DNA of 64,000 nucleotides, taken from positions 1-64,000 of the forward strand of contig WHTY01000008.1 in the NCBI GenBank assembly GCA_009377475.1, written 5' to 3'. Of this stretch, positions 1 through 64,000 are shown one piece after another (positions within the stretch are counted from its first letter, which is position 1; every line of letters starts with the position of its first letter). Below the pieces are notes generated by a model that worked only from the letters and a program-made list of their open reading frames with translations, had not been told where the DNA came from and did not search any database. This stretch comes from Actinophytocola sp. GTDB lineage: Bacteria; Actinomycetota; Actinomycetes; Mycobacteriales; Pseudonocardiaceae. The position numbers and the translations under genes are program-made.

Positions 1-1047
1 ACCACGTGTGAGCTGACCTTCGGCCAGCACGGCACCCCCGCCAAGGGCTGGCTCGTCGGCGACAAGATCGACGGCATCGCGCAGATGTTCGACGTCATCG
101 AGCACGCGCGGATGATGGTCGGCACCAAGGCCATCTCGACGCTGTCCACGGCGTACCTGAACTCGCTCGAGTACGCCAAGGAGCGCGTGCAGGGCGCCGA
201 CCTCACCCAGATGCTGGACAAGACCGCGCCGCGCGTCACCATCACGCACCACCCGGACGTGCGCCGCGCGCTGATGACGCTGAAGGCCTACGCCGAGGGG
301 CTGCGGGGCGTCTACCTCTACACCGCGACGTACCAGGACAAGATCGCGCTGGGCAAGGCCGCTAGTGAGGACGTCGATCTGCTGGAGCGGGTCAACGACC
401 TGCTGCTGCCGATCGTCAAGGGCGGTGGCTCGGAGCGGAGCTGGACGTTGCTCGGCACCGAGGCGCTGCAGACGCTTGGTGGCTCCGGCTTCCTGCAGGA
501 CTACCCGATCGAGCAGTACGTCCGCGACGCCAAGATCGACACCCTGTACGAGGGCACGACGGCGATCCAGTCGCTGGACTTCTTCTTCCGGAAGGTCGTC
601 CGCGACAAGGGTCAGGCGCTCGCGCACGTGGCTGGCGAGATCACGCAGTTCATCGAGTCCGAGAGCGGGAACGGTCGGCTCAAGGAGGAGCGTGCGCTGC
701 TCAAGCAGGCACTGGACGACGTCCAGGGCATGCTCGGCACGCTGATCGGCTACCTCACCGAGTCGCAGGACAAGCCGGACAACCTCTACAAGATCGGTCA
801 GCACTCGGTGCGGCTGCTGCTGTCGGCCACTGACCTGCTCGTCGGCTGGCAGCTCCAGAAGCAGGCCGAGATCGCCATCGCGGCGCTGGACGGCGGCGCG
901 AGCGAGAAGGACAAGCCGTTCTACGACGGCAAGGTCGCGGCCGCGTCGTTCTTCGCGAAGACGGTGCTGCCGGAGCTGACCGCCCGCCGCAAGATCGTCG
1001 AGTCCGCCGACAACGGCCTGATGGAGTTGGACGAAGCGGCGTTCTGA
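1..1047 (+). CDS. Acyl-CoA dehydrogenase, C-terminal part (5' end outside window)
   Basis: The reading frame is already open at base 1 and stops at 1045-1047, so only the C-terminal ~348 residues are here. The fragment has the C-terminal helical region of an FAD-dependent acyl-CoA dehydrogenase: a helix with ARMMVGTKA, then [20 protein letters not shown] and the YEGTTAIQS stretch that marks the helical bundle and cofactor contact of this family. A long extension after that motif, ending MELDEAAF, suggests the larger actinobacterial fatty-acid degradation type (FadE5-like) rather than a short ~380-residue enzyme. The family oxidises acyl-CoA to 2-enoyl-CoA in beta-oxidation. Chain-length specificity cannot be read from this part. 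A strong hairpin follows the stop. Confidence 0.93.
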
Positions 1048-1097
1048 GCCGTGGCGCGCGTGGTGCGCTGATCGCCTGATCGCGTAAGCGCGTAAGG

Positions 1098-1138
1098 CAC
1101 GCGGGCCTGGGGTCGTGTCCGACCTCTAGGCCCGCGTG
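1098..1138 (+). terminator. Hairpin after the acyl-CoA dehydrogenase gene
   Basis: Perfect 11-bp stem CACGCGGGCCT / AGGCCCGCGTG with a 19-nt loop, starting 50 nt after the stop codon. It has no T-run, as is common for GC-rich actinobacterial terminators. Confidence 0.6.
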
Positions 1139-1150
1139 TCCTGCATCCGG

Positions 1151-1255
1151 GACGCTGTGTCCGGCGGTGGCGACGCCGTGTCCCCCGTTCCAGACGCTGT
1201 GTTCCTCGTTCCAGACGCTGTCTTCCCTGCTCGCGACGCTGTCTTCCCCGTTGCC
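1151..1255 (-). repeat. Array of five 21-nt degenerate repeats (family 1, left arm)
   Basis: Five head-to-tail units of exactly 21 nt, each beginning GACGCTGT or GACGCCGT and mostly continuing GTTCCYCGTTCC on the plus strand. There are no spacers. The units run opposite to the array at 1382-1549, and the two arrays sit symmetrically around the 78-nt palindrome at 1280-1357, with 24 nt on each side. Because 21 is a multiple of 3, frames through the array stay open and give spurious heptapeptide-repeat proteins. Confidence 0.85.
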
Positions 1256-1279
1256 TGCTCGCCCAGCCCTCTCCCCGTG

Positions 1280-1357
1280 CTTCGCCAGGCAAATTGTCAC
1301 CAAAACCGGGCAAACGGCGTCGATTCCGGCGCGATTGGCGCAATATCCCTGGCGAAG
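1280..1357. repeat. 78-nt inverted-repeat element, copy 1
   Basis: Begins CTTCGCCAGGCAAAT and ends ATATCCCTGGCGAAG; the two 15-nt ends are complementary at 13 of 15 positions. A second copy of exactly the same length lies at 33886-33963, about 78% identical by hand alignment, with the ends better conserved than the middle. Both copies are followed after 21-24 nt by an eight-unit array of 21-nt repeats. It has no ORF of its own. It could be a non-autonomous mobile element, a REP-like element or a structured RNA. Confidence 0.8.
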
Positions 1358-1381
1358 CTGAGCTGGCCACGCTTGAGGTGA

Positions 1382-1549
1382 GGGCACGGCGTCCGCAGCG
1401 ACGAGCACGGCGTCGGCAAGCGCGGGGGACATGGCACCGGGAACGGGGAACACGCCGTCGGGAATGGGGGACATGGCACCGGGAACGGGGAACACGCCGT
1501 CGGGAACGGGGAACACGGCGTCGCGAGCGGGGGACACGATGTGTGACCC
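1382..1549 (+). repeat. Array of eight 21-nt degenerate repeats (family 1, right arm)
   Basis: Eight contiguous 21-nt units of the type GGGGAACACGCCGTCGGGAA plus one base, which is the reverse complement of the left-arm unit. The last unit (GGGGGACACGATGTGTGA) nearly matches the last unit of the array at 33985-34152, so both arrays have the same length and the same end. The rest of the intergenic stretch to 1652 shows no gene; it should hold the promoter of the next gene. Confidence 0.85.
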
Positions 1550-1652
1550 GGGACGCTGGGCTGTTTGGAGCAATCTGTGCGGAGATCCGACGTGGTGTGA
1601 AACTTCCTGACCACCGCGAGCGACCCCTGGTTAACACGATCAACCTCCGGGG

Positions 1653-4600
1653 GTGCGGGTGCTGCGTCAGCGAGGTGCGCCAACTCGGACGGCGCTGGCG
1701 CGAAGTGCCATCGCCGTGTGCGTCGCGGTCGGCCTGATCACGCCGGTCACCGCGCAGCCAGCGTCGGGCGCGGTCCCGGCGGCCCGCGCGACGACCGGCG
1801 CGTCGGCGACCGCAGCGGCCGACGCGACCGCCGAGGCCGCCGTCGTCCCGAGCGGCTTCTCCGACGACGTCGTCCTCAGCGGCCTCGACGTCCCCACGGC
1901 GGCGTCGTTCGCCGACGACGACAGGGTGTTCGTCGCCGAGAAGAGCGGCATCGTCAAGACGTTCGACGACCTCACCGACACCACCGCCACCGTCACCGCC
2001 GACCTGCGCGCGGACGTCTACGACTACTGGGACCGCGGCCTGCTCGGCCTCGCCGTCCACCCGGACTACCCCGCGAAGCCGTACCTGTACGTCCTCTACA
2101 GCCTCGACCGCAAACCGGGCGGTGGCAAGTGGGGCGACGCGTGCCCCAACCCGCCTGGCCCAAACGACGACGGCTGCGTGATCAAGGCCCGGCTGTCCCG
2201 GCTCACCATCGCTGGCAACGGGGTCGCGACCAGCCACCAACCGCTACTCACCGGCTGGTGCCAGCAGTACCCCAGCCACTCCATCGGGACCGTCGCGTTC
2301 GGCCCTGACGGCGCGCTGTACGTCGGCTCCGGCGACGGCGCGAGCTTCACGTTCGCCGACTACGGCCAGGTGGGCAACCCGTGCGGCGACCCGCCGGGGG
2401 CCGCGGGCACCGACCTCACCGCGCCGGACGCCAGAGGCGGCGCGCTGCGGTCGCAGTCGGCGCGGCGGCCAGCGGGCGACCCGATCTCCATGGACGGCTC
2501 GATCCTGCGCGTCGACCCGGACACCGGCGCTCCGCTGCCAGGCAACCCGTTCGCGAGCAGCCGAAACGCCAAGAAGCAACGCATCATCGCCTACGGCATG
2601 CGCAACCCGTTCCGGTTCAGCTTCCGCCCCGGCACCAGCGAGATCTGGGTGGGCGACGTCGGGTGGGGCCAGTGGGAGGAGATCAACCGCATCCCGAACG
2701 CCGCCGACGCCACCGCCGAGAACTTCGGCTGGCCGTGCTACGAGGGCGGCATCAAGCAGCCTGGTTACAACAACGCCGACCTCACGGCGTGCGAAACGCT
2801 CTACACCGGCGCGGGCCAAAACGGACCGTACTACGCCTACCACCACCAGAATGAGGTCGTCGCGGGCGACAACTGCGGCACTGGCGGCTCCTCCATCAGC
2901 GGCATCGCGTTCGAGGACGGCGCCAGCGACTACCCGCTCGGCTACCGGGGCGCGCTGTTCTTCGCGGACTCCTCGCGCGGCTGCATCTGGGCGATTCGGC
3001 GCGGCACCGACGGCCAACCCAACCGGAGCAACATCGAGCTGTTCGCGGGTAACGTCGTCCGCCCGGTGCAGTTGCTCATCGGGCCGGGCAGCGATCTGTA
3101 CTACATCGCGCTCGACGTCGGTGAGCTGCACCGCATCAGCTACAACGACGGCAACAACCGCCCGAACGCCGTGGCCAGCGCCAATCCGACGTCCGGCCCG
3201 GCCCCGCTGACCGTCGACTTCGACGGCACGTCGTCCAGCGACCCGGACAGCGAGATGCTCACCTACGCCTGGGACCTCGACGGCGATGGCGCGTTCGATG
3301 ACGCCGCAACGCCGACCGCGCGGCGCACCTACCAGCAGCAGTCGATCGTGCGGGCGAAGCTGCGGGTGACCGACCTCCGTGGACTGTCTGATGTGGATGA
3401 AGTGACCATCACGGTCGGCAATCCACCGCAGCAGGAACCCACCGTTACCATCGACACCCCGACGTCCGATACGACCTGGCGGGTGGGCGAGACGATCTCG
3501 TTCTCTGGAAGCGCAACTGATCCGCAAGACGGCACGCTGCCCAAAGAGGGGCTGGACTGGACGGTCACGTTGCAACACTGCGAGTCGATCGACGACTGCC
3601 ACCCGCACGAGATACAGACGTACCGCAGCGCGAAATCCGGATCGTTCACGACGATTGACCACAGCTATCCGTCCTATATAGACCTCAAGCTGACCGCCAC
3701 GGATTCCGACGGCAACCGCGGCAGCAAGACGATCCGCCTCGACCCGAAGACCGTGTGGCTGGACTTCGATACCAAACCGAGCGGTCTCGACCTCGTCGTC
3801 GGCGAGGGGCAAGAAGAGCAGACGCCCTTCAGTCACCGGGTCATCGTCGGCTCGCACAACACGATCGCCGCGCCGCTCTCGCAAGGGCCGGACTATCAGT
3901 TCGTCAAGTGGTCAGACGACGGACCACGAAGCCACGAGATCATCGCGCCGGGCAGGAGGACGACGTACACCGCGACGTACGTCGCGTGCACGGTCAACGG
4001 CGTGAAGCAACCGAACTGCGGCGACGCCACCCCGAGCATGGTGCGTGATCTGGAGTCCATCGGCAGGCGCGCCAAGGCGATCCTGACATGGCGGCAGCCG
4101 TACTGGCCCGGACGCGGCGGCGTGACGAAGTACCGTGTCCACGTAGACGGCGAGTTCGTCAAGGACGTCGGGCCGAGCGCCAGGCGCATGGTCGTCAGGA
4201 ACATCGCGCCCCGCCAGTCGCACACGTTCCGCGTCACCCCGTACAGCGCGTCAGGCGCAGGTCCGAGCGACACGACGAGGCTCATCGGCACCAAAGTGCG
4301 GTCCTGGCAGAGCTCGCGGTTCATCACCTTCGGTGACACCGTGCGGGTGAAGGGCACCTACACCCGCACCGATACCGGAGGCCCGGTACCCGGCGTGTCG
4401 GTCCGGCTGATCGGACGTCCACCCGGTGACACGAGCTGGCAGACCATGGCGTGGCGGGAGACCAACCAGAACGGCGTCGTGAGGTTCTTCCGCAAGACCA
4501 AGCAGAACTGGGAGTACCGGCTGATCTACCACGGCAACCCGACGTACATGGGCGTCACATCGAGGTGGCACCGGGTCGCCGTGCGGCAGAAGGTACGGGC

Positions 4601-4883
4601 GTTCTTCTCCGACCCGACGCCGCGCCCCGGTGAGCGTGTGCGCCTGAGCGGGCGCGTCCTGCCGGACCACGCGGGCAAGTGGGTGCGGATCGAGTTTCGG
4701 CGAAATGGCGACTGGGTCCGCGTCAGCACCCGGCAACTGTCACCCGAGAGCAGGTACCGGTACAGCATCCGCTGGGACCGTCCGGGTGACTACTACTACC
4801 GGGTGTTCCGGTGGCGGCACCACGACCATGCCTGGGGTGTCAGCCCGGTCCGCAAGCTCAAGGTCCGCTGGTACCACGAATAG
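1653..4883 (+). CDS. Secreted glucose/sorbosone dehydrogenase-like protein with PKD and Ig/FN3-like domains
   Basis: Large exported protein (1076 aa). A twin-Arg-poor hydrophobic leader (ARSAIAVCVAVGLITPVTA) is followed by a beta-propeller resembling PQQ-dependent glucose/sorbosone dehydrogenases, about residues 55-500. Blade signatures include GLAVHPDYP, SHSIGTVAFGPDGALYVGSG and IIAYGMRNPFRFSFRPGT. A PKD domain follows (NPTSGPAPLTVDFDGTSS, YAWDLDGDG), then Ig-like, FN3-like and two further beta-sandwich segments. The modules suggest an extracellular sugar- or polysaccharide-oxidising or binding protein; substrate and cofactor cannot be told from sequence. The start is a GTG at 1653; another in-frame GTG at 1659 is equally possible. 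It converges on the VanW gene with only 5 nt between stops. Confidence 0.88.
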   Translation: MRVLRQRGAPTRTALARSAIAVCVAVGLITPVTAQPASGAVPAARATTGASATAAADATAEAAVVPSGFSDDVVLSGLDVPTAASFADDDRVFVAEKSGIVKTFDDLTDTTATVTADLRADVYDYWDRGLLGLAVHPDYPAKPYLYVLYSLDRKPGGGKWGDACPNPPGPNDDGCVIKARLSRLTIAGNGVATSHQPLLTGWCQQYPSHSIGTVAFGPDGALYVGSGDGASFTFADYGQVGNPCGDPPGAAGTDLTAPDARGGALRSQSARRPAGDPISMDGSILRVDPDTGAPLPGNPFASSRNAKKQRIIAYGMRNPFRFSFRPGTSEIWVGDVGWGQWEEINRIPNAADATAENFGWPCYEGGIKQPGYNNADLTACETLYTGAGQNGPYYAYHHQNEVVAGDNCGTGGSSISGIAFEDGASDYPLGYRGALFFADSSRGCIWAIRRGTDGQPNRSNIELFAGNVVRPVQLLIGPGSDLYYIALDVGELHRISYNDGNNRPNAVASANPTSGPAPLTVDFDGTSSSDPDSEMLTYAWDLDGDGAFDDAATPTARRTYQQQSIVRAKLRVTDLRGLSDVDEVTITVGNPPQQEPTVTIDTPTSDTTWRVGETISFSGSATDPQDGTLPKEGLDWTVTLQHCESIDDCHPHEIQTYRSAKSGSFTTIDHSYPSYIDLKLTATDSDGNRGSKTIRLDPKTVWLDFDTKPSGLDLVVGEGQEEQTPFSHRVIVGSHNTIAAPLSQGPDYQFVKWSDDGPRSHEIIAPGRRTTYTATYVACTVNGVKQPNCGDATPSMVRDLESIGRRAKAILTWRQPYWPGRGGVTKYRVHVDGEFVKDVGPSARRMVVRNIAPRQSHTFRVTPYSASGAGPSDTTRLIGTKVRSWQSSRFITFGDTVRVKGTYTRTDTGGPVPGVSVRLIGRPPGDTSWQTMAWRETNQNGVVRFFRKTKQNWEYRLIYHGNPTYMGVTSRWHRVAVRQKVRAFFSDPTPRPGERVRLSGRVLPDHAGKWVRIEFRRNGDWVRVSTRQLSPESRYRYSIRWDRPGDYYYRVFRWRHHDHAWGVSPVRKLKVRWYHE

Positions 4884-4888
4884 GGACG

Positions 4889-7165
4889 CTAACTGTCCTT
4901 CTTCTTCGTGCAGACGATCTCCGGGAGCGGGTTGTACCGCACCGTGCGCGGCTCCCTGCGGACCTCCTCGCCGGTGTCGATGTCGTAGAGGATGCGGGTG
5001 TCGGTCACCGTGAACCCGTCGATGCCGGACGACGGCTCGCATTTCGGGTCGTCCTTCTTCATCGTGCCAGCCTCCTTGATGTTCTTCTTCGGGCCGGTCT
5101 GCGACTCGACGCGGTAGTGCTGGGTGCCCCAGATCTTCACCGTGACGCTCTCCGGCGTCCAGAACGTCTGGATCGCGACGCCGGTGGGCGAATCGTTGGT
5201 GAACGCGACGTCGATGACGCTCTGCCCGTCTGGGTACATGAACACCGTCGCCTCCCGCGCCATCGGGTAGCGGCTGATGTAGTAGCTGTGCTCCTGGTGA
5301 CCAGCGTCCTTGAGGGCCGCGAAGTACGAGGCGTTGTACAGCGTCGTCGCGAACTGCGAGATGCCCCCGCCGACCGCCGTGCCCGGCACGCCGTTCTCGA
5401 TGATCCCTGCTTCGACGTAGCCCTCTGCCTTGCCGCGCTTGCCGGTGTAGCCGTTGAGGCTGAACGTGTCGCCCGGCTTCACGATCGCGCCGTCGACATC
5501 GGCCGCGACCTGGCGGATGTTGACGCCGGAGTCCGAAGCGAACCCGCCGGTAGTGAACTCGCCGATGACCTCCTTGATCCCGAGGCCTTCCGCTTCCTTG
5601 GTCGTGGTCTTCGGCTTCTTCTCCTTGTAGACGGCGGTCAGCGTGCGCTCGTCGGGCTGCTTGATGACGTCGAGGTACGGCTCGAGCGACATCTTCCAGT
5701 CGATCTGGCGGCCCACCTTGCTCGGTTTGACCGTCGGCTGGTCGCCCTCGAACACGATCTCGGCGTCCGTGCCCTTGACCTCGGTGCTGGCGAGCTGGGG
5801 CTCAAGCGCCTTGCGGAGCGTCTTGCCGTCCACCTTCGGCGTAAGCGAACCGTCCTTCGCTGGCTTGAACGTGAACGCCTCGCCGATCACCTTCGGCTCG
5901 AGCACGCCGTTGGCGCCCTCGCCCTTCATCGTGATCGGGGCGGACACCGCTGGCTTGGCGACCTGCTCCAGTGTGGCGCGCACGCCTTTCTCTGTCGTCT
6001 TCACCGGCTTCTGCGTGACGTCGAGCCGCACGCCGCCGTCGTTCAGCCAGCCGCTCTTGATCGCCGCGATCGCGGCGTCCACGCTGGTCACCTCCTGCCC
6101 CTGTCGGGGCATGACCGAGGCGGCCTCGACGCCACCGGCGTCGGTCGGCTTGAACGTGATGTTGCCTTCGGACTTGCGGTGGTTCAGCTCGTTCTCCACG
6201 AGCCGCGTCACGGTGCTCTTGAGCCGTTCCGGGACGGTCTCGCTGACGATGCCGACCTCGTTCTCCTCCCAGAACGACGTGATGCGGGTGATCGGGTTCA
6301 GCGACAACTTGCCCGCCTGGTCCAGCGTGCCCTGCCAGTCGACAGCGAGACCGGCCGACGTCGGGTTCAGCTCGGTCGTGACGTCGCCAGCGGTGACCTT
6401 GATCGGGTCGTCGAACCGGGGCTGCAGCTCCTCGCGCAACGTCTGCTCGGCCGACGTGTGGCTCATACCGCCGACGTCGACCCCGGCGACCGTCACGCCG
6501 CGCGGCACGTCACCCCAGTTGACCAGCAGGTCGGCGAGGTAGACGAGGGCGAACGCCGCTACCACCGCGCCGGTGACCAGCAGCGCCTTGCGCTTGCCGG
6601 AGCCCCCGCCAGCGTCGCCGGGCTCCTGCGGCGTCGGCGTGACGGGGTTGGTGACCGTGGTGGCCGCGAACTGCGACGGGTCGGGCGGCGCGCCGTACGG
6701 GTACTGCCCCGGCTGGCCGCCATACGGCCCCTGGCCGTACAGGGCGTACGGTCCACCGGGATTCTGTCCCTGCGGTGGGACTGGCGTGCCGCCGACGATG
6801 GTCGGCTGGTCATCGACCGGGGGGACCTGCTGTGTCGGTGGCGTGACCTGCTGCGTCGGCTGGTCATCGACCGGAGTCACCTGCTGTGTCGGTGGCGTCA
6901 CCTGCTGCGTCGTCTCGGCGTCGACCGGCTGGAACGCGTCGGTCGCCTGCTCGGTGCCGTCCAGGCCATGCGGGGATTGCCCCGGCCACGGGCCGCGCTG
7001 GTGTTCGGCGTCGACGCCGGGTTGTGCCCCGCTGTCCTCGCCGCTTGCGGTGTTGTGGTGCTGCTGTGCGTCCCCCGACGACGTCTCAGCCTGCCCAGAC
7101 GGCTGGCCGCTCATACTCCCCTTATCTGAATCCCATGCCGGCCAGTAGTGTTCCTCATCGGCCAC
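4889..7165 (-). CDS. VanW family membrane-anchored protein with peptidoglycan-binding-like domains
   Basis: 758 aa. The N-terminal ~190 residues are cytoplasmic-type Gln/Pro/Thr-rich sequence with an internal 18-residue duplication (TQQVTPPTQQV...VDDQPT; 54-bp DNA repeat at about 6806-6912). One membrane segment follows at about 194-215 (KALLVTGAVVAAFALVYLAD), then repeated extracytoplasmic modules of the PG_binding_4 type. The VanW domain is near 545-680 (GVNIRQVAADVDGA, GGGISQFATTLYNASY). VanW proteins occur in some vancomycin-resistance clusters and widely in Gram-positives; their biochemical role is unsettled. The start is GTG at 7165, with GGGAGG 5 nt upstream. It is the last gene of a leftward trio with the GroES-like and beta-solenoid genes (gaps 14 and 25 nt). 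Confidence 0.9.
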   Translation of the reverse strand: MADEEHYWPAWDSDKGSMSGQPSGQAETSSGDAQQHHNTASGEDSGAQPGVDAEHQRGPWPGQSPHGLDGTEQATDAFQPVDAETTQQVTPPTQQVTPVDDQPTQQVTPPTQQVPPVDDQPTIVGGTPVPPQGQNPGGPYALYGQGPYGGQPGQYPYGAPPDPSQFAATTVTNPVTPTPQEPGDAGGGSGKRKALLVTGAVVAAFALVYLADLLVNWGDVPRGVTVAGVDVGGMSHTSAEQTLREELQPRFDDPIKVTAGDVTTELNPTSAGLAVDWQGTLDQAGKLSLNPITRITSFWEENEVGIVSETVPERLKSTVTRLVENELNHRKSEGNITFKPTDAGGVEAASVMPRQGQEVTSVDAAIAAIKSGWLNDGGVRLDVTQKPVKTTEKGVRATLEQVAKPAVSAPITMKGEGANGVLEPKVIGEAFTFKPAKDGSLTPKVDGKTLRKALEPQLASTEVKGTDAEIVFEGDQPTVKPSKVGRQIDWKMSLEPYLDVIKQPDERTLTAVYKEKKPKTTTKEAEGLGIKEVIGEFTTGGFASDSGVNIRQVAADVDGAIVKPGDTFSLNGYTGKRGKAEGYVEAGIIENGVPGTAVGGGISQFATTLYNASYFAALKDAGHQEHSYYISRYPMAREATVFMYPDGQSVIDVAFTNDSPTGVAIQTFWTPESVTVKIWGTQHYRVESQTGPKKNIKEAGTMKKDDPKCEPSSGIDGFTVTDTRILYDIDTGEEVRREPRTVRYNPLPEIVCTKKKDS

Positions 7166-7179
7166 CGAAACCTCCCGGC

Positions 7180-7542
7180 CTACAGATACAACCCCGTACC
7201 GTGTTCGGTGCGCTCACTCGCGATCGCGTGGATGTCGCGCTCCCGCATGACCAGGTACGACTTACCTTTGATTTCCACCTCGCTCTGGTCATCCGGGTTG
7301 AACAGCACCCGGTCGTTGACCTTCACGCTGCGGACATTATTCCCCACACCGAGCACATCGCCCCAAATCAGGCGGCGAGCGACCTGCGCCGTCGCCGGTA
7401 TGACGATGCCGCCGCTGCTTCGTCGCTCGCCGTCATCGGCCGTCACCCGCACCAGCACACGATCGTGTAGGAGCTGGATCTCCAGCTTGTGGTCGTCAGA
7501 CGCCAGTCCAGGTTCAGACACGGCGGCAATGGTACTGGTCAT
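7180..7542 (-). CDS. Stand-alone GroES-like co-chaperonin paralogue
   Basis: 120 aa; the GroES (Cpn10) fold is recognisable. LLHDRVLVRV matches the first strand, GGIVIPATAQ lies where the mobile loop starts, GDVLGVGNNVRSVKVNDRVLF matches the G.V..VG......VK.GD.V.F signature, and SYLVMRERDIHAI matches the C-terminal strand. It is longer than a normal GroES (~97 aa) because of an N-terminal ~20-residue and a C-terminal ~10-residue tail. No groEL is adjacent, and the mobile loop is not the usual one, so it may not serve GroEL. It lies between the VanW gene and the membrane-protein gene, probably in one operon. I see no clear ribosome site before the ATG. Confidence 0.85.
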   Translation of the reverse strand: MTSTIAAVSEPGLASDDHKLEIQLLHDRVLVRVTADDGERRSSGGIVIPATAQVARRLIWGDVLGVGNNVRSVKVNDRVLFNPDDQSEVEIKGKSYLVMRERDIHAIASERTEHGTGLYL

Positions 7543-7567
7543 GGCCGACGGGATGTCGTACCGGCCA

Positions 7568-9961
7568 CTATTGCCGCCGAAGGGTCCTGGTCAGACCGGC
7601 GGCAACCGTGGTAGCCAAGATCCAACCCGTTGCGGTGAATCCGGTGGCGACCCACTTGTCAACGCCGCCGTTATGCCATCTCCCCTTGTTGCCGAAGTCC
7701 ACGATCGGCACGAGCAGGTCGACGGTGTAGAGCACCGGATTCCACTCAAGGCCGGTGTCATCGGCGTTGACAAGGCAGCGCGGCCCGCTCACCGTGTAGC
7801 CCGGGTCGTTGACGCAGGGATCGGGCAGCAGCCCGAACCACAGACTGCCCGCCACCAGCAGCAACGCCAGCCAGCCGAGCGCACGGATCGACCGGTAGCC
7901 GTAGCCGACGACGGCGCGCTGCAACCAACTCCACAGCCACACCGCCGGTCCCATCAGCCGCGTGCCCTTGCGGAGCGCGTCGTACCGGTACTGCTGCTTG
8001 CGCATCAGCACCAACGACGCGTGCTCCTCGTTGCCGCTGGCCCGCAGCATGGCGGCGAGCTGGTCGTACGGGCCTGGCCGGTAGCCGCGCATGTCCTCCC
8101 GCAGCATCGCGATGCGCTCGTGCACCTGGTCGTTGCGCTCCAGGTCGATCGGGGTGTGCAGTGCGTCGTAGCGGAACTCCTCCAGCTCGAGCCCGCCGCT
8201 CGCCCGCCACAGCTCGACGTTGTCCTCCAACGTCTGGCAGTGCGCCCTCCGTAGGATCACCGACCCGACCGGCGGCTGATGCGGGGTGAGCACGAACTCG
8301 TCCGCCACGACGTCGCTGGCGTCCAGCGCGACGCCGCGCACCAGGCTGCGGCCGTCGATCCGTGCTGCGATGGACTCCCGTGGCGCTGGCACGGAGTGCA
8401 GCACCGCGCCCACGAAGCTGATCCGGCGGCCCACCTTGGCCCCGTCCAGCGTGACCCCACCCGCTGCCGTGAACGGCTTCGCGCCGTGGGCGGTGCAGAC
8501 CAGGTCCCGCCCGATCGTCGCCGCCCGCAAATCGACCGAGTAGCTGCGGGTGGTCCGCAGCGCGGGCGATGTCAGCTCAGCGCCGAACAGCTCGAACGAG
8601 CCGCCGACCTGGATGCCTTGGACCTGCACCGTGCCGTCGATGGCGGTGTCCGCGAGCTGGATGTTGCCCGCCACGTGGGAGCGGCGGGCGGAGAAGACGT
8701 CGCGGCCCGCGTGCGAGAACGTGGCGTAGCGGGCGAGCAGGTTGCCGCCGACGGTGATGTCGGCCAGCCGCAGCATCCCCTCGGTGACCAGCCGCGTCGC
8801 CTGGATGTCGCCGCTGATCTCGGTGCCGTCGATGTGCAGCGCCCTGTCGTACTGCGGCACCTGCTGCTCACGACGTCGCACCGCGATCTCGGCGTTCGCC
8901 AGCCGCAGCGAGCCGCCGATCACGGCGTTGACCATGCGCACGGTGCCATCCGCGCGGAAGCCGTCGCCGCAGATGAGGTTGCCGTCGAGCCGCATCCGGT
9001 CCGCGACAAGCGACGGCCACGGGTCGATCGAAGGGTCGCCGGTGTGCATGGCGTCGCGCCACTCCTCGATCGCGACCTCGCCGCCGGGGTTGACGATCAG
9101 CCGCGCGCCGCGCATGACAAGGTCGCCGTCGATGTGGGCGCTCTGCACCGACACCATGCCCCTTGTGGAGAAGCGCTGCTGGGTGTCGCCGATGCCGCGT
9201 TTGCCGTTCTCCGTCTCGCACAGCATGCTGCCGCCGATGTGCGCGCCCATCGCGTTCAGCGCGAGCCCGCGCGGGTTGTGCAGCCGCGCGCCAGAGAGGT
9301 TGACGTTGCCGCCGGTGCGCAGGCCTGGCAGCCGCACCTCGCCGTTGGTGTGCAGCCGGTAGGCGAGCAGCGCGCCGGACACCGAAAGCCGGTCCGCCTG
9401 GATCGCCTTGCCCTCGCGGTAGTCGATGCTGCTCCTGCTCAGCACGACCGAGCCCTCGACGACGGCGTCGGTGAGCACCACGGCGGCGTCCGGCATGCCC
9501 GGTTCCTTGCGGGAGCCGAGCGCGAGGCTGGTCTGCGGCTCGCCGGTGGTGGCAGGCGTCAGGTGGACGTCGCTGCGCAGCAGGCGGACGTCGTTCTTGC
9601 ACTCAAGGTTGCGGGCCTTCAGCCCGGGCAGCCAGCAACCGAGGAACGCCAGCCCGAGCAACCTGGACTCCCTGACGTCCGGTTGCTGCTCGAAGCGGCA
9701 GTTCTCGAACCGCAGCAGGAAGTCCAGGTCCGCCCCGCGCAGGTCGAGCACGCCGGTGATGTAGCTGTCCCTGACGTGAAACGTCGGCGAGTTGGTCGCT
9801 GCCGCGCGCCTGCGCCACCGCCCGCCCGACTCCGGCTCGACGAGCTGTCTGACCAGATCGGCCGCCTTGACCTCGAACCGAAGGTCGGGACCGACCTTGG
9901 CGTCGAAGGCCTCGGCGGGCCGTTGGTCATCGTCGGGCTGGGCGATGGTCTCCCCCGGCAT
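7568..9961 (-). CDS. Large beta-solenoid-like membrane protein, function unknown
   Basis: 797 aa from the ATG at 9961, which has GAAGGGG 5 nt upstream; a longer frame starts at a TTG at 10015. Residues ~50-600 are a succession of 20-30-residue repeats such as VLDLRGADLDF, GGNVNLSGARL, IGGSLRLANAEI and IDGDLVMRGARL. This pattern is typical of a right-handed beta-helix with bactofilin or pentapeptide-repeat character. The C-terminus has two membrane segments (RALGWLALLLVAGSLWFGLL and ATGFTATGWILATTVAAGL). Similar actinobacterial proteins are sometimes labelled membrane-associated oxidoreductase, but I see no nucleotide-binding motif. The solenoid probably faces the cytoplasm. First gene of the leftward trio. 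Confidence 0.75.
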   Translation of the reverse strand: MPGETIAQPDDDQRPAEAFDAKVGPDLRFEVKAADLVRQLVEPESGGRWRRRAAATNSPTFHVRDSYITGVLDLRGADLDFLLRFENCRFEQQPDVRESRLLGLAFLGCWLPGLKARNLECKNDVRLLRSDVHLTPATTGEPQTSLALGSRKEPGMPDAAVVLTDAVVEGSVVLSRSSIDYREGKAIQADRLSVSGALLAYRLHTNGEVRLPGLRTGGNVNLSGARLHNPRGLALNAMGAHIGGSMLCETENGKRGIGDTQQRFSTRGMVSVQSAHIDGDLVMRGARLIVNPGGEVAIEEWRDAMHTGDPSIDPWPSLVADRMRLDGNLICGDGFRADGTVRMVNAVIGGSLRLANAEIAVRRREQQVPQYDRALHIDGTEISGDIQATRLVTEGMLRLADITVGGNLLARYATFSHAGRDVFSARRSHVAGNIQLADTAIDGTVQVQGIQVGGSFELFGAELTSPALRTTRSYSVDLRAATIGRDLVCTAHGAKPFTAAGGVTLDGAKVGRRISFVGAVLHSVPAPRESIAARIDGRSLVRGVALDASDVVADEFVLTPHQPPVGSVILRRAHCQTLEDNVELWRASGGLELEEFRYDALHTPIDLERNDQVHERIAMLREDMRGYRPGPYDQLAAMLRASGNEEHASLVLMRKQQYRYDALRKGTRLMGPAVWLWSWLQRAVVGYGYRSIRALGWLALLLVAGSLWFGLLPDPCVNDPGYTVSGPRCLVNADDTGLEWNPVLYTVDLLVPIVDFGNKGRWHNGGVDKWVATGFTATGWILATTVAAGLTRTLRRQ

Positions 9962-10193
9962 CGACGCCCCTTCGTGCTGCGTGTTGTGATCCCCGTTTCG
10001 GTTGTGTCCAGCCAATAATGGACCGCTCGTCAGCGCAATCCGCTGGTGGGGTGCCGCTCGCGCGATCGGTGGTGATACGACCGTTATATCGGGTTGATAA
10101 AGTCGCCGGCCCGATACCGGTAACCTCGGAACGGTCGACGCCTGACGCCAGCGAGCCCATCACCAGCGCAGCCCTGAGGCGAGAGGAGCTCGA

Positions 10194-11474
10194 GTGACGG
10201 CTTTGCCGGAGGCTGACAACGACGAGCAAACGCGCTTGGCCGAGGTGGCGCGGTACCACATCCTTGACACTCCGCCGGACGGCGCTTTCGACCGGATCGC
10301 ATCGCTGGCGGCGCGGCTGCTCGACGTCCCGATCGCCACGATCAGCATCGTCGACTCGGACCGGGTCTGGTTCAAGGCGACGCACGGCCTTGCGGGCGTC
10401 ACGCAGGTGGATCGAGATCCCGGCCTGTGCTCATCGGCCATCATGCAGGACGCCCCCTATGTGGTGGCGGACGCGCTGACCGACCCCCGCACCGCCGCCA
10501 ACTCGCTCGTGCACGGCGACATGGGCGTCCGCAGTTATGCCGGGGCACCGATCACAACGACGTCAGGGCATCGGCTTGGCACCGTGAACGTGCTCGACAC
10601 CCGGCCTCGCGAGTTCACAAGCACGGACGCGGCGACGCTCGCGGACCTCGCCTCTGTCGTGATGGACCAGCTCGAGCTGCGGCTGTCCGCCCTGACGACG
10701 TTGCGACACGAACGGCGGCTGCGCGAGCGGGCCGAGCAGGACGCCGCCACCATCGAGTCGTTCGCCACCACCCTGCAGCGCACGCTCCTGCCGCCGGAGC
10801 TCCCGCCCGTTCCCGGCCTCGAGCTGGCGTGCCACTACTACGCGGCGTCGAGCAGAAACGTCACGGGCGACTTCTACGACGTCTTCCCGATGGGCGACGG
10901 CCGGTGGGGCTTCTTCCTCGGCGACGTCACCGGGCACGGCACGGCGGCGGCGACCGTGACGTCGCTGGCCCGCTACACCCTGCGCGCCGCCGCTTTGTAT
11001 CGCGCAGACCCGGCTTCTGGTCTGGCGGACCTCAACACCGCGCTGCTACTGGACAAGGACGTGTCGCAGCTCTGCACCGCCCTGTTCGGCATGCTCGCCG
11101 CCAGTCCAGACGGCGGGTTCGACCTCACGCTCGCTGGCGGCGGCCATCCACCTGCCTTGTGGCTGCGCCCCGACGGCGTCGAGGAGATCTATCCGCGAGG
11201 CGGCATGCTGCTCGGCGCCATGCCCGACGCGCGGTTCGTCACCCGGCAGGTGCACCTCGCGCCGGGCGATGGGCTGCTGCTCTACACCGACGGCCTCACC
11301 GAAGCGCGACCCGGCGGCACGTTCTTCGGCGAGGACGGCCTCGCGGAGTTCGTCGCGGCGAGGCCAGCGGCGGCGCACCAGCTGATCGACGGTCTGACCA
11401 CCCTCATCGAGGGCTTCGATCCGCCGCCGAGCGATGACGTCGCCCTGCTGGCCATGAGCGTGCCCAAGCCCTGA
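10194..11474 (+). CDS. GAF-domain PP2C (SpoIIE-type) serine phosphatase
   Basis: 426 aa. The GAF sensor domain covers about residues 25-165 (FDRIASLAARLLDVPIATIS, DPGLCSSAIMQD). A short helical linker leads into a SpoIIE/RsbU-type PP2C domain (about 195-425). Metal-binding acidic motifs are GDFYDVF, FLGDVTGHG and the C-terminal SDDVALLAM. Proteins of this layout usually dephosphorylate anti-anti-sigma factors in response to a small-molecule or redox signal sensed by GAF. No partner kinase or anti-sigma gene is adjacent, so the target is unknown. Start is GTG at 10194, with GAGAGGAG upstream. It converges on the ABC ATPase gene, 5 nt apart. Confidence 0.92.
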   Translation: MTALPEADNDEQTRLAEVARYHILDTPPDGAFDRIASLAARLLDVPIATISIVDSDRVWFKATHGLAGVTQVDRDPGLCSSAIMQDAPYVVADALTDPRTAANSLVHGDMGVRSYAGAPITTTSGHRLGTVNVLDTRPREFTSTDAATLADLASVVMDQLELRLSALTTLRHERRLRERAEQDAATIESFATTLQRTLLPPELPPVPGLELACHYYAASSRNVTGDFYDVFPMGDGRWGFFLGDVTGHGTAAATVTSLARYTLRAAALYRADPASGLADLNTALLLDKDVSQLCTALFGMLAASPDGGFDLTLAGGGHPPALWLRPDGVEEIYPRGGMLLGAMPDARFVTRQVHLAPGDGLLLYTDGLTEARPGGTFFGEDGLAEFVAARPAAAHQLIDGLTTLIEGFDPPPSDDVALLAMSVPKP

Positions 11475-11479
11475 CGGGC

Positions 11480-12250
11480 CTAGCTGGGTGTCGTCGCCTC
11501 GTCGTCCGCGTGGGTCGGGTTAAGCACCCGGTGCAGGAACGTCCTCGTCCGCTCGTGCTGCGGGTTGCCGATGACCTGGGCCGGTGGCCCGTGTTCCACG
11601 ACGACGCCCTCGTCCATGAACAGCACGACGTCGGCCACCTCGCGCGCGAACTGCATCTCGTGCGTGACGACCAGCATCGTCATGCCCTCGTCCGCGAGTT
11701 GGCGCATCGCGCCGAGCACGTCGCCGACCAGCTCGGGGTCGAGCGCCGACGTCGGCTCGTCGAACAGCATGACGTCCGGGTCCATCGACAACGCCCGCGC
11801 GATCGCGACGCGCTGCTGCTGCCCGCCGGAGAGCTGCGCGGGGTACTGCTCGGCCTTCTCCGCGACGCCCACCTTCTCCAGGTTGCGCATCCCGATCTCG
11901 GCGGCCTTCGCCTTGGACCGCTTCAGCACCCTGCGCTGGGCGATCGACACGTTGTCGAGCACTGACATGTGGCCGAACAGATTGAACTGCTGGAACACCA
12001 TGCCGAGCCTGCGGCGGGCTGCGTCGATGTCGACGTCGATGTGCGTCAGCTCGGTGCCGCTGACGAACACCTGGCCCGCCGTCGGCTGCTCCAGCAGGTT
12101 CACGCAGCGCAACAGCGTCGACTTGCCGGACCCAGAAGGGCCGATGATGCAGACGACCTGACCGGCCTCGACGGTGAAGTCGATGCCCTTGAGCACCTCG
12201 AGGTCACCGAACGACTTGTGGAGCCCGGCGACCTGGACGGCAGCGGTCAT
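11480..12250 (-). CDS. Polar amino-acid (glutamate/glutamine-type) ABC transporter ATPase
   Basis: 256 aa. Walker [11 protein letters not shown]-loop, signature [15 protein letters not shown], Walker [13 protein letters not shown] and the switch VVTHEM are all intact. It powers uptake of a polar amino acid together with the permease and binding protein upstream. I chose the ATG at 12250 because it overlaps the permease stop codon (TGATG), a translational-coupling arrangement. A longer frame to 12319 would add 23 unlike residues that overlap the permease. Closest to the GlnQ/GluA class by motif pattern. Confidence 0.93.
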
Positions 12251-13092
12251 CACACCCGCCCTCTCTTCTGCTTCGCTTCCAGCTTGCGGACGAGGTAGCC
12301 GAGCGGGACCGTCAGGCACAGGTAGAGCATGCCCGCCACGATCAGCGGCGTGGAGTTGCCCGTCTGGTTCGACAGCGACTCGCCGAACTTGAACAGGTCG
12401 TAGCCGCTCAGCGTGAAGCCGATGACGAACACCAGCGATGAGTCCTTGAACAGCAGGATCAGCTCGTTGGTCAGCGGCGGGACGACGATCCGGATCGCCT
12501 GCGGCACGATGACGGTGATCATCGCCCTGCCTTGCGACATGCCGAGCGAACGGGCCGCCTCGGTCTGCCCCTTCGGGACAGCCTGGATGCCCGCCCGGAA
12601 CGTCTCGGCGAGGTAGGCCGCGCTGACCAGGCCGAGCGCGAGCGCGACGGTACCGTACGGGTCGTACGGCATCTCGAAGTCCGTGAACGCGATCGGCATG
12701 CCGAAGCCGAGGATCATGAAGACGACGATCGCTGGCAGGCCTCGGAAGACCTCGATGTAGACCAGCGCGACGGCCCGGTACGGCACGACGTCCGACAGCC
12801 GCATCAGCGCGACGACAAGCCCGAGGAAGAACCCGAGGACATAGCCGGACAGCGTGTAGATGATCGTGTTCTTCAGCCCGATGGACAGGATGTCGGGGAA
12901 GGCCTTCCGCGCCTCGTCCAGATTGAAGAAGGCGTGCTGGATGGCCTGCCAGTCCGCGACGAGCACCAGTAACGCGATGGCAACGGCGAACACCGCGTAC
13001 TGGATCGTCAGGCTGATCTTCTTGCGCTTACGTGGGCTGAGGCGGGCCCGCGGCGCGGTGCCCGCCTCAGCGACGGTGGTGTCGGTCGTCAT
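12250..13092 (-). CDS. Polar amino-acid ABC transporter permease
   Basis: 280 aa. A cytoplasmic Arg/Lys-rich N-terminus is followed by a first membrane helix ([20 protein letters not shown]). A long periplasmic-side loop then leads into the conserved HisM/GlnP core with several further helices. The EAA-type loop is visible as [23 protein letters not shown] single permease gene implies a homodimeric channel. It is the middle gene of the binding protein-permease-ATPase operon, 6 nt from the binding-protein stop and overlapping the ATPase start. Confidence 0.93.
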
Positions 13093-13098
13093 CGGTGG

Positions 13099-13944
13099 TT
13101 AGGAACCACTCTCGGTGCCCGACGGCGTCTTCTCCGGCGCCTCGCCGATCCACTTCTCGTACGACTCGGCCCAGCTGCCGTCCTTGAACGCCTCGTTCAG
13201 CGACTCGTCGACCTGGTTCAGCAGCTCGGTGTTGCCCTTCTTCACCGCGTAGCCGTACTGGTCGCCGGTGTTGATCTTGTCGACGACCTCCCAGTTCTCG
13301 CTGATGTCCTGCTTGTTCTTCATCCAGTCGAGCACGGTCGGCAGGTCCTGCAGCACGACGTCGACCTTGTTGGCCGACATCGCCTGCACCTGCAGGCCCG
13401 CGTGGCGGAAGACGTTCGGGTTGAAGCCCTCGCCCGTCGCGTAGTCGAGGCTGGTGGTGTCGGCCTGCACGCCGAGCTTGAGGTTGTCCGACTCGACGTC
13501 GTCGAGGCCGGCGACGTCGGAGCCCTTCTTCGCCACGACCGCAAGGGTCTCGTCGAAGTACGGCACGCTGAAGCCGAGGTTCTCCTTGCGCTCCTCGGTG
13601 ATCGTCATGCCTGCCGCGGCGACGTCGCACTTGCGCGCGTTGAGCGCGGCGCCGTTCTTGATCTGCGCGAAGTCGACGTCGATGATCTCCTGTTCGACAC
13701 CGAGGTCCTTGGCGACAACGTCCATCATGTCGACGTCGAACCCGGCGACATCGCCGCTGTCGTTGGTGTCCTGGAACGGTGGGTAGGGCAGGCTGGTGCA
13801 TGTGGTCAGCTTGCCGTCGCTGACCAGGTCAACGCCGCCCTGCGCCGTGTCGCCGCTGTCATCGCCGCCGCAGGCGGCCGTCGCCAGTGCGAGCGCGGCC
13901 GCGGGAAGCAGGGCAAGCCTTGTGAGCTTGGATCGACGTGCCAC
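13099..13944 (-). CDS. Amino-acid ABC transporter substrate-binding lipoprotein
   Basis: 281 aa. A lipoprotein signal ends in LATAAC, followed by a family 3 solute-binding domain. Recognisable parts are LPYPPFQ near the start, GFDVDMMDVVAKDLG, CDVAAAGMTITEER and LGVQADTTSLDYA. It captures an amino acid outside the membrane and delivers it to the permease. GTG at 13944 is preferred over the longer frame (13977) because GGAGAG lies 7 nt before it and the signal peptide then starts properly with basic residues. The promoter should lie in 13945-14050. Confidence 0.93.
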   Translation of the reverse strand: MARRSKLTRLALLPAAALALATAACGGDDSGDTAQGGVDLVSDGKLTTCTSLPYPPFQDTNDSGDVAGFDVDMMDVVAKDLGVEQEIIDVDFAQIKNGAALNARKCDVAAAGMTITEERKENLGFSVPYFDETLAVVAKKGSDVAGLDDVESDNLKLGVQADTTSLDYATGEGFNPNVFRHAGLQVQAMSANKVDVVLQDLPTVLDWMKNKQDISENWEVVDKINTGDQYGYAVKKGNTELLNQVDESLNEAFKDGSWAESYEKWIGEAPEKTPSGTESGS

Positions 13945-14050
13945 GATGTCTCTCCGTCTCTGGTGGTGTCCGATCAAGTGGCTGGCATCCTGCCACCCAT
14001 CTCAGTTGGCGAGAAGCCCAGGGCTGTGCTGGCGCCGGTCGGCCGCTATA

Positions 14051-14098
14051 GATCTTGAGCACTTGTGGTCGTCCGAGCAGCCATAACTGCTCAAGATC
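14051..14098 (-). terminator. Imperfect palindrome between dipeptidase and transporter genes
   Basis: Perfect 11-bp inverted repeat GATCTTGAGCA / TGCTCAAGATC with a 26-nt middle. It lies 10 nt beyond the dipeptidase stop, so a terminator is the simplest reading. Its centre contains GTGGTCG, also seen in the 87-nt elements at 15614 and 20540, so it could be a shorter relative of those. Confidence 0.45.
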
Positions 14099-14107
14099 GC
14101 GTGTCGA

Positions 14108-15526
14108 CTACGCCCGAGCGTGCGCGTCGAGCAGATGCGCCACCGCCGCCGTCACCCGCTTGGCGTGCGGGATGTGCAGCCACTCGTCAGGGACGTGGGC
14201 GTTGGAGTCCGGCCCGAGCGCCCCGGTGACGAGGAACTGCGCGTCCGGGTACTTCTCGCCGAGCAGCCCCATGAACGGGATCGACCCGCCGAGCCCCGAC
14301 CCGCGCCACGGCGCGTCGAAGACGTCCTTGCTCACGGCGTTCAGCCCGCGTTCCAGCCACGGCGCGAGGTCCGGCGCGTTCCAGCCGTTCGCGTGCTCCA
14401 TGTCGGTCAGCTCGACGGTGGCGTGGTACGGGACGTCGGTGGTCAGCGCCCGCTCGATCGCCGCGACGGCCTTCGCCGCGTCCGCAGTGGGCGGCAGCCG
14501 GAAGCTCAGCGCCAGGGTCGTCGACGTCCGGAGGACGTTGCCCGCGTTGTCCGGGGTGGGCATGCCGTCCGCGCCGATCACGGACAACGTCGGCCGCCAG
14601 CTCGTGTTGAGCAGCAGCTCCACCTCGTCGTCCGACATTGGCTGGACGCCGGGCGCGAGCGGGAAGCTGTCGCGCACCGAGCCGGGCGCGACCGCCACGG
14701 TCTGCTCCGCCTCGCGCCACCGGTTCTCCGGGATCGACACCGACAGCTCGGGCAGCAGGATCTCGCCGGTTCCGGCGTCCTCGATGCGGTTGAGCAGGGA
14801 ACGCAGCACGCGGAACGAGCTGGGCACGGCGCCGCTGGCCATGCCGGAGTGCTGCGCGGTCTCCAACACGGTGACCTTCACGCACACCTGCGTCAGCCCG
14901 CGCAGGCTCGTGGTCAGCCACAGCCGGTCGTAGTCGTTGCCGCCGGAGTCGAGGCAGACGACGAAGGTGACGTCGCCGAGCCGCCGTTCGAGGTGCTCAA
15001 GGTAGGCGGGCAGGTCGGGGCTGCCGGACTCCTCGCCGGTCTCCAGCAGCACGATCGCGCGGGCGTGCTCGCCGCCGTGTTCGCGCACCGCCTCGATCGC
15101 GGCGGTCGCCGCGTACCCGGCGTAGCCGTCGTCGACCGCGCCCCTGCCGTAGAGCCGGTCGTCGCGCAGGACTGGCTGCCACGGGCCGAGGCCATCGGAC
15201 CAGCCGCCGAGCGGGGGCTGTTTGTCGAGGTGGCCGTAGAGCAGCACGGTGCCGTTGTCCACGCCGCCCCGCGTGGACGGGACGTCGAGCAGCAGCACGG
15301 GGGAGCGGCCGGGCAGCTGGACGACGTCGATATCAGCGCCCGGAATGTCTCGATCGGCGAGCCACGACCTGACGTGCTCGATCGCCTTGGCGAGCGCGTC
15401 GGTCCGCTCCCAGTCCGGGTCGAAACCCGGTGACAGGGCGGGGATTTCGACCAACCCGCTGAGGCTCGGCAGGATGTCGTCCTGCCACGTCTGGTTCACC
15501 GTCGAGGTCACTGCTGCTGCGTCCAC
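14108..15526 (-). CDS. M20 family metallopeptidase (dipeptidase)
   Basis: 472 aa. The M20/ArgE/DapE fold is clear: metal-site motifs LLYGHLDKQPP, GAVDDGYAG, ETGEESGSPDLP and CLDSGG, plus a dimerisation insert in the middle (VTVLETAQHSGMASG). It should be a cytosolic di-zinc exopeptidase hydrolysing dipeptides or acylated amino acids; the exact substrate is not visible. It is transcribed alone. The start ATG at 15526 lacks a strong ribosome site but gives the normal family N-terminus. Confidence 0.93.
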   Translation of the reverse strand: MDAAAVTSTVNQTWQDDILPSLSGLVEIPALSPGFDPDWERTDALAKAIEHVRSWLADRDIPGADIDVVQLPGRSPVLLLDVPSTRGGVDNGTVLLYGHLDKQPPLGGWSDGLGPWQPVLRDDRLYGRGAVDDGYAGYAATAAIEAVREHGGEHARAIVLLETGEESGSPDLPAYLEHLERRLGDVTFVVCLDSGGNDYDRLWLTTSLRGLTQVCVKVTVLETAQHSGMASGAVPSSFRVLRSLLNRIEDAGTGEILLPELSVSIPENRWREAEQTVAVAPGSVRDSFPLAPGVQPMSDDEVELLLNTSWRPTLSVIGADGMPTPDNAGNVLRTSTTLALSFRLPPTADAAKAVAAIERALTTDVPYHATVELTDMEHANGWNAPDLAPWLERGLNAVSKDVFDAPWRGSGLGGSIPFMGLLGEKYPDAQFLVTGALGPDSNAHVPDEWLHIPHAKRVTAAVAHLLDAHARA

Positions 15527-15613
15527 GGCGGAGATGATGCCAGTTCACGAGACCGTGCGAATAACCCGTTCGTGTCGTGCGGGGAACTCTGCACCAGCGT
15601 CAGGACTACCGCC

Positions 15614-15700
15614 AGTTGATCTACTTCCCGCGCGCCAGAACCATCGGATGCCCGGAATGAGCAGTTCTCGTGGTCGCAGTGCGCAGGAAGTTGATCAACT
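15614..15700. repeat. 87-nt inverted-repeat element, copy A
   Basis: Starts AGTTGATCTACT and ends AGTTGATCAACT, with complementary ends. A second element of identical length with the same ends is at 20540-20626. Both have GTGGTC and a GCGC-rich tract at the same internal positions; overall identity is about 67% by hand alignment. Confidence 0.7.
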
Positions 15701-15777
15701 CGGTCCTCCGCGAGTCGAGGACACACCACGATCGCCATACAGTGAGGTGGCCATCGCGGTGAAGGGGGTCTCGGGTC

Positions 15778-16299
15778 GTGTCGCAGGTGAGGGTTGGCTC
15801 GGCGAAGCTGGTCGAGGGCAGCCGACCTCGGTCATGTGTACGTCACGGCAACGCGGTTGCCGACGGGTCCGACGTCGATCTGCAGTCGCGGCCGCAGCAT
15901 GACATGAGTCCGACGTTCGGGGGCGTGTTCTCGATCCTCGTGCGCACAGCGGATCACCTGCAAGACATCGAGCGAGTGCCGGTGCAGGGATGGCCGTTCT
16001 GTGAGCTGTGTGTGCGACGGCGTCGCAGGCTTCGTCGTGCGGCCCAGGCGCTGTTCTTCGGCGGTGTGGTCCTCGTGGTGGCGGCGGTGGTGGTCGCGTT
16101 GCAGCGTGGCCAGGAGCCGTTGTTGATGATCCCGATGCTGGTGGGCGTTGCCGCCGCGCTTGGGTCTGGGTTCGTGTTCGGTCAGTCGAGTTGGAGCCAC
16201 ATCGCCAGCGCGCGGGTGTCGGACGATGGCAGGTGGGTGACGTTCGCCGACGCCCACCCGGCCTTCTTGGCTGAGATGCGTTCGGCGAGCGAGGACTGA
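15778..16299 (+). CDS. Small membrane protein, unknown function
   Basis: 173 aa from a GTG at 15778, with AGGGGG about 9 nt upstream. The second half is protein-like: a Cys pair (WPFCELC), a basic stretch, then two membrane segments (ALFFGGVVLVVAAVVVAL and LLMIPMLVGVAAALGSGFVF). A soluble tail contains SHIASARVSDDGRWVTFADAHPAFLAEM. The N-terminal ~40 residues look less typical, so the true start may be an internal one such as the ATG near 15904. I do not recognise a family. The stop is followed by 449 nt without a gene. Confidence 0.6.
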   Translation: MSQVRVGSAKLVEGSRPRSCVRHGNAVADGSDVDLQSRPQHDMSPTFGGVFSILVRTADHLQDIERVPVQGWPFCELCVRRRRRLRRAAQALFFGGVVLVVAAVVVALQRGQEPLLMIPMLVGVAAALGSGFVFGQSSWSHIASARVSDDGRWVTFADAHPAFLAEMRSASED

Positions 16300-16748
16300 C
16301 CACCGCTCGTCCGGCTGGCCGGCACCCATCCGTGGTATGGCGTAGATCACACTCAAGCCCGCATTGTGCAGGGCGCCGGCAGAACGCGCCTCGCGCGGCG
16401 GCTGCGGGCCGCGCCAGAGTGACCCTGGGGGTCGTGGGCGAGCGCGGCCTGAACAGCGACTACTCACCCCGAGCGACCGCTCGGACACTTATCGTTCGCA
16501 ACCCCGACTCTCGGCGGACCCATGTTCGGACGACCAACCAGTTTCCGCAGCTCAGCGACCATATTGAGACAACGAATCGGAATCTGGGGCTGACATCTGG
16601 CGCGGTGCGCATGCCAGGATATGAACCAGCACACCGTCAACGTCGACGGCGACCGGAACCTTCCCCACCGGAAGCACCCGGCGCCGTAGGCAGCAGTCGT
16701 CGCGCTCGCCACAAGTGAGCGCGAGACGAGAGACCGAGGAGACAGCAC
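16300..16748 (+). promoter_or_regulatory. Long upstream region of the bkd operon
   Basis: No convincing gene. An AT-richer patch (CATATTGAGACAACGAAT around 16560) stands out from GC-rich surroundings about 180 nt before the first start codon. It is a plausible site for a promoter or an Lrp-type regulator, but I cannot assign an operator. GACCGAGGAGACAGC supplies the ribosome site. Confidence 0.35.
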
Positions 16749-17972
16749 ATGTCGTCCCCAGAACAGTGGGCGCAACCGGATCAAGGAGCAGACGCGGCCG
16801 CGACAGCGGGTCAACCATCTGCGGAACAAGTGATCGCGGGACTGCGCGCGACAACGGAAGGCGGAGCTGACCTGATTCAGCTGCTCACCCCGGAAGGTGA
16901 GCGAGTAGCGTCCCCGATCTTCGATCCCTACGTCGCCGACGTCGACAACGAGTCCTTGCGCGAGCTCTATCGCGACTTGGTCATCGTGCGCAGGGCGGAC
17001 CGGGAAGCCAACGCGATGCAGCGGCAGGGTCAGCTCGGCATCTGGGTGCCGCTGCTCGGCCAGGAGGCCGCGCAGATCGGCTCCGGAAGGGCGTTGCGCC
17101 CCAAGGACATGGCGTTCCCGAGCTACCGCGAGCACGGTGTCGGCTACGCCAGAGGAGTCGACTTCAAGGAACTGCTCGGCATCTTCCGGTGCTCAGACCA
17201 GGGGCAATGGGACTTCGCAAAGCACCGCTTCCACCCGTACACCATCGTCATCGGCAACCAGGTGCTCAACGCATGTGGCTACGCGATGGGCCAGAAGTTC
17301 GAGGGCAAGGTCGGCAACCAGGAGAACGATGGCGACAACGAGGCCACCATCTGCTACTTCGGTGACGGCGCCACCAGCCAGGGCGACGTCCACGAGGGCT
17401 TCGTGTGGGCAGCCGTCTACGACGCGCCGCTGGTGTTCTTCTGCCAGAACAACCAGTGGGCGATCTCCGAGCCGACCGAGCGCCAGTCGCGGCTGCCGCT
17501 GTACCAGCGGGCAAGGGGCTACGGCTTCCCCGGCATGCGCGTCGACGGCAACGACGTCCTCGGCTGCCTCGCCGTCACCCGGTGGGCGCTTGACGCCTGC
17601 CGCAACGGCAACGGCCCGGTGCTGATCGAGGCGTTCACCTACCGGATGGACGCCCACACCACCACCGACGACCCCACGCGCTACCGGCTCTCCGACGAGT
17701 TGGAGGCGTGGAAGCTCAAGGACCCGATCGAGCGGGTGCGGGTGCACCTGACCCGCAACGGCGGCGCGGACGCCGACTTCTTCGCCGAGGTCGACAAGGC
17801 GGCAGACGACTTCGCCGCCGAGCTGCGCGACTTCTGCTTCAACATGCCGGACCCACCGCCGGAACGGATCTTCAGCAACGTCTACGCCGAGCCGTCGCCG
17901 GTGCTCGACGCGCAGCGGGAAGAGTTCCTGTCCTATCTGGACGGTTTCGCGACCGCGGGAGGTGAGCGGTGA
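16749..17972 (+). CDS. bkdA: 2-oxoacid dehydrogenase E1 alpha subunit (branched-chain type)
   Basis: 407 aa thiamine-diphosphate-dependent decarboxylase subunit. The ThDP motif runs from GDGATSQGDVHEG to QNNQWAIS; the substrate-side region includes RRADREANAMQRQGQLGIW and FPSYREHG. It forms E1 (alpha2beta2) with the next gene product and feeds acyl groups to the E2 lipoyl domain. The A-B-C gene order and E1 alpha type match the branched-chain 2-oxoacid dehydrogenase of actinobacteria, supplying branched starter units or degrading Val/Leu/Ile; a pyruvate-type complex is less likely. ATG at 16749 has GAGGAG 8 nt upstream. Confidence 0.88.
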   Translation: MSSPEQWAQPDQGADAAATAGQPSAEQVIAGLRATTEGGADLIQLLTPEGERVASPIFDPYVADVDNESLRELYRDLVIVRRADREANAMQRQGQLGIWVPLLGQEAAQIGSGRALRPKDMAFPSYREHGVGYARGVDFKELLGIFRCSDQGQWDFAKHRFHPYTIVIGNQVLNACGYAMGQKFEGKVGNQENDGDNEATICYFGDGATSQGDVHEGFVWAAVYDAPLVFFCQNNQWAISEPTERQSRLPLYQRARGYGFPGMRVDGNDVLGCLAVTRWALDACRNGNGPVLIEAFTYRMDAHTTTDDPTRYRLSDELEAWKLKDPIERVRVHLTRNGGADADFFAEVDKAADDFAAELRDFCFNMPDPPPERIFSNVYAEPSPVLDAQREEFLSYLDGFATAGGER

Positions 17973-19027
17973 TGGCGGCACCAGCGAAGTCGGCCAACTC
18001 GGCAACGGTCAACCACCCAGAAGCGCCGACAGTGCCGTCCTCGGCGCAGAACCTGACCATCGGCAAGGCGCTCAACCTCGGCCTGCGCAAGGCGATGGAG
18101 GACGACGACAAGGTCCTCATCCTCGGTGAGGACGTCGGCAAGCTCGGCGGCGTCTTCCGCATCACAGACGGGCTGCAGAAGGACTTCGGCGAGGACCGCG
18201 TGCTGGACACGCCGCTCGCGGAGTCCGGCATCGTCGGCACCGCCGTCGGCCTCGCGGTACGCGGGTTCCGGCCGGTGTGCGAGATCCAGTTCGAGGGCTT
18301 CATCTTCCCCGGGTTCGACCAGATCAACAGCCAGCTCGCCAAGCTGCACTACCGCACGCAGGGCGAGGTCAAGGTGCCGGTCGTCATTCGCGTGCCCTAC
18401 GGCGGCGGCATCGGCGCGGTCGAGCACCACTCGGAGTCGCCGGAGTCGCTGTTCGCGCACCTGCCCGGGCTGAAGGTCGTGTCCTGCGCGAACCCGGTTG
18501 ACGCCTACTGGATGATCCAGCAGGCCATCACATCGGACGACCCGATTCTGTTCTTCGAGCCGAAGCGGCTGTACCACTCCGGCGCGTTGAAGGCCCCGGT
18601 CGACACCGCCGCGACGCCAGAGCGGCTGCACGCCTCGCGTGTCGTCCGGCAGGGCACGGCGGCCACGCTGGTCTGCTACGGCCCGACGGTCCAGGTCTGC
18701 CTTGACGCGGCGACGGCGGCGGCTAACGAGGGCATGGAGCTGGAGGTCATCGACCTGCGCTCGATGTCGCCGCTCGACCTCGCCCCGGTGTTCGACTCGG
18801 TGCGCCGCACCGGACGTCTGATCGCGGTGAGCGAGGCGCCTTCGGAGTCGTCGATCACCTCGGAGATCGTCGCGCGGGTGCAGCAGGATTGTTTCTACTC
18901 GCTTGAGGCGCCGGTGCTGCGGGTGACCGGGTTCGACACGCCGTATCCCCCGGCCAAGCTGGAGGAGCACTACCTGCCGGACCTTGACCGGGTGCTGCAC
19001 GCCGTCGACCGCGCGATGGACTGGTGA
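17972..19027 (+). CDS. bkdB: 2-oxoacid dehydrogenase E1 beta subunit (branched-chain type)
   Basis: 351 aa. Typical E1 beta features: LGEDVGKLGGVFRITDGL, DTPLAESGIVGTAVGLAVRGFRPV, FDQINSQLAK and YGGGIGAVEHHSES, with the transketolase C-terminal domain after ~residue 220. The ATG at 17972 overlaps the bkdA stop (TGATG), with GGGAGGTGAG upstream; a GTG three bases earlier is also in frame. Tight coupling fits the 1:1 subunit ratio of E1. Confidence 0.9.
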   Translation: MAAPAKSANSATVNHPEAPTVPSSAQNLTIGKALNLGLRKAMEDDDKVLILGEDVGKLGGVFRITDGLQKDFGEDRVLDTPLAESGIVGTAVGLAVRGFRPVCEIQFEGFIFPGFDQINSQLAKLHYRTQGEVKVPVVIRVPYGGGIGAVEHHSESPESLFAHLPGLKVVSCANPVDAYWMIQQAITSDDPILFFEPKRLYHSGALKAPVDTAATPERLHASRVVRQGTAATLVCYGPTVQVCLDAATAAANEGMELEVIDLRSMSPLDLAPVFDSVRRTGRLIAVSEAPSESSITSEIVARVQQDCFYSLEAPVLRVTGFDTPYPPAKLEEHYLPDLDRVLHAVDRAMDW

Positions 19028-19042
19028 GGGGGTCGCTGAGTC

Positions 19043-20476
19043 ATGCCTGAGTACAAACAGTTTCCCCTTGCCGACACGGCGGAAGGTCTCACCGAGGCCG
19101 AGATCCTGAACTGGCAGGTCCAGCCGGGCGACGAGGTCACGGTGAACCAGATCGTCGTCGAGGTCGAGACCGCGAAGGCCGCCGTCGAGCTGCCGATTCC
19201 GTGGGCCGGTGTCGTCACCGAGTTGCACGTGGAGCCGGGACAGGTGGTCGAGGTCGGCACGCCGATCCTGACCATGGACGTCGACCCGCACGGCGAAGGC
19301 GGCACCGAGGTGGCGCAGCAGAACGGGTCCGCGCCCGCTGCCGCCGAGGCGCCCGCGAAGCAGGAGGCCGCCGAGGAGGAGATGAAGCCGCTGGTCGGCT
19401 ACGGCTCCAAACCGACGGTCACTACGCGTCGTCCGCGCAAGGACGCGCCTTCGGCTGCCCCGGCGCCGGTTCCTGCGTCGGTTCCTGCGTCCGCTCCCGC
19501 CGCGTCGGTTCCCGCCGCCCCGGCGTCCTCGGCGTCCTCGGCGTCCTCGGCACCGGCACCCGCCGCCTCGGCGTCCTCGGCGTCGACGGCGTCGACGGCG
19601 TCGAAGATCGTGCCGCTGGCCAAGCCGCCGGTGCGCAAGCTCGCCAAGGACCTCGGCATCGACCTGCGGACGGTGATCGGCCACGGCAGTGGCGGCGTCA
19701 TCACGAGGGACGACGTCGAGCGCGCCGCGAACGGTGCCGCCGCCCCGGAGGCCGCGCCCACGGGTCCGGCCCGCGAACGCGGCGAGCGCAGGGTGCCGAT
19801 CAAGGGCGTCCGGCGGATGACCGCCGAGGCCATGGTCAAGTCGGCGTTCACCGCCCCGCACGTCACGGAGTTCCTCACCATCGACGTCACGCCGATGATG
19901 GAGCTGCGTGAGGAGCTGAAGAAGCACCCGGATTTCAAGGGCGTGAAGCTGACGCCGCTGACCTTCGCCGCCAAGGCGATGTGCATGGCGGCCAAGCGGA
20001 CGCCGGAGGTCAACGCGCGCTGGGACGGCGATGCTGGCGAGATCGTCTACCACGACTACGTCCATCTGGGTGTCGCCGCCGCGACGCCGCGCGGGCTGGT
20101 CGTGCCGAAGGTCCGCGACGCCGACGAGCTGTCGTTGGTCGAGCTGGCCAAGGCGATCGAGGAGCTGACCAACACCGCGCGGGACGGCAAGACCCCGCCG
20201 GAGGACATGATCAACGGCACGATCACCATCACCAACGTGGGTGTGTTCGGCGCGGACACCGGCACGCCGATCATCAACCCGGGTGAGGCGGCGATCCTGG
20301 CGTTCGGCGCGATCAAGGACATGCCGTGGGTCGTTGACGGTGAAATCGTGCCGCGCAAGGTGTGCCAGCTCTCGCTGAGCTTCGACCACCGGCTGGTCGA
20401 CGGGCAGCAGGGCTCGCAGTACATCGCCGACGTCGGCGCGCTGCTGGCCAACCCGGCCATGGCCATCACGTACTGA
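19043..20476 (+). CDS. bkdC: Dihydrolipoamide acyltransferase E2 of 2-oxoacid dehydrogenase
   Basis: 477 aa. One N-terminal lipoyl domain has its lysine in VETAKAAVE (K45). A long flexible Ala/Pro/Ser linker follows (about 95-195), then a peripheral-subunit-binding domain (VRKLAKDLGIDLRTVIGHGS) and the catalytic acyltransferase domain ending DHRLVDGQQG (H449, D453). It moves acyl groups from E1 to CoA. The linker is encoded by repeated GCGTCCTCG-like codons, a likely site of length variation. 15 nt after bkdB; a perfect hairpin follows. No E3 gene is in the window. Confidence 0.92.
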   Translation: MPEYKQFPLADTAEGLTEAEILNWQVQPGDEVTVNQIVVEVETAKAAVELPIPWAGVVTELHVEPGQVVEVGTPILTMDVDPHGEGGTEVAQQNGSAPAAAEAPAKQEAAEEEMKPLVGYGSKPTVTTRRPRKDAPSAAPAPVPASVPASAPAASVPAAPASSASSASSAPAPAASASSASTASTASKIVPLAKPPVRKLAKDLGIDLRTVIGHGSGGVITRDDVERAANGAAAPEAAPTGPARERGERRVPIKGVRRMTAEAMVKSAFTAPHVTEFLTIDVTPMMELREELKKHPDFKGVKLTPLTFAAKAMCMAAKRTPEVNARWDGDAGEIVYHDYVHLGVAAATPRGLVVPKVRDADELSLVELAKAIEELTNTARDGKTPPEDMINGTITITNVGVFGADTGTPIINPGEAAILAFGAIKDMPWVVDGEIVPRKVCQLSLSFDHRLVDGQQGSQYIADVGALLANPAMAITY

Positions 20477-20482
20477 TCCGCT

Positions 20483-20518
20483 CCCGGCGTCGCGCGACGG
20501 CTACTGCGCGACGCCGGG
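20483..20518 (+). terminator. Terminator of the bkd operon
   Basis: Perfect 13-bp stem CCCGGCGTCGCGC / GCGCGACGCCGGG with a 10-nt loop, beginning 6 nt after the bkdC stop. Confidence 0.75.
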
Positions 20519-20539
20519 CCCTCCGGCGACGTCGATGGG

Positions 20540-20626
20540 AGTTGATCAACTACCTGCGCGGTGTTACCAACAGGATCGGACGAACCGGACATCACGTGGT
20601 CACAGCGCGCGGGAAGCTGATCAACT
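20540..20626. repeat. 87-nt inverted-repeat element, copy B
   Basis: Begins AGTTGATCAACT and ends AGCTGATCAACT, itself an inverted repeat with palindromic tips. Same length, ends and internal GTGGTCACAGCGCGC landmark as copy A at 15614-15700. It lies between the bkd terminator and the fxsA promoter. Confidence 0.7.
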
Positions 20627-20731
20627 TCCGGAGCGCGCCGCGCGCCGGGCCGTGCCGCGCGCCCCCGCGCCGGGGCGGACACCCGCAGACGCCTGGGAAC
20701 GAAACGTCCCCTCACGTACGTTGGAGGGGAT

Positions 20732-21223
20732 ATGGGCGTAGTACTGCTGCTCTACCTGATCATCGAGGTCGTCGCCGTGTGGGCGGTGGCCTCGGTCGTC
20801 GGCGCGCTGTGGACGATCCTGTTGCTGCTCGCGGGCGCCATCGTGGGGTCGTGGCTGGCTCGCCGCGAGGGCGGCAAAGCCATGCGTGCGGTCATGGCCG
20901 CCGCGCAGGCCGGACGTTCCGGCCACCAGGAGATCACCGACGGCATGCTGGTCGCGTTGGGCGGCGTGCTGATCTTCCTGCCCGGCTTCGTCACCGACGT
21001 CCTGGGCCTGCTCGCGATGGTGCCGCCGACCCGCACCATGCTGCGTCGGGCCTGGTTGCGACGTCTGGAGCGCGCTGCTGGCAGCATGCGCCACGGCCGC
21101 AGGGTGGTCGTCGTGGACGGCCAGGTCGTCGAGGACTCGTCGTACGGCGCGAGCTACGACACGACGCGCGACCGGCGTCGGGACGACGGCGAAGATGGCC
21201 CGCCGCGCATCATCGAGGGCTGA
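20732..21223 (+). CDS. fxsA: FxsA family membrane protein
   Basis: 163 aa. Hydrophobic N-terminal half with helices VLLLYLIIEVVAVWAVASVV and ALWTILLLLAGAIVGSWLAR, then the FxsA signature region (GRSGHQEITDGMLVALGGVLIFLPGFVTDVLGLL) and a basic cytoplasmic tail. FxsA suppresses F-exclusion of phage T7 when overproduced in E. coli; its normal role is unknown. The ATG at 20732 has TTGGAGGGGAT before it. It converges on the SCP2-like gene, with 5 nt between stops. Confidence 0.9.
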   Translation: MGVVLLLYLIIEVVAVWAVASVVGALWTILLLLAGAIVGSWLARREGGKAMRAVMAAAQAGRSGHQEITDGMLVALGGVLIFLPGFVTDVLGLLAMVPPTRTMLRRAWLRRLERAAGSMRHGRRVVVVDGQVVEDSSYGASYDTTRDRRRDDGEDGPPRIIEG

Positions 21224-21228
21224 TCGCG

Positions 21229-21876
21229 TCAGGCCACCGGCTTCGGGATGTCGAAGTAGCTGGTCAGCATCGCGGCAACGGAGTAGTCGCCCTTGATCTT
21301 GACCTTGCCGGTGACGAACATCGACGCGAACGCGGCGTTCCCGGTGGCCATCAGAATGAAGTCGTACACCGATACCGTCACGGTGGTGTCTGGAATTCGG
21401 TCAAGGTCTTTCGCTGCCGTGAAATCGCCGTCCTCGATGAGGGTCTGATAACGGTCGTAACCGTCCTCGCCGTCGCCATTCGTGAATCGCCACGAAACGA
21501 CGACGCTCACGTCCCGCACCTTCTCCTGAATAAGCTGCTGTGACATTCGGCGAAATATTTCGTCGAGAAAGAACGGGCGCAGGATGTCGTCATCGGCGAT
21601 CGACTTGAGCTGGTCCTTGCTCGCGCGCGACACGAGCCGGACGAGCGAGTCGGTGCTGAGTGTGTTCAGGTGGACACCCGCGCCAGCTTCGCCAAGCATG
21701 TGCAGGGTTTTCAGTAGTTGCGTGAACTGCTCCGGCGTCAGCTTGCTGAGGTCGAGCGCCTTGGCGAGCGTGTCCAGCTCGTCCCCGTTCGCCGTCGGAT
21801 CGTCCACCAACCGCCGCGCGAGGTAGCGCTGGCGGATGCGGCGAAACCACGTCGTTGGCGTCCGTTTCTTGGGCAC
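21229..21876 (-). CDS. SCP2 sterol-transfer-like domain protein, second copy of tandem pair
   Basis: 215 aa. The C-terminal half fits an SCP2-type lipid-binding domain (TVTVSVYDFILMATG, MFVTGKVKIKGDYSVAAML). The N-terminal half is helical and lacks a known motif (LSKLTPEQFTQLLKTLHMLG). The neighbour 15 nt upstream encodes a paralogue ending in the same VTGK...KGD...YFD pattern, so the pair arose by duplication. Both probably bind lipid or acyl-CoA, which fits the adjacent fatty-acid cluster. The GC-poorer stretch at 21370-21560 is unusual compared with its surroundings. Confidence 0.8.
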   Translation of the reverse strand: MPKKRTPTTWFRRIRQRYLARRLVDDPTANGDELDTLAKALDLSKLTPEQFTQLLKTLHMLGEAGAGVHLNTLSTDSLVRLVSRASKDQLKSIADDDILRPFFLDEIFRRMSQQLIQEKVRDVSVVVSWRFTNGDGEDGYDRYQTLIEDGDFTAAKDLDRIPDTTVTVSVYDFILMATGNAAFASMFVTGKVKIKGDYSVAAMLTSYFDIPKPVA

Positions 21877-21891
21877 GTCCGCGATAGTACG

Positions 21892-22551
21892 TCACGCCAT
21901 CGGCGAAGGGAGATCGAAATACTTGATCAGACCGGCGGCGAAACCGAGATCACCTTTTACGGTCAGTTTTCCGGTGACGAATAACACAGCCGGACTGGTC
22001 TGCCGAGTGGTGAGGCGGAGAAAGTCGACCGGCGAGAGGGTGATCGTCGCGCGCGGGGTGTCAGCGGTGTCGCCAGCGCGCACCGTGCAGCCGCCGTCAG
22101 CGAAGTGGCACTCGTATCGGTCGTAACCACCGTCGCCGTTGGCGCCGGTGAGCCGCCACCGCACGACCGCCCGCAGCCGCTCGACGCGGTCCGCGCGCAC
22201 GTGCCGCTCCATCCGCCGGAACGCCCCGTCGAGCAGGGCTTGGCGCAGGTCGGGCGCGGCGAACACGGCGTCGAGCTGCGCGCGGGACGACGCCGCGATG
22301 AGGGTGGCGAAGGTGGCGGACTCGACGTCGCCGAGCCGGATCGACGGTACGGCGGCGCTGATCCTGCGGAGCGCGTCGAGTAGCCTGCGAACGCCGGACT
22401 TGTCCAGTTGGGTGGGGTCGACGGCGCGGACGATGGCGTCCACGCCGATGTCGGCGCGCTTGAACTCGGTGGGCTCGATGGTCTCCAGCGCCTCGATGAG
22501 GCGGTGGCCACGTAACGACGGGAGCGCGTCGATGCTCGCGTTGTCCGGCAT
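21892..22551 (-). CDS. SCP2 sterol-transfer-like domain protein, first copy of tandem pair
   Basis: 219 aa. Same layout as the downstream copy: helical N-terminal half (FKRADIGVDAIVRAVDPTQL) and SCP2-like C-terminal half (ATITLSPVDFLRLTTRQTSPAVLFVTGKLTVKGD, quoted here only as landmarks around 190-210). Starts at ATG 22551, divergent from the TetR gene. The shared 167-nt region holds TetR-type palindromes, so this pair may be controlled by that regulator. Confidence 0.8.
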   Translation of the reverse strand: MPDNASIDALPSLRGHRLIEALETIEPTEFKRADIGVDAIVRAVDPTQLDKSGVRRLLDALRRISAAVPSIRLGDVESATFATLIAASSRAQLDAVFAAPDLRQALLDGAFRRMERHVRADRVERLRAVVRWRLTGANGDGGYDRYECHFADGGCTVRAGDTADTPRATITLSPVDFLRLTTRQTSPAVLFVTGKLTVKGDLGFAAGLIKYFDLPSPMA

Positions 22552-22588
22552 CGGTCCTCCTGGTCGGCGGTCCTGCCTGCTGCGACGG

Positions 22589-22623
22589 ACCTACTTGGCA
22601 GTAAACCTACCCGCGAGTAGGTT
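22589..22623. promoter_or_regulatory. TetR-type operator(s) between SCP2-like and tetR genes
   Basis: Palindrome AACCTAC / GTAGGTT around CCGCGA at 22604-22623. An overlapping weaker copy (ACCTACT, TGGC, AGTA) sits 16 nt to the left. The core matches the perfect palindrome at 25755-25778 upstream of fabG4/fadA2. Confidence 0.7.
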
Positions 22624-22718
22624 ACGGGACAACGTTGGTGTGAAGGATCTAATGTTGGCGGTTGGCGTCGGCGTGGACCGATTCAGTACCCTCACGCGGC
22701 GATAGGGAGGTGTCCACA

Positions 22719-23375
22719 GTGCAGGAGAAGACGAGACGAGCGCGGCGGCTGCCCCGCGAGGTGCGGGAGCGCCAGATCCTCGACGCCGCGGTCGAGGTGT
22801 TCTCCGCCAACGGCTACCACGCCGCGTCGATGGACGAGGTCGCCGAGGTCGCCGGGGTGTCGAAGCCGATGGTCTACACCTACCTCGGCTCCAAGGAGGA
22901 CCTGTTCGCCAAGTGCATCCGGCGCGAGGCGAAGCGGCTGCTCGACGCCGTCGCCGCCGGGGTGGACACCGACATGACGCCGGACATGCAGCTCTGGAGC
23001 GGGCTGCGGTCGTTCTTCTCGTTCGTCGGCGACAACCGCAGCTCGTGGCTGGTGCTGCACCGGCAGGCGCTCTCGGTCGGCGGCTCGTTCGCCGAGGAGA
23101 TCTCGCAGATGCGAGCGCGGTCGATCGAGCTGGTCGCCGCCGTCGTCGTCGCAACGGGAACCAAGCAGGGCATCGGCGAAGAGGCGGAGAAGTCGGCAGA
23201 GGGCCTGGCCGCCGCGCTGGTCGGCGCGGCGGAGTCGTTGGCAGTGTGGTGGCTCGACCACCCCGACGTCAGCGACGGCCTGCTCGCGTCGTGGCTGATG
23301 AACCTGGTCTGGCTCGGCTTCGGCGACCTCGTCAAGGGCGAGGTTTGGACGCCGAACTTCCCCGCGACGACGTAG
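22719..23375 (+). CDS. TetR family regulator of the adjacent fatty-acid genes
   Basis: 218 aa. The N-terminal helix-turn-helix spans about 20-65 (ILDAAVEVFSANGYHAASMD, VAGVSKPMVYTYLGSKEDLF). The ligand-binding domain is helical and divergent. GTG at 22719 is chosen because GGGAGG lies 8 nt before it; in-frame starts further upstream lack one. The promoter region carries a palindrome also found at the fabG4/fadA2 divergent promoter, so autoregulation and control of that cluster are inferred. In M. tuberculosis a TetR gene (Rv0238) lies close to the equivalent htdX-fabG4-fadA2 genes (Rv0241c-Rv0243), from memory. The likely ligand is an acyl-CoA. Confidence 0.88.
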   Translation: MQEKTRRARRLPREVRERQILDAAVEVFSANGYHAASMDEVAEVAGVSKPMVYTYLGSKEDLFAKCIRREAKRLLDAVAAGVDTDMTPDMQLWSGLRSFFSFVGDNRSSWLVLHRQALSVGGSFAEEISQMRARSIELVAAVVVATGTKQGIGEEAEKSAEGLAAALVGAAESLAVWWLDHPDVSDGLLASWLMNLVWLGFGDLVKGEVWTPNFPATT

Positions 23376-23401
23376 CGCCCGCCGGAAGCGCCGACGGGCG
23401 C
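23375..23401. terminator. Hairpin between convergent tetR and htdX genes
   Basis: GCGCCCGCCGG / CCGACGGGCGC, 10 of 11 paired, 5-nt loop, overlapping the tetR stop. It could serve both directions. Confidence 0.55.
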
Positions 23402-23419
23402 CACGCGTTCAGCGTGGGT

Positions 23420-24280
23420 TCACAGCCGCTTGATGGTGCCTGCCAGGTACGGCTTCGGCTTGCGGGCGTCCCACAGCTCGAAGGCGTGACCCTCCGCCGT
23501 CGTCCAGCTCGTGAACCCGGCCTTCGCGGGCAGCAGCACCGGGAGCTTGAACGTCACGTCGATCTCGTAGGCGTCCGGCAGCTTTCCCTCGAACGCGGCG
23601 AGCGCGTGCGCCTTCGTCCACATGCCGTGCGCGATGGCGCGCGGGAAGCCGAGCAGCTTCGCGGTCGCGTTGTAGAGGTGGATCGGGTTGTGGTCCCCGG
23701 ACACCTCCGCGTAGCGCCTGCCGATGTCGCCAGGAATCCGCCACATCGCGCGCGCCGTCGGCTGCGCGAGCTGCTCCTTTTTGGACTTTCCGCCGCCTGA
23801 CCCGCCGCCGCGCTTGAGATACGTCGAAACGTCGACCCACGCGGGCTCGTCCTCACCAGCGGGGATGACCTCGCTGATGACGTCGAACTGCGTGCCCTTC
23901 TCGTGGTCGCCCAGGTTCTCCACGTGCACCCGCAGCGTGAACGAGTCCGCCAGCGTGATCGGCCGACGCTGGGTGATCTTGTTCGACAGGTGCACGAGAC
24001 CCATCAGCGGGAACGGGAACGACGGGTCCGACATCAGCTTGACCTGCAACGGAAACGCCAGGATGTGCGGATACGTCGCGGGCAGCGCGTCCGTCAGCCG
24101 GAAACCGCACACCTGGTTGTACTTCGCGAGGTGATCCGGGTCGACGACGACGTCCTTGCGCACCAGCACGGTGTCCGGCAGGTCCCTCCGCCGGGATGAC
24201 ACGCCGGGCAGCATGCCCATGACGGCCCTGCCGAACAGCGGCCCGAGCTTCGGTGCGGAATCGAGTTCAACGACGCTCAT
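23420..24280 (-). CDS. htdX: MaoC-like (R)-3-hydroxyacyl thioester dehydratase
   Basis: 286 aa double-hotdog protein. The hydratase-2 motif is clear: YAEVSGDHNPIHLYNATAKL followed by GFPRAIAHGMW, giving the catalytic Asp/His pair. It should dehydrate (R)-3-hydroxyacyl thioesters to enoyl thioesters, in fatty-acid elongation or degradation. Only 3 nt separate it from fabG4 upstream, whose product would make the hydroxyacyl substrate. The gene order htdX-fabG4 divergent from fadA2 matches M. tuberculosis Rv0241c-Rv0243. Confidence 0.88.
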   Translation of the reverse strand: MSVVELDSAPKLGPLFGRAVMGMLPGVSSRRRDLPDTVLVRKDVVVDPDHLAKYNQVCGFRLTDALPATYPHILAFPLQVKLMSDPSFPFPLMGLVHLSNKITQRRPITLADSFTLRVHVENLGDHEKGTQFDVISEVIPAGEDEPAWVDVSTYLKRGGGSGGGKSKKEQLAQPTARAMWRIPGDIGRRYAEVSGDHNPIHLYNATAKLLGFPRAIAHGMWTKAHALAAFEGKLPDAYEIDVTFKLPVLLPAKAGFTSWTTAEGHAFELWDARKPKPYLAGTIKRL

Positions 24281-24283
24281 GGC

Positions 24284-25642
24284 TCACGCCCCGATCAGTG
24301 CCTGGCCGCAGACGCGGACGACGTTGCCGTTGACCCCGGCCGACGCGGGGTTGGCGTACCAGGCGATCGTCTCGGCGACGTCCACCGGCAGCCCGCCCTG
24401 CGCCAAGCTCGATAGCCGCCGCGCTGGCTCGCGGATGCTGGCGGGGATCTGCGCCGTCATCTGCGTCTCGATGAAGCCCGGCGCGACCGCATTGAAGGTG
24501 TGGCCCTTCTCCGCGACGGCGGGCGCGGTGCTGTCCACCATGCCGATGACACCGGCCTTGCTGGCGCCGTAGTTGGTCTGTCCGAGGTTGCCCGCGATGC
24601 CAGCCACCGAGGACACGCCGATGAACCGCGCGTTCTCCCCGAGCACGGACGACGCGAGCAGCGTGTCGTTCACGGCGAGCTGCGACAGCAGGTTCACCGT
24701 CAGCACGGAGTCCCAGCGGCCCTCGTCCATGTTGGCGAGCTTCTTGTCGCGGGTGATGCCCGCGTTGTGGACGACGATGTCGAGCCTGCCGTGCCGCTCG
24801 GTGAAGTAGTCGACCAGCTTGCTGCCCGCGTCGGACGCGGTGATGTCGAGCTGGAGCGCCGAGCCGCCGATCTTGTTCGCGACCTGCGAGAGGTCAGCGC
24901 CCTGCGCGGGGATGTCGAGGACGACGACGTGCGCGCCGTCGCGGGCCAGCACGTCCGCGATCGCCGCGCCGATGCCGCGCGACGCGCCGGTGACCAGCGC
25001 GACCTTGCCTTCTAGGGGCTTCTCCCAGCTGGCGGGCGCGGTGATGCTCGCGCTGCCAGCGCCAGCGGTGCCGACCCGGATCACCTGGCCGTCAACGAAC
25101 GCGGACTTCGCCGACAGCAGGAACCGCAGGGTGGACTCGGTCGCGCCCTCGCTACCCGGCGCGACGTACACGAGCTGCGACGTCGCCCCCTTGGTCAGTT
25201 CCTTGCCGACCGAACGGGTGAAGCCTTCCAGCGCGCGCTGCGCGACCTGCTCCTTGCCGCTGGTCAGTTCGGGCGGGGTGCCGAGCACGACCACGCGGCC
25301 GCAGTAGCCGACCTGCCGCATCACGGGGTGGAAGAAGGCGTACAGCTCGCGCAGCTGCGCGGGGTCGGTGATGCCGGTGGCGTCGAAGACGAGCGCGCCG
25401 TACTGGCCGCCGTCCGATGACAACCCTGCCTCCGTTCGGACCTCGATGCCAGCGCTGTTGAGCTGCTCGGCGACGGTCTTCTCCAGCCGTCCGCCCTTGG
25501 CCGCGCCGACGAGGGCGGGGCCGTCCAGCGGGGCCTGGCCTGGCTCGTGGCGGCGCAGCGGCGTCGGCATCGGCAGACCGAGCTTGGGCGCGAGGAACTT
25601 GCCTACGGATGAATTGGTGAACTGCGTGTACCTGTCGGCCAT
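24284..25642 (-). CDS. fabG4: 3-oxoacyl-thioester reductase, high-molecular-weight FabG
   Basis: 452 aa, twice a normal FabG. The N-terminal ~200 residues are the flavodoxin-like domain special to the FabG4 group. The C-terminal domain is a full short-chain dehydrogenase, with cofactor motif LVTGASRGIGAAIADVLARD and catalytic Ser and Tyr-Lys in SSVAGIAG...NYGASKAG. The FabG4 group reduces 3-oxoacyl-CoA with NADH. First gene of the leftward pair with htdX; its promoter region contains the perfect palindrome at 25755-25778, about 113 nt upstream of the start. Confidence 0.9.
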   Translation of the reverse strand: MADRYTQFTNSSVGKFLAPKLGLPMPTPLRRHEPGQAPLDGPALVGAAKGGRLEKTVAEQLNSAGIEVRTEAGLSSDGGQYGALVFDATGITDPAQLRELYAFFHPVMRQVGYCGRVVVLGTPPELTSGKEQVAQRALEGFTRSVGKELTKGATSQLVYVAPGSEGATESTLRFLLSAKSAFVDGQVIRVGTAGAGSASITAPASWEKPLEGKVALVTGASRGIGAAIADVLARDGAHVVVLDIPAQGADLSQVANKIGGSALQLDITASDAGSKLVDYFTERHGRLDIVVHNAGITRDKKLANMDEGRWDSVLTVNLLSQLAVNDTLLASSVLGENARFIGVSSVAGIAGNLGQTNYGASKAGVIGMVDSTAPAVAEKGHTFNAVAPGFIETQMTAQIPASIREPARRLSSLAQGGLPVDVAETIAWYANPASAGVNGNVVRVCGQALIGA

Positions 25643-25754
25643 ACCTGCCTCCTTAGTGAGGTCATGCCTTGTTGGTCATGCCAAGCCGTGTTCCGTGGTG
25701 GGCTACCCCGCGACGACCCAGACCGCACTCGTGCGGACGTGTGTCAGCGCACAG

Positions 25755-25778
25755 CCTAACCTACTTGCGAGTAGGTTA
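25755..25778. promoter_or_regulatory. Perfect TetR-type operator at the fabG4/fadA2 divergent promoter
   Basis: 10-bp perfect arms CTAACCTACT and AGTAGGTTAG around TGCG. The core ACCTAC/GTAGGT recurs upstream of the tetR gene 3.1 kb away. The rest of the 337-nt divergent region (25643-25979) shows no gene; GCAGGAGGATTCAC gives the fadA2 ribosome site. Confidence 0.75.
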
Positions 25779-25979
25779 GTATCTACGGCGAGGACAGTGC
25801 CAGACACGTGCAGATACTGGGTCGTTCGTCACGGTAGGCGCATTCGCTGGCCGTGACGACCGGACGCCGTCAGGGAGCACCAATGAGCTGATGCCGCCCG
25901 TCGCGGAATGCGAGACACTGGCGACGCGCACGCGGGCAGACAGCAGCTCCCATCCCCGCACGAAAGCAGGAGGATTCAC

Positions 25980-27293
25980 ATGGCCACACCGAAGAAGGCA
26001 GCCGGAAGCGCGGGCGGCCGCAAGTCGGTCCGCAAGGTGGCGATCATCGGCGCCAACCGCATCCCGTTCGCGCGCTCCAACGGCCCCTACGCCAAGGCGT
26101 CCAACCAGGACATGCTCACCGCGGCGCTCGACGGCCTCGTCAGCCGGTTCGGCATCCAGGGCGAGCGCATCGGCGAGTTCGCCGCTGGCGCCGTGCTGAA
26201 GCACTCGCGCGACTTCAACCTCGCTCGTGAGACCGTGCTCGGCAGCAAGCTCGCGCCGGAGACGCCCTCGTCCGACGTCCAGATGGCGTGCGGCACCGGG
26301 CTGCAGGCGATCGTCAACGTCGCCAACAAGATCGCGCTCGGCCAGATCGACTCCGCCATCGCGGGCGGCGTCGACACCACCAGCGACGCGCCGCTCGCCG
26401 TCAACGACGACCTGCGCAAGATCCTTGTGCAGCTCAACGCCGCCAAGACCGCTGGTGACCGGGTCAAGCTGCTCGGCAAGATCCGGCCGGGCCACATCGT
26501 GCCGGAGATCCCGCAGAACGCCGAGCCGCGCACCGGGCTGTCCATGGGCGAGCACGCCGCGCTGACCGCGAAGGCCTGGGACGTCAGCCGTGAGGCGCAG
26601 GACGAGTTGGCCGTCGCCAGCCACCGCAACCTCGCCGCCGCCTACGAGCGCGGGTTCTTCGACGACCTGATGACGCCGTTCCTCAAGCTCACCCGCGACC
26701 AGAACCTGCGCGGTGACTCCACCGTCGAGAAGCTGGCGAAGCTGAAGCCGGTGTTCGGCGGCCCTGAGGGCACGATGACGGCGGCGAACTCGACGCCGCT
26801 TTCGGACGGCGCGTCCGTGGTGCTGCTCGGCACCGCCGAGTGGGCGCGGAAGCACAACCTGCCGGTGCTGGCGTACCTGACGTACAGCCAGACCGCAGCC
26901 GTCGACTACGTCCACGGCGACGAGGGCCTGCTCATGGCGCCGACCTACGCGGTCCCCCGGCTGCTTGACCAGGCTGGTGTCGGCCTCGGCGACTTCGACT
27001 ACTACGAGATCCACGAGGCGTTCGCCTCGCAGGTGCTCGCGACGTTGACGGCGTGGGAGGACGCGGCGTTCGCCAAGGAGAAGCTCGGCCTCGACGCGCC
27101 GCTCGGCTCGATCGACCGCTCGAAGCTCAACGTCAACGGCTCGTCGCTGGCCGCTGGTCACCCGTTCGCCGCGACCGGCGGCCGGATCGTGGCCACGCTG
27201 GCGAAACTGCTGAACGAGAAGGGCTCCGGCAAGGGCCTGATCTCCATCTGCGCCGCAGGTGGGCAGGGCATCACCGCGATCCTGGAGAAGTAA
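25980..27293 (+). CDS. fadA2: Acetyl-CoA acetyltransferase (thiolase)
   Basis: 437 aa. Thiolase motifs in order: the nucleophile Cys in MACGTGLQAI, the His in NGSSLAAGHPFAATG, and the C-terminal ICAAGGQGITAIL. It should cleave or condense 3-oxoacyl-CoA. The start ATG at 25980 has AGCAGGAGG just upstream; a longer frame back to 25908 has no ribosome site. Divergent from fabG4-htdX, sharing the operator. Followed by a perfect hairpin. Confidence 0.92.
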   Translation: MATPKKAAGSAGGRKSVRKVAIIGANRIPFARSNGPYAKASNQDMLTAALDGLVSRFGIQGERIGEFAAGAVLKHSRDFNLARETVLGSKLAPETPSSDVQMACGTGLQAIVNVANKIALGQIDSAIAGGVDTTSDAPLAVNDDLRKILVQLNAAKTAGDRVKLLGKIRPGHIVPEIPQNAEPRTGLSMGEHAALTAKAWDVSREAQDELAVASHRNLAAAYERGFFDDLMTPFLKLTRDQNLRGDSTVEKLAKLKPVFGGPEGTMTAANSTPLSDGASVVLLGTAEWARKHNLPVLAYLTYSQTAAVDYVHGDEGLLMAPTYAVPRLLDQAGVGLGDFDYYEIHEAFASQVLATLTAWEDAAFAKEKLGLDAPLGSIDRSKLNVNGSSLAAGHPFAATGGRIVATLAKLLNEKGSGKGLISICAAGGQGITAILEK

Positions 27294-27310
27294 CTCCCGT
27301 TTGGTGTGCC

Positions 27311-27347
27311 GCGACGGTGACCGTGCGTGGGGTGCGGTCACCGTCGC
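27311..27347 (+). terminator. Terminator after fadA2
   Basis: Perfect 13-bp stem GCGACGGTGACCG / CGGTCACCGTCGC with an 11-nt loop, 18 nt after the stop. Confidence 0.75.
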
Positions 27348-27564
27348 GTCTGCCGTTCTCTGCGGCTTTCTAGCGCTGCGGCTAGATTCGCGTAGACGTC
27401 GTTAGGGAGTCGGCGAACGTCCTACGCCATTGGGGTGATGGCCGGAGCGTCGCGCACGTTCGTCGCGCGCCACGGCCGGGTGCGGGTTATGGTCGCGGCG
27501 GTCCGAAGCCAATATCGGTCCGCGTCGTCCACGGGGCCGCGCTGGCGCGCTGGGAGGAGAAGCC

Positions 27565-28044
27565 ATGGGGATCTTCGACGTCTCGTTCAGCAAGTTCATC
27601 ACGCCGTCCGTGATCAAGATCGTCTACATCATCCTCATGGTGGTGCTCGGCCTCGGTTACCTCATCGCGGTCATCGGCGCCTTCTCCGAGGACGCCGTCG
27701 CAGGGGTGATCGTGCTTGTGGTCGGCCCGATCGTCGCGTTCCTGTACTTGCTGCTGATCAGGGTCATGCTCGAGGCGTTGCTCGCGGCGATCCGCACGGC
27801 CGAGAACACCACCGAACTGCTGCGCATCCAAGGCGGCGGTGGTGCCGCGATGGCTGGTCCGCCGCAGCCGCCGTACGGCGGTCCGCAGCCTGGCCAGCAG
27901 CCGTACGGTGGCCCGCCGCCGGGTCAGCAGCCGTACGGTGGGCAGCCCGGCCCGCAACAGCCCGGCCCGCACGGCGGCCAGCCGCCCTACGGCCAGCAGC
28001 CCCCGCCGCAGACACCGCCGCCGGGGTTCTACCCGAACCAGTAG
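27565..28044 (+). CDS. DUF4282 family small membrane protein
   Basis: 159 aa. Two close membrane segments (IVYIILMVVLGLGYLIAVIG and VIVLVVGPIVAFLYLLLIRV) are followed by a short helical region (EALLAAIRTAENTTELLRIQ). The tail of ~75 residues is built of PYGG, PGQQ and similar Pro/Gly/Gln repeats. The membrane part fits DUF4282; function is unknown. The ATG has GGGAGGAGAAGCC before it. The stop codon lies at the start of a two-unit 21-nt repeat, so the last codons may be shaped by repeat insertion. Confidence 0.85.
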   Translation: MGIFDVSFSKFITPSVIKIVYIILMVVLGLGYLIAVIGAFSEDAVAGVIVLVVGPIVAFLYLLLIRVMLEALLAAIRTAENTTELLRIQGGGGAAMAGPPQPPYGGPQPGQQPYGGPPPGQQPYGGQPGPQQPGPHGGQPPYGQQPPPQTPPPGFYPNQ

Positions 28045-28084
28045 CGCCGTGTTCCCCGTTCGTAGCGCCGTGTTCCTCGTGGCT
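28043..28084 (-). repeat. Two 21-nt repeats of family 1
   Basis: Two contiguous units starting AGCGCCGTGTTCCCCGTTCG and AGCGCCGTGTTCCTCGTGGC (each 21 nt). They begin inside the stop codon of the DUF4282 gene and end 49 nt before the ABC transporter start. Confidence 0.7.
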
Positions 28085-28132
28085 TTACCGAAACCGCCAC
28101 ATCGGTCCCGTGTGCCTCGTTAGAATCGCGCG

Positions 28133-29014
28133 GTGCTGAGCGCCCGCGAGCTGACGAAGGTGTACAACGGCAGGCCAGTCGTCTACAACCTCTCGTTCGA
28201 CCTCCAACCAGGCACGGTCACCGCGTTCCTCGGGCCGAACGGCGCGGGAAAGAGCACCACGCTGCGCATGCTCACCGGGCTGACCCGGCCGACCCATGGC
28301 CAGTCGTGGTTCGCCGGTAAGCCGTTCACCGCATGGCCGAACCCGGCGCACGTCGCGGGCGTGCTGCTGGACGCATCCGCGACCCACCCTGGCCGCACCG
28401 GCCGGTCGCAGCTGCGCAATACCGCGATTCTCGCTGGCGTGCCGACCAGTCGGGTCGACGAGGTCCTGTACGAGGTGGGGCTCGGCGACGCGGTCGGCAA
28501 GAAGGTCGGCAAGTACAGCCTCGGCATGCGGCAGCGGCTCGGGCTTGCGCAGGCGTTGCTGACGCGGCCACCGGTGCTGATCCTCGATGAGCCGATCAAC
28601 GGCCTCGACCCGGAGGGCATCCGGTCGATCCGCACGTTGCTGCGCAGTCATGCCGCCGCGGGCGGAACGGTGCTGCTGTCCAGCCACGTCCTCTCCGAGG
28701 TCGACCAGACCGCCGACCGGGTGCTGATGATCGGCAACGGCCAGATCGTCGCCGACGGTCCGCTCCGCGAGTTGGTTTCCTCGCAGCAGTCGGTGGCCCG
28801 AGGCCCGGACACCGCGCGGCTGGCGCAGGTGTTGCAGGAGGCGGGGATCGGCGTGCAGCCGACGCCGGACGGCGCGGTGCTCGCCAACGCCACCCCGGAG
28901 CGCGTCTCCGACGCCGCCTTCAAGGCAGGGGTGCAGATCCACAACATCACCGAGCACCAACAGAGTCTTGAAGAGATCTTCTTCCGGCTGGCGGGAGGGC
29001 AGCAGCGGCGATGA
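28133..29014 (+). CDS. ABC-2 type exporter ATPase
   Basis: 293 aa. Walker A FLGPNGAGKST, signature YSLGMRQRLGLAQAL, Walker B VLILDEPINGLDPEG and switch LLSSHVLSEV. The C-terminal ~75 residues are a poorly conserved accessory region. It pairs with the permease that overlaps its stop (ATGA). The substrate is unknown; the protein is a paralogue of the ATPase at 48865-49764. The GTG at 28133 has no ribosome site but is preceded by TAGAAT and 6 nt, the spacing of a leaderless transcript. Confidence 0.9.
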   Translation: MLSARELTKVYNGRPVVYNLSFDLQPGTVTAFLGPNGAGKSTTLRMLTGLTRPTHGQSWFAGKPFTAWPNPAHVAGVLLDASATHPGRTGRSQLRNTAILAGVPTSRVDEVLYEVGLGDAVGKKVGKYSLGMRQRLGLAQALLTRPPVLILDEPINGLDPEGIRSIRTLLRSHAAAGGTVLLSSHVLSEVDQTADRVLMIGNGQIVADGPLRELVSSQQSVARGPDTARLAQVLQEAGIGVQPTPDGAVLANATPERVSDAAFKAGVQIHNITEHQQSLEEIFFRLAGGQQRR

Positions 29015-29856
29015 ACGGACAGGCGCCCCACGGCATGACGGCGCACATGCCACCGACGTATCAGCAGCCGATGCCTCCTGCTGGTCCGCCTCCCACGCAG
29101 CAGTTGCCGTGGCAGCATCGCGCCGAGCGGCGCACGTCGTTTCTCGCCCAGGTGCGGGTCGAGTTCCGCAAGCTCGCCGGGACGATCAGCGACCGCATCC
29201 TGCTTGTCATCGGGCCAGTGGTGCTGATCGCGTCGTCGATCTGGGTGACGTTCGCGATGGGGCGGATGTACTCGGCGGCGGATCAGATCCATCCCGCGGT
29301 GTGGTCGCTGCGGCTCGCGCCGATCGTGCTGCACGCCGCGTTGATCAAGCTGATCGCGGGCGAGTGGCAACATCGCAGCGCGCAACCGACGTTGCTGGTG
29401 CAACCCTCACGCGCCCGCTATTTCCTGGCGCAGGCCACGGTGGTGCTCACGCTGTGGGTGTTCTGCGCCGGAGCGCAGATCGCGGTCGCCTTCATCGTCA
29501 CGCCGATCGCGGCCGACCCGACGGCGGGCTATCTGCTCGACTACCGGCCGGGCTGGGTCGTCGGCGTGATCGCGCTCGGGTCGCTGTCCGCCATCATGAC
29601 CGCGTTGATCGTGTCGATGCTGGTCCCGAACGCCGCTGGCGCGCTCGCGATCTACGTCGGTGTCATGCCGATCATGATGATCCTGCAGGGGGCCGCGCCG
29701 GAGGTGTTCATCTGGATTGACCCGCTCGCTCCCGCCCTCACCCTCGCGACGTTGTCGCCCATCGACAGTGCCGCGCCCGCCGTCGCGTCCGGCGTGCTGT
29801 GGGTGGGCCTGCTCGCGCTGTCCGGCTTGCAGGTGTCGCGGCGTGAGGTGGCCTGA
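29011..29856 (+). CDS. ABC-2 type exporter permease
   Basis: 281 aa. A Pro/Gln-rich cytoplasmic N-terminus of ~50 residues precedes about six membrane segments (e.g. ILLVIGPVVLIASSIWVTF, ATVVLTLWVFCAGAQIAVAF, VGVIALGSLSAIMTALIVSM). The product should form the membrane channel with the upstream ATPase. Overlap of 4 nt indicates coupling. Such pairs export antimicrobial peptides, lipids or drugs; nothing here fixes the substrate. Confidence 0.85.
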   Translation: MNGQAPHGMTAHMPPTYQQPMPPAGPPPTQQLPWQHRAERRTSFLAQVRVEFRKLAGTISDRILLVIGPVVLIASSIWVTFAMGRMYSAADQIHPAVWSLRLAPIVLHAALIKLIAGEWQHRSAQPTLLVQPSRARYFLAQATVVLTLWVFCAGAQIAVAFIVTPIAADPTAGYLLDYRPGWVVGVIALGSLSAIMTALIVSMLVPNAAGALAIYVGVMPIMMILQGAAPEVFIWIDPLAPALTLATLSPIDSAAPAVASGVLWVGLLALSGLQVSRREVA

Positions 29857-29864
29857 GCGAGTCG

Positions 29865-30551
29865 CTACTGGGTTGCCAGCGATCCGCCGTTCGGATCGAT
29901 CATCGGGAGCAGTCCCTCGGTGAGTTCCCGCAGCCGGGGGCAGTACTCGGTCATGAACGACTCGGCTTCGTCCGGATCGACATCCAACGTGGCCGGTTGC
30001 CTGATGCGGTCTGCGAGCGACATGCCGAGCTGTTCGCTCAGGGCGCCCGAGAACCGGACAGCCAGCGGGGATCCGGTGTCGACGACGATGTCGCAGCTCG
30101 CCCCCGCGGCCAGCGACAGCGCCTCGACGGCGTAGTAGCGGTCGAGCAGGATCTCGCGGCGGAGGTAGCCGCTGTGGACCTGACCGTTCCAGATGGTCGG
30201 GAACGCCCGAGTGACGGAGGGGTTCGCTGGCGACTCGACCATCACCCTGACCTCGGCGTATGGGCTGCTGGGCGCCGTGTCCAGCGCGCACCACTGCAAC
30301 GAGAAATCAACCGCCTCGCTGGTTCCCGCCAGCCCAAGCTCGCGCAGCGCGTCGGCGTCGAACTGGGAGCAGTCCCCGGCGAACGGATAGGGACGCGATT
30401 CGAGCGACTTGATCTCGTCGTAGGCGACGGCGTCCTCGGGAATGGTCGGCGCGGGCGTGGCGGGGTCAGGTCCCGGCGGGCTGGCACACCCGACGAGGGC
30501 GGTCAGACCGGCGAACACGAGGGCGACTGCGCGCGATGACGATCTCCACAC
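29865..30551 (-). CDS. Putative lipoprotein, DUF3558-like
   Basis: 228 aa. Signal LVFAGLTALVGCAS with lipobox Cys near residue 22, then a Pro/Thr-rich spacer and a globular domain with conserved-looking Cys (FAGDCSQFD, LQWCAL, SCDIVVDTG). Overall it resembles the actinobacterial DUF3558 lipoproteins, but I am unsure. It would sit on the outer face of the membrane. Convergent with the permease gene, 8 nt apart. Confidence 0.7.
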   Translation of the reverse strand: MWRSSSRAVALVFAGLTALVGCASPPGPDPATPAPTIPEDAVAYDEIKSLESRPYPFAGDCSQFDADALRELGLAGTSEAVDFSLQWCALDTAPSSPYAEVRVMVESPANPSVTRAFPTIWNGQVHSGYLRREILLDRYYAVEALSLAAGASCDIVVDTGSPLAVRFSGALSEQLGMSLADRIRQPATLDVDPDEAESFMTEYCPRLRELTEGLLPMIDPNGGSLATQ

Positions 30552-30623
30552 GCGGGCAATTTCATCACGAACGCCGCAGCCGTACCGGCGGTTTCGCGGT
30601 ACTCGTCAGGGGCGATGTTCAGC

Positions 30624-30668
30624 TCAGGGAAAAACCCTGACGATTTTGTCGGTGGTTGTCCTTAGCAT
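30624..30668 (+). promoter_or_regulatory. Hairpin plus PafBC/RecA-NDp-type DNA-damage promoter
   Basis: TTGTCGGTG at 30646, 8 nt, then TAGCAT at 30663 is an exact fit to the actinobacterial RecA-independent damage promoter consensus (tTGTCRgtg-N8-TAnnnT), now attributed to PafBC. Just upstream lies TCAGGG-AAAAA-CCCTGA, a small hairpin or operator. The first gene downstream is the ABC exporter ATPase at 30829, giving a ~155-nt leader with no clear gene of its own. Confidence 0.7.
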
Positions 30669-30828
30669 GGCTTCGGCGTCATCGGGGTGTGACGCCGTGA
30701 CTCGATATCAGGTCGTTCGCCGCCTGCGATATGGCGCGACGTCGTCTGCTCAGGCAGCGCATCGCGGTGGTGCGCTTCCGACGAACGGCCATCAGGAGCG
30801 CTGAGTCGCGCTCATTGCGGAGGGAAAC

Positions 30829-31821
30829 ATGGGAGCTCGCTTCGATGGTATCGCCGTGCGTGCGGAGGGGTTAGTCAAGTCGTTCGGCTCGACCCGCGCG
30901 CTCAACGGCGTTGACCTTGAAATACCGACGGGACAGGTACTGGGGCTCCTCGGCCCGAACGGCGCTGGGAAGACGACGACGGTGCGCATCCTGACGACGT
31001 TGCTCAAGCCGGACGCCGGCAGCGCCATGGTCGCCGGTCACGATGCGCTGGCCGACCCGGAGGCGGTGCGCCGCTCGATCGGACTGTCAGGGCAGTACGC
31101 GGCGGTGGACGAGAACCTCACCGGGTTCGAGAACCTCTACATGGTCGCGCGGCTGTACGGCATGAGCCGGTCGCAGTCCCGCATCCGCGCCCGTGAGCTG
31201 CTGGAACGGTTCCGGCTGACCGAGGACGGCGACCGGCCGTCGAAGGGTTACTCCGGCGGCATGCGGCGTCGGCTCGACCTCGCGGGCGCGCTGGTCGCGC
31301 GGCCGGTTGTCGTCGTGCTGGACGAACCGACGACCGGGCTGGACCCGCGCGGCAGGATGGACACCTGGGAGGTCATCTCCGAGCTGGTGGACGACGGCAC
31401 CACGGTGCTGCTGACCACGCAGTACCTGGAGGAAGCCGATCAGCTCGCGGACTCCATCGTCGTCATCGACAAGGGTCAGGTCATCGCCCGTGGCAGTGCT
31501 GACGAGCTGAAGAACCAGGTCGGCGGCGAACGGCTGGAGTTGGTGGTCGCCGACGCGCGGGATCTGGCGGCCACTGCGCGGGTGCTCGCCGAGGTCGGCT
31601 CGGGCCAGCCGTCGACCGACGCGCACACCCGCAAGGCGGACGTCTTCGTCGACACCGGGCCGAAGGCGCTGATCGAGGCGCTGCGCAGGTTGGACGCCGA
31701 AAGCATCCTCGTCTCCGACGTCGCGCTGCACCGGCCGACGCTGGACGACGTCTTCCTCGCGCTCACCGGCCACGCGGCCGAGGAGGACGCGGGCACGGCC
31801 AAGAAGGGGGCGGTGGCATGA
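30829..31821 (+). CDS. DrrA-like drug exporter ATPase
   Basis: 330 aa. Walker A LLGPNGAGKTTTVRIL, signature SGGMRRRLDLAGAL, Walker B VVVLDEPTTGLDPRGR, switch TTQYLEEAD, and the DrrA-type C-terminal domain (LVVADARDLAATARVLAEV, HRPTLDDVFLALTGH). DrrA-type ATPases drive export of antibiotics and other hydrophobic compounds. The ATG at 30829 has GGAGGG about 5 nt upstream. It overlaps the permease gene by 4 nt. The damage-type promoter at 30646-30668 suggests induction by DNA damage. Confidence 0.92.
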   Translation: MGARFDGIAVRAEGLVKSFGSTRALNGVDLEIPTGQVLGLLGPNGAGKTTTVRILTTLLKPDAGSAMVAGHDALADPEAVRRSIGLSGQYAAVDENLTGFENLYMVARLYGMSRSQSRIRARELLERFRLTEDGDRPSKGYSGGMRRRLDLAGALVARPVVVVLDEPTTGLDPRGRMDTWEVISELVDDGTTVLLTTQYLEEADQLADSIVVIDKGQVIARGSADELKNQVGGERLELVVADARDLAATARVLAEVGSGQPSTDAHTRKADVFVDTGPKALIEALRRLDAESILVSDVALHRPTLDDVFLALTGHAAEEDAGTAKKGAVA

Positions 31822-32639
31822 CCGCGTTGACCCTCGCGCCGCCGCAGGGCAGCGCCATCGCGCGCACGCTGCGCGACGGCGGTGTCGTCACCTGGCGCAA
31901 CCTGATGAACGTCCGGCGCAACCCTGAGCTGCTGCTCGGCGCGACGATCCAGCCGATCATGTTCGTGCTGTTGTTCGCCTACGTCTTCGGCGGCAGCTTC
32001 GGCGGCGGGGCGTACCGGGAGTTCCTGATGGGCGGCATCTTCGCGCAGACGGTGGCGTTCAACTCGGCGTTCACCACCATCGGGATGGCCAACGACCTGC
32101 AGAAAGGCGTCATCGACCGGTTCCGGTCGCTGCCGATGTCACGGATGGCGGTGCTGCTCGGCCGCACCACGGCGGACCTGGCCGTCAACAGTCTCGGCCT
32201 CCTCGTGATGTCGCTGTGCGGGCTGGTCGTGGGCTGGCGGATTCGCGGCAGCTTCACCGACGCCGTGCTCGCGTTCGTGGTCCTGTTGCTGTTCGGGTTC
32301 GTGATGTCCTGGATCGGCGCGTTCGTTGGGCTGCTGTCTGGCAAGGTCGAGGTGGCGCAGAGCGCCGGGTTCATCTGGATGTTCCCGGTCACGTTCATCT
32401 CGTCGGTGTTCGTGGTGCAGACGACGTTGCCTGGTCCACTTCGGACGTTCGCGGAGTGGAACCCGGTGACGGCGGTCGCGGACTCGGTGCGCGGTCTGTT
32501 CGGCAACCCGCCGCTGCCCGGCTTCGAACGGCCGGACGGGTGGGTGGCGGACAACGCCACGTTGTACGCGATCCTGTGCTGCATCGCGATCTTCGCGCCG
32601 CTCGCGGTGGCGAAGTACCGCAAGGTCGCGAGCAAGTAG
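31818..32639 (+). CDS. DrrB-like ABC-2 exporter permease
   Basis: 273 aa, six membrane segments. The ABC-2 membrane signature is visible: early amphipathic VVTWRNLMNVRRNPELLLGATIQP, then VLLFAYVFGGSFGG and FRSLPMSRMAVLLGRTTADL. It forms the exporter with the upstream ATPase (ATGA overlap). Likely a drug or lipid exporter of the daunorubicin-resistance type. Confidence 0.92.
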   Translation: MTALTLAPPQGSAIARTLRDGGVVTWRNLMNVRRNPELLLGATIQPIMFVLLFAYVFGGSFGGGAYREFLMGGIFAQTVAFNSAFTTIGMANDLQKGVIDRFRSLPMSRMAVLLGRTTADLAVNSLGLLVMSLCGLVVGWRIRGSFTDAVLAFVVLLLFGFVMSWIGAFVGLLSGKVEVAQSAGFIWMFPVTFISSVFVVQTTLPGPLRTFAEWNPVTAVADSVRGLFGNPPLPGFERPDGWVADNATLYAILCCIAIFAPLAVAKYRKVASK

Positions 32640-32728
32640 GGCCGACACGGGGGTGTCAGCAGCGGGGTGCGGGGTGTGGCCGAGGGGGTCGCACCTCGCT
32701 CTCGCTGTCTGCGACCCCGCCATGCCCC

Positions 32729-32875
32729 GCGAGTCTCACCTTATTCGCCGCGAGTCTCACCTTGTTCGCGCCGAGTTTCACCTTGTCTGGCGCGAGTTGC
32801 ACGTTGTGGTGCCGCGAGTCCCGCGTTGTTGGGCTGTGTTCCGCGTTGCTGCGTGGTTAGTTCTACGTTCCGGGG
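32729..32875 (+). repeat. Array of about seven 21-nt repeats (family 2)
   Basis: Units of the type GCGAGTCTCACCTTGTTCGC plus one base. The first four are strictly 21 nt; a single extra base shifts the fifth, and the last units are degenerate (GTGTTCCGCGTTGCTGCG, AGTTCTACGTTCCGG). The flanks within 32640-33026 hold no gene. A reverse-orientation relative is at 48625-48687. Confidence 0.8.
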
Positions 32876-32960
32876 TGGTGGTCCGTAGCGTCGTATGCCA
32901 CTTTCTTGCGTCAGTGCTAGAGAACTGTAGACGTCGACAGAAATCGCTAGGCGTTCGAGC

Positions 32961-32991
32961 TTTACCTTGACGTAACGTCAACTTCTACCGT
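32961..32991 (+). promoter_or_regulatory. MerR-type promoter/operator of the TipA-like gene
   Basis: -35-like TTTACC, a 19-nt spacer filled by the palindrome TTGACGT-A-ACGTCAA (32967-32981), then TACCGT as -10. A 19-nt spacer with the operator between the boxes is the hallmark of MerR-activated promoters. The start codon is 36 nt downstream. Confidence 0.75.
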
Positions 32992-33026
32992 GGTTCGTAC
33001 CGACGTCACGAGGGAAGGAGGACGTC

Positions 33027-33788
33027 GTGGCTACCCAGGAGTGGTCGATCCAGGAAATCGCGCGCGTGGCGGGCACGACCAGTCGCACGTTGCGGCACTA
33101 CGACGACGTGGGGCTGCTCGCGCCAAGCCGGATCGGCAGCAACGGGTACCGCTACTACGACCAACACTGCCTCGTGCAGCTGCAACGCATCCTGCTGTTG
33201 CGGGAGCTCGGCCTCGGCCTGCCCGCAATCGCGGACGTGCTCGACGGCGAGCGGGACAGCGCCGCCGCGTTGGCCGTCCACCTGGAGTGGCTGCGCCAGG
33301 AGCGCGACCGCATCGATCGGCAGATCGCGTCGGTGACCACGACTCTGCGCAAACTGGAAGGAGGTGAACAGATCATGGCAACCGAAGCACTCGACGGCTT
33401 CGATCACACCCAGTACAAGGACGAGGTGATCGAGCGCTGGGGCAAGGACGCCTGGGAACGCGGTGACGACTGGTGGCGCTCGCTGTCCGATGAGGACAAA
33501 CACGAGTTCAAGCAGCGGCAGCACGACATCGCCGGCGACTTCACCCAGGCGTTGAAGGACGGCAAGTCCGCCGACAGCGACGACGTCCAGGCGATCGTCC
33601 AGCGTCAGTACGACTGGATCGCGGTCGGCTGGCAGGGCAAGCGCCCGACGGCGGACGAGTTCGTCGGCCTCGGTCAGATGTACGTCGATGACCCGAGGTT
33701 CAGGGCGAACTACGACCGCCACGGCGAAGGCACGGCGGCGTTCATCCGCGACGCCATGGTGGCCTACGCCGAGCGCGTCCTGCGCTGA
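33027..33788 (+). CDS. MerR family regulator with TipAS antibiotic-recognition domain
   Basis: 253 aa. N-terminal MerR winged helix (about 1-75: IQEIARVAGTTSRTLRHYDD, GLLAPSRIGSNGYRYYD), a coiled-coil dimerisation helix to ~115, then a TipAS domain (~120-253: RWGKDAWERGDDWW, YVDDPRFRANYDRHGEGTAAF). TipAL of Streptomyces binds thiopeptides covalently and activates its own promoter; TipAS alone sequesters the drug. GTG at 33027 has GGAAGGAGG before it. An internal start (see 33357-33377) would make the TipAS domain alone. The upstream palindrome implies autoregulation. The nearby DrrAB-type exporter is a possible target. Confidence 0.92.
   Translation: MATQEWSIQEIARVAGTTSRTLRHYDDVGLLAPSRIGSNGYRYYDQHCLVQLQRILLLRELGLGLPAIADVLDGERDSAAALAVHLEWLRQERDRIDRQIASVTTTLRKLEGGEQIMATEALDGFDHTQYKDEVIERWGKDAWERGDDWWRSLSDEDKHEFKQRQHDIAGDFTQALKDGKSADSDDVQAIVQRQYDWIAVGWQGKRPTADEFVGLGQMYVDDPRFRANYDRHGEGTAAFIRDAMVAYAERVLR
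33357..33377 (+). promoter_or_regulatory. Internal ribosome site and ATG for a TipAS-like short product
   Basis: AAGGAGGTGA (33358-33367), a full complement to the 16S anti-Shine-Dalgarno end, lies 7 nt before an in-frame ATG at 33375. Translation from there gives a 137-aa protein (MATEALDGFDH...) equal to the drug-binding domain, as with TipAS in Streptomyces lividans. Confidence 0.75.
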
Positions 33789-33885
33789 CGCCGCCGATAG
33801 CGCACCGGCTGGGGCCGCGGACCCGGCCGGACCGCGCGCAACGCGGCAGACGACGTCGAGAGCGGGGGGTCACGCCAGTCGCGCA

Positions 33886-33963
33886 CTTCGCCAGGCAAAT
33901 GGTCGCCAGAAGCCGACAGACAGCACCAATTCCGGCCGGTACGGCGCAATTTCCCTGGCGAAG
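33886..33963. repeat. 78-nt inverted-repeat element, copy 2
   Basis: CTTCGCCAGGCAAAT at the left and ATTTCCCTGGCGAAG at the right, complementary at 14 of 15 positions. Same length as copy 1 at 1280-1357 and identical in the terminal 10 bases. Followed after 21 nt by an eight-unit array. No inverted left array is visible here, unlike copy 1. Confidence 0.8.
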
Positions 33964-33984
33964 GTATGCCCGCCCGCCGGGAGC

Positions 33985-34152
33985 GAGGAACACGGCGTCC
34001 GGAACGGGGAACACGGCGTCGGGAACGGGGGACACGCGGCAGCGAATGCCGAACATGGCGTCGCGAATGCCGAACACGGCGGCGTGAAGGGGGGACACGG
34101 CGGCGTGGAGGGGGGACACGGCGGCGTGGAGGGGGGACACGACGTGCGACAC
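33985..34152 (+). repeat. Array of eight 21-nt degenerate repeats (family 1)
   Basis: Eight units of exactly 21 nt, e.g. GGGGAACACGGCGTCGGGAA and GGGGGACACGGCGGCGTGGA (first 20 bases). Units 6 and 7 are identical, suggesting a recent duplication. The final unit matches the final unit of the array at 1382-1549. The array ends 48 nt before the -10-like box of the next gene. Confidence 0.85.
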
Positions 34153-34212
34153 GCGTAGCGGAATATGCCGGAATATCGGGCTGGCGCTAGAAACGTCGAT
34201 ACGGTGCTAGCC

Positions 34213-35409
34213 ATGGACCCGGTACGGAACCCGTTCGCGCCAGGCGCGGGACAGCGCCCGCCGGAGCTCGCGGGCAGGGAGAAGGAACTCAACGCCTTCG
34301 ACGTCGTGCTGGAACGGGTCTCGCGCGGCAGACCGGAACGCAGCCTCGTCCTCACCGGACTACGCGGCGTCGGCAAGACGGTGCTGCTCGGCGAACTCCG
34401 GTCGATGGCGCTGCGCCGCCGCTGGGGCACCGGCAAGATTGAGGCGCGACCGGACGCCGGGCTGCGCAAGCCGCTGTCCGCCGCGCTGCACCGGGCGATC
34501 CGTGACCTCGCCGTCCGGCACCGCGCACCGGACCGCGTCGAAGAAGTCCTCGGTGTGCTCAAGGCGTTCGCGCTGCGCGCCAACCAGTCGGACACCAAGC
34601 TGCGCGACCGCTGGCAGCCGGGCATCGACGTGCCCGCCGCGCAGGGGCGCGCGGACTCCGGCGACATCGAGATCGACCTGGTCGAGCTGTTCACCGACGT
34701 GGCCGAGTTGGCTGCGGACGTCGGCACCGGCGTCGCGCTGCTGATCGACGAGATGCAGGACCTCCGCCCGGACGACGTCTCGGCGTTGTGCGCGGCGTGC
34801 CATGAGCTGTCGCAGTCCGGCGCGCCGTTGGTCGTCGTCGGCGCGGGACTGCCGCACGTGCCCGCCGTGCTGTCGGCGTCCAAGTCGTACTCCGAGCGGC
34901 TGTTTCGCTACGCGCGCATCGACCGGCTGGACCGGGAGCACTCCGATGTCGCGGTGCTCGCGCCGATCGAGCGGGAGGACACCGGCATCGAGCCGGAGGC
35001 GTTGGACGCACTGTTCGACGTATCGGGTGGCTACCCGTACTTCATTCAGGCGTACGGCAAGGCGGCGTGGGACGCCGCGCCAGCCGATCCGATCACCCAC
35101 GAGGACGTCAAGGTCGCCGCGCCCGAGGCGGAGGCGGAGCTGGCGGTGGGATTCTTCGGCTCCCGTTACGAACGCGCGACGCCAGCAGAGCGGGAGTACC
35201 TGATCGCGATGGCCGAGCTGACCCACGGCCGCGACGAGCCAGCGGGCAGCTCGGACGTCGCGGTGTACCTCGGGCGCAAGCCGTCCTCGCTGTCGCCCGC
35301 GCGCGACAGCCTCATGAAGAAGGGTCTCGTGTACTCCGCCGAGCGGGGCCAGATCGCGTTCACCGTGCCGCACTTCGGTCACTATCTGCTCGGCAAGCGC
35401 GAATACTGA
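34213..35409 (+). CDS. AAA/ORC-type ATPase
   Basis: 398 aa. Starts with NPFAPGAGQRPPELAGREKEL, a signature of a common actinobacterial ATPase group related to ORC/Cdc6 and STAND-like proteins. Walker A is LRGVGKTVLL and Walker B ALLIDEMQDL; a sensor-like region (VVVGAGLPHVPAVL) and a C-terminal winged-helix-like domain follow (SSLSPARDSLMKKGLVYSAERGQIAFTVPHF, positions ~365-395). Function is unknown. The ATG at 34213 is preceded by TACGGT and 7 nt, fitting a leaderless start; the longer frame to 34165 runs towards the repeat array. Confidence 0.88.
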   Translation: MDPVRNPFAPGAGQRPPELAGREKELNAFDVVLERVSRGRPERSLVLTGLRGVGKTVLLGELRSMALRRRWGTGKIEARPDAGLRKPLSAALHRAIRDLAVRHRAPDRVEEVLGVLKAFALRANQSDTKLRDRWQPGIDVPAAQGRADSGDIEIDLVELFTDVAELAADVGTGVALLIDEMQDLRPDDVSALCAACHELSQSGAPLVVVGAGLPHVPAVLSASKSYSERLFRYARIDRLDREHSDVAVLAPIEREDTGIEPEALDALFDVSGGYPYFIQAYGKAAWDAAPADPITHEDVKVAAPEAEAELAVGFFGSRYERATPAEREYLIAMAELTHGRDEPAGSSDVAVYLGRKPSSLSPARDSLMKKGLVYSAERGQIAFTVPHFGHYLLGKREY

Positions 35410-35518
35410 ACAGGACATAACACCGAAAGCGGATCATGGTACCAGTCCAATGTGGTGACGCAGGACACAATTGGGTGAAGGTGTAACGCAGCCGCATCTG
35501 CTGTCGATACTCCAGATG

Positions 35519-35566
35519 ACCCCGTGGTGCTGGCGGACCCCCGACCTGGCAGCATCACGGGGTTTT
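35519..35566 (+). terminator. Intrinsic terminator with T-run
   Basis: Stem ACCCCGTGGTGCTG / CAGCATCACGGGGT (one G-T pair) with a 17-nt loop, ending in TTTT. It lies 110 nt after the ATPase stop and 114 nt before the hydrolase start; it might also act as an attenuator of the latter. Confidence 0.7.
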
Positions 35567-35679
35567 CCAATGCGTGCCCCACCCTCGTTGCGCACCCCGA
35601 GGATCCGCGATCTTGGCGCGCGGTACACAATTCGGTACCGAGTGTTACCGCCTGTCCTTCGACGCATCCAGGGAATCCC

Positions 35680-37356
35680 ATGACACGACTGAGGCACGCC
35701 GTGGTGATTCCCGCGGCCGTGGTCGGCTTGCTCGCTGGCGCCATCCCCGCCGTCTCCGAGCCATTGGCGCCGCCCACCCCGTCGCCTCAGGTCGACCCCC
35801 TGGCCGCGTACACGCAGCAGCGCATCGACTGGGGTCCGTGCGACGGCGTCCCCGACTCCGCTCCGGCCATCGCGAAGAAACTGCGCTGCGGTGAGTTCGC
35901 CGCGCCGATGGACTGGGACAACCCCGACGACGGTGACGACGTCACGATCGCCGTCAGCAAACTGCCCGCGAATGGCGATGCGCGCGGCGCGATCCTCACC
36001 AATCCGGGTGGTCCCGGCGCGCCGGGCAGGCTGTTCCCGGTGCGATTCCGCAAGCAACAACGCGTGCGCGCGAACTACGACATCATCGGCTTCGACCCGC
36101 GCGGCACCGGCGAGAGCAGCAACATCACCTGCGGCGGCGCGACCAGCGACGTCGACGCGCTCGACCCGCGAGACCGCAGCCCGGAAAACCTCGACCGGAT
36201 CCTGGACACCACCGAGGCAGCGGCGGACGCGTGCCAGCAGAAGTCCGGCAAGCTCGGCCGGTTCGTCAACACCTACCAGACCGTCCGCGACATCGACCTG
36301 CTGCGCGAACTGTTGCACCGCAAGAAGATCAGCTGGATCGGTTACTCGGCGGGCACCTGGCTCGGCGCGCAGTACGCGACGGCGTTCCCCAATCGGGTGG
36401 ACAAGATGGTGCTCGACTCCAACATCGAGTTCACCACCAACTGGCAGGCCGCTTTCGACTGGCAGCCGCTCGGCTTCGAGCGCCGTTGGCGCGCCGACTT
36501 CCTGCCGTGGCTCGCCCGGCACGACGACGTCTACGGGTTCGGCCGCACCAGCCAGACCGCCCGCATCCGCTCCGAGAAGGTCCGCAACGCGCTGGAGGAC
36601 GAGCCGGTCAAGCTGGACGGCAGGTCGATCGGGCCGAACCAGTTCGACCTCCAGATCGCGGGCGCGATGTACAACAAGCTCGCCTTCCCCGGACTGGGTG
36701 AGTACCTGCGCGCGGTGCGCGATCTGGCGATGGACCGTGCGCGTGGACAGCGCCGCCAGGAGGCGCTCGACACGCTGCGGCGGTTGCGGCTACGGGAGAA
36801 CAACGGCGGCCCGCTGCCACTCGCGGTCGGCATCGACGGCAGCGCGGGTGCGCCCAGTGGCGAGTACGGGGGCGAGTACGACGACGCCTTCGACGCCAGC
36901 TTCTGGACCATCCCGTGCAACGAGACCGACTGGCGCGGGGACCGGCGCAGCGTCGTCGAGCAGTCGGACCACCTCGGCAAGCAATATCCCCTGCTCGGGT
37001 GGGGATGGCTGATCCAGCCGTGCGTCTTCTGGGACAACGACCCGATCGACCTGCCGACCCCGACCGGCGATGGTGTGCCGCCGGTGCTGATGGTGCAGTC
37101 GACGCACGACCCAGCGGCGCCGCTGGAAGGCGCACGGCGGGCGCACGAGAACTTCGCCGGTTCGCGGATGATCACCGTGACCAACGAGGGTGACCACGGC
37201 ATCTACGCCGGGGACAACGGCTGTGTGGACCACGTGGTGAACGCCTACCTTGTGGACGACAAGGTGCCGTCGGACTCGCTCTGCCCCGGCAGGCCGCTAC
37301 CTGAGCCGGAAACCACGCCCGCGCAACCGCCGGAGCGAGGCGTCTCCTTCCGGTGA
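35680..37356 (+). CDS. Secreted alpha/beta-hydrolase, tripeptidyl aminopeptidase (Tap) type
   Basis: 558 aa. Signal peptide AVVIPAAVVGLLAGAIPAVS, then an alpha/beta-hydrolase fold. Oxyanion region ILTNPGGPGAPG, nucleophile Ser in GYSAGTWLGAQ, catalytic Asp in STHDPAAPLEGA and His in NEGDHGIYAG; the C-terminal TAP-like domain carries the last two. Streptomyces relatives remove tripeptides from protein N-termini outside the cell. The ATG at 35680 (weak GGGA upstream) gives the signal peptide at the N-terminus; the frame extends back to 35524 without a good start. Its 3' end overlaps the convergent small gene by 60 nt. Confidence 0.9.
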   Translation: MTRLRHAVVIPAAVVGLLAGAIPAVSEPLAPPTPSPQVDPLAAYTQQRIDWGPCDGVPDSAPAIAKKLRCGEFAAPMDWDNPDDGDDVTIAVSKLPANGDARGAILTNPGGPGAPGRLFPVRFRKQQRVRANYDIIGFDPRGTGESSNITCGGATSDVDALDPRDRSPENLDRILDTTEAAADACQQKSGKLGRFVNTYQTVRDIDLLRELLHRKKISWIGYSAGTWLGAQYATAFPNRVDKMVLDSNIEFTTNWQAAFDWQPLGFERRWRADFLPWLARHDDVYGFGRTSQTARIRSEKVRNALEDEPVKLDGRSIGPNQFDLQIAGAMYNKLAFPGLGEYLRAVRDLAMDRARGQRRQEALDTLRRLRLRENNGGPLPLAVGIDGSAGAPSGEYGGEYDDAFDASFWTIPCNETDWRGDRRSVVEQSDHLGKQYPLLGWGWLIQPCVFWDNDPIDLPTPTGDGVPPVLMVQSTHDPAAPLEGARRAHENFAGSRMITVTNEGDHGIYAGDNGCVDHVVNAYLVDDKVPSDSLCPGRPLPEPETTPAQPPERGVSFR

Positions 37357-37539
37357 CCACACGCCGGGCGCGTAGCCGCCCGACGGCAGGGTGCCCGGCG
37401 GCAGGACGTCCGGCGGCCGGACGTCGTCGCGGCGCTGGTCCGTAACGTCGCCGTGTTCCTCGTCGTCGCCGAAGCCCGTGCAGAGCACCATGACCAGCGC
37501 ACCGAGGGCGAGTATCAGCATCGCGAAGCCAGCCATCAT
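37297..37539 (-). CDS. Small membrane protein, unknown
   Basis: 80 aa. One membrane segment at the N-terminus (GFAMLILALGALVMVLCTG), then an acidic and Pro/Gly-rich tail (PPDVLPPGTLPSGGYAPGVW). The support is the ribosome site: AAGGAGGTGA lies 6 nt before ATG 37539 (a second ATG follows directly). The last 60 nt overlap the 3' end of the hydrolase gene on the other strand. I do not recognise a family. Confidence 0.65.
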   Translation of the reverse strand: MMAGFAMLILALGALVMVLCTGFGDDEEHGDVTDQRRDDVRPPDVLPPGTLPSGGYAPGVWSPEGDASLRRLRGRGFRLR

Positions 37540-37702
37540 GGCGGGTCACCTCCTTAGGCCGACGCGCGGTGTGACCGCCGTCACCGCTTAGACGAACCAC
37601 GCTCCGCTTCCGTTGCATCACTGCGGTCGCGGTGCGGTCACAGCTCGGCACCGCGACGCGCGTCCACTGTCCGTCCACCTAATGGAGCAGTGGGTCCACA
37701 GG

Positions 37703-37723
37703 TTGTGCACAGAGTTATCCACA
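37703..37723 (+). other. Pair of DnaA-box-like 9-mers
   Basis: TTGTGCACA (37703-37711) and the perfect consensus TTATCCACA (37715-37723), 3 nt apart, with GGGTCCACA just upstream (37692-37700). They lie in the 248-nt gap between two divergently placed genes. There is no dnaA or dnaN here, so this is not oriC by context. Confidence 0.5.
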
Positions 37724-37787
37724 ACCTGGGGGTAACTGGCCATTGGGACGGAAAAGGTGTGGGAACGTCACGTCCGGCGGACCCGCC

Positions 37788-39260
37788 CTACTGGCAGGCC
37801 CGCCCCCGGCAGTGCCGCATCACCGCGAGCTTGGCGTCGAGCTCGATCCGTTTCGACGTGAGGTCGGGGTCGTAGTGCCGGGAGCGGAGCTGATGGGGAT
37901 CCTCGTGCATGTCGTACAGCTCCGACTCGCCGGTGCCCGGGTACTCCACGTACAGGTAACGCGAGTCCCGAATCGCCGAGTACAGCCGCGAGCCGTCGGC
38001 TTGCCACGCCTCGTACACCAGGTCGCGCTCCCGAGGGCCGGGGTTGCGGATCAGGTCGTAGAGGCTGATGCCGTCCGGTTCGTACGGCGCGGTGGTCTCG
38101 GCGAGGTCGAGCACGGTGGGCGCCATGTCGATGCTCATCGACACCCGTTGCGTCACACGTCGGTCGGCGGGGATGCCGGGGCCTCGGATGTACAGCGGCG
38201 TGTTCATGGCCTCGCTGTACGGCAGCGTCTTGCCCGACGGACGGCGATGCTCGCCGAGTGAGTATCCGTTGTCCGAGGTGAAGATGATGACCGTGTTCTG
38301 GAGTTGCCCCGTGCGCCGCAGCGCCTGGATGAGACGGCCAACGCCACGGTCGACGGCCTGCAACGACTCCACTCGCTGCTGCCGGGTCTCCTTGATCGCC
38401 TTCGCCCGCTTCGGGCCGAACCGGGGCAGCGACCGGATGTGCGACGGCTTGTCGCGTACGAACGGCTCGTTGAACGCGGGCGACTTCACGTTGCCCAGGT
38501 GGCGGAAGGTGTTGCGGTCCCGGTCGGCGACGTTCGGCGTCGCCAGCCGTTTCGGGTCGTCCGGCTGGTCGGGGCCGCCGTGGTGGGGCGCGACGTAGGA
38601 CAGCCACATGAAGAACGGCTTCGGGTTCGACGCCTGCCTGTGGGTCACGTTGACGGCGATGTCGTTCAGCACGTGCGTGCCGTAGCGGCCCGTGTACGCC
38701 CGGAACCTGCCGGGGCGGTGCCGGATCGCGAGGTCCCGGTAGTCGTACGTCGACACGGTCGCCTTCCAGGACGACCACCCGGGATCCTGCGGCGCGTTCC
38801 TTATGCCGTACCGCTGCCGAGAGAAGCTCTCGTAGCCGTTGAGGAACTTCCCCACCATCACCGTGTGGTACCCCGACTCGCTCAGCCACACCGGCAACGT
38901 CGACTCATTCGCGCCTGACTCGACCCATTTCCGGTAGGAGCCTGCCGGATACTCGTGGTGCTGTACACCGTGGTTGTGGGCGTACTGACCGGTCAGCACT
39001 GAGGCGCGCGTCGGGCAGCACAGCGGGTACGACACCGACGCGCGCGGGAACACCGCCCCCGGCCGCTTGATGAGCCGCTTGACGTTGCGCATGTAGCGGA
39101 TGTCGTCAACGCGGGCGTCGTCCACCATGACGAGAACGACGTTCGGCCTGCCCTGTGCCTCGGCGTGCCCGGCGCCAGAGCCGGTGCCAGTCGAGGTTCC
39201 AAGGGCGGCAATGATCAGCGCGAGCACCGCGATCGCGAGCGCTCGGGTCCGTACAGCCAT
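37788..39260 (-). CDS. Secreted sulfatase
   Basis: 490 aa. Signal peptide (ALAIAVLALIIAALGTSTG) followed by a sulfatase of the alkaline-phosphatase superfamily. PNVVLVMVDDAR carries the metal Asp pair; YPLCCPTRASVLTG contains the C-x-P-x-R motif whose first Cys is converted to formylglycine; VIIFTSDNGYSLGEH carries the second metal site. It should hydrolyse sulfate esters outside the cell. The required formylglycine-generating enzyme is not in the window. A DosR-like box lies 108 nt upstream and a small palindrome (ATGAGC/GCTCAT, 39278-39292) lies in between. Confidence 0.9.
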   Translation of the reverse strand: MAVRTRALAIAVLALIIAALGTSTGTGSGAGHAEAQGRPNVVLVMVDDARVDDIRYMRNVKRLIKRPGAVFPRASVSYPLCCPTRASVLTGQYAHNHGVQHHEYPAGSYRKWVESGANESTLPVWLSESGYHTVMVGKFLNGYESFSRQRYGIRNAPQDPGWSSWKATVSTYDYRDLAIRHRPGRFRAYTGRYGTHVLNDIAVNVTHRQASNPKPFFMWLSYVAPHHGGPDQPDDPKRLATPNVADRDRNTFRHLGNVKSPAFNEPFVRDKPSHIRSLPRFGPKRAKAIKETRQQRVESLQAVDRGVGRLIQALRRTGQLQNTVIIFTSDNGYSLGEHRRPSGKTLPYSEAMNTPLYIRGPGIPADRRVTQRVSMSIDMAPTVLDLAETTAPYEPDGISLYDLIRNPGPRERDLVYEAWQADGSRLYSAIRDSRYLYVEYPGTGESELYDMHEDPHQLRSRHYDPDLTSKRIELDAKLAVMRHCRGRACQ

Positions 39261-39524
39261 CTATACCCCAGCCAAAAATGAGCAAAGCTCATGGATTGCT
39301 TACTGGAGTTCGATGGTGACAGATAGCGGTAAAGCGGACAAGAAGTGCGAAAGAGAAGAGGACGGCTTCGGGACTTTGGTCCTCACCGTGTGTCGGCCGC
39401 TTGACCGACACCGGGGCCACGTTGGACACCGCCGACAGCGCGCGGGGACGCACCGCCGCACGCGCCAGCTAGCCGTCGCCGGAACTTATTGCACGAATGA
39501 TCCGTTATGCCGGATCCTGGGCTG
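39261..39524 (-). promoter_or_regulatory. Upstream region of the sulfatase gene with DosR-like box
   Basis: TTCGGGACTTTGGTCCTCAC at 39368-39387 matches 17 of 20 positions of the mycobacterial DosR consensus (TTSGGGACTWWAGTCCCSAA). The palindrome ATGAGC-AAA-GCTCAT is at 39278-39292. No gene is visible between 39261 and 39634. Confidence 0.45.
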
Positions 39525-39577
39525 GAGCCGAAGGTGCCCTTGGGCACGATATATGTACCCAAGGGCACCTTCGGCTC
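39525..39577 (-). terminator. Long hairpin downstream of pckG
   Basis: 23-bp arms starting GAGCCGAAGGTGCCCTTGGG and ending with its complement, 22 of 23 paired, 7-nt loop GATATAT. It sits 58 nt beyond the pckG stop, so it could terminate pckG. The stem is much longer than the other hairpins here, so it may instead be a dispersed repeat. Confidence 0.6.
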
Positions 39578-39634
39578 GGTCCCGCCGCCAGAACTTGTGC
39601 AGCGAATTCCGAGCGGCGGCTAGCGAGCTCTACC

Positions 39635-41461
39635 TCAGCCGAGCCGCAGCTTCAGCGCCTCCAACTCGTCTCGCAACGACGTCGGGAGCTTGTCGCCGAT
39701 CTTTTCGAACCACTCCTCGATCAGCGGGATCTCCTGCCGCCACTCCTCCGGGTCGACCTTGAGCGCTGCCTCGATGTCCGCCATCGGGGTGTCCTCGATG
39801 CCGTTCAGGTCGATCTGGTCGGCGGTGGGCACCCAGCCGATCGGGGTCTCGGTCGCGGCGGCCTTGCCCTCGATCCGCTCGATGATCCACTTCAGCACGC
39901 GCGAGTTCTCGCCGAAGCCTGGCCACAGGATGCGGCGGTCGTCGCCCCTGCGGAACCAGTTCACGTAGAAGATCTTCGGCAGCTTGTTGGCGTCGGCGCG
40001 CTTGCCGGTGTCGATCCAGTGCTGGAAGTAGTCACCGGCGTTGTAGCCGATGAACGGCAGCATCGCCATCGGGTCGCGCCGCACCTCGCCGACCTTGCCC
40101 GCGGCGGCTGCGGTCTTCTCCGAGGACAGCGTGGCGCCCATGAAGGTGCCGTGCTGCCAGTCGCGCGACTCCGTGACCAGCGGAATCGTGTTGGCGCGAC
40201 GGCCACCGAACAGGATCGCCGAGATCGGAACGCCGTTCGGGTCGTCCCACTCCGGCGCGAGGATCGGGCACTGCGACATCGGCGTGCAGTACCGCGAGTT
40301 CGGGTGCGCGGCCTTCTCGTCGGAGTCCGGCGTCCAGTCCTCCTTCTTCCACGACGTCGCGTGCGAAGGCTGGTTCTCCATCTCCTCCCACCAGACGTCG
40401 CCGTCGTCGGTGAGCGCGACGTTGGTGAAGACCGAGTTGCCCTTGTTGATGGTCTCCATCGCGTGCGGGTTGGTCTTGTAGTTCGTGCCTGGCGCGACGC
40501 CGAAGAAGCCGGCCTCCGGGTTGACGGCGTAGATCCTGCCGTCCTCGCCGAAGCGCATCCACGCGATGTCGTCGCCAAGCGTCTCGACCCGCCAGCCAGG
40601 AATGGTTGGCCGCAGCATCGCGAGGTTGGTCTTACCGCAGGCGCTCGGGAACGCGGCCGCGATGTAGTAGACCTTGTCCTCCGGCGAGATCAGTTTGAGG
40701 ATCAGCATGTGCTCGGCAAGCCAGCCCTCGTCGCGGCCGATCACCGAGGCGATACGCAGCGAGTAGCACTTCTTGCCGAGCAGCGCGTTGCCGCCGTAGC
40801 CGGAGCCGTAGCTCCAGATCGTGCGCTCGTCGGGGAAGTGGGTGATGTACTTCGTGTCGTTGCACGGCCACGGGACGTCCTCCTGGCCTGGCTCGAGCGG
40901 CGCGCCGAGCGAGTGCAGCGCTGGCACGAACTCGCGCTCGGTGCCGTCGTCCTTGACGAACTTGTCCAGCGCCTTCTTGCCCATCCGGGTCATCACCCGC
41001 ATCGAGGCGACGACGTACTCGGAGTCGGTGATCTCGACACCGAGCTTCGGGTTGTCGTCGCCGAGCGGCCCCATGCAGAACGGGATGACGTACATGGTGC
41101 GACCCCGCATCGAGCCCCGGTAGAGCTCGGTCATGATCGCCTTCATCTCGTCGGGGTGCATCCAGTTGTTGGTCGGCCCCGCGTCCTCCTCCCGCTGCGA
41201 GCAGATGAAGGTGCGCTCCTCGACCCGCGCGACGTCGCTCGGGTCGGACGCCGCCCAGTAGGAGTTCGGCTTCGACTTGAGCGGCACGAAGGTGCCCGCC
41301 TCGACGAGCTTCTGGTTGATCCGCTCCGATTCGGCGTCCGACCCGTCGATCCATTCCACGCGGTCCGGGGTCGTCAACTCGGCGACCTCACGCACCCATT
41401 CGAGCACGCGGCTATGCGTCGTAGGTGCGTTGTCCAGTCCGGGGATGGCTACAGCAGTCAT
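39635..41461 (-). CDS. pckG: Phosphoenolpyruvate carboxykinase (GTP)
   Basis: 608 aa, full length for the GTP-dependent family. The P-loop-like kinase-1a motif FPSACGKTN, the PEPCK-specific cysteine region, and the conserved [33 protein letters not shown] and FGENSRVL blocks are all present. It converts oxaloacetate plus GTP to phosphoenolpyruvate at the start of gluconeogenesis, or the reverse. ATG at 41461 has CAGGAG 9 nt upstream and gives the family N-terminus; the longer frame to 41722 is unlike any PEPCK. It has a 380-nt upstream gap. Confidence 0.97.
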
Positions 41462-41841
41462 CTCGTAAATCTCCTGACTCCGACACGGTGAGCCCACACG
41501 GGACCACGCGGGGCTAGTGATCGGCGTGCGGGCTTCGTTGCCGGCGACCGAATGGCTTCGCGCACCGGGAAGCGGACAAATGCTTAGCGCCGCTTCGTCG
41601 GCGTGCTCGTTGTGGGGGTCTCCTGAGAGTAGCCGGGGGAACGGCAGGTAACCGAGGTCTGTCCTGTCGGTTCTCTCACAAGAACGATAAGGGAATCGAT
41701 TCAGTTTTCCCTTGTCGATCACGTTTGGAGTAGTAACCGGGGCCAGTTTCGGCGTGCCGGGGAAACCGCGGCGACCAGGCGGCGCGCGCTATGTCCGTTA
41801 GGTCGGGTCAGGAAAATCTTCGGCGCAGGCGGAGGTCGGCC
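41462..41841 (-). promoter_or_regulatory. Upstream region of pckG
   Basis: No gene seen. The AT-richest part (41670-41735) carries AAGGGAA (41689) and TTCCCTT (41707) as an inverted repeat and is the likely promoter zone. The pckG leader would then be ~200 nt; I see no riboswitch I can name. Confidence 0.35.
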
Positions 41842-42603
41842 TCAGTTTGGGCTCATCCACTGCCCGGTGTGCGGGTCGATTTTGGCCACACCCTGCACGT
41901 TCGTTGTGATCCCGCTCACGGTGTCGTTGCCGGCGTCGGTGGCCGCGTTGCCGACGTCGCCGCCGATGCCATCGCTCGTGTCGCCGCCGCTGGCGCTGCT
42001 GGTCTGGGTGACGTCGGGGTCGACGCGCTCCCACCGGCCGTCGCCGGTGTGTTTCAGCGCGGCCGTGGTGCCGTCGCTTTCCACGACGAGCGCGTAGTCC
42101 GCTTCGCCGTCGCGGTTGGCGTCGGTGAAGTAGTAGGTATTGCCCGCGTCGTCCCTTGTGACGGCGGTGTCGTTCACGCCGTCCTCGTTGGTGTCGATCG
42201 TCGCGGGGCCGACGTCTAGCTCGCCCTGCGGCATGTCCGCCGTGATCGTCCGGTCCGAGCCGCTGTCTTCGCTCGTTTGGGTGTCCGTCGGTCCCGAGGT
42301 CGCCGTTGTGCCGTCCTGCGGGTCGGCCGCGACCCACTCGCCGGACTGCTCGTCGAACCGCGCCGCCGCGACGGTGTTGCCGTGTTCGTCCGCTTCGAGG
42401 TAGATGTCCGCATTGCCGTCGGCGTCCTCGTCGACGTAGGCGCTCTTCGTGCCGTCGTCGTTGTGGACGACCGCGCCATCGACGCGCCCGTCGCCGTCGA
42501 TGTCGAGGTTCTTCTCGACGTCGTACTCCTGCCCTTCGACGGTGACCGTCACGTCCTCGCTGGTCACCGGCTCGTCGCTGCCGCCGGACTCGTCCACGTA
42601 CAT
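41842..42603 (-). CDS. Acidic protein with EF-hand-like Asp repeats
   Basis: 253 aa, strongly acidic and Gly/Thr/Ser-rich, with no signal peptide or membrane segment. Four loops resemble calcium-binding Dx[DN]xDG: DIDGDGRVDG, DEDADGNADI, DTNEDGVNDT and DANRDGEADY, arranged in two pairs each followed by a Trp motif (GEWVAADP, GRWERVDP). That suggests an internal duplication. The start is taken at ATG 42603 with GAGGGG upstream; another ATG at 42621 is in frame. It lies 211 nt downstream of the dynamin operon, and a functional link is only positional. Confidence 0.75.
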   Translation of the reverse strand: MYVDESGGSDEPVTSEDVTVTVEGQEYDVEKNLDIDGDGRVDGAVVHNDDGTKSAYVDEDADGNADIYLEADEHGNTVAAARFDEQSGEWVAADPQDGTTATSGPTDTQTSEDSGSDRTITADMPQGELDVGPATIDTNEDGVNDTAVTRDDAGNTYYFTDANRDGEADYALVVESDGTTAALKHTGDGRWERVDPDVTQTSSASGGDTSDGIGGDVGNAATDAGNDTVSGITTNVQGVAKIDPHTGQWMSPN

Positions 42604-42813
42604 TCCTCGATATCCCCTCATGTCGCTCGCCCGACCGGGCTCACTGCGCCAGCCGCCGCACGTCGTGGCGTCGTGGCGGCACTGTCGGGGCTAAGACTCA
42701 CCGTAGGGGCAGCGGGTTCCCGGCACAACGACACGACACGCCGCAGGGTCCGCCTCCAACCGCCGAGCGCCACGAGAAAGCGACAAATCGGGCGTAATCT
42801 CGCGCTGAGCGGG

Positions 42814-44640
42814 TTAAGGCAGTGAGTCGAGCAATGTCCGCGCGGTGTCCAGGCCGGTCTCCGTCGCCTTGAGTCGCGCGCCAACGACGCCAAGCTGCTT
42901 CGACTTCTCCGCCGCGCTGAGCTTCAACGTCCGGTCGACGTCGGCGATCTCCGCATCGATCGCCTCGATGCGCCTGGTCAGCGCCTCGTCCAGCGCCAGC
43001 GACAACTGGTGCTCCGCCTCGATGATCTGCTCGGATACGAGCTGGTCCACGGCCGAGCGCGCATCGGCGATGGCGTCGGTCAGCCACGTCTTCACGTGCT
43101 GCTTGTTCGCCGCGTGCCGCCGCGTCCGGCCGATCCACCAGCCAGCGCCGAGTCCCACGGCTAGCACCGGGACGGCGACGAGACCCGCCGTCGCCAGTGT
43201 CAACGCGCCGCCGGTGGCCAGACTCAGCCCGGTCCCGCTGGCACCGATGCCCATGTAGGTGCCCATGCCGACCATGAGCTTGTCCTCGGCGGTCGCCGGG
43301 CGCTTTTCCGGCGGCCGCAGCACGACCGGCTGGCTGCCGCCCCGCGCGAACTGCGCCCGGATCACCCGCAGCTCGTCCTCGCGGAAGAGGTCGGCAAGCG
43401 CGTTGTTCGTCGCCCCGTTGAGCCGCTGGTCGAGCAGGCCGTTCAGCCGCGAGCACACCAGTTGCAGCGCGGCGTCCACCTCCCGCGGCAGCGCGTCGAG
43501 CACGCGGGCGTCCGCGCTGTCGATGCGCTGCCGGAACCACGACTGGACGTCGCGCATCTGCCGCGCGACCTCGTGGGCACAGTCGATCCGCGCGCGCTGG
43601 ATCTCGCTGCGCAGCGTGAGCTGCCAGCCCCGCGTGGACGACTTCCGCTGCGCCTGGAGCGCGTCACGTCGTTGGCGCAGCGCGTCGCCCTCCGCCTCGC
43701 CCGCCTGGAGCGCCCGGCGTTCCGCGGCCAGGCGCGTCGTCTGCTCCTCGAACGCCGTGACCAGCGTGCGCAGCGTGTTCGCCTCGCGCAGCGTGTCCGC
43801 ACGCCCGATGACGGCCTCCTGCACGGCGGTCTGCAACGCGATCACGCCGGAGCGTTCCCGCAGCATCGCGGCGGCGTCGTCCGTTGGCGCGTTGCCCGCC
43901 ATCTCGAACATCCGCGCCGACACCGGCAGGAACTTCGCGTCGGCGAAGCGGGGCGCGTGCTCGGCGAGCAGCGCGGCGTTCGCGTCGAGCAGCTGCCGCC
44001 AACCCTTGAAGGCGTCCGTTTTGGACAGCGCGAACAGGACGGTCTCGACCTTGTCGCTCATCGTGCGCAAGAAGGTCAGCTCGCTCGCGGTGAACGGCGC
44101 AGCGGCGTCCACGACGAAGAGCAGCGCGGTGGCCGACGCCGCCGCCTCGATCGCCAGCTCGCCGTGCATGGAGTCGAGACCGCCGACGCCCGGAGTGTCC
44201 ACAACCGACACGCGCGCCAGCAGCGGGCATGGGTGGGTGATCTCGACGTAGCGCGGCGGCAGTTGGCCCTCCGGCAGTTCGCCGCTCGCCGAGGCCCACC
44301 TGGGCAGTTCGGCCAGCTCGAACGGGACGGGTGGCCGCTGCCCCGGATAGCACGCCTGCGCACTGGGTGAGTCGCCGTTGACGAAGCGCAGGTACGTCGC
44401 CGTCGCGACGTCGGCGTCCACAGGGGACAGTCCAGGGGTGGCGAGCATCGCGTTGACCAGCGAGCTTTTGCCGCGCTTGGTCTCGCCAACGACGACGACG
44501 GCCGGTGCGCCCTGCTGCCGCTCGCGGGTCGCGCGCACCCAGTCGGCCGCGTCGGCGTCGATGTCGGCCAACGACGTGAGGAGCGAGTCGCAGCCCTTCT
44601 TGACCGTGTCCATCGGCTGCGGGAAGAACGCCGACGTCAT
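42814..44640 (-). CDS. Dynamin-like GTPase (IniA/IniC-like), downstream copy
   Basis: 608 aa. GTPase motifs: G1 VVVGETKRGKSSLVNAML, G3 VVDTPGVGGLDS, G4 LSKTDAF. A long helical stalk follows, then a hydrophobic hairpin (~430-480; GGALTLATAGLVAVPVLAVG) typical of the membrane-inserting paddle of bacterial dynamins, and a C-terminal coiled coil. Bacterial dynamins remodel or repair membranes; M. tuberculosis IniA/IniC respond to cell-wall drugs, and others defend against phage. The start overlaps the GrpE-like gene stop by 4 nt. Confidence 0.9.
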   Translation of the reverse strand: MTSAFFPQPMDTVKKGCDSLLTSLADIDADAADWVRATRERQQGAPAVVVVGETKRGKSSLVNAMLATPGLSPVDADVATATYLRFVNGDSPSAQACYPGQRPPVPFELAELPRWASASGELPEGQLPPRYVEITHPCPLLARVSVVDTPGVGGLDSMHGELAIEAAASATALLFVVDAAAPFTASELTFLRTMSDKVETVLFALSKTDAFKGWRQLLDANAALLAEHAPRFADAKFLPVSARMFEMAGNAPTDDAAAMLRERSGVIALQTAVQEAVIGRADTLREANTLRTLVTAFEEQTTRLAAERRALQAGEAEGDALRQRRDALQAQRKSSTRGWQLTLRSEIQRARIDCAHEVARQMRDVQSWFRQRIDSADARVLDALPREVDAALQLVCSRLNGLLDQRLNGATNNALADLFREDELRVIRAQFARGGSQPVVLRPPEKRPATAEDKLMVGMGTYMGIGASGTGLSLATGGALTLATAGLVAVPVLAVGLGAGWWIGRTRRHAANKQHVKTWLTDAIADARSAVDQLVSEQIIEAEHQLSLALDEALTRRIEAIDAEIADVDRTLKLSAAEKSKQLGVVGARLKATETGLDTARTLLDSLP

Positions 44641-45068
44641 AGCGTGTCCTGCGCGGTGTAGACGGTCACGACCGGCGCGCGGAGCAACGTGTCGCCGTCG
44701 GCGAACCCGACGACCTCGGTCTCCGCCACGGTGTTCGCCAGCGTCGTGTCCGATGTGGATACCGTGCCGCCCGCCTCGTGCCGTGCCGGGTCGAACGGCT
44801 CGCCGTCCGGCCGGAGCGCGGTGACGCCGACGTCGGCAAGGCCCTCTTCGATCCGCACCGCGACGCCGCAGCTGCGCGCGCGGTCCAGCGCGTACAGGCA
44901 GAGCTGGATCAACGCGGCGCGTTCGTCCCGTAACCGCTGGACCTCCGGGTTGCTCTCGGCGTCGGCCGCCGCGATGAGGTGCGCCGCGATCTCGCCGGTC
45001 GGGACGTCATCTGGGTTGGCCCCGATCGGATCGTCTTGGCGGTTGAACCACGCTGTCACTGCCACCAC
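44637..45068 (-). CDS. Short GrpE-like protein between two dynamin genes
   Basis: 143 aa. The C-terminal half matches the beta-domain of the nucleotide exchange factor GrpE: LRPDGEPFDPARHEA, then VAETEVVGFADGDTLLRAPVVTVYTA. The N-terminal half is a single short helix (EVQRLRDERAALIQLCLYAL) instead of GrpE's long coiled coil. GrpE normally opens DnaK to release ADP; here no Hsp70 gene is nearby. It lies 6 nt after the upstream dynamin gene and overlaps the downstream one, so it is probably co-translated with both. Confidence 0.82.
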   Translation of the reverse strand: MVAVTAWFNRQDDPIGANPDDVPTGEIAAHLIAAADAESNPEVQRLRDERAALIQLCLYALDRARSCGVAVRIEEGLADVGVTALRPDGEPFDPARHEAGGTVSTSDTTLANTVAETEVVGFADGDTLLRAPVVTVYTAQDTL

Positions 45069-45074
45069 TCTCGT

Positions 45075-46583
45075 CTATTGCTCGCGCAGTTGCTGCCAGA
45101 TCAGGAAGTATGCCCGGTGGACGACGTGCGCGACCCGGCTTTGCGCAGGAGTCGCCCCGAACGAGGCGAACGATCGCCACCAGCCCGCCCGCTCCAGCGC
45201 GTGCGCGGTGAGCTGCTCCCGCTCGGCGTCCGGCATGCCGAGCTGCGCGGTGACGTCGGCGTTGCTGCCCACTCGTAGGACCTCCTCGGTGAGGTCGTCC
45301 GGCAGGTCGACCGCACCCGACGTGAGCAGCGTCAACGCCTCCAGCACGCGGAGTTGGTGCGCCTCAGGCTTGGCGAGCAACACCTCGATCGCGTCGTGCA
45401 CCTTGCCGCGTTCGGCGGGGTCGGGCGCGGTGTGGGCGAGCGCGGTGATCGACGCCAGCGCGGCCGCCGCCTTGATGCCGTCCGCCCGCGCCGCGAACAC
45501 CGTGTTCAGTCGCGCCCGGACGGCTTCAAGTCCGGACGCGTCCCTGATCCTGCGGCGCAGCTCGCCCGCCGCGATGTCCGGTTCCACCCGGACGGCGTCG
45601 ATGCCGCATCGGACGCCGTACAGGTCGAGCCGGTCGAGCAGCCGCGTCCGTGTCCCCGCTGGCACGTCGCACTCCCAAGTCGTGAAGATGTCGGCGGAGA
45701 GCAGGATCGTCTCGAGCGTCGCGTCGTCCAGTTCGGACAGTGCACGCAACGCGTCGGCGTCCGCCGAGGTGAACGCGCCGGTCTCCGCCGACTCGGCGAG
45801 CAGGCCGATGACGGGGAGGACGTCGGCCACCCTCGGCTTGAGCGTCGCCGCCTGCGCCTCGGCCAGCAACGACGCCGCGTGCCAGACGTCGGCGTCCGCG
45901 CCGCTCACCGACTCTGGCGCGATGGTGTCGGCCTTGTTCAGCACGGCGATGGCGTTGACCGGCCCGGCCTCGCGGCTCGCGGTCGCCGCCGTGAACGCCG
46001 CGAGCGCCTGCTGGTCGTCCGCTCGCACGCTCTGCGTGACCACGTACAGCACCGCCTCCGCCCCGGCGACGGCGTCCCGCGACGTGGGGTCGAGCACGCC
46101 CTCGGTGCGCGCCACCGACGCGGCGTCGAGGGAGCCGAGGCCAGGGGTGTCGATGACCGTCATGTCCTTGAGGACGGCGCTGGTCAGGTACGCCTCGATG
46201 TGCGAGACGGTGGCAAGATCCATGCCGAGCGACGCGGGGATCATGCCGTCGGCGTCGAACGGCAACACCGTGGTGCTGCCGTCGATGAGCACGACCTCGA
46301 CGCGGTCCACCGTGCCGTACTGGAATCGGGTGACAAGGCGGGTGCACTCGCCGACGTCCGTCGGCGCCACTCGACGTCCGATCAGGGCATTGACGAGCGT
46401 GGACTTGCCGGACTTGATCCGCCCGGCCACCGCGACCTGCAACGGCGCGCCCAACCGGCGCAGCACCTCGGTGAACCCGGCCGCCGTCGCCGGTCCGACC
46501 TGCGGTTGCAGCCTGCGGCAGAGGTTCGCGACGGACGTCGACAGTGGACCGGCGAGCGCGCCCTGCTCCGTCACAGCGGTCAC
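45075..46583 (-). CDS. Dynamin-like GTPase, upstream copy
   Basis: 502 aa from GTG 46583, which has AAGGGGA about 8 nt upstream. A much longer open frame runs back to 47915 but is antisense to the histidine kinase gene. G1 VAGRIKSGKSTLVNALIGRR, a possible G2 Thr in GECTRLVTRFQYG, G3 VIDTPGLGSLD, G4 LNKADTIAP. The rest is helical without a strong membrane hairpin, so the pair likely differ in membrane attachment, as in IniA/IniC or DynA/DynB partners. First gene of the three-gene operon. Confidence 0.88.
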   Translation of the reverse strand: MTAVTEQGALAGPLSTSVANLCRRLQPQVGPATAAGFTEVLRRLGAPLQVAVAGRIKSGKSTLVNALIGRRVAPTDVGECTRLVTRFQYGTVDRVEVVLIDGSTTVLPFDADGMIPASLGMDLATVSHIEAYLTSAVLKDMTVIDTPGLGSLDAASVARTEGVLDPTSRDAVAGAEAVLYVVTQSVRADDQQALAAFTAATASREAGPVNAIAVLNKADTIAPESVSGADADVWHAASLLAEAQAATLKPRVADVLPVIGLLAESAETGAFTSADADALRALSELDDATLETILLSADIFTTWECDVPAGTRTRLLDRLDLYGVRCGIDAVRVEPDIAAGELRRRIRDASGLEAVRARLNTVFAARADGIKAAAALASITALAHTAPDPAERGKVHDAIEVLLAKPEAHQLRVLEALTLLTSGAVDLPDDLTEEVLRVGSNADVTAQLGMPDAEREQLTAHALERAGWWRSFASFGATPAQSRVAHVVHRAYFLIWQQLREQ

Positions 46584-46721
46584 TCCCCCATCCCCTTCCT
46601 GCTCGGCCCGGCGCGGGTCGCTATGCCGCATCGTGCCACGACACGGGTCCGCCTGAGGTTCACCCCAGGGTGCTACCTGAGACGGACGCGCGGGTGACGT
46701 CGTCAACATAGTGTGAGGCGC

Positions 46722-47927
46722 ATGCGTCGGTTGAGCCTGTGGTTGCACGCGCATCCGATGGTCGGGGACAGCGCGATGGCCGTGCTGATTGCCGCGTTCG
46801 ACCTGCTGCTGCTCGGCGTCGATGGCGAGCAGCGTGCCGGACCGTCCGCGCCGACCGCCGTGCTCGCCGTGATCGTCCTCGCGACGGTCGCGCCGCTGGT
46901 CATCCGCCGCAAGCACCCGATCTGGTTCGCCTACCTTGTGCTGGTCATCGGCACCGTGCACGCGGCGTACGAGCTGGGCATGGCCGCCATCGCCACCGCG
47001 TGCATCGCCGTCTACACGCTGATCGTCTACGTCAACCGGCGGCAGACGGCCATCTACTTCGCGGTGATGGTCGTCGCGTCTACGGTGCAGATCCTGATCC
47101 AGATCGACCGCGCGGAATGGCTGATCGCGCTCGGCTTCACCGGCGGTGCGCTTGGCTTCTGCTGGGTCCTCGGTGAGTTCGTCGGCGCGCGGCGGGCGTA
47201 CCGGGCGGAGATGGAGGCGCGGCTGCACCTGCTGGAGACCGAACGCGGCCAGGCCACCCAGATCGCCGTCGCCGAGGAGCGCGGTCGGATCGCGCGAGAG
47301 CTGCATGACGTCATTGCGCACGCGGTGAGCGTGATCGTGGTGCAGGCCGACGGCGCGATGTACGCCATCGAGCGCGACCCGGAGACCGCGCGTGGCGCCT
47401 TGCGCACCATCGCCGATACCGGCAGGGGTGCGCTCGACGAGCTGCGCGGGCTGCTCGACGTCCTGCGTGGGTCCGGTGACGTCGCAGAACAGCCACTTGC
47501 ACCGCAGCCGGAGATCGCCGCGTTGCCGGAGTTGGCGGAGCGGATGCGCGCGGCGGGCATGCCGGTGCGGCTCGACCTGGACGGCGACTTCACCGACGTC
47601 TCGACCGGCGTCGCCCTCGGCGTGTTCCGCATCGTGCAGGAGGCGTTGACGAATACGCTGAAGCACGCGGGACAGGGTGCCGCCGCGACGGTGACGGTGG
47701 CGCTGCGGGACGACGCCATCGAGGTGGACGTCGTCGACGACGGCGCTGGCAAGGCGCATCCGGTGCTCGCCGCGGACGCTGGTCCGGACGCCGGTGGAAA
47801 TGGTCTGATCGGAATGCGCGAGCGGGCGTCGGTGTTCGGTGGCAGGCTGAGTGTCGGGCCCGCACCGGGTGGCGGCTGGCGCGTGCACGCTGTCATCCCG
47901 CACCAGGGCCGCCACGCCGTGCCGTGA
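46722..47927 (+). CDS. NarL-family sensor histidine kinase
   Basis: 401 aa. About five membrane helices in residues 15-150 form an input domain without an obvious ligand site. The HisKA_3 dimerisation box (EERGRIARELHDVIAHAVSV, catalytic His in ELHDV) and an HATPase domain follow (NTLKHAGQGAAATV, DDGAG, GNGLIGMRERA). It phosphorylates the regulator encoded next. ATG 46722 is preceded by TAGTGT and 7 nt, fitting leaderless expression; GTG 46713 is the alternative. Divergent from the dynamin operon, sharing 138 nt. Confidence 0.92.
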   Translation: MRRLSLWLHAHPMVGDSAMAVLIAAFDLLLLGVDGEQRAGPSAPTAVLAVIVLATVAPLVIRRKHPIWFAYLVLVIGTVHAAYELGMAAIATACIAVYTLIVYVNRRQTAIYFAVMVVASTVQILIQIDRAEWLIALGFTGGALGFCWVLGEFVGARRAYRAEMEARLHLLETERGQATQIAVAEERGRIARELHDVIAHAVSVIVVQADGAMYAIERDPETARGALRTIADTGRGALDELRGLLDVLRGSGDVAEQPLAPQPEIAALPELAERMRAAGMPVRLDLDGDFTDVSTGVALGVFRIVQEALTNTLKHAGQGAAATVTVALRDDAIEVDVVDDGAGKAHPVLAADAGPDAGGNGLIGMRERASVFGGRLSVGPAPGGGWRVHAVIPHQGRHAVP

Positions 47928-47953
47928 GCGGGACGCGATGAACGGGGACGCCA

Positions 47954-48604
47954 GTGATCCGGGTTGTGCTTGTCGACGACCAGGAGCTCATGCGCGTCGG
48001 CTTCCGGATGGTCCTCGGCGCGCAGTCCGACATCAACGTCATCGCCGAGGCGGGTGACGGCGAGGCGGCGGTGCGGCTCGCCGAGGAACACCGGCCGGAC
48101 GTCGTGCTGATGGACGTCCGCATGCCGGTGCTGGACGGCGTCGAGGCCACCCGGCGGATCATCGCGGCCGGTACCGCGCGCGTGCTGGTGATGACGACGT
48201 TCGACCTGGACGAGTACGTCTACTCCGCGCTGCGGGACGGGGCAAGCGGGTTCCTGCTCAAGGACACGCCGCCGGACGAGCTGGTGTTCGCGATCCGGTC
48301 GGTGGCCAGCGGCGACGCCGTCGTCTCGCCGAGCATCACGCGGCGGCTGCTTGACCGGTTCGTCGACTCCGCCGGTGCGCCGCACGACGCGGGGGTGCTC
48401 GACGCGCTGACCGAGCGGGAGCGCGAGGTGCTTGCGCTGGTGGCGCGCGGGCTGTCCAACACCGAGATCGCCGGGAAGCTGTTTCTGTCCGAGGCCACGG
48501 TGAAGACGCACGTCGGCCGGATCCTGGCGAAGCTCGACCTGCGCGACCGGGTGCAGGCCGTCGTGCTGGCGTACGAGACCGGTCTGGCGCGGCCGGGCGT
48601 GTAG
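47954..48604 (+). CDS. NarL/LuxR-family response regulator
   Basis: 216 aa. Receiver domain with the acidic pair (VLVDDQELM), phospho-Asp in VVLMDVRMP, and Lys in FLLKDTPPDE. The C-terminal LuxR helix-turn-helix is LTEREREVLALVARGLSNTEIAGKLFLSEATVKTHVGRIL (about 150-190). Start GTG 47954 with GGGGA upstream. With the kinase it probably controls the ABC exporter that follows, a frequent arrangement for stress- or peptide-responsive exporters. Confidence 0.94.
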   Translation: MIRVVLVDDQELMRVGFRMVLGAQSDINVIAEAGDGEAAVRLAEEHRPDVVLMDVRMPVLDGVEATRRIIAAGTARVLVMTTFDLDEYVYSALRDGASGFLLKDTPPDELVFAIRSVASGDAVVSPSITRRLLDRFVDSAGAPHDAGVLDALTEREREVLALVARGLSNTEIAGKLFLSEATVKTHVGRILAKLDLRDRVQAVVLAYETGLARPGV

Positions 48605-48624
48605 CGGGCGGACGCCAGCGCGGC

Positions 48625-48687
48625 CAACACCGGGTGCAACTCGCGCCAAACAAGGTGAGACTCGCGCCGAATACGGTGCGACTCGCG
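48625..48687 (-). repeat. Three 21-nt repeats (family 2)
   Basis: Three contiguous 21-nt units ending CAACTCGCG, GAGACTCGCG and GCGACTCGCG, the reverse complement of the family at 32729-32875. They start 21 nt after the response-regulator stop. The rest of the gap to 48864 has no gene. Confidence 0.75.
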
Positions 48688-48864
48688 GAAATCGGGGGCG
48701 GGTCAGGGTCTTCACTGATATCGAACCGGGGCTGGGGCGGGCAGGCTACGACGTAGGTAGCTGCGAGAAATAGACCCCAGGGATGACGCGCGATGACCCG
48801 TGACTGCCAGAGCATGGCGGCAGGACCGCACCACAAGCACCACAGGCCGGACAAGGGAGACTTC

Positions 48865-49764
48865 ATGATCGAGGCGAAGGGCCTCACCAAGCGCTACGGC
48901 GACACCCTCGCCGTCAACGACCTGTCGTTCCAGGTGCGACCGGGCACGGTGACCGGCTTCCTCGGGCCCAACGGCGCGGGCAAGTCGACGACGATGCGCA
49001 TGATCCTCGGTCTGGACAAGCCGACCAGGGGCACCGCGACGGTCAAGGGCAAGCACTACCACGAGCTGAAGCAGCCGTTGCGCACTGTCGGCGCGCTGCT
49101 AGAGGCCAGGTGGGTGCACCCGAACCGGTCCGCCCGCTCGCACCTGACCTGGCTCGCCAAGGCCAACGGCATCCCCAAGCGCCGGGTGGACGAGGTCCTC
49201 GACATCGTCGGCCTGACCAGCGTCGCGAACAAGCGCGCAGGCGGCTACTCGCTCGGCATGTCGCAGCGGCTCGGCATCGCGGGCGCGCTGCTCGGCGACC
49301 CCGAGATCCTGATGTTCGACGAGCCGGTGAACGGGCTCGACCCGGAAGGCATCCTCTGGATGCGCAAGTTCATGCACCGGCTCGCGGACGAGGGCCGCAC
49401 CGTGTTCGTCTCGAGCCACCTGCTCTCCGAGATGTCGCTGACCGCGAACGAGTTGGTCGTCATCGGCAAGGGCGAGCTCGTCGCGCAGCGCAGCACGGCA
49501 GACTTCGTCGCTCGCGCCACCGAGCAGGCGGTGCGGGTCCGCTCGCCGCAGTTGGCGCTGCTCAAGGACGTCATCGCGGGCGAGGGCGGGACAGTGCGCG
49601 ATGAGGACGACGGCATCGTCGTGTCCGGAATGGACAGCGAAAGCGTCGGCGAGCTGGCTGCCAAGCACAGCATCGTGCTGCACGAGCTGAGCCCGCAGCT
49701 TGGCTCGCTCGAGCAGGCGTTCATGAGCCTCACCGGCGACGCCGTCGAGTACGCCACTCAGTGA
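48865..49764 (+). CDS. ABC-2 exporter ATPase next to a two-component system
   Basis: 299 aa. Walker A FLGPNGAGKSTTMRMI, signature YSLGMSQRLGIAGAL, Walker B ILMFDEPVNGLDPEG and switch VSSHLLSEM. Closely similar in pattern to the ATPase at 28133-29014 (both PGTVT.FLGPNGAGKST and NGLDPEGI), so they are paralogues. ATG 48865 has AAGGGAG upstream; the longer frame from 48793 has an atypical N-terminus. Probable output of the upstream two-component system. Confidence 0.92.
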   Translation: MIEAKGLTKRYGDTLAVNDLSFQVRPGTVTGFLGPNGAGKSTTMRMILGLDKPTRGTATVKGKHYHELKQPLRTVGALLEARWVHPNRSARSHLTWLAKANGIPKRRVDEVLDIVGLTSVANKRAGGYSLGMSQRLGIAGALLGDPEILMFDEPVNGLDPEGILWMRKFMHRLADEGRTVFVSSHLLSEMSLTANELVVIGKGELVAQRSTADFVARATEQAVRVRSPQLALLKDVIAGEGGTVRDEDDGIVVSGMDSESVGELAAKHSIVLHELSPQLGSLEQAFMSLTGDAVEYATQ

Positions 49765-49794
49765 CAAGCACCTGACAAGCACCTGACAAGCACT
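49762..49794 (+). repeat. Three 11-nt direct repeats
   Basis: TGACAAGCACC occurs three times in tandem (the last ending CACT), starting in the stop codon of the ATPase gene and ending 29 nt before the permease start. Confidence 0.8.
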
Positions 49795-49822
49795 GCCCTG
49801 GACACCGGAAAGCTGACACGAC

Positions 49823-50581
49823 ATGACTCTGCTCGCAGTTGAACGCATCAAGCTGTTCACGACCCGCTCGCCGTGGTGGTGTGCCGCCGTCGCGCTGGCC
49901 ATCGTCATCGGCTTCGCCGCGCTGATCACCGGCACCGCGCCGAGCGACTTCCCGGTCACCGTCCGGACGTCCCAGTTCGGCTACAGCTTCGGGCTCGCGG
50001 TGATCATGGTGCTCGCGGCGCTGTCGATCACCACCGAGTACCGCTTCGGCACCATCAAGTCGACGTTCCTCGCGGTGCCCAACCGGCCAGCGGTGCTGCT
50101 CGCCAAGACGGGCGTCGTCGCGCTGGTGGCGCTGGTGATCGGGGAGCTCGCCGCGTTCGGCGCGCTCGGGGTGTCGACGCTGCTCGCGCCGTCGTCCGCC
50201 GACATCGCGCTCAACAGCGCCGCTGACTGGCGGCAGGTCGCAGGCGTCGGCGTCGTCTACGCGCTCACCGCCGCCATGGGCGTCGCCGTCGGCGCGATGG
50301 TCCGGCACAGCGCGGGCGCGATCTCGCTGCTGCTGATCTACGGGATGGTCGTCGAGTCGCTGGTTCCGCTCATCCCCAGGGTCGGCGAGGACATCCACAA
50401 GTGGCTGTCGTTCAACGTCGCCGAGAAGTTCCTCAGCGGTGGCGCCGCGGGCGGCGTCGCGGACGGTCCGCCGCTGTCGACGTCGACGCTGAGCCCCGGC
50501 TGGGCGCTGGCGTACTTCGCCGGTGTCGCCGCCGTGCTGCTCGCCGTCGCGATCGTCATCACCCGCAGGCGGGACGCCTGA
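49823..50581 (+). CDS. ABC-2 exporter permease
   Basis: 252 aa, about six membrane segments (WWCAAVALAIVIGFAALITG, FGLAVIMVLAALSITTEYRF, AVLLAKTGVVALVALVIGEL, WALAYFAGVAAVLLAVAIVI). An early ERIKLFTTRSPWW motif and TTEYRFGTIKSTFLAVPNR resemble permeases of bacteriocin or lantibiotic immunity exporters. It partners the ATPase. Unlike the other two exporters in the window, this pair is separated by 58 nt rather than overlapping. Confidence 0.88.
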   Translation: MTLLAVERIKLFTTRSPWWCAAVALAIVIGFAALITGTAPSDFPVTVRTSQFGYSFGLAVIMVLAALSITTEYRFGTIKSTFLAVPNRPAVLLAKTGVVALVALVIGELAAFGALGVSTLLAPSSADIALNSAADWRQVAGVGVVYALTAAMGVAVGAMVRHSAGAISLLLIYGMVVESLVPLIPRVGEDIHKWLSFNVAEKFLSGGAAGGVADGPPLSTSTLSPGWALAYFAGVAAVLLAVAIVITRRRDA

Positions 50582-50587
50582 GAGCAC

Positions 50588-50620
50588 CCTGTCGTGCGCC
50601 TTCGGGGTGCGCACGACAGG
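50588..50620 (+). terminator. Terminator after the exporter operon
   Basis: Perfect 12-bp stem CCTGTCGTGCGC / GCGCACGACAGG, 9-nt loop, starting 6 nt after the permease stop. Confidence 0.75.
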
Positions 50621-50778
50621 TTCGGGGATAGAGAGTCCGGGTCGCATTCGGGGGCGACCCGGATTCTCGCCGTGTCGAGCCGGTAACGATTCGTGCATGG
50701 CGTGCGATACGGCGAGAGGAGACCCCTGCACGGTGTTCGGCGGGCGATCATGGCTGTGACACGTTAAGGTTCGAGCTT

Positions 50779-50792
50779 GTGAGAACTCTCAC
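50779..50792. promoter_or_regulatory. Short palindrome upstream of the 203-aa protein gene
   Basis: GTGAGA-AC-TCTCAC, perfect 6-bp arms, 73 nt before the start codon in an otherwise gene-free 283-nt gap. It is operator-like; the regulator is unknown. Confidence 0.4.
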
Positions 50793-50864
50793 GAACGGCC
50801 GACATTAGGTCGCTGAGCAGCGAAAATGGGCATGTGTCGTCATTGAGACGCCTTGGAGGTGACC

Positions 50865-51476
50865 ATGACGGCGATTAGAACAACGCAGAGCAGCGATCAG
50901 GACACTGCTGAGGATTCCGCTGCCGCCGATAGCGCGCCGCCAGAGCAACGCAGCCGGTTGCGCGTGGAACCCACCGCTGGCCTGCAATGGTCGCAGGCAT
51001 TGGAACTGCCCCACGCCGCGACGGAGGGCACCCGGCCCGCCGAGATCCGCAAGGCCTACATCCACCGCGCGCCGGAACCCCACGTGCTCGCGCTGTACCG
51101 CGAGGCGTGCGGCACCGACGCTCCCCGGCCGGACGTGCCAGCCCCGTGGTGGCTGCGTGCGCTCGCTCGGGAGGACATCGAATCCCGCACGGCGGCGTTC
51201 CGCGTCGAGGACCGGATCGCGCAGTTGCTGCTGCCCCGGCCCGGCTGGGAGTTCGTGCCGTGGGCGGCGGACGGCGAGTCCGGGTACTGGGAGTTCATGC
51301 CGTCCGAGCGTGGGCCGTCCGGGTACACCGTGCCGACCACGGTGCTCAACACCGACCGGCACAACGGCTGGATCGACGTCCTGCCCGCGCACTCCGGTGC
51401 GACGCCGGAGCCGATCGCGATCGCCGGACTGGCGGGGCTACGGTCCCGGCTGGGTGAGATCGAGGCCATTCGCTGA
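50865..51476 (+). CDS. Unknown protein of 203 aa
   Basis: Not recognised. Soluble, no signal peptide. Features: an acidic/Ser-rich N-terminus (~1-30), a Trp-rich middle (LQWSQALELPHA, PAPWWLRALARED, RPGWEFVPWAAD) and a C-terminal half with GYWEFMPSERGPSGYTVPTTVL. The ATG at 50865 has GGAGGTGACC directly before it, so it is translated efficiently. It is probably transcribed alone from a promoter near the GTGAGA palindrome. Confidence 0.75.
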   Translation: MTAIRTTQSSDQDTAEDSAAADSAPPEQRSRLRVEPTAGLQWSQALELPHAATEGTRPAEIRKAYIHRAPEPHVLALYREACGTDAPRPDVPAPWWLRALAREDIESRTAAFRVEDRIAQLLLPRPGWEFVPWAADGESGYWEFMPSERGPSGYTVPTTVLNTDRHNGWIDVLPAHSGATPEPIAIAGLAGLRSRLGEIEAIR

Positions 51477-51523
51477 GGTAGCGCCCGCCTTGCGTGGTTC
51501 GGCCGCTGGGTAAGGTCGTGCTG

Positions 51524-52240
51524 GTGAGCGGCCAGGAACGACCTACCAACGTGGCACACCCGCGCAGCGTGGTCAGCTACGTCAAGCGCGGCGGGCGGAT
51601 GACCGTCGGGCAGCAGCGCGCGTGGCGCGAGCACTGGCCGACGCTCGGCAAGGCGGTGTCCGACCTCGACGGCACACTCGACGTCGACGCGTGGTTCGGC
51701 CGCAAGGCGCCCGTCGTGCTGGAGATCGGCTCCGGCATGGGCGAGACGACGTCGGAGCTCGCCAAGCGCGAACCCGACGTCAACTACATCGCCACCGAGG
51801 TTTACGACGCCGGGCTCGGCCAGCTCATGCTGCGCGCCGAGAAGCTGGGCATCGAGAACCTGCGGCTGCTGCACGGCGACGCCGTCGTGCTGCTCGGCGA
51901 GCACATCGCGCCGGAGTCGCTTGACGTCGTGCGGATCTTCTACCCGGACCCGTGGCCGAAGAAGCGCCACCACAAGCGCAGGTTGATCCAGCCGGAGTTC
52001 GTGCGGCTGGTGGCGTCCCGGCTGCGCGGCGGCGGGACGCTGCACGTCGCGACCGACTGGGCGCACTACGCCGAGCAGGTGCGCGAGGTGTGCGACGGCG
52101 AGTCGCTGCTGCGCAACGTCTACGCCGACGAGCCGGGCGGCTGGGCGCCGAGGCCGGCCTGGCGGCCGGTCACCAAGTTCGAGTCCCGCGCCGAGCGGGA
52201 GGGCAGGGCGTCGCGCGACCTGATCTACGAGCGGCGATAG
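51524..52240 (+). CDS. trmB: tRNA (guanine-N7)-methyltransferase
   Basis: 238 aa. SAM-binding motif VLEIGSGMGETTSELAK, then IATEVYDAGLGQL and the TrmB signature FYPDPWPKKRHHKRRLIQ. It methylates G46 of tRNAs to m7G. Chosen start is GTG 51524, which is preceded by TAAGGT and 7 nt (leaderless spacing) and lacks a ribosome site; other in-frame starts exist upstream. Followed after 22 nt by the amidohydrolase gene. Confidence 0.94.
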   Translation: MSGQERPTNVAHPRSVVSYVKRGGRMTVGQQRAWREHWPTLGKAVSDLDGTLDVDAWFGRKAPVVLEIGSGMGETTSELAKREPDVNYIATEVYDAGLGQLMLRAEKLGIENLRLLHGDAVVLLGEHIAPESLDVVRIFYPDPWPKKRHHKRRLIQPEFVRLVASRLRGGGTLHVATDWAHYAEQVREVCDGESLLRNVYADEPGGWAPRPAWRPVTKFESRAEREGRASRDLIYERR

Positions 52241-52262
52241 CGATTTCTGGCAGGATCAGACC

Positions 52263-53579
52263 ATGCCGTTTCGTTTGCATGCTCCCGCGTTGTTGCCCTG
52301 TGACCGTGACGACGACTGCCCCGTGGTGCGCGACGCCGCGGTGGACGTCGATGCGGCGGGACGGATCAGCTACGCGGGGCCGCGCGCGAACGCGCCCGCG
52401 CTGAACGGCGTGACGGTCACCGAACTGAACGGCATTCTGCTACCGGGCCTGATCAACGCCCACGCGCACAGTCCGATGACCGTGCTGCGTGGCATGGGCG
52501 GCGACCTGCCGCTGCTGCGCTGGCTGCGCGAGGTGATCTGGCCCGCCGAGGCGCGCATGGGACCGGACGAGATCCGCGCGGGCATGGTGCTCGGCTCGGT
52601 CGAGATGCTGCGCCACGGCGTCACAACCAGCGCGGAGATGTACTTCCAGGGCGACCGGGTCGCCGACGCCGTGCTGGCCACCGGTGCGCGGGCGGTCATC
52701 GGCTGCCCGATCATCGACCTGCCCGGCATGGACTGGCGCACCATGATCGCCGAGGTGGACCGCTGGATCGACGCCGAAGGCCTGCGGTTCGGACCGGCCG
52801 ACCGAATCGAGATCGGCTATGGCCCGCACTCGGCGTACATGCTGCCGGAGGAGGCGCTGCGACACGTCGCGGATTCGGCGGCCGAACGCGGCGCGCTGGT
52901 GCAGGTGCACGTCGCCGAGGCGCGCGACGAGGACGTCCACCAGCGCGAGGGACACGGCTCGGTGCCGAAGCTGCTTGACGCCGTCGGGATGCTCGACGGG
53001 AGGGTGCTCGCCGCGCACTGCGTGCACATGTCCGACGAGGACATCGCGCTGTTCGCGCGGCGCGGCGTCGGGATCGCGCACTGCCCCGGCTCCAACGCCA
53101 AGCTGGCGTCCGGCATCGCGCGCCTGACCGACCTGCGCGCGGCTGGCATCGACGTCGGCCTCGGCACCGACGGCCCCGCCAGCAACGACGACCTCGACCT
53201 CTGGCACGAGGTGCAGCTCGCCGCGATGCTGGCGCGGCTGTCCACGCACGACTCGACGGCGCTGTCCGCAGAGGAGGCGCTGCTGATGGCGACCCGCTGC
53301 GGCGCGGCGGCGCTCGACAGGGACGACATCGGCGTGCTGGAACCGGGCCGGTGGGCCGACCTGGTGCACGTCGACCTGGACGACCCGACGTTCGCGGGCG
53401 GCATCGACGTCCCCGACGAGCAGTTGCTGGCGAACCTCGTGTGGGGCGCCGGCTCGCGGCGGGTGCGCGACGTCTGGGTGGCGGGCGAGCAGGTGGTGTC
53501 CGCCGCTGAGCCGACCAAGGTGGACCGGGCGGAGGCACAGCGGATAGTCCGTTCGGCGGGCGAAAAAGTGCGCTTCTGA
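52263..53579 (+). CDS. Amidohydrolase, cytosine deaminase/MTA-SAH deaminase type
   Basis: 438 aa TIM-barrel metallohydrolase. Metal ligands: HAH in LINAHAHSPM, His in VQVHVAEARDED, His in LAAHCVHMSDED and Asp in GLGTDGPASNDD, matching the subtype III amidohydrolases (ATZ/TRZ, S-adenosylhomocysteine and cytosine deaminases). It probably deaminates a purine or pyrimidine derivative; an MTA/SAH deaminase is a reasonable guess given the methyltransferase upstream, but unproven. The start ATG is 22 nt after trmB. Confidence 0.88.
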   Translation: MPFRLHAPALLPCDRDDDCPVVRDAAVDVDAAGRISYAGPRANAPALNGVTVTELNGILLPGLINAHAHSPMTVLRGMGGDLPLLRWLREVIWPAEARMGPDEIRAGMVLGSVEMLRHGVTTSAEMYFQGDRVADAVLATGARAVIGCPIIDLPGMDWRTMIAEVDRWIDAEGLRFGPADRIEIGYGPHSAYMLPEEALRHVADSAAERGALVQVHVAEARDEDVHQREGHGSVPKLLDAVGMLDGRVLAAHCVHMSDEDIALFARRGVGIAHCPGSNAKLASGIARLTDLRAAGIDVGLGTDGPASNDDLDLWHEVQLAAMLARLSTHDSTALSAEEALLMATRCGAAALDRDDIGVLEPGRWADLVHVDLDDPTFAGGIDVPDEQLLANLVWGAGSRRVRDVWVAGEQVVSAAEPTKVDRAEAQRIVRSAGEKVRF

Positions 53580-53656
53580 GCTGCGACGATCACGCGGAGT
53601 AAAAAATCTGCGCGAAGGGGTGGCGCTAACACCCATTAGTGGTACGTTACCTGCCC

Positions 53657-54442
53657 GTGACCTACTACCGTGCGCGTCGACCCCGGGTGCGAGCTGCCCT
53701 TCTTGGCATCGTCCTGGGCGGCGTGGCGGCTGGTGGCTACACGGTCGTGACCAGCCCGACGGACTTCGGCGCGGCGCTCACGTCGCTGTCGGCGGAGATC
53801 GCGAGCGCCGACGTCCCTGGCAACGGCGGCGCGAGCGCGCTCGGCGCTGGCGCGTCCCCCGACCCCGCGCCCATGACGACGTCCGAGACCCAGGAGCGCC
53901 CGCAGCGCCCCGCCTCGACGTCGTCGAAGCCGAAGCGCACCTCGAAGCCAAAGCCCACCACGACGACGCCCCGGACGACGTCGTCCGCGCCGCCCACGAC
54001 GCGGACTACCCAGCGCACCCGGCAGCTCACCGTCACCCCCGAGGTGACGACGTCCGAGAGCCCGGAGCCCCGGCCCACGTTGACCGACCGCGTGGTCGCG
54101 TTGGTCAACGACGTCCGTGCGGACCACGGGTGCGGGGCGGTAACGGTGGACGAGCGCATCGAGCAGGCGGCGAGCAAGCACAGCACCGACATGGCGCAGC
54201 GGGACTACTTCTCGCACGACACCCCGGAAGGCGTCGGGTTCGCCGAGCGGATCGAGAACGAGGGGTACGCCCGCCCTGGCGCGGAGAACATCGCCAAGGG
54301 CTACCGCGCCGCGGAAGACGTCATGGACGGCTGGATGAACTCCGACGGCCACCGCGCCAACATCCTCAACTGCGACCTGAACACCATCGGTGTCGGCCTC
54401 GACACCAACGGCTGGCTCTGGACCCAGGACTTCGGCTACTGA
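53657..54442 (+). CDS. Secreted CAP-domain (SCP/PR1-like) protein
   Basis: 261 aa. Hydrophobic N-terminal anchor or signal (ALLGIVLGGVAAGGYTVVTS), a long Thr/Ser/Pro-rich spacer (~65-130), then a CAP domain (LVNDVRADHGCGAV, HSTDMAQRDYFSHD, GAENIAKGYRAAEDVMDGWM, HRANILNCDL). CAP domains in bacteria are extracytoplasmic, with disputed protease or lipid-binding roles. GTG 53657 follows TACGTT and 8 nt; GTG 53639 would add six residues. Neither has a ribosome site. Confidence 0.88.
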   Translation: MTYYRARRPRVRAALLGIVLGGVAAGGYTVVTSPTDFGAALTSLSAEIASADVPGNGGASALGAGASPDPAPMTTSETQERPQRPASTSSKPKRTSKPKPTTTTPRTTSSAPPTTRTTQRTRQLTVTPEVTTSESPEPRPTLTDRVVALVNDVRADHGCGAVTVDERIEQAASKHSTDMAQRDYFSHDTPEGVGFAERIENEGYARPGAENIAKGYRAAEDVMDGWMNSDGHRANILNCDLNTIGVGLDTNGWLWTQDFGY

Positions 54443-54485
54443 GGGGCAGTGGGGGCCGCCACCCGCCCGGCCCCGCGCCGCCGGC

Positions 54486-55154
54486 TCAGCGGGGCCGGAT
54501 GCTCACCTCGGTCACGTGCGCGTCGTCGCCTGCCGTCACCGCGCCGAGCACCGCCTGCGCGACCGACTCCGGCCGCAGGAAGTCCGACCCCCGGTACTCG
54601 CGGCCCTCGCCAGCGACGATGCGTTCCTGCATGGGCGTGTCCGTGCGGCCAGGGTGCACCGACGTCACCCGCAGCGACGGCTCCTCGGCGCGCAGCGCGT
54701 CGCCGAACGCTCGCAGCGCGAACTTGCTCGCCGCGTACGGCGCCCACCCGGGCCGCGCGTTGTAGCCCGCGCCGGAGTTGATCAGCACGACGTGGCCGGA
54801 CGTCGCGCGCAGGGCGGGCAGCAGCAGCCGGGTCAGCTCGACGACCGCGAGCACGTTGACGTCGAAGTTCCGCTGCCAGTCCGCGCGATCAGGGTCCTCG
54901 ATCCGGCCGAGCGGCGCGACGCCAGCGGAGTGGACCAGGACGTCGAGCGCATCAAGACCCGCGACGGCCGACGCGACCGCGTCCGGGTCGGTCAGCTCGG
55001 CGACGAGCGGCTGCGCGTCGGGCAGCTCATCAGCCAACACGCGAAGGACGTTGGCGTCCCTGCCGCCGAGCAGCAGCCGGTGGGTGGGGGCCAGGGCGCG
55101 CGCGACGGCGGCGCCAATACCGCGAGAGGCTCCGGTGACCAGTGCGAGTGGCAT
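54486..55154 (-). CDS. Short-chain dehydrogenase/reductase
   Basis: 222 aa. Classical SDR: cofactor motif ALVTGASRGIGAAVARAL, NAG-equivalent VLVHSAGVAP, catalytic Ser in VLINSGAGYN and Tyr-Lys in YAASKFALR. Arg in LLLGGRDAN suggests preference for NADPH. The substrate is unknown. ATG 55154 starts just before the cofactor motif; the longer frame to 55262 overlaps the divergent small ORF. Confidence 0.88.
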   Translation of the reverse strand: MPLALVTGASRGIGAAVARALAPTHRLLLGGRDANVLRVLADELPDAQPLVAELTDPDAVASAVAGLDALDVLVHSAGVAPLGRIEDPDRADWQRNFDVNVLAVVELTRLLLPALRATSGHVVLINSGAGYNARPGWAPYAASKFALRAFGDALRAEEPSLRVTSVHPGRTDTPMQERIVAGEGREYRGSDFLRPESVAQAVLGAVTAGDDAHVTEVSIRPR

Positions 55155-55215
55155 GGCTCCCAGTGTGATGCCTCCTCCCGGTGGCGGCGTCGTGGGTGGG
55201 TTAGAGTGACCAGCC

Positions 55216-55314
55216 GTGGAGATTCTGTTTACGACCTTGCTTGTCCTGGCCATCGTGGCCACGACCTGGTTCGCGGGCTACGTCGTCTACCGGCTTTACG
55301 CAGACCAGGGCTGA
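55216..55314 (+). CDS. 32-aa single-span membrane protein upstream of nitrobindin-like gene
   Basis: GTG at 55216, stop at 55312-55314. The product starts MEILFTTLLVLAIVATTWFA and ends with a short YVVYRLYADQG tail, i.e. one membrane helix. Its stop overlaps the next start (TGATG), and TAGAGT lies 8 nt before the GTG, so it would be the first cistron of a leaderless, coupled operon. Too short for most gene callers. No known function. Confidence 0.65.
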   Translation: MEILFTTLLVLAIVATTWFAGYVVYRLYADQG

Positions 55315-55940
55315 TGACGGACAGCGGCAACGAAGCGGTCGAGGCCGCCGTGCAGCGCGCCGAGCACACCAGGGACCGCAACATCCGGCCGTCGCCCGAC
55401 CTGCCTGAGCTGCCGATCCCTGGCGACACCGCCAACCTGCGCGACGGTGCCGAGTTGAACGACGCCTGCCTCGCGCTGCTGCCGCTCGTCGGCGTCTGGC
55501 GCGGCGAGGGCCAGGTCGACTACCCCACGATCGACGGCCCGCGCCGCTACGCGCAGCAGCTCACCATCGCGCACGACGGCAGGCCGTTCCTGTTCCACGA
55601 GGCCAAGTCCTGGCTGCTCGACGACGACGGCAACGTCGTCCGGCAGGCCGCGCGCGAGGTCGGCTGGTGGCGGCCGCAGCAGGACGACACCATCGAGCTG
55701 TTGCTCGCCCACAACACCGGCGTGCTCGAAGTCTTCTACGGCAAGCCCCGAACGCAGTCGTCCTGGGAGCTGTCCACCGACGCCGTCGTGCGCTCCACCA
55801 GCGCCAAGGACGTCACCGGCGCGAAGCGGCTGTACGGCATCATCGCCGACGGCGACCTCGGCTACGTCGAGGAGCGCGCCATGGTCGGCCAGCCGTTGCA
55901 GCCACACACCTCGGCGCAGCTCAAGCGCATAGCGGGATGA
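55314..55940 (+). CDS. Nitrobindin-like heme-binding beta-barrel protein (FABP/DUF1794)
   Basis: 208 aa. The family signature GVWRGEGQVDYPTI (G-x-W-x-G-x-G) opens the barrel after a ~60-residue N-terminal extension. Later strands include VGWWRPQQDDTIELLLAHNTG and VEERAMVGQPLQPHTSAQLKR, the last containing a His near the position of the heme ligand in nitrobindins. Nitrobindins bind ferric heme and isomerise peroxynitrite to nitrate. Translation starts inside the stop of the 32-aa ORF. Confidence 0.85.
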   Translation: MTDSGNEAVEAAVQRAEHTRDRNIRPSPDLPELPIPGDTANLRDGAELNDACLALLPLVGVWRGEGQVDYPTIDGPRRYAQQLTIAHDGRPFLFHEAKSWLLDDDGNVVRQAAREVGWWRPQQDDTIELLLAHNTGVLEVFYGKPRTQSSWELSTDAVVRSTSAKDVTGAKRLYGIIADGDLGYVEERAMVGQPLQPHTSAQLKRIAG

Positions 55941-56006
55941 CTGCGGGCTGATCACGCCCTCAGGGGTGCATACTCACAGAGAGCACCTCTGCCGGGATGG
56001 TCCGCG

Positions 56007-57602
56007 ATGTCCGAAAAGCTCGACCAGGCGCGCGCGGCGTACGCGCGCCGCGACTGGCCGTTGGCGCGCGAGCTGTTCGCGGCGGCGGGTCCCGACGGCG
56101 CGGACGACCTCAGCAAGTTCGGCGACGCGGCGTGGTGGCTCGGCAGGATCGACGAGACGCTGGCCGTCACCGAGCGCGCCTACCACGCCCACCTCGCAGA
56201 TGGCCGCACCCGACCGGCCGCGATGGGCGCGATGGAGCTGGCGTTCCTGCGGTTCATGCGCGCCGAGGAAGCGCTCGGCGGGGCTTGGCTCGCCGCGGCG
56301 CGGCGGCTGCTCACCGACGACACCGACTGCGTCGAGCACGCCTACCTGCGCTTCTTCCTCGACGTCGACATGGCCGACGAGACCCCAGCACAGGTCGCTG
56401 CCACCGCCCGCGACATCCGCACCACGGCACGCCAGTACGACGACGTCTGCCTCGCGGCGATGGCGACCGTGGCGGAGGCCCGCGCGCTGATCACGGTCGG
56501 CGACGTCGCGGCAGGGCTGGCGCTGCTGGACGAGGCCATGGCGGTCGTGCTCACCGACGAGCTGCCGCCCGGCTGGACCGGCAACATCTACTGCAACGTC
56601 ATCGGCATCTGCCACGAGCTAGTCGACCTGCGGCGGATGCGGTCCTGGACGGAGTCGCTGGAAGAGTGGTGCGGCGCGATGCCAGCCGCCGTCGTGTTCT
56701 CCGGCATCTGCCGGGTGCACCGGGCGCAGCTGATGCAGACGCGCGGCGACTGGACCCGTTCGGAGTCCGAGGCGCGGCGGGTCTGCGACGACCTGGCCGA
56801 CCTGACCGTGCCGACGACGGCGGACGCGCACTACGTCGTCGGCGACTCGCTGCGGCTGCGCGGGGAGTTCGACGACGCCGATCGCGCGTACGTGCGCGCC
56901 CACGCGCTCGGCCGCGACCCGCAGCCGGGGATGTCGCTGCTGCGGCTGGCGCAGGGCCGCGCCGACGTCGCCGCCCGGTCCATCCGCGCCGCCCTCGCGG
57001 CCACCGGCGCTCCGCTCGCCCGCGCCCCGCTGTGTTTCGCCGCCGTGGAGATCGACCTCGCCGCTGGCGAACCCGGCGCCGCACGCAAGGCCGCCGACGA
57101 GCTGGACGACCTCGCGCGCCGCTACCCGAGCCCCGGGCTGCGGGCGATGGCCCTGCACGCGCGGGGCGCGGTGCTGCTCGCCGAGGGACATCCGGCCGAC
57201 GCGCTGCTGGTGCTGCGCCAGGCGTGCACGAGCTGGCTGCGCCTGGACGCGCCGTACGAGTGCGCGCGGGTCCGCCTGCTGCTCGCGGACGCCTACGCCG
57301 CGCTGGACGACGTCGATGCGAGCGCGCGGGAACGCGACGCCGCCGAGGCCACCATGGCCCGCCTCGGCGCGCCACCACCCACGGCGCCCGACCTCCCCGA
57401 CGGGCTGTCCGCGCGGGAGGTCGAGGTGCTGGCGCTGGTCGCGCACGGCAAGACCAACCGCGAGGTCGCCGCCGAACTGGTGCTCAGCGAGAAGACCGTG
57501 GCGCGGCACCTGTCCAACATCTTCACCAAGCTCGGGCTGCCGTCCCGCACGGCCGTTGCCGCCTACGCCTTCGAGCGCGGCCTCGCGCGCCGGAGTGGGT
57601 AA
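56007..57602 (+). CDS. LuxR-family regulator with helical (TPR-like) sensor region
   Basis: 531 aa. The C-terminal LuxR helix-turn-helix is at about 465-520 ([40 protein letters not shown]). Residues 1-450 are helical repeats of TPR/MalT type ([30 protein letters not shown]). No ATPase P-loop is seen, so it is a shortened LAL-type protein. It may control the methyltransferase gene 97 nt downstream. Confidence 0.87.
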
Positions 57603-57699
57603 TCCGCCCCATCGCCCGCTGTGCGGTTGCACGCTTTGTCCGATGTCGCGCCGCTGCCCTCCTCCTAGCGTCAAGCGCAGGACAAAGGAGGGCAGCACC

Positions 57700-58815
57700 A
57701 TGACCACCACCGAAGACCTGCTTGCAGGGTCGAGCAGAACAACCGAAGCCGTGACCACCATTGACGAAGCCGCCGCCGAGGCGTTCGCGGAGCGCCTGTT
57801 CGGCGAGTACACCAGCGGCATGGTGACGCTGATGATCGACATCGGGCACCGCACCGGCCTGTTCGACGCCGCGGCCGCCGGGCCGGCGACGAGCGCGGAG
57901 CTGGCCGACCGCGCCGGACTGACCGAGCGCTACGTCCGGGAATGGCTCGGCGCGATCACCACGGCGGACATCACCACCTACGACCCGCTGACCCGCACCT
58001 ACACACTGCCCCCGGAGCACGCGGTCTGTCTCACGGGCGGCGGGTCGACCAACGTCGCGCCGGTGAGCCTGATCGTCGGCCACCTCGCCAACCACATCGA
58101 CGAGGTCGTGACGGCGTTCCGCGAGGGCGGCGGCGTGCCGTACGAGAAGTTCCGGCCCGGCTTCACCGACGTCATGGACAGCATGAGCCGGGGCGTGTTC
58201 GACGGCCAGCTCGTCGACGGCATCCTGCCGCTCGCCGGTGACCTGCCGGACCGGCTGCGCTCTGGCATCCGCGCCGCCGACATCGGCTGCGGCACAGGGC
58301 ACGCGCTCACCGTGCTCGCCACGGCGTTCCCGGCGTCGACGTTCGTCGGCTACGACATTGCGACCGACGCCATCGAGCGGGCACGCGCTGAGGCGGCCGA
58401 CGCCGGGCTGACGAACGTGACCTTCGAGGTCTGCGACGTCGCGAAGCTTCCGGCCGACGCGCGCTTCGACGCGGTGTTCGCGTTCGACGCCATCCACGAC
58501 CAGGCCGACCCGGAGGGCGTGCTGCGCGCCGTGCACGACGCGCTGTCGCCGGGCGGGATCTTCGCCATGCTCGACATCAAGGCGTCGAGCCACCTGGAGA
58601 ACAACGTCGGGAACCCGGTGGCGCCGTTGCTCTACGGCGTCAGCACGCTGCACTGCATGACCGTCTCGCTGGCGCTCGGCGGCGCGGGGCTCGGCACGGT
58701 GTGGGGTGAGGAGCTGGCGCGGCAACTGCTCACCGATGCGGGGTTCGAGGTCGTCTCGGTCAGCGACGTGCCGGACGACCCGGTCGACGTCCTCTACCAC
58801 TGCCGACGGCCGTAA
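57700..58815 (+). CDS. SAM-dependent methyltransferase with N-terminal winged-helix domain
   Basis: 371 aa. Residues ~25-110 form a winged-helix dimerisation domain (MIDIGHRTGLFDAAAAG, SAELADRAGLTERYVREWLG). The class I methyltransferase fold follows, with motif I ADIGCGTGHALTVLA, then VGYDIATDAIERA and FDAVFAFDAIHDQADP. This layout resembles M. tuberculosis Rv2258c and small-molecule O-methyltransferases. ATG 57700 has AAAGGAGGG just upstream. The neighbouring LuxR gene suggests inducible expression. Confidence 0.88.
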   Translation: MTTTEDLLAGSSRTTEAVTTIDEAAAEAFAERLFGEYTSGMVTLMIDIGHRTGLFDAAAAGPATSAELADRAGLTERYVREWLGAITTADITTYDPLTRTYTLPPEHAVCLTGGGSTNVAPVSLIVGHLANHIDEVVTAFREGGGVPYEKFRPGFTDVMDSMSRGVFDGQLVDGILPLAGDLPDRLRSGIRAADIGCGTGHALTVLATAFPASTFVGYDIATDAIERARAEAADAGLTNVTFEVCDVAKLPADARFDAVFAFDAIHDQADPEGVLRAVHDALSPGGIFAMLDIKASSHLENNVGNPVAPLLYGVSTLHCMTVSLALGGAGLGTVWGEELARQLLTDAGFEVVSVSDVPDDPVDVLYHCRRP

Positions 58816-58824
58816 CCATCACGC

Positions 58825-59466
58825 TCACGCCGCTGGCGTCGCCACCAGCAGGTGCTGCGCCCGCTGGCCCGTCCCTGACCTGCGGTGTTCCACCAGGTCG
58901 ATGTGCGCGGCCCGCAGCGCCGCGATGACGTCGTCGGTCGGGCGCACCGTGAAGCCGTGCCGGGTCACCGGCATCGAGGCCATGGCGTCCGGGTCGGCCA
59001 TCCCGATCACGAACCGCCCGCCCTGCACGAGCACCCCGGCGACCTCGGCGAACGCCCGCTGCAGGTCGTCAACGAAGTAGATGGTGTTCACCGTGATCGC
59101 GCCGTCAACCGAGGCGTCGTCAACGGGCAGCTGCGACATCGACGTCTGGTGCAGCGCCAGCCGCCCCGCGTCGATCTCCCGCGCGTACCTGCGCCGCGCC
59201 CGCGCCAGCATCGCCTCGCTGACGTCGACGCCGTGCACCGCCCCGGACGGCCCCACCCGCTCAAGGAGCGCCCCGAGCCCCGTGCCGCCGCCGAACCCGA
59301 TGTCCATCGCGACCGACCCCGGCGTCAGCTCCAGCGCGTCGATCGCGTTGGCGATGAGCTGCGCGTTGCGGTGGTTCAGCAGCATGCCGGTGAGCGCGCC
59401 ACGACGTCCCGTCGGATGGCCGAGCTGCTTGGCGAGGCCGCGCTCGAACGACTCACGGAGTCCCAT
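58825..59466 (-). CDS. Class I SAM-dependent methyltransferase
   Basis: 213 aa. Motif I AMDIGFGGGTGLGALLERVG, then HGVDVSEAMLARARRRY and DGAITVNTIYFVDD; a UbiE/Methyltransf_11-type enzyme on an unknown small molecule. Start ATG 59466 lies 2 nt after the aminotransferase stop, so the two are coupled. The frame continues upstream only antisense to other genes. Confidence 0.87.
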   Translation of the reverse strand: MGLRESFERGLAKQLGHPTGRRGALTGMLLNHRNAQLIANAIDALELTPGSVAMDIGFGGGTGLGALLERVGPSGAVHGVDVSEAMLARARRRYAREIDAGRLALHQTSMSQLPVDDASVDGAITVNTIYFVDDLQRAFAEVAGVLVQGGRFVIGMADPDAMASMPVTRHGFTVRPTDDVIAALRAAHIDLVEHRRSGTGQRAQHLLVATPAA

Positions 59467-59468
59467 GA

Positions 59469-60314
59469 TCAGCGACGGTACTCGGCCTCGTACGCCGCGA
59501 CGAGTCGTGCGTGCAGCTCGCGCGAGTCGGGCAGCCGCTCGCCGTCCAGGCTGTGCACCCGCGTGATCTCGCGGATGGACGACGTCAGGAACACCCCGTC
59601 CGCCGCGCGCAGATCCTCCACTCGCAGCGGCTCGACCTTCGCGTGCCACCCGGCGCGCTGCGCGGCCCGGAACAGCGCTGCCTGCGATGTCCCAGGCAGG
59701 ATGCCGATGGTCGGCGGCGGCGTGTAGAGCGTGTCGTCCCGCGCGATCACCACTGTCGACGTCGGCCCTTCCAGCACGGTGCCGTTCGTGGCGAGGAAGA
59801 TCGCGTCGTCCGCGCCGCGCCGGTTCGCCTCCCGGATCGCGGCCATGTTCACCGCGTACGACAACGACTTCGCGCCGAGCAGCAGCCACGGCGCGCGCTC
59901 GGCAAGCCCCTCGTCGATGCCCCGGTCAAGCGTCACCGCCGCGATACCGGCCTCACGCGCGCGGACGATCTTCGCGTCCACGTCCATGCCCAGCGCGAAC
60001 GGCAGCGGCTCGCCCTCGGGGTCCGAGCCACGGGTGCAGACCAGCTTGAGCACCATCTCCCGGTCGCGTGGCCAGCGGGCCAGCACCTCGTCCACGGTGC
60101 GCTGCCACTGGTTGACGTCCTGCCTGGGAAGGTCGAGCATCGCGGCAGAACGGCGCAGCCGGTCGAGGTGGGGTCGCAGCTCGCGGGGGTGGCCGTCCCG
60201 TACCAAGATTGTTTCGAACACACCGTCGCCGCGCTGCAGACCAAGGTCGTCCACCCGGACCTGGGGTGAATCAGGATCCTCGACGGATCCATCGAGGAAT
60301 ACCAGAACGCGCAT
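59469..60314 (-). CDS. pabC: Class IV aminotransferase, aminodeoxychorismate lyase-like
   Basis: 281 aa PLP enzyme. Catalytic Lys in LLLGAKSLSYAVNM (K149), the conserved Glu of TNGTVLEGPTST (E182) and the phosphate-binding GILPGTSQ. It could be aminodeoxychorismate lyase (p-aminobenzoate for folate) or a D-/branched-chain aminotransferase; the divergent folate-binding YgfZ gene favours the folate role. ATG 60314 has TACCCT 7 nt upstream on its strand and no ribosome site: leaderless. Confidence 0.82.
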   Translation of the reverse strand: MRVLVFLDGSVEDPDSPQVRVDDLGLQRGDGVFETILVRDGHPRELRPHLDRLRRSAAMLDLPRQDVNQWQRTVDEVLARWPRDREMVLKLVCTRGSDPEGEPLPFALGMDVDAKIVRAREAGIAAVTLDRGIDEGLAERAPWLLLGAKSLSYAVNMAAIREANRRGADDAIFLATNGTVLEGPTSTVVIARDDTLYTPPPTIGILPGTSQAALFRAAQRAGWHAKVEPLRVEDLRAADGVFLTSSIREITRVHSLDGERLPDSRELHARLVAAYEAEYRR

Positions 60315-60361
60315 AATAGTCAGGGTAGCTAGAACCGGGGAACCAATAGCGAGGAGCTAAC

Positions 60362-61501
60362 GTGCAGTCTCCTGTGCTCGGGCGGCCGGGCGCTGTCGCC
60401 GCGCCAGAAGGACACCCAGAAGCAGGCGTGCCATGGCACTTCGGCGATCCGTTCGCCGAACAACGCGCGGCGGTCCGCTCGGCGGCGATCATCGACAGAT
60501 CGCACCGCCAGGTCGTGGCCGTCACCGGTAGCGACCGGTTGTCCTGGCTGCACCTCGTCATCTCGCAGCACGTCACGGAGCTGGCGGAAGGACGCGGCAC
60601 CGAGGCGCTGATCCTGGACAGCCACGGCAGGGTGGAGTCGCACCTCGTCCTCGCGCACACGACGTTGGACGGCGAGCCCACCGTGCTGCTGGACACCGAC
60701 ACCGGCGCGGAGATCACCAGCGCGTTGCCCAAGGGCGGTACCCAGTCGTTGGTGGAGTACCTGGACGCGATGCGGTTCTGGTCCCAGGTCACGGTCGCCG
60801 ACGTCACCGACGACTGGGCGGAGCTGACGCTGCTCGGCCCGCACGCCGACACCGTGCTCGACGAGCTGGAACTGGACATCGACATCGACTCCGAGCGGTT
60901 CGCCGTCACGACGGGGTCCGGGATCGTCGCGCGCAGGACGCCGTGCCCCGCGCCAGGCGGGATCGAGCTGTTCGTGCCGCGCGGCGAGCTGATGACGTGG
61001 TGGGAGCGGCTGGTCGCGGCGGGCGCGCGGGAAGCGGGCATGTGGGCGCACGACGCGCTGCGGGTGGAGTCGATGCGCCCGCGCAGGGGCGTGGACACCG
61101 ACGAGCGCACCATCCCGCACGAGGTCGGCTGGATCGGCAGCGCCGCGCACGTCGCCAAGGGCTGCTACCGGGGCCAGGAGACCGTGTCGAAGGTCTTCAA
61201 CGTCGGTAGGCCGCCGCGCAACATGCTGTTGCTGCACATCGACGGGTCACAGGAGATCTACCCCGAGACGGGTGATCCGGTGCTGCACAAGGACCGCACC
61301 GTCGGGCGAGTCGGCACCGTGGTGCAGCACCACGAGCTTGGTCCGATCGCGCTGGCGCTCATCAAGCGGTCTGTGCCAGCCGACGCCGAACTGTTCGCTG
61401 GTCAGGACGACCGGATGGCGCAGGTGGCTATCGATCCGGACTCCATGCCGGAGGAAGGCCCTGCGCCGGGTAGAGCAGCGGTGAATCGCCTGCGTGGGTG
61501 A
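60362..61501 (+). CDS. ygfZ: YgfZ/GcvT-like folate-binding protein
   Basis: 379 aa. Aminomethyltransferase-like fold with the YgfZ signature KGCYRGQE (Lys266, Cys268), the mark of this iron-sulfur cluster maintenance family. The N-terminus (FGDPFAEQRAA, IIDRSHRQVVAVTGSDRLSWL) matches folate-binding GcvT relatives. It likely helps repair or assemble specific Fe-S enzymes using tetrahydrofolate. GTG 60362 has GAGGAG 6 nt upstream. Divergent from pabC, 47 nt apart. Confidence 0.9.
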   Translation: MQSPVLGRPGAVAAPEGHPEAGVPWHFGDPFAEQRAAVRSAAIIDRSHRQVVAVTGSDRLSWLHLVISQHVTELAEGRGTEALILDSHGRVESHLVLAHTTLDGEPTVLLDTDTGAEITSALPKGGTQSLVEYLDAMRFWSQVTVADVTDDWAELTLLGPHADTVLDELELDIDIDSERFAVTTGSGIVARRTPCPAPGGIELFVPRGELMTWWERLVAAGAREAGMWAHDALRVESMRPRRGVDTDERTIPHEVGWIGSAAHVAKGCYRGQETVSKVFNVGRPPRNMLLLHIDGSQEIYPETGDPVLHKDRTVGRVGTVVQHHELGPIALALIKRSVPADAELFAGQDDRMAQVAIDPDSMPEEGPAPGRAAVNRLRG

Positions 61502-61552
61502 GTGCTCGATGTCACGTGATCGACACCGCCATCCGCGTGATAATGCGGCCGG

Positions 61553-62140
61553 GTGCTTGGCATCCGCGACTACCTGGAGCACGATGTCGGCGTGATTGAA
61601 GTCCGCCCCGGCGGCAGGCGCCGCATCGATCGGGTGCTCGCCGCTGACTACGTCCGTGACCTCGAGCGCCTGACCCTGCCCGAGCTGCGGGCGCGGCGCG
61701 ACGAGGCGGCGCAGGAGGAGACGGACCTGTCGTATCTGCGGCGGCTGCTGCACGCGCGGATCGACATCGTGCGCGCGGAACAGCGCAGGCGCAGCACTGG
61801 CGGGTCGGGCGACGTCGTGAAGCAGTTGGCCGAGATCCTTGCCGACGACGCGGTGGGCTCGGCAGGCAGGCATCAGTCGCTTGAGCCGTCCCGGGTCGGG
61901 GAGCGCAGGCGGCTCACAGAGGCGTTGATCTCCGACGCGGGCTTGTCCGACGTCGCGTCGCTGTCGGACGAGGCGCTGGAGCGCAGCCTGACGACGTTCG
62001 CCGATGAGGAGCGGTCGGTGTCTGGCAGACGGCGCGAGGTGCAGGCCGTCGTTGACACGCTGAACTCCGAGATCGCAGGGCGTTACGCGCACGGCGCGGC
62101 GTCGGTTGACGACTTGCTCGCCGCGGAACGAGACGGCTGA
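61553..62140 (+). CDS. rsiG: RsiG-type c-di-GMP-responsive anti-sigma factor
   Basis: 195 aa, helical. Carries the RsiG c-di-GMP-binding signature E(x3)S(x2)R(x3)Q(x3)D twice. The second copy is perfect (E153, S157, R160, Q164, D168). The first has His in place of Gln (E56, S60, R63, H67, D71). In Streptomyces, RsiG loaded with c-di-GMP holds the sporulation sigma factor WhiG inactive. This implies a developmental c-di-GMP switch; whiG is not in the window. GTG 61553 is preceded by GATAAT and 8 nt; the true start could be slightly downstream. Convergent with the next gene. Confidence 0.85.
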   Translation: MLGIRDYLEHDVGVIEVRPGGRRRIDRVLAADYVRDLERLTLPELRARRDEAAQEETDLSYLRRLLHARIDIVRAEQRRRSTGGSGDVVKQLAEILADDAVGSAGRHQSLEPSRVGERRRLTEALISDAGLSDVASLSDEALERSLTTFADEERSVSGRRREVQAVVDTLNSEIAGRYAHGAASVDDLLAAERDG

Positions 62141-62144
62141 CCGG

Positions 62145-63050
62145 CTAGTTGAAGCGCTCGCGGGCGGCCAGCTCGCTCCAGTAGTCGCGCAGCCCGGTGA
62201 ACAGGTCGGTCAGCTCCTCGACGTCGCCGGACTCCAGCGCGTCAAGGATGCTGTGGACCTCCTCGGCGGAGCTGTCCGACTCGAGCAGCGGGTCGGCGAT
62301 GAGCTGCACCAGTCCGCCGTAGTCCAGCTCGACCGCCGACTGCGCGTCGAACGCGGCGAGCCAGCGGTCGGTGTCGACGAGCACCTTCGTCGGGCCCTGG
62401 TCCCCGAGCACGCTCTCGGCGAGGTCGCGCGCCTTGGCGACCCTGCGGCGCGCGTCGGGCATCGCCACCCGCCAGGACAGCTCGCGTTCCGGATCGTCCA
62501 TGCCGGTGCCGAGGGTGAGCCTGCGCTCTTCGGGGTCGACCAGCGTGAACCATGGCAGCGGGATGGTCCAGGTGACCGACAGCACGTGTAGCGCGGCGGA
62601 GTGCACCTGCCCGAGCGCCGCCGCCGTCCTGGCGCGGGCCCCTTCGAGGTTGATCTCGTTCGCGTCAAGCACCGCTGCCCGGAGCGCGGGGTGGGAGTCG
62701 TCGAGGAACGACGTCAGCGCCGCCGCCGAGCGCGGGCGAAGTTCGAGCGGGCACACCAGCGGGCCGGGGCCGACCGTGACGCCTTCGGTGGCTGGCACGT
62801 CCTCCGGCCGCAGCACCAGGACGTCGGTCAGGCCGCTCGGCGCCGACTTGCCGTCCGCGAGCTCGGCGGGGAGCAGCCGAGGCGGTTTGGCGAGCTGTGA
62901 TTTGAGCCACATGTGCTCTTCGTGCGCGATCGCGTCCGCGCGCGTCATCGTCGCCTGTTCGACCGCCGCGACCAGCCGTTCGTCCGGCGGGCCGCCGAAG
63001 GCGGACAGCGGCTCGTAGACACGGAGGTAGGCATTGAACGGGCGGGGCAC
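62145..63050 (-). CDS. Conserved actinobacterial protein, unknown function
   Basis: 301 aa from GTG 63050 (product starts PRPFNAYLRVYEPLSAFG after the Met); a longer frame to 63167 has no typical start. Soluble, no signal or membrane segment. Landmarks: DAIAHEEHMWLKSQ, DVLVLRPEDVP, CPLELRPRSAAAL, SVTWTIPLPWFTLVDPEER and an acidic C-terminus (LLESDSSAEEVHSILDALES). I do not recognise a domain. Divergent from the DUF3073 gene. Confidence 0.82.
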   Translation of the reverse strand: MPRPFNAYLRVYEPLSAFGGPPDERLVAAVEQATMTRADAIAHEEHMWLKSQLAKPPRLLPAELADGKSAPSGLTDVLVLRPEDVPATEGVTVGPGPLVCPLELRPRSAAALTSFLDDSHPALRAAVLDANEINLEGARARTAAALGQVHSAALHVLSVTWTIPLPWFTLVDPEERRLTLGTGMDDPERELSWRVAMPDARRRVAKARDLAESVLGDQGPTKVLVDTDRWLAAFDAQSAVELDYGGLVQLIADPLLESDSSAEEVHSILDALESGDVEELTDLFTGLRDYWSELAARERFN

Positions 63051-63204
63051 AGACGAATCGTGACACGGAGTGTGGCCAGTCTGCTCCCCCGGGAGGCCAA
63101 AGGTGGCAATTTCGCGATGTGTGGTGCCTTCCACGCCATACCGCGTCGCGACCGCAGGGTGTGACACGGTACGGTAGAGGGCAGGAAATAGTTGTCGAGT
63201 CGAT

Positions 63205-63234
63205 GCGGGGCTGCCGTTCCCCCGGCTGCCCCGC
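63205..63234 (+). promoter_or_regulatory. Hairpin in the DUF3073 leader
   Basis: GCGGGGCTGCCG / CGGCTGCCCCGC, 11 of 12 paired, ending 22 nt before the start codon. It could influence ribosome access or mark the promoter region of the divergent pair. Confidence 0.4.
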
Positions 63235-63256
63235 CCCTGTGTGAGGGGGTCGAGCC

Positions 63257-63439
63257 ATGGGGCGCGGCCGAGCGAAGGCCAAGCAGGCGAAGGTGGCCCG
63301 GGAGCTCAAGTACAGCACTCCCCCCACAGACCTTGAAGCCTTGCAGCGCGAACTGGCAGGCAAATCGCCTGACAAGGGCCAGGACGAGGACTGGTACTCC
63401 GACCCGTACGACGAATACGGCGACGAGTACCGCCGCTGA
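63257..63439 (+). CDS. DUF3073 small acidic/basic protein
   Basis: 60 aa. Starts MGRGRAKAKQAKVARELKY and ends in an acidic, Tyr-rich tail (WYSDPYDEYGDEYRR). This matches the actinobacterial DUF3073 family (M. tuberculosis Rv0810c, from memory). Conserved but of unknown function; the basic head suggests nucleic-acid or ribosome contact. GAGGGGG lies 7 nt upstream of the ATG. Confidence 0.9.
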   Translation: MGRGRAKAKQAKVARELKYSTPPTDLEALQRELAGKSPDKGQDEDWYSDPYDEYGDEYRR

Positions 63440-63441
63440 GT

Positions 63442-63495
63442 GCACGACAGGCGCGAGGGGTGGCCGCCTGGCCTTCCCTCGCGCTTTCGTCGTGC
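63442..63495 (+). terminator. Compound terminator after the DUF3073 gene
   Basis: Inner stem GCGCGAGGG / CCCTCGCGC (9 bp, then TTT) nested in outer stem GCACGAC / GTCGTGC (7 bp), beginning 3 nt after the stop. Confidence 0.7.
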
Positions 63496-63514
63496 CCGCG
63501 AAACGGAGTGAGAG

Positions 63515-64000
63515 ATGACGGTGTCCGATCAGATCAAGCGTGTCGGTGTAATCGGGGCCGGGCTCATGGGCTCCGGCATCGCGGAGGTCAATGCCAAGGC
63601 GGGCCTCGACGTCACGGTGAGCGAGGTGTCGCAGCCCGCCCTCGACGCGGGCAAGGCGCGCATCGAGAAGTCGCTGCATCGCGCGGTCCGCAGCGGCAAA
63701 CTGACCGAGGCCGACGCCGATGCGGCGATCGGCAGGCTGACCTTCACATCGACGCTGGACGACTTCGCCGACCGCGACGTCGTCATCGAGGCTGTCGTCG
63801 AGAACGAGCATGCCAAGCTCGACGTCTTCCGCACCCTCGACAAGGTCGTCGAGCGCGAGGACGCCATCCTCGCCTCCAACACGTCGTCCATCCCGATCAT
63901 GAAGCTGGGCATGGCGACCAACCGGCCCACCCAGGTCGTCGGGGTGCACTTCTTCAACCCGGTGCCGGTGCTGCCGCTCGTCGAGCTGGTGCCCTCGCTG
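63515..64000 (+). CDS. fadB2: 3-hydroxybutyryl-CoA dehydrogenase, N-terminal part (runs off window)
   Basis: 162 residues visible, open at the window end. The NAD-binding motif VGVIGAGLMGSGIAEVNAKAG, then DVVIEAVVENEHAK, and NTSSIPIMKL and GVHFFNPVPVLPLVELVPS are typical of the 3-hydroxyacyl-CoA dehydrogenase family of FadB2/Hbd type (~285 aa when complete). It oxidises 3-hydroxybutyryl-CoA or the reverse. The ATG at 63515 has AACGGAGTGAGAG upstream. Confidence 0.93.
   Translation, partial: MTVSDQIKRVGVIGAGLMGSGIAEVNAKAGLDVTVSEVSQPALDAGKARIEKSLHRAVRSGKLTEADADAAIGRLTFTSTLDDFADRDVVIEAVVENEHAKLDVFRTLDKVVEREDAILASNTSSIPIMKLGMATNRPTQVVGVHFFNPVPVLPLVELVPSL

Follow-up and report, generated by a model that had tools for sequence, protein, structure and literature searches.

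A predicted two-input promoter pairs a PafBC element with a candidate EsrR operator upstream of a DrrAB-type exporter in Actinophytocola

Introduction

PafBC-type promoters of mycobacteria follow the consensus tTGTCRgtg, 8 nt and TannnT (PMC5656591), and go under the name RecA-NDp (PMC6789036). According to PMC9380542, conservation of the PafBC motif in Streptomyces venezuelae was not seen in an initial search, and the motif is therefore not universal in the phylum. The EsrISR system of Corynebacterium glutamicum is activated by bacitracin and vancomycin (PMC6975037, PMC9960051). Among the top matches and abstracts of the open-licence literature, no paper was found that connects PafBC to EsrISR or to efflux of the DrrAB type, although 'PafBC' and 'envelope stress' do co-occur, and neither 'efflux' nor 'transporter' occurs in the available text of the papers on PafBC or the mitomycin C response that were searched for both words.

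Here we analyse the promoter of a DrrAB-type exporter in a 64,000-nt stretch of DNA from Actinophytocola sp. (the window), together with the genome to which it belongs (5.27 Mb searched, 188 contigs, 93% complete) and its relatives. From the comparisons below we consider it likely that drrAB has one two-input promoter, in which PafBC would act at -26 and EsrR at -43 on a common -10 element.

Results

The PafBC-type promoter of drrAB

The initial annotation had placed the exporter ATPase gene first behind an exact PafBC consensus, and both observations were borne out: TTGTCGGTG-N8-TAGCAT at 30646-30668 (+) matches the RecA-NDp consensus with 0 mismatches and keeps its 8-nt spacing, and the first convincing ORF downstream is that of the ATPase (30829-31821). 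The features of the region are as follows.

30624..30640, +, predicted EsrR operator TCAGGG-AAAAA-CCCTGA, centre 30632, about -43 from the predicted start
30646..30654, +, PafBC -26 element TTGTCGGTG, exact consensus, conserved in drrA orthologues
30663..30668, +, putative -10 element TAGCAT common to both inputs, 8 nt from the -26 element
30675, +, predicted transcription start, 6 nt after the -10
30675..30696, +, stem-loop GGCGTCA-N8-TGACGCC at the predicted mRNA 5' end (predicted fold)
30819..30824, +, ribosome-binding site GGAGGG (from sequence)
30829..31821, +, drrA, ABC exporter ATPase, 330 aa (TIGR01188; PF00005)
31818..32639, +, drrB, ABC-2 permease, 273 aa (PF01061, 101.4 bits), 4-nt overlap with drrA

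The motif has no second match in the 64,000-nt window even when three mismatches are allowed (chance mean 0.80 at up to three mismatches), and the genome density of exact matches corresponds to about 0.0004 expected sites per 300 nt of one strand. An ordinary -35/-10 promoter was not found within 30500-30900, nor was an Rfam family matched within 30400-33100. Inspection by eye against the LexA consensus gave no LexA-type box at the drrA promoter.

The 30675-30696 stem-loop, which has seven pairs, begins exactly where the mRNA is predicted to start, while the fold of the whole drrA leader is not exceptional (z -1.07). By eye, this stem-loop is kept in three further genomes of the genus, namely G001, G003 and, with a wobble pair, G002, and is absent in G030. 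In several orthologues drrA is leaderless, with translation beginning at the position of the predicted start and the motif at -29.

Across the genome we found 15 exact RecA-NDp matches versus 0 with the reversed pattern, including two sites on contigs C9 and C166 that are near-identical copies close to contig ends (290 of 293 bases). PafB and PafC are both encoded and adjoin on contig C143, each with WYL and WCX and the second also with HTH_PafC. Furthermore, recA carries a RecA-NDp site with one mismatch approximately 70 nt before its ATG, so that the exact site of drrA is the nearer of the two to the consensus. Just 3' of the other exact sites lie, as judged by eye, genes which we take to be radA, uvrC and members of a family of nuclease-like proteins, and several genes behind these sites have their start codon 6 nt past the -10 (by eye). 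The nuclease-like family, named by eye, has exact PafBC-type sites at C9:46299, C28:19801, C144:793 and C166:271 (L001, L004, L011 and L012), and several members behind such sites are apparently leaderless.

Conservation upstream of drrA orthologues

DrrB relatives occur in 100 of 100 related genomes among the matches listed, and 30 of these loci were fetched. In a further set from named genomes (at least 80 loci), drrA adjoins drrB at 78 of 80, and the two loci with no adjacent drrA (L056, L068) were left out. Within 300 nt upstream, 23 of the 78 have a RecA-NDp site with at most one mismatch, compared with 0.06 on average, and never more than 2, when about 200 scrambled motifs were used instead. 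These 23 loci come from Actinophytocola, a genus of the Pseudonocardiaceae, and from Actinokineospora, Amycolatopsis, Prauserella, Saccharomonospora and Haloechinothrix, presumably all of the same family; the Nocardia, Kribbella and Saccharopolyspora loci of the named set include none with a site within one mismatch. When the comparison was confined to 61 distinct orthologue loci (drrA at least 70% identical, duplicates dropped), 36 had the site at up to one mismatch. The drrAB operon sits in several different gene neighbourhoods, and the promoter therefore seems to have travelled with the operon.

With the 15 versus 0 exact sites, the PafB/PafC pair, the recA site and this conservation, a PafBC promoter upstream of drrA is well supported from sequence comparison. 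The initial annotation, which proposed it, is nevertheless incomplete in that it leaves the adjoining palindrome unexplained.

A palindrome shared with the esr promoter

The palindrome TCAGGG-A5-CCCTGA had been described as a hairpin. The sequence is indeed present at 30624-30640, but as a structure kept by base pairing it was rejected, its arms showing no covariation across the family after near relatives were collapsed. An intrinsic terminator is a highly improbable reading of it: a stem of six pairs with a T-rich tail behind it gives one terminator-like hit against 0.3 expected, yet the nearest convincing same-strand gene upstream (29011-29856) ends 768 nt earlier, and five genomes share the spacing to the promoter even though they diverge further upstream. 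In these five near genomes, which include the present one, both elements are kept within a region that has otherwise diverged, the -26 element being exact in all five and the palindrome differing by one A/T change.

Genome-wide, TCAGGGAAAAACCCTGA has two exact copies with a 5-base centre, one at the drrA promoter and one at C64:67213, and four more versions with a 4-base centre. The C64 copy occupies the region that separates a divergent pair of PspC genes. The product of one is a PspC protein whose LiaF-like C-terminus stays below the cut-off; the other codes for a histidine kinase with a PspC domain, and the gene behind it for a LuxR-type response regulator. The locus thus has the layout of EsrISR, in which a PspC-domain kinase is paired with a LuxR-type regulator and a PspC protein is encoded divergently. 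Further copies stand 5' of PspA, DUF1707 and MMPL genes (Pfam) and of one additional PspC gene. In total, the palindrome occurs at 14 places in this genome, several of them within ORFs, which may be chance occurrences. At one mismatch the element is present in 28 of 150 family genomes, where its neighbours are in part genes without an obvious envelope role.

The distance to the -10 is also alike at these promoters. TAGCAT at 30663 lies 31 bp from the palindrome centre, as do TAGCAT at the DUF1707 promoter and GAGCAT at the C173 PspC promoter of this genome, and the operator of esrS promoters stands 30.5-32 bp from a conserved GAnnAT (measurable in 27 of 30), which is probably their -10.

To build a motif from outside the genus, we used esrS relatives, which among the matches listed occur in 100 of 100 genomes; upstream regions were taken from 30 loci, and with three of this genus left out, 27 loci of other genera remained. 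At 26 of these 27 a palindrome with a 4- or 5-base centre and at most one mismatch is found, against a shuffle mean of 0.2 loci. A half-site matrix was then built from 50 sites at the 27 loci; these training sites had been selected for resembling the palindrome, which makes the shuffle control important. With this motif, the drrA palindrome at 30624-30640 scores 19.6. Among 44 drrA promoters with a RecA-NDp-like site (110-nt windows, 1% shuffle threshold), 13 pass (0.44 expected), and 8 of 39 pass with the five near genomes set aside. Moreover, 12 of the 13 passing elements have their centre at -13.5 or -14 relative to the first base of the -26 element. We therefore predict, from these sequence matches, that the palindrome is the operator of an EsrR-type envelope-stress regulator, so that the promoter probably has a second input besides DNA damage.

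The composite pattern of palindrome plus PafBC site occurs in 10 of 249 family genomes (reversed control 0), nine times before drrA as judged by eye and once before a rhomboid gene (Pfam; L226, genome G031, contig 32), possibly a second two-input promoter. The five perfect palindromes belong to two genera that are close relatives, and do not count as independent cases.

TCAGGG-type palindromes were also seen 5' of a small-protein gene in two genera (L144-L148, L156-L159); the protein at L144 is DUF4342 (Pfam) and most others look alike by eye, while the small protein at L214 has no Pfam family match.

Promoters with one, both or neither element

Among the 61 orthologues, 13 have both elements, 23 the PafBC site only, 8 an EsrR-like site only and 17 neither, where one or two chance EsrR-like hits are expected because the threshold set on 110-nt windows was applied to 256-nt windows. 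One of the eight, L099, has its EsrR-like site off-position and is probably such a chance hit, and at L074 the best EsrR-like score is likewise off-position, at -39.

That the eight loci lack a PafBC site could be taken to mean that EsrR alone controls the promoter, TTGTCGGTG being a remnant or a chance match with no role in DNA damage. We regard this as very unlikely, given that the -26 element is exact in all the near genomes and that 23 of the 61 orthologues have the PafBC site but no EsrR-like score.

Conversely, PafBC might be the only regulator, and the palindrome a UP-like A-tract aiding RNA polymerase or an incidental repeat. Many orthologues seem to have only an A-tract at the palindrome position, also in a comparison from which duplicates, drrA below 70% identity, and windows more than 85% alike or too near the locus end were dropped. 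Even in the 31 orthologues without an EsrR-like score, A reaches 74-90% at positions -14 to -12 relative to the start of the site, compared with just 1, 3 and 1 of 14 at the other 14 exact sites of the genome, and the lack of covariation between the arms fits this explanation as well. It leaves unexplained, however, the palindrome copy at the esr promoter, the match to the esr-trained motif at one spacing, and the lineages that have the palindrome and the -10 but not the -26 element. In these lineages (L087, L088 and L102 of the Amycolatopsis rifamycinica group, L049 of Thermocrispum, and L042 of genome G028), the -26 element is lost and the spacing from palindrome to -10 is kept; at L090 and L093 that spacing is one base longer (by eye). 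We thus consider control by PafBC alone unlikely, and two inputs at one promoter remain the reading that we favour.

The exporter and its neighbours

DrrA scores 354.9 bits with TIGR01188, above the cut-off of 312.45, and by sequence its best solved relatives, among the best 60 of 151 matches, comprise lipid transporters of the ABCA group together with bacterial ATPases, Rv1218c being one of them. The permease DrrB reaches 56.6 bits with TIGR01247 (cut-off 223.05) and is also under the cut-off of TIGR00025. No anthracycline cluster was found among the genes examined (ORFs of 24-38 kb, ten proteins scanned). The suggestion that the exporter protects against anthracyclines or other DNA-active drugs thus finds no support here, the permease being far below the drrB models. 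Judging by the predicted envelope-stress operator, compounds active on the membrane or the wall are just as plausible as substrates.

The stretch 28133-29856 (+), between a thiolase gene and drrA, encodes another ABC ATPase together with a protein that matches no Pfam family. Downstream of drrB lies a gene for a MerR regulator with a TipAS antibiotic-recognition domain (33027-33788, +), and a homologue occurs within a few kb at several Amycolatopsis, Thermocrispum and Haloechinothrix loci. This neighbour, repeated in part of the family, hints at antibiotic sensing; the palindrome also occurs without it. As owner of the palindrome it was rejected, because L061, L064 and L070 have the palindrome without a matched gene in their flanks and because MerR sites are not usually centred at -43. 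No one regulator gene stands beside drrA in every context, as judged from 40 of the 80 named loci.

Discussion

The two-input promoter that we propose for drrAB would work as follows. Upon DNA damage, PafBC loaded with single-stranded DNA would bring sigma-A RNA polymerase to 30646-30654 and TAGCAT. Under envelope stress, the phosphorylated LuxR-type EsrR, no longer held in check by the PspC proteins EsrI and EsrS, would bind the palindrome at 30624-30640 and activate the same -10, and the two regulators may act singly, additively or in competition.

Instead of activating, EsrR or another protein might bind the palindrome as a repressor and restrain the PafBC promoter. For C. glutamicum, PMC9960051 describes repression of the nlpC operon by EsrISR, which is therefore able to repress as well as activate. 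The centre at -43 and a spacing near that of the esrS, DUF1707 and PspC promoters suit an activator better, and we judge repression to be rather improbable.

More tentatively, and with less than even confidence, the arrangement may be viewed as a compact logic gate, of the OR (or AND) type, that takes genotoxic and envelope stress as its inputs, with the exporter as a general front-line antibiotic pump. The LuxR-type operator would then stand directly 5' of the sigma-adaptation (-26) element, and PafBC and EsrR would use or compete for one surface of RNA polymerase.

If the two-input promoter holds true, an exporter enters the PafBC regulon, and this regulon becomes linked at one promoter to the PspC/EsrISR envelope response. 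In addition, the palindrome provides a candidate EsrR operator for the Pseudonocardiaceae, to which many antibiotic producers belong, and the promoters with one, both or neither element form a natural set for studying sigma adaptation beside an activator.

Overall, the proposed promoter combines already known parts in a new way. With the RecA-NDp or P1 promoters of mycobacteria it shares consensus, spacing and -10, and as in the mycobacterial PafBC system, PafB and PafC are encoded and recA has a site; unlike those promoters, its target is an exporter and a second conserved element lies upstream. Compared with the daunorubicin exporters of the DrrAB type, DrrA is above the subfamily cut-off, whereas the permease is under the drrB cut-offs. 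A 2017 study (Kleine) reportedly places an ABC transporter tied to bacitracin resistance in the EsrISR regulon. The C64 locus has the same layout as EsrISR of C. glutamicum, with a divergent PspC protein and a PspC-kinase with a LuxR-type regulator; this likeness is one of gene layout, and to it the drrAB promoter adds the PafBC element.
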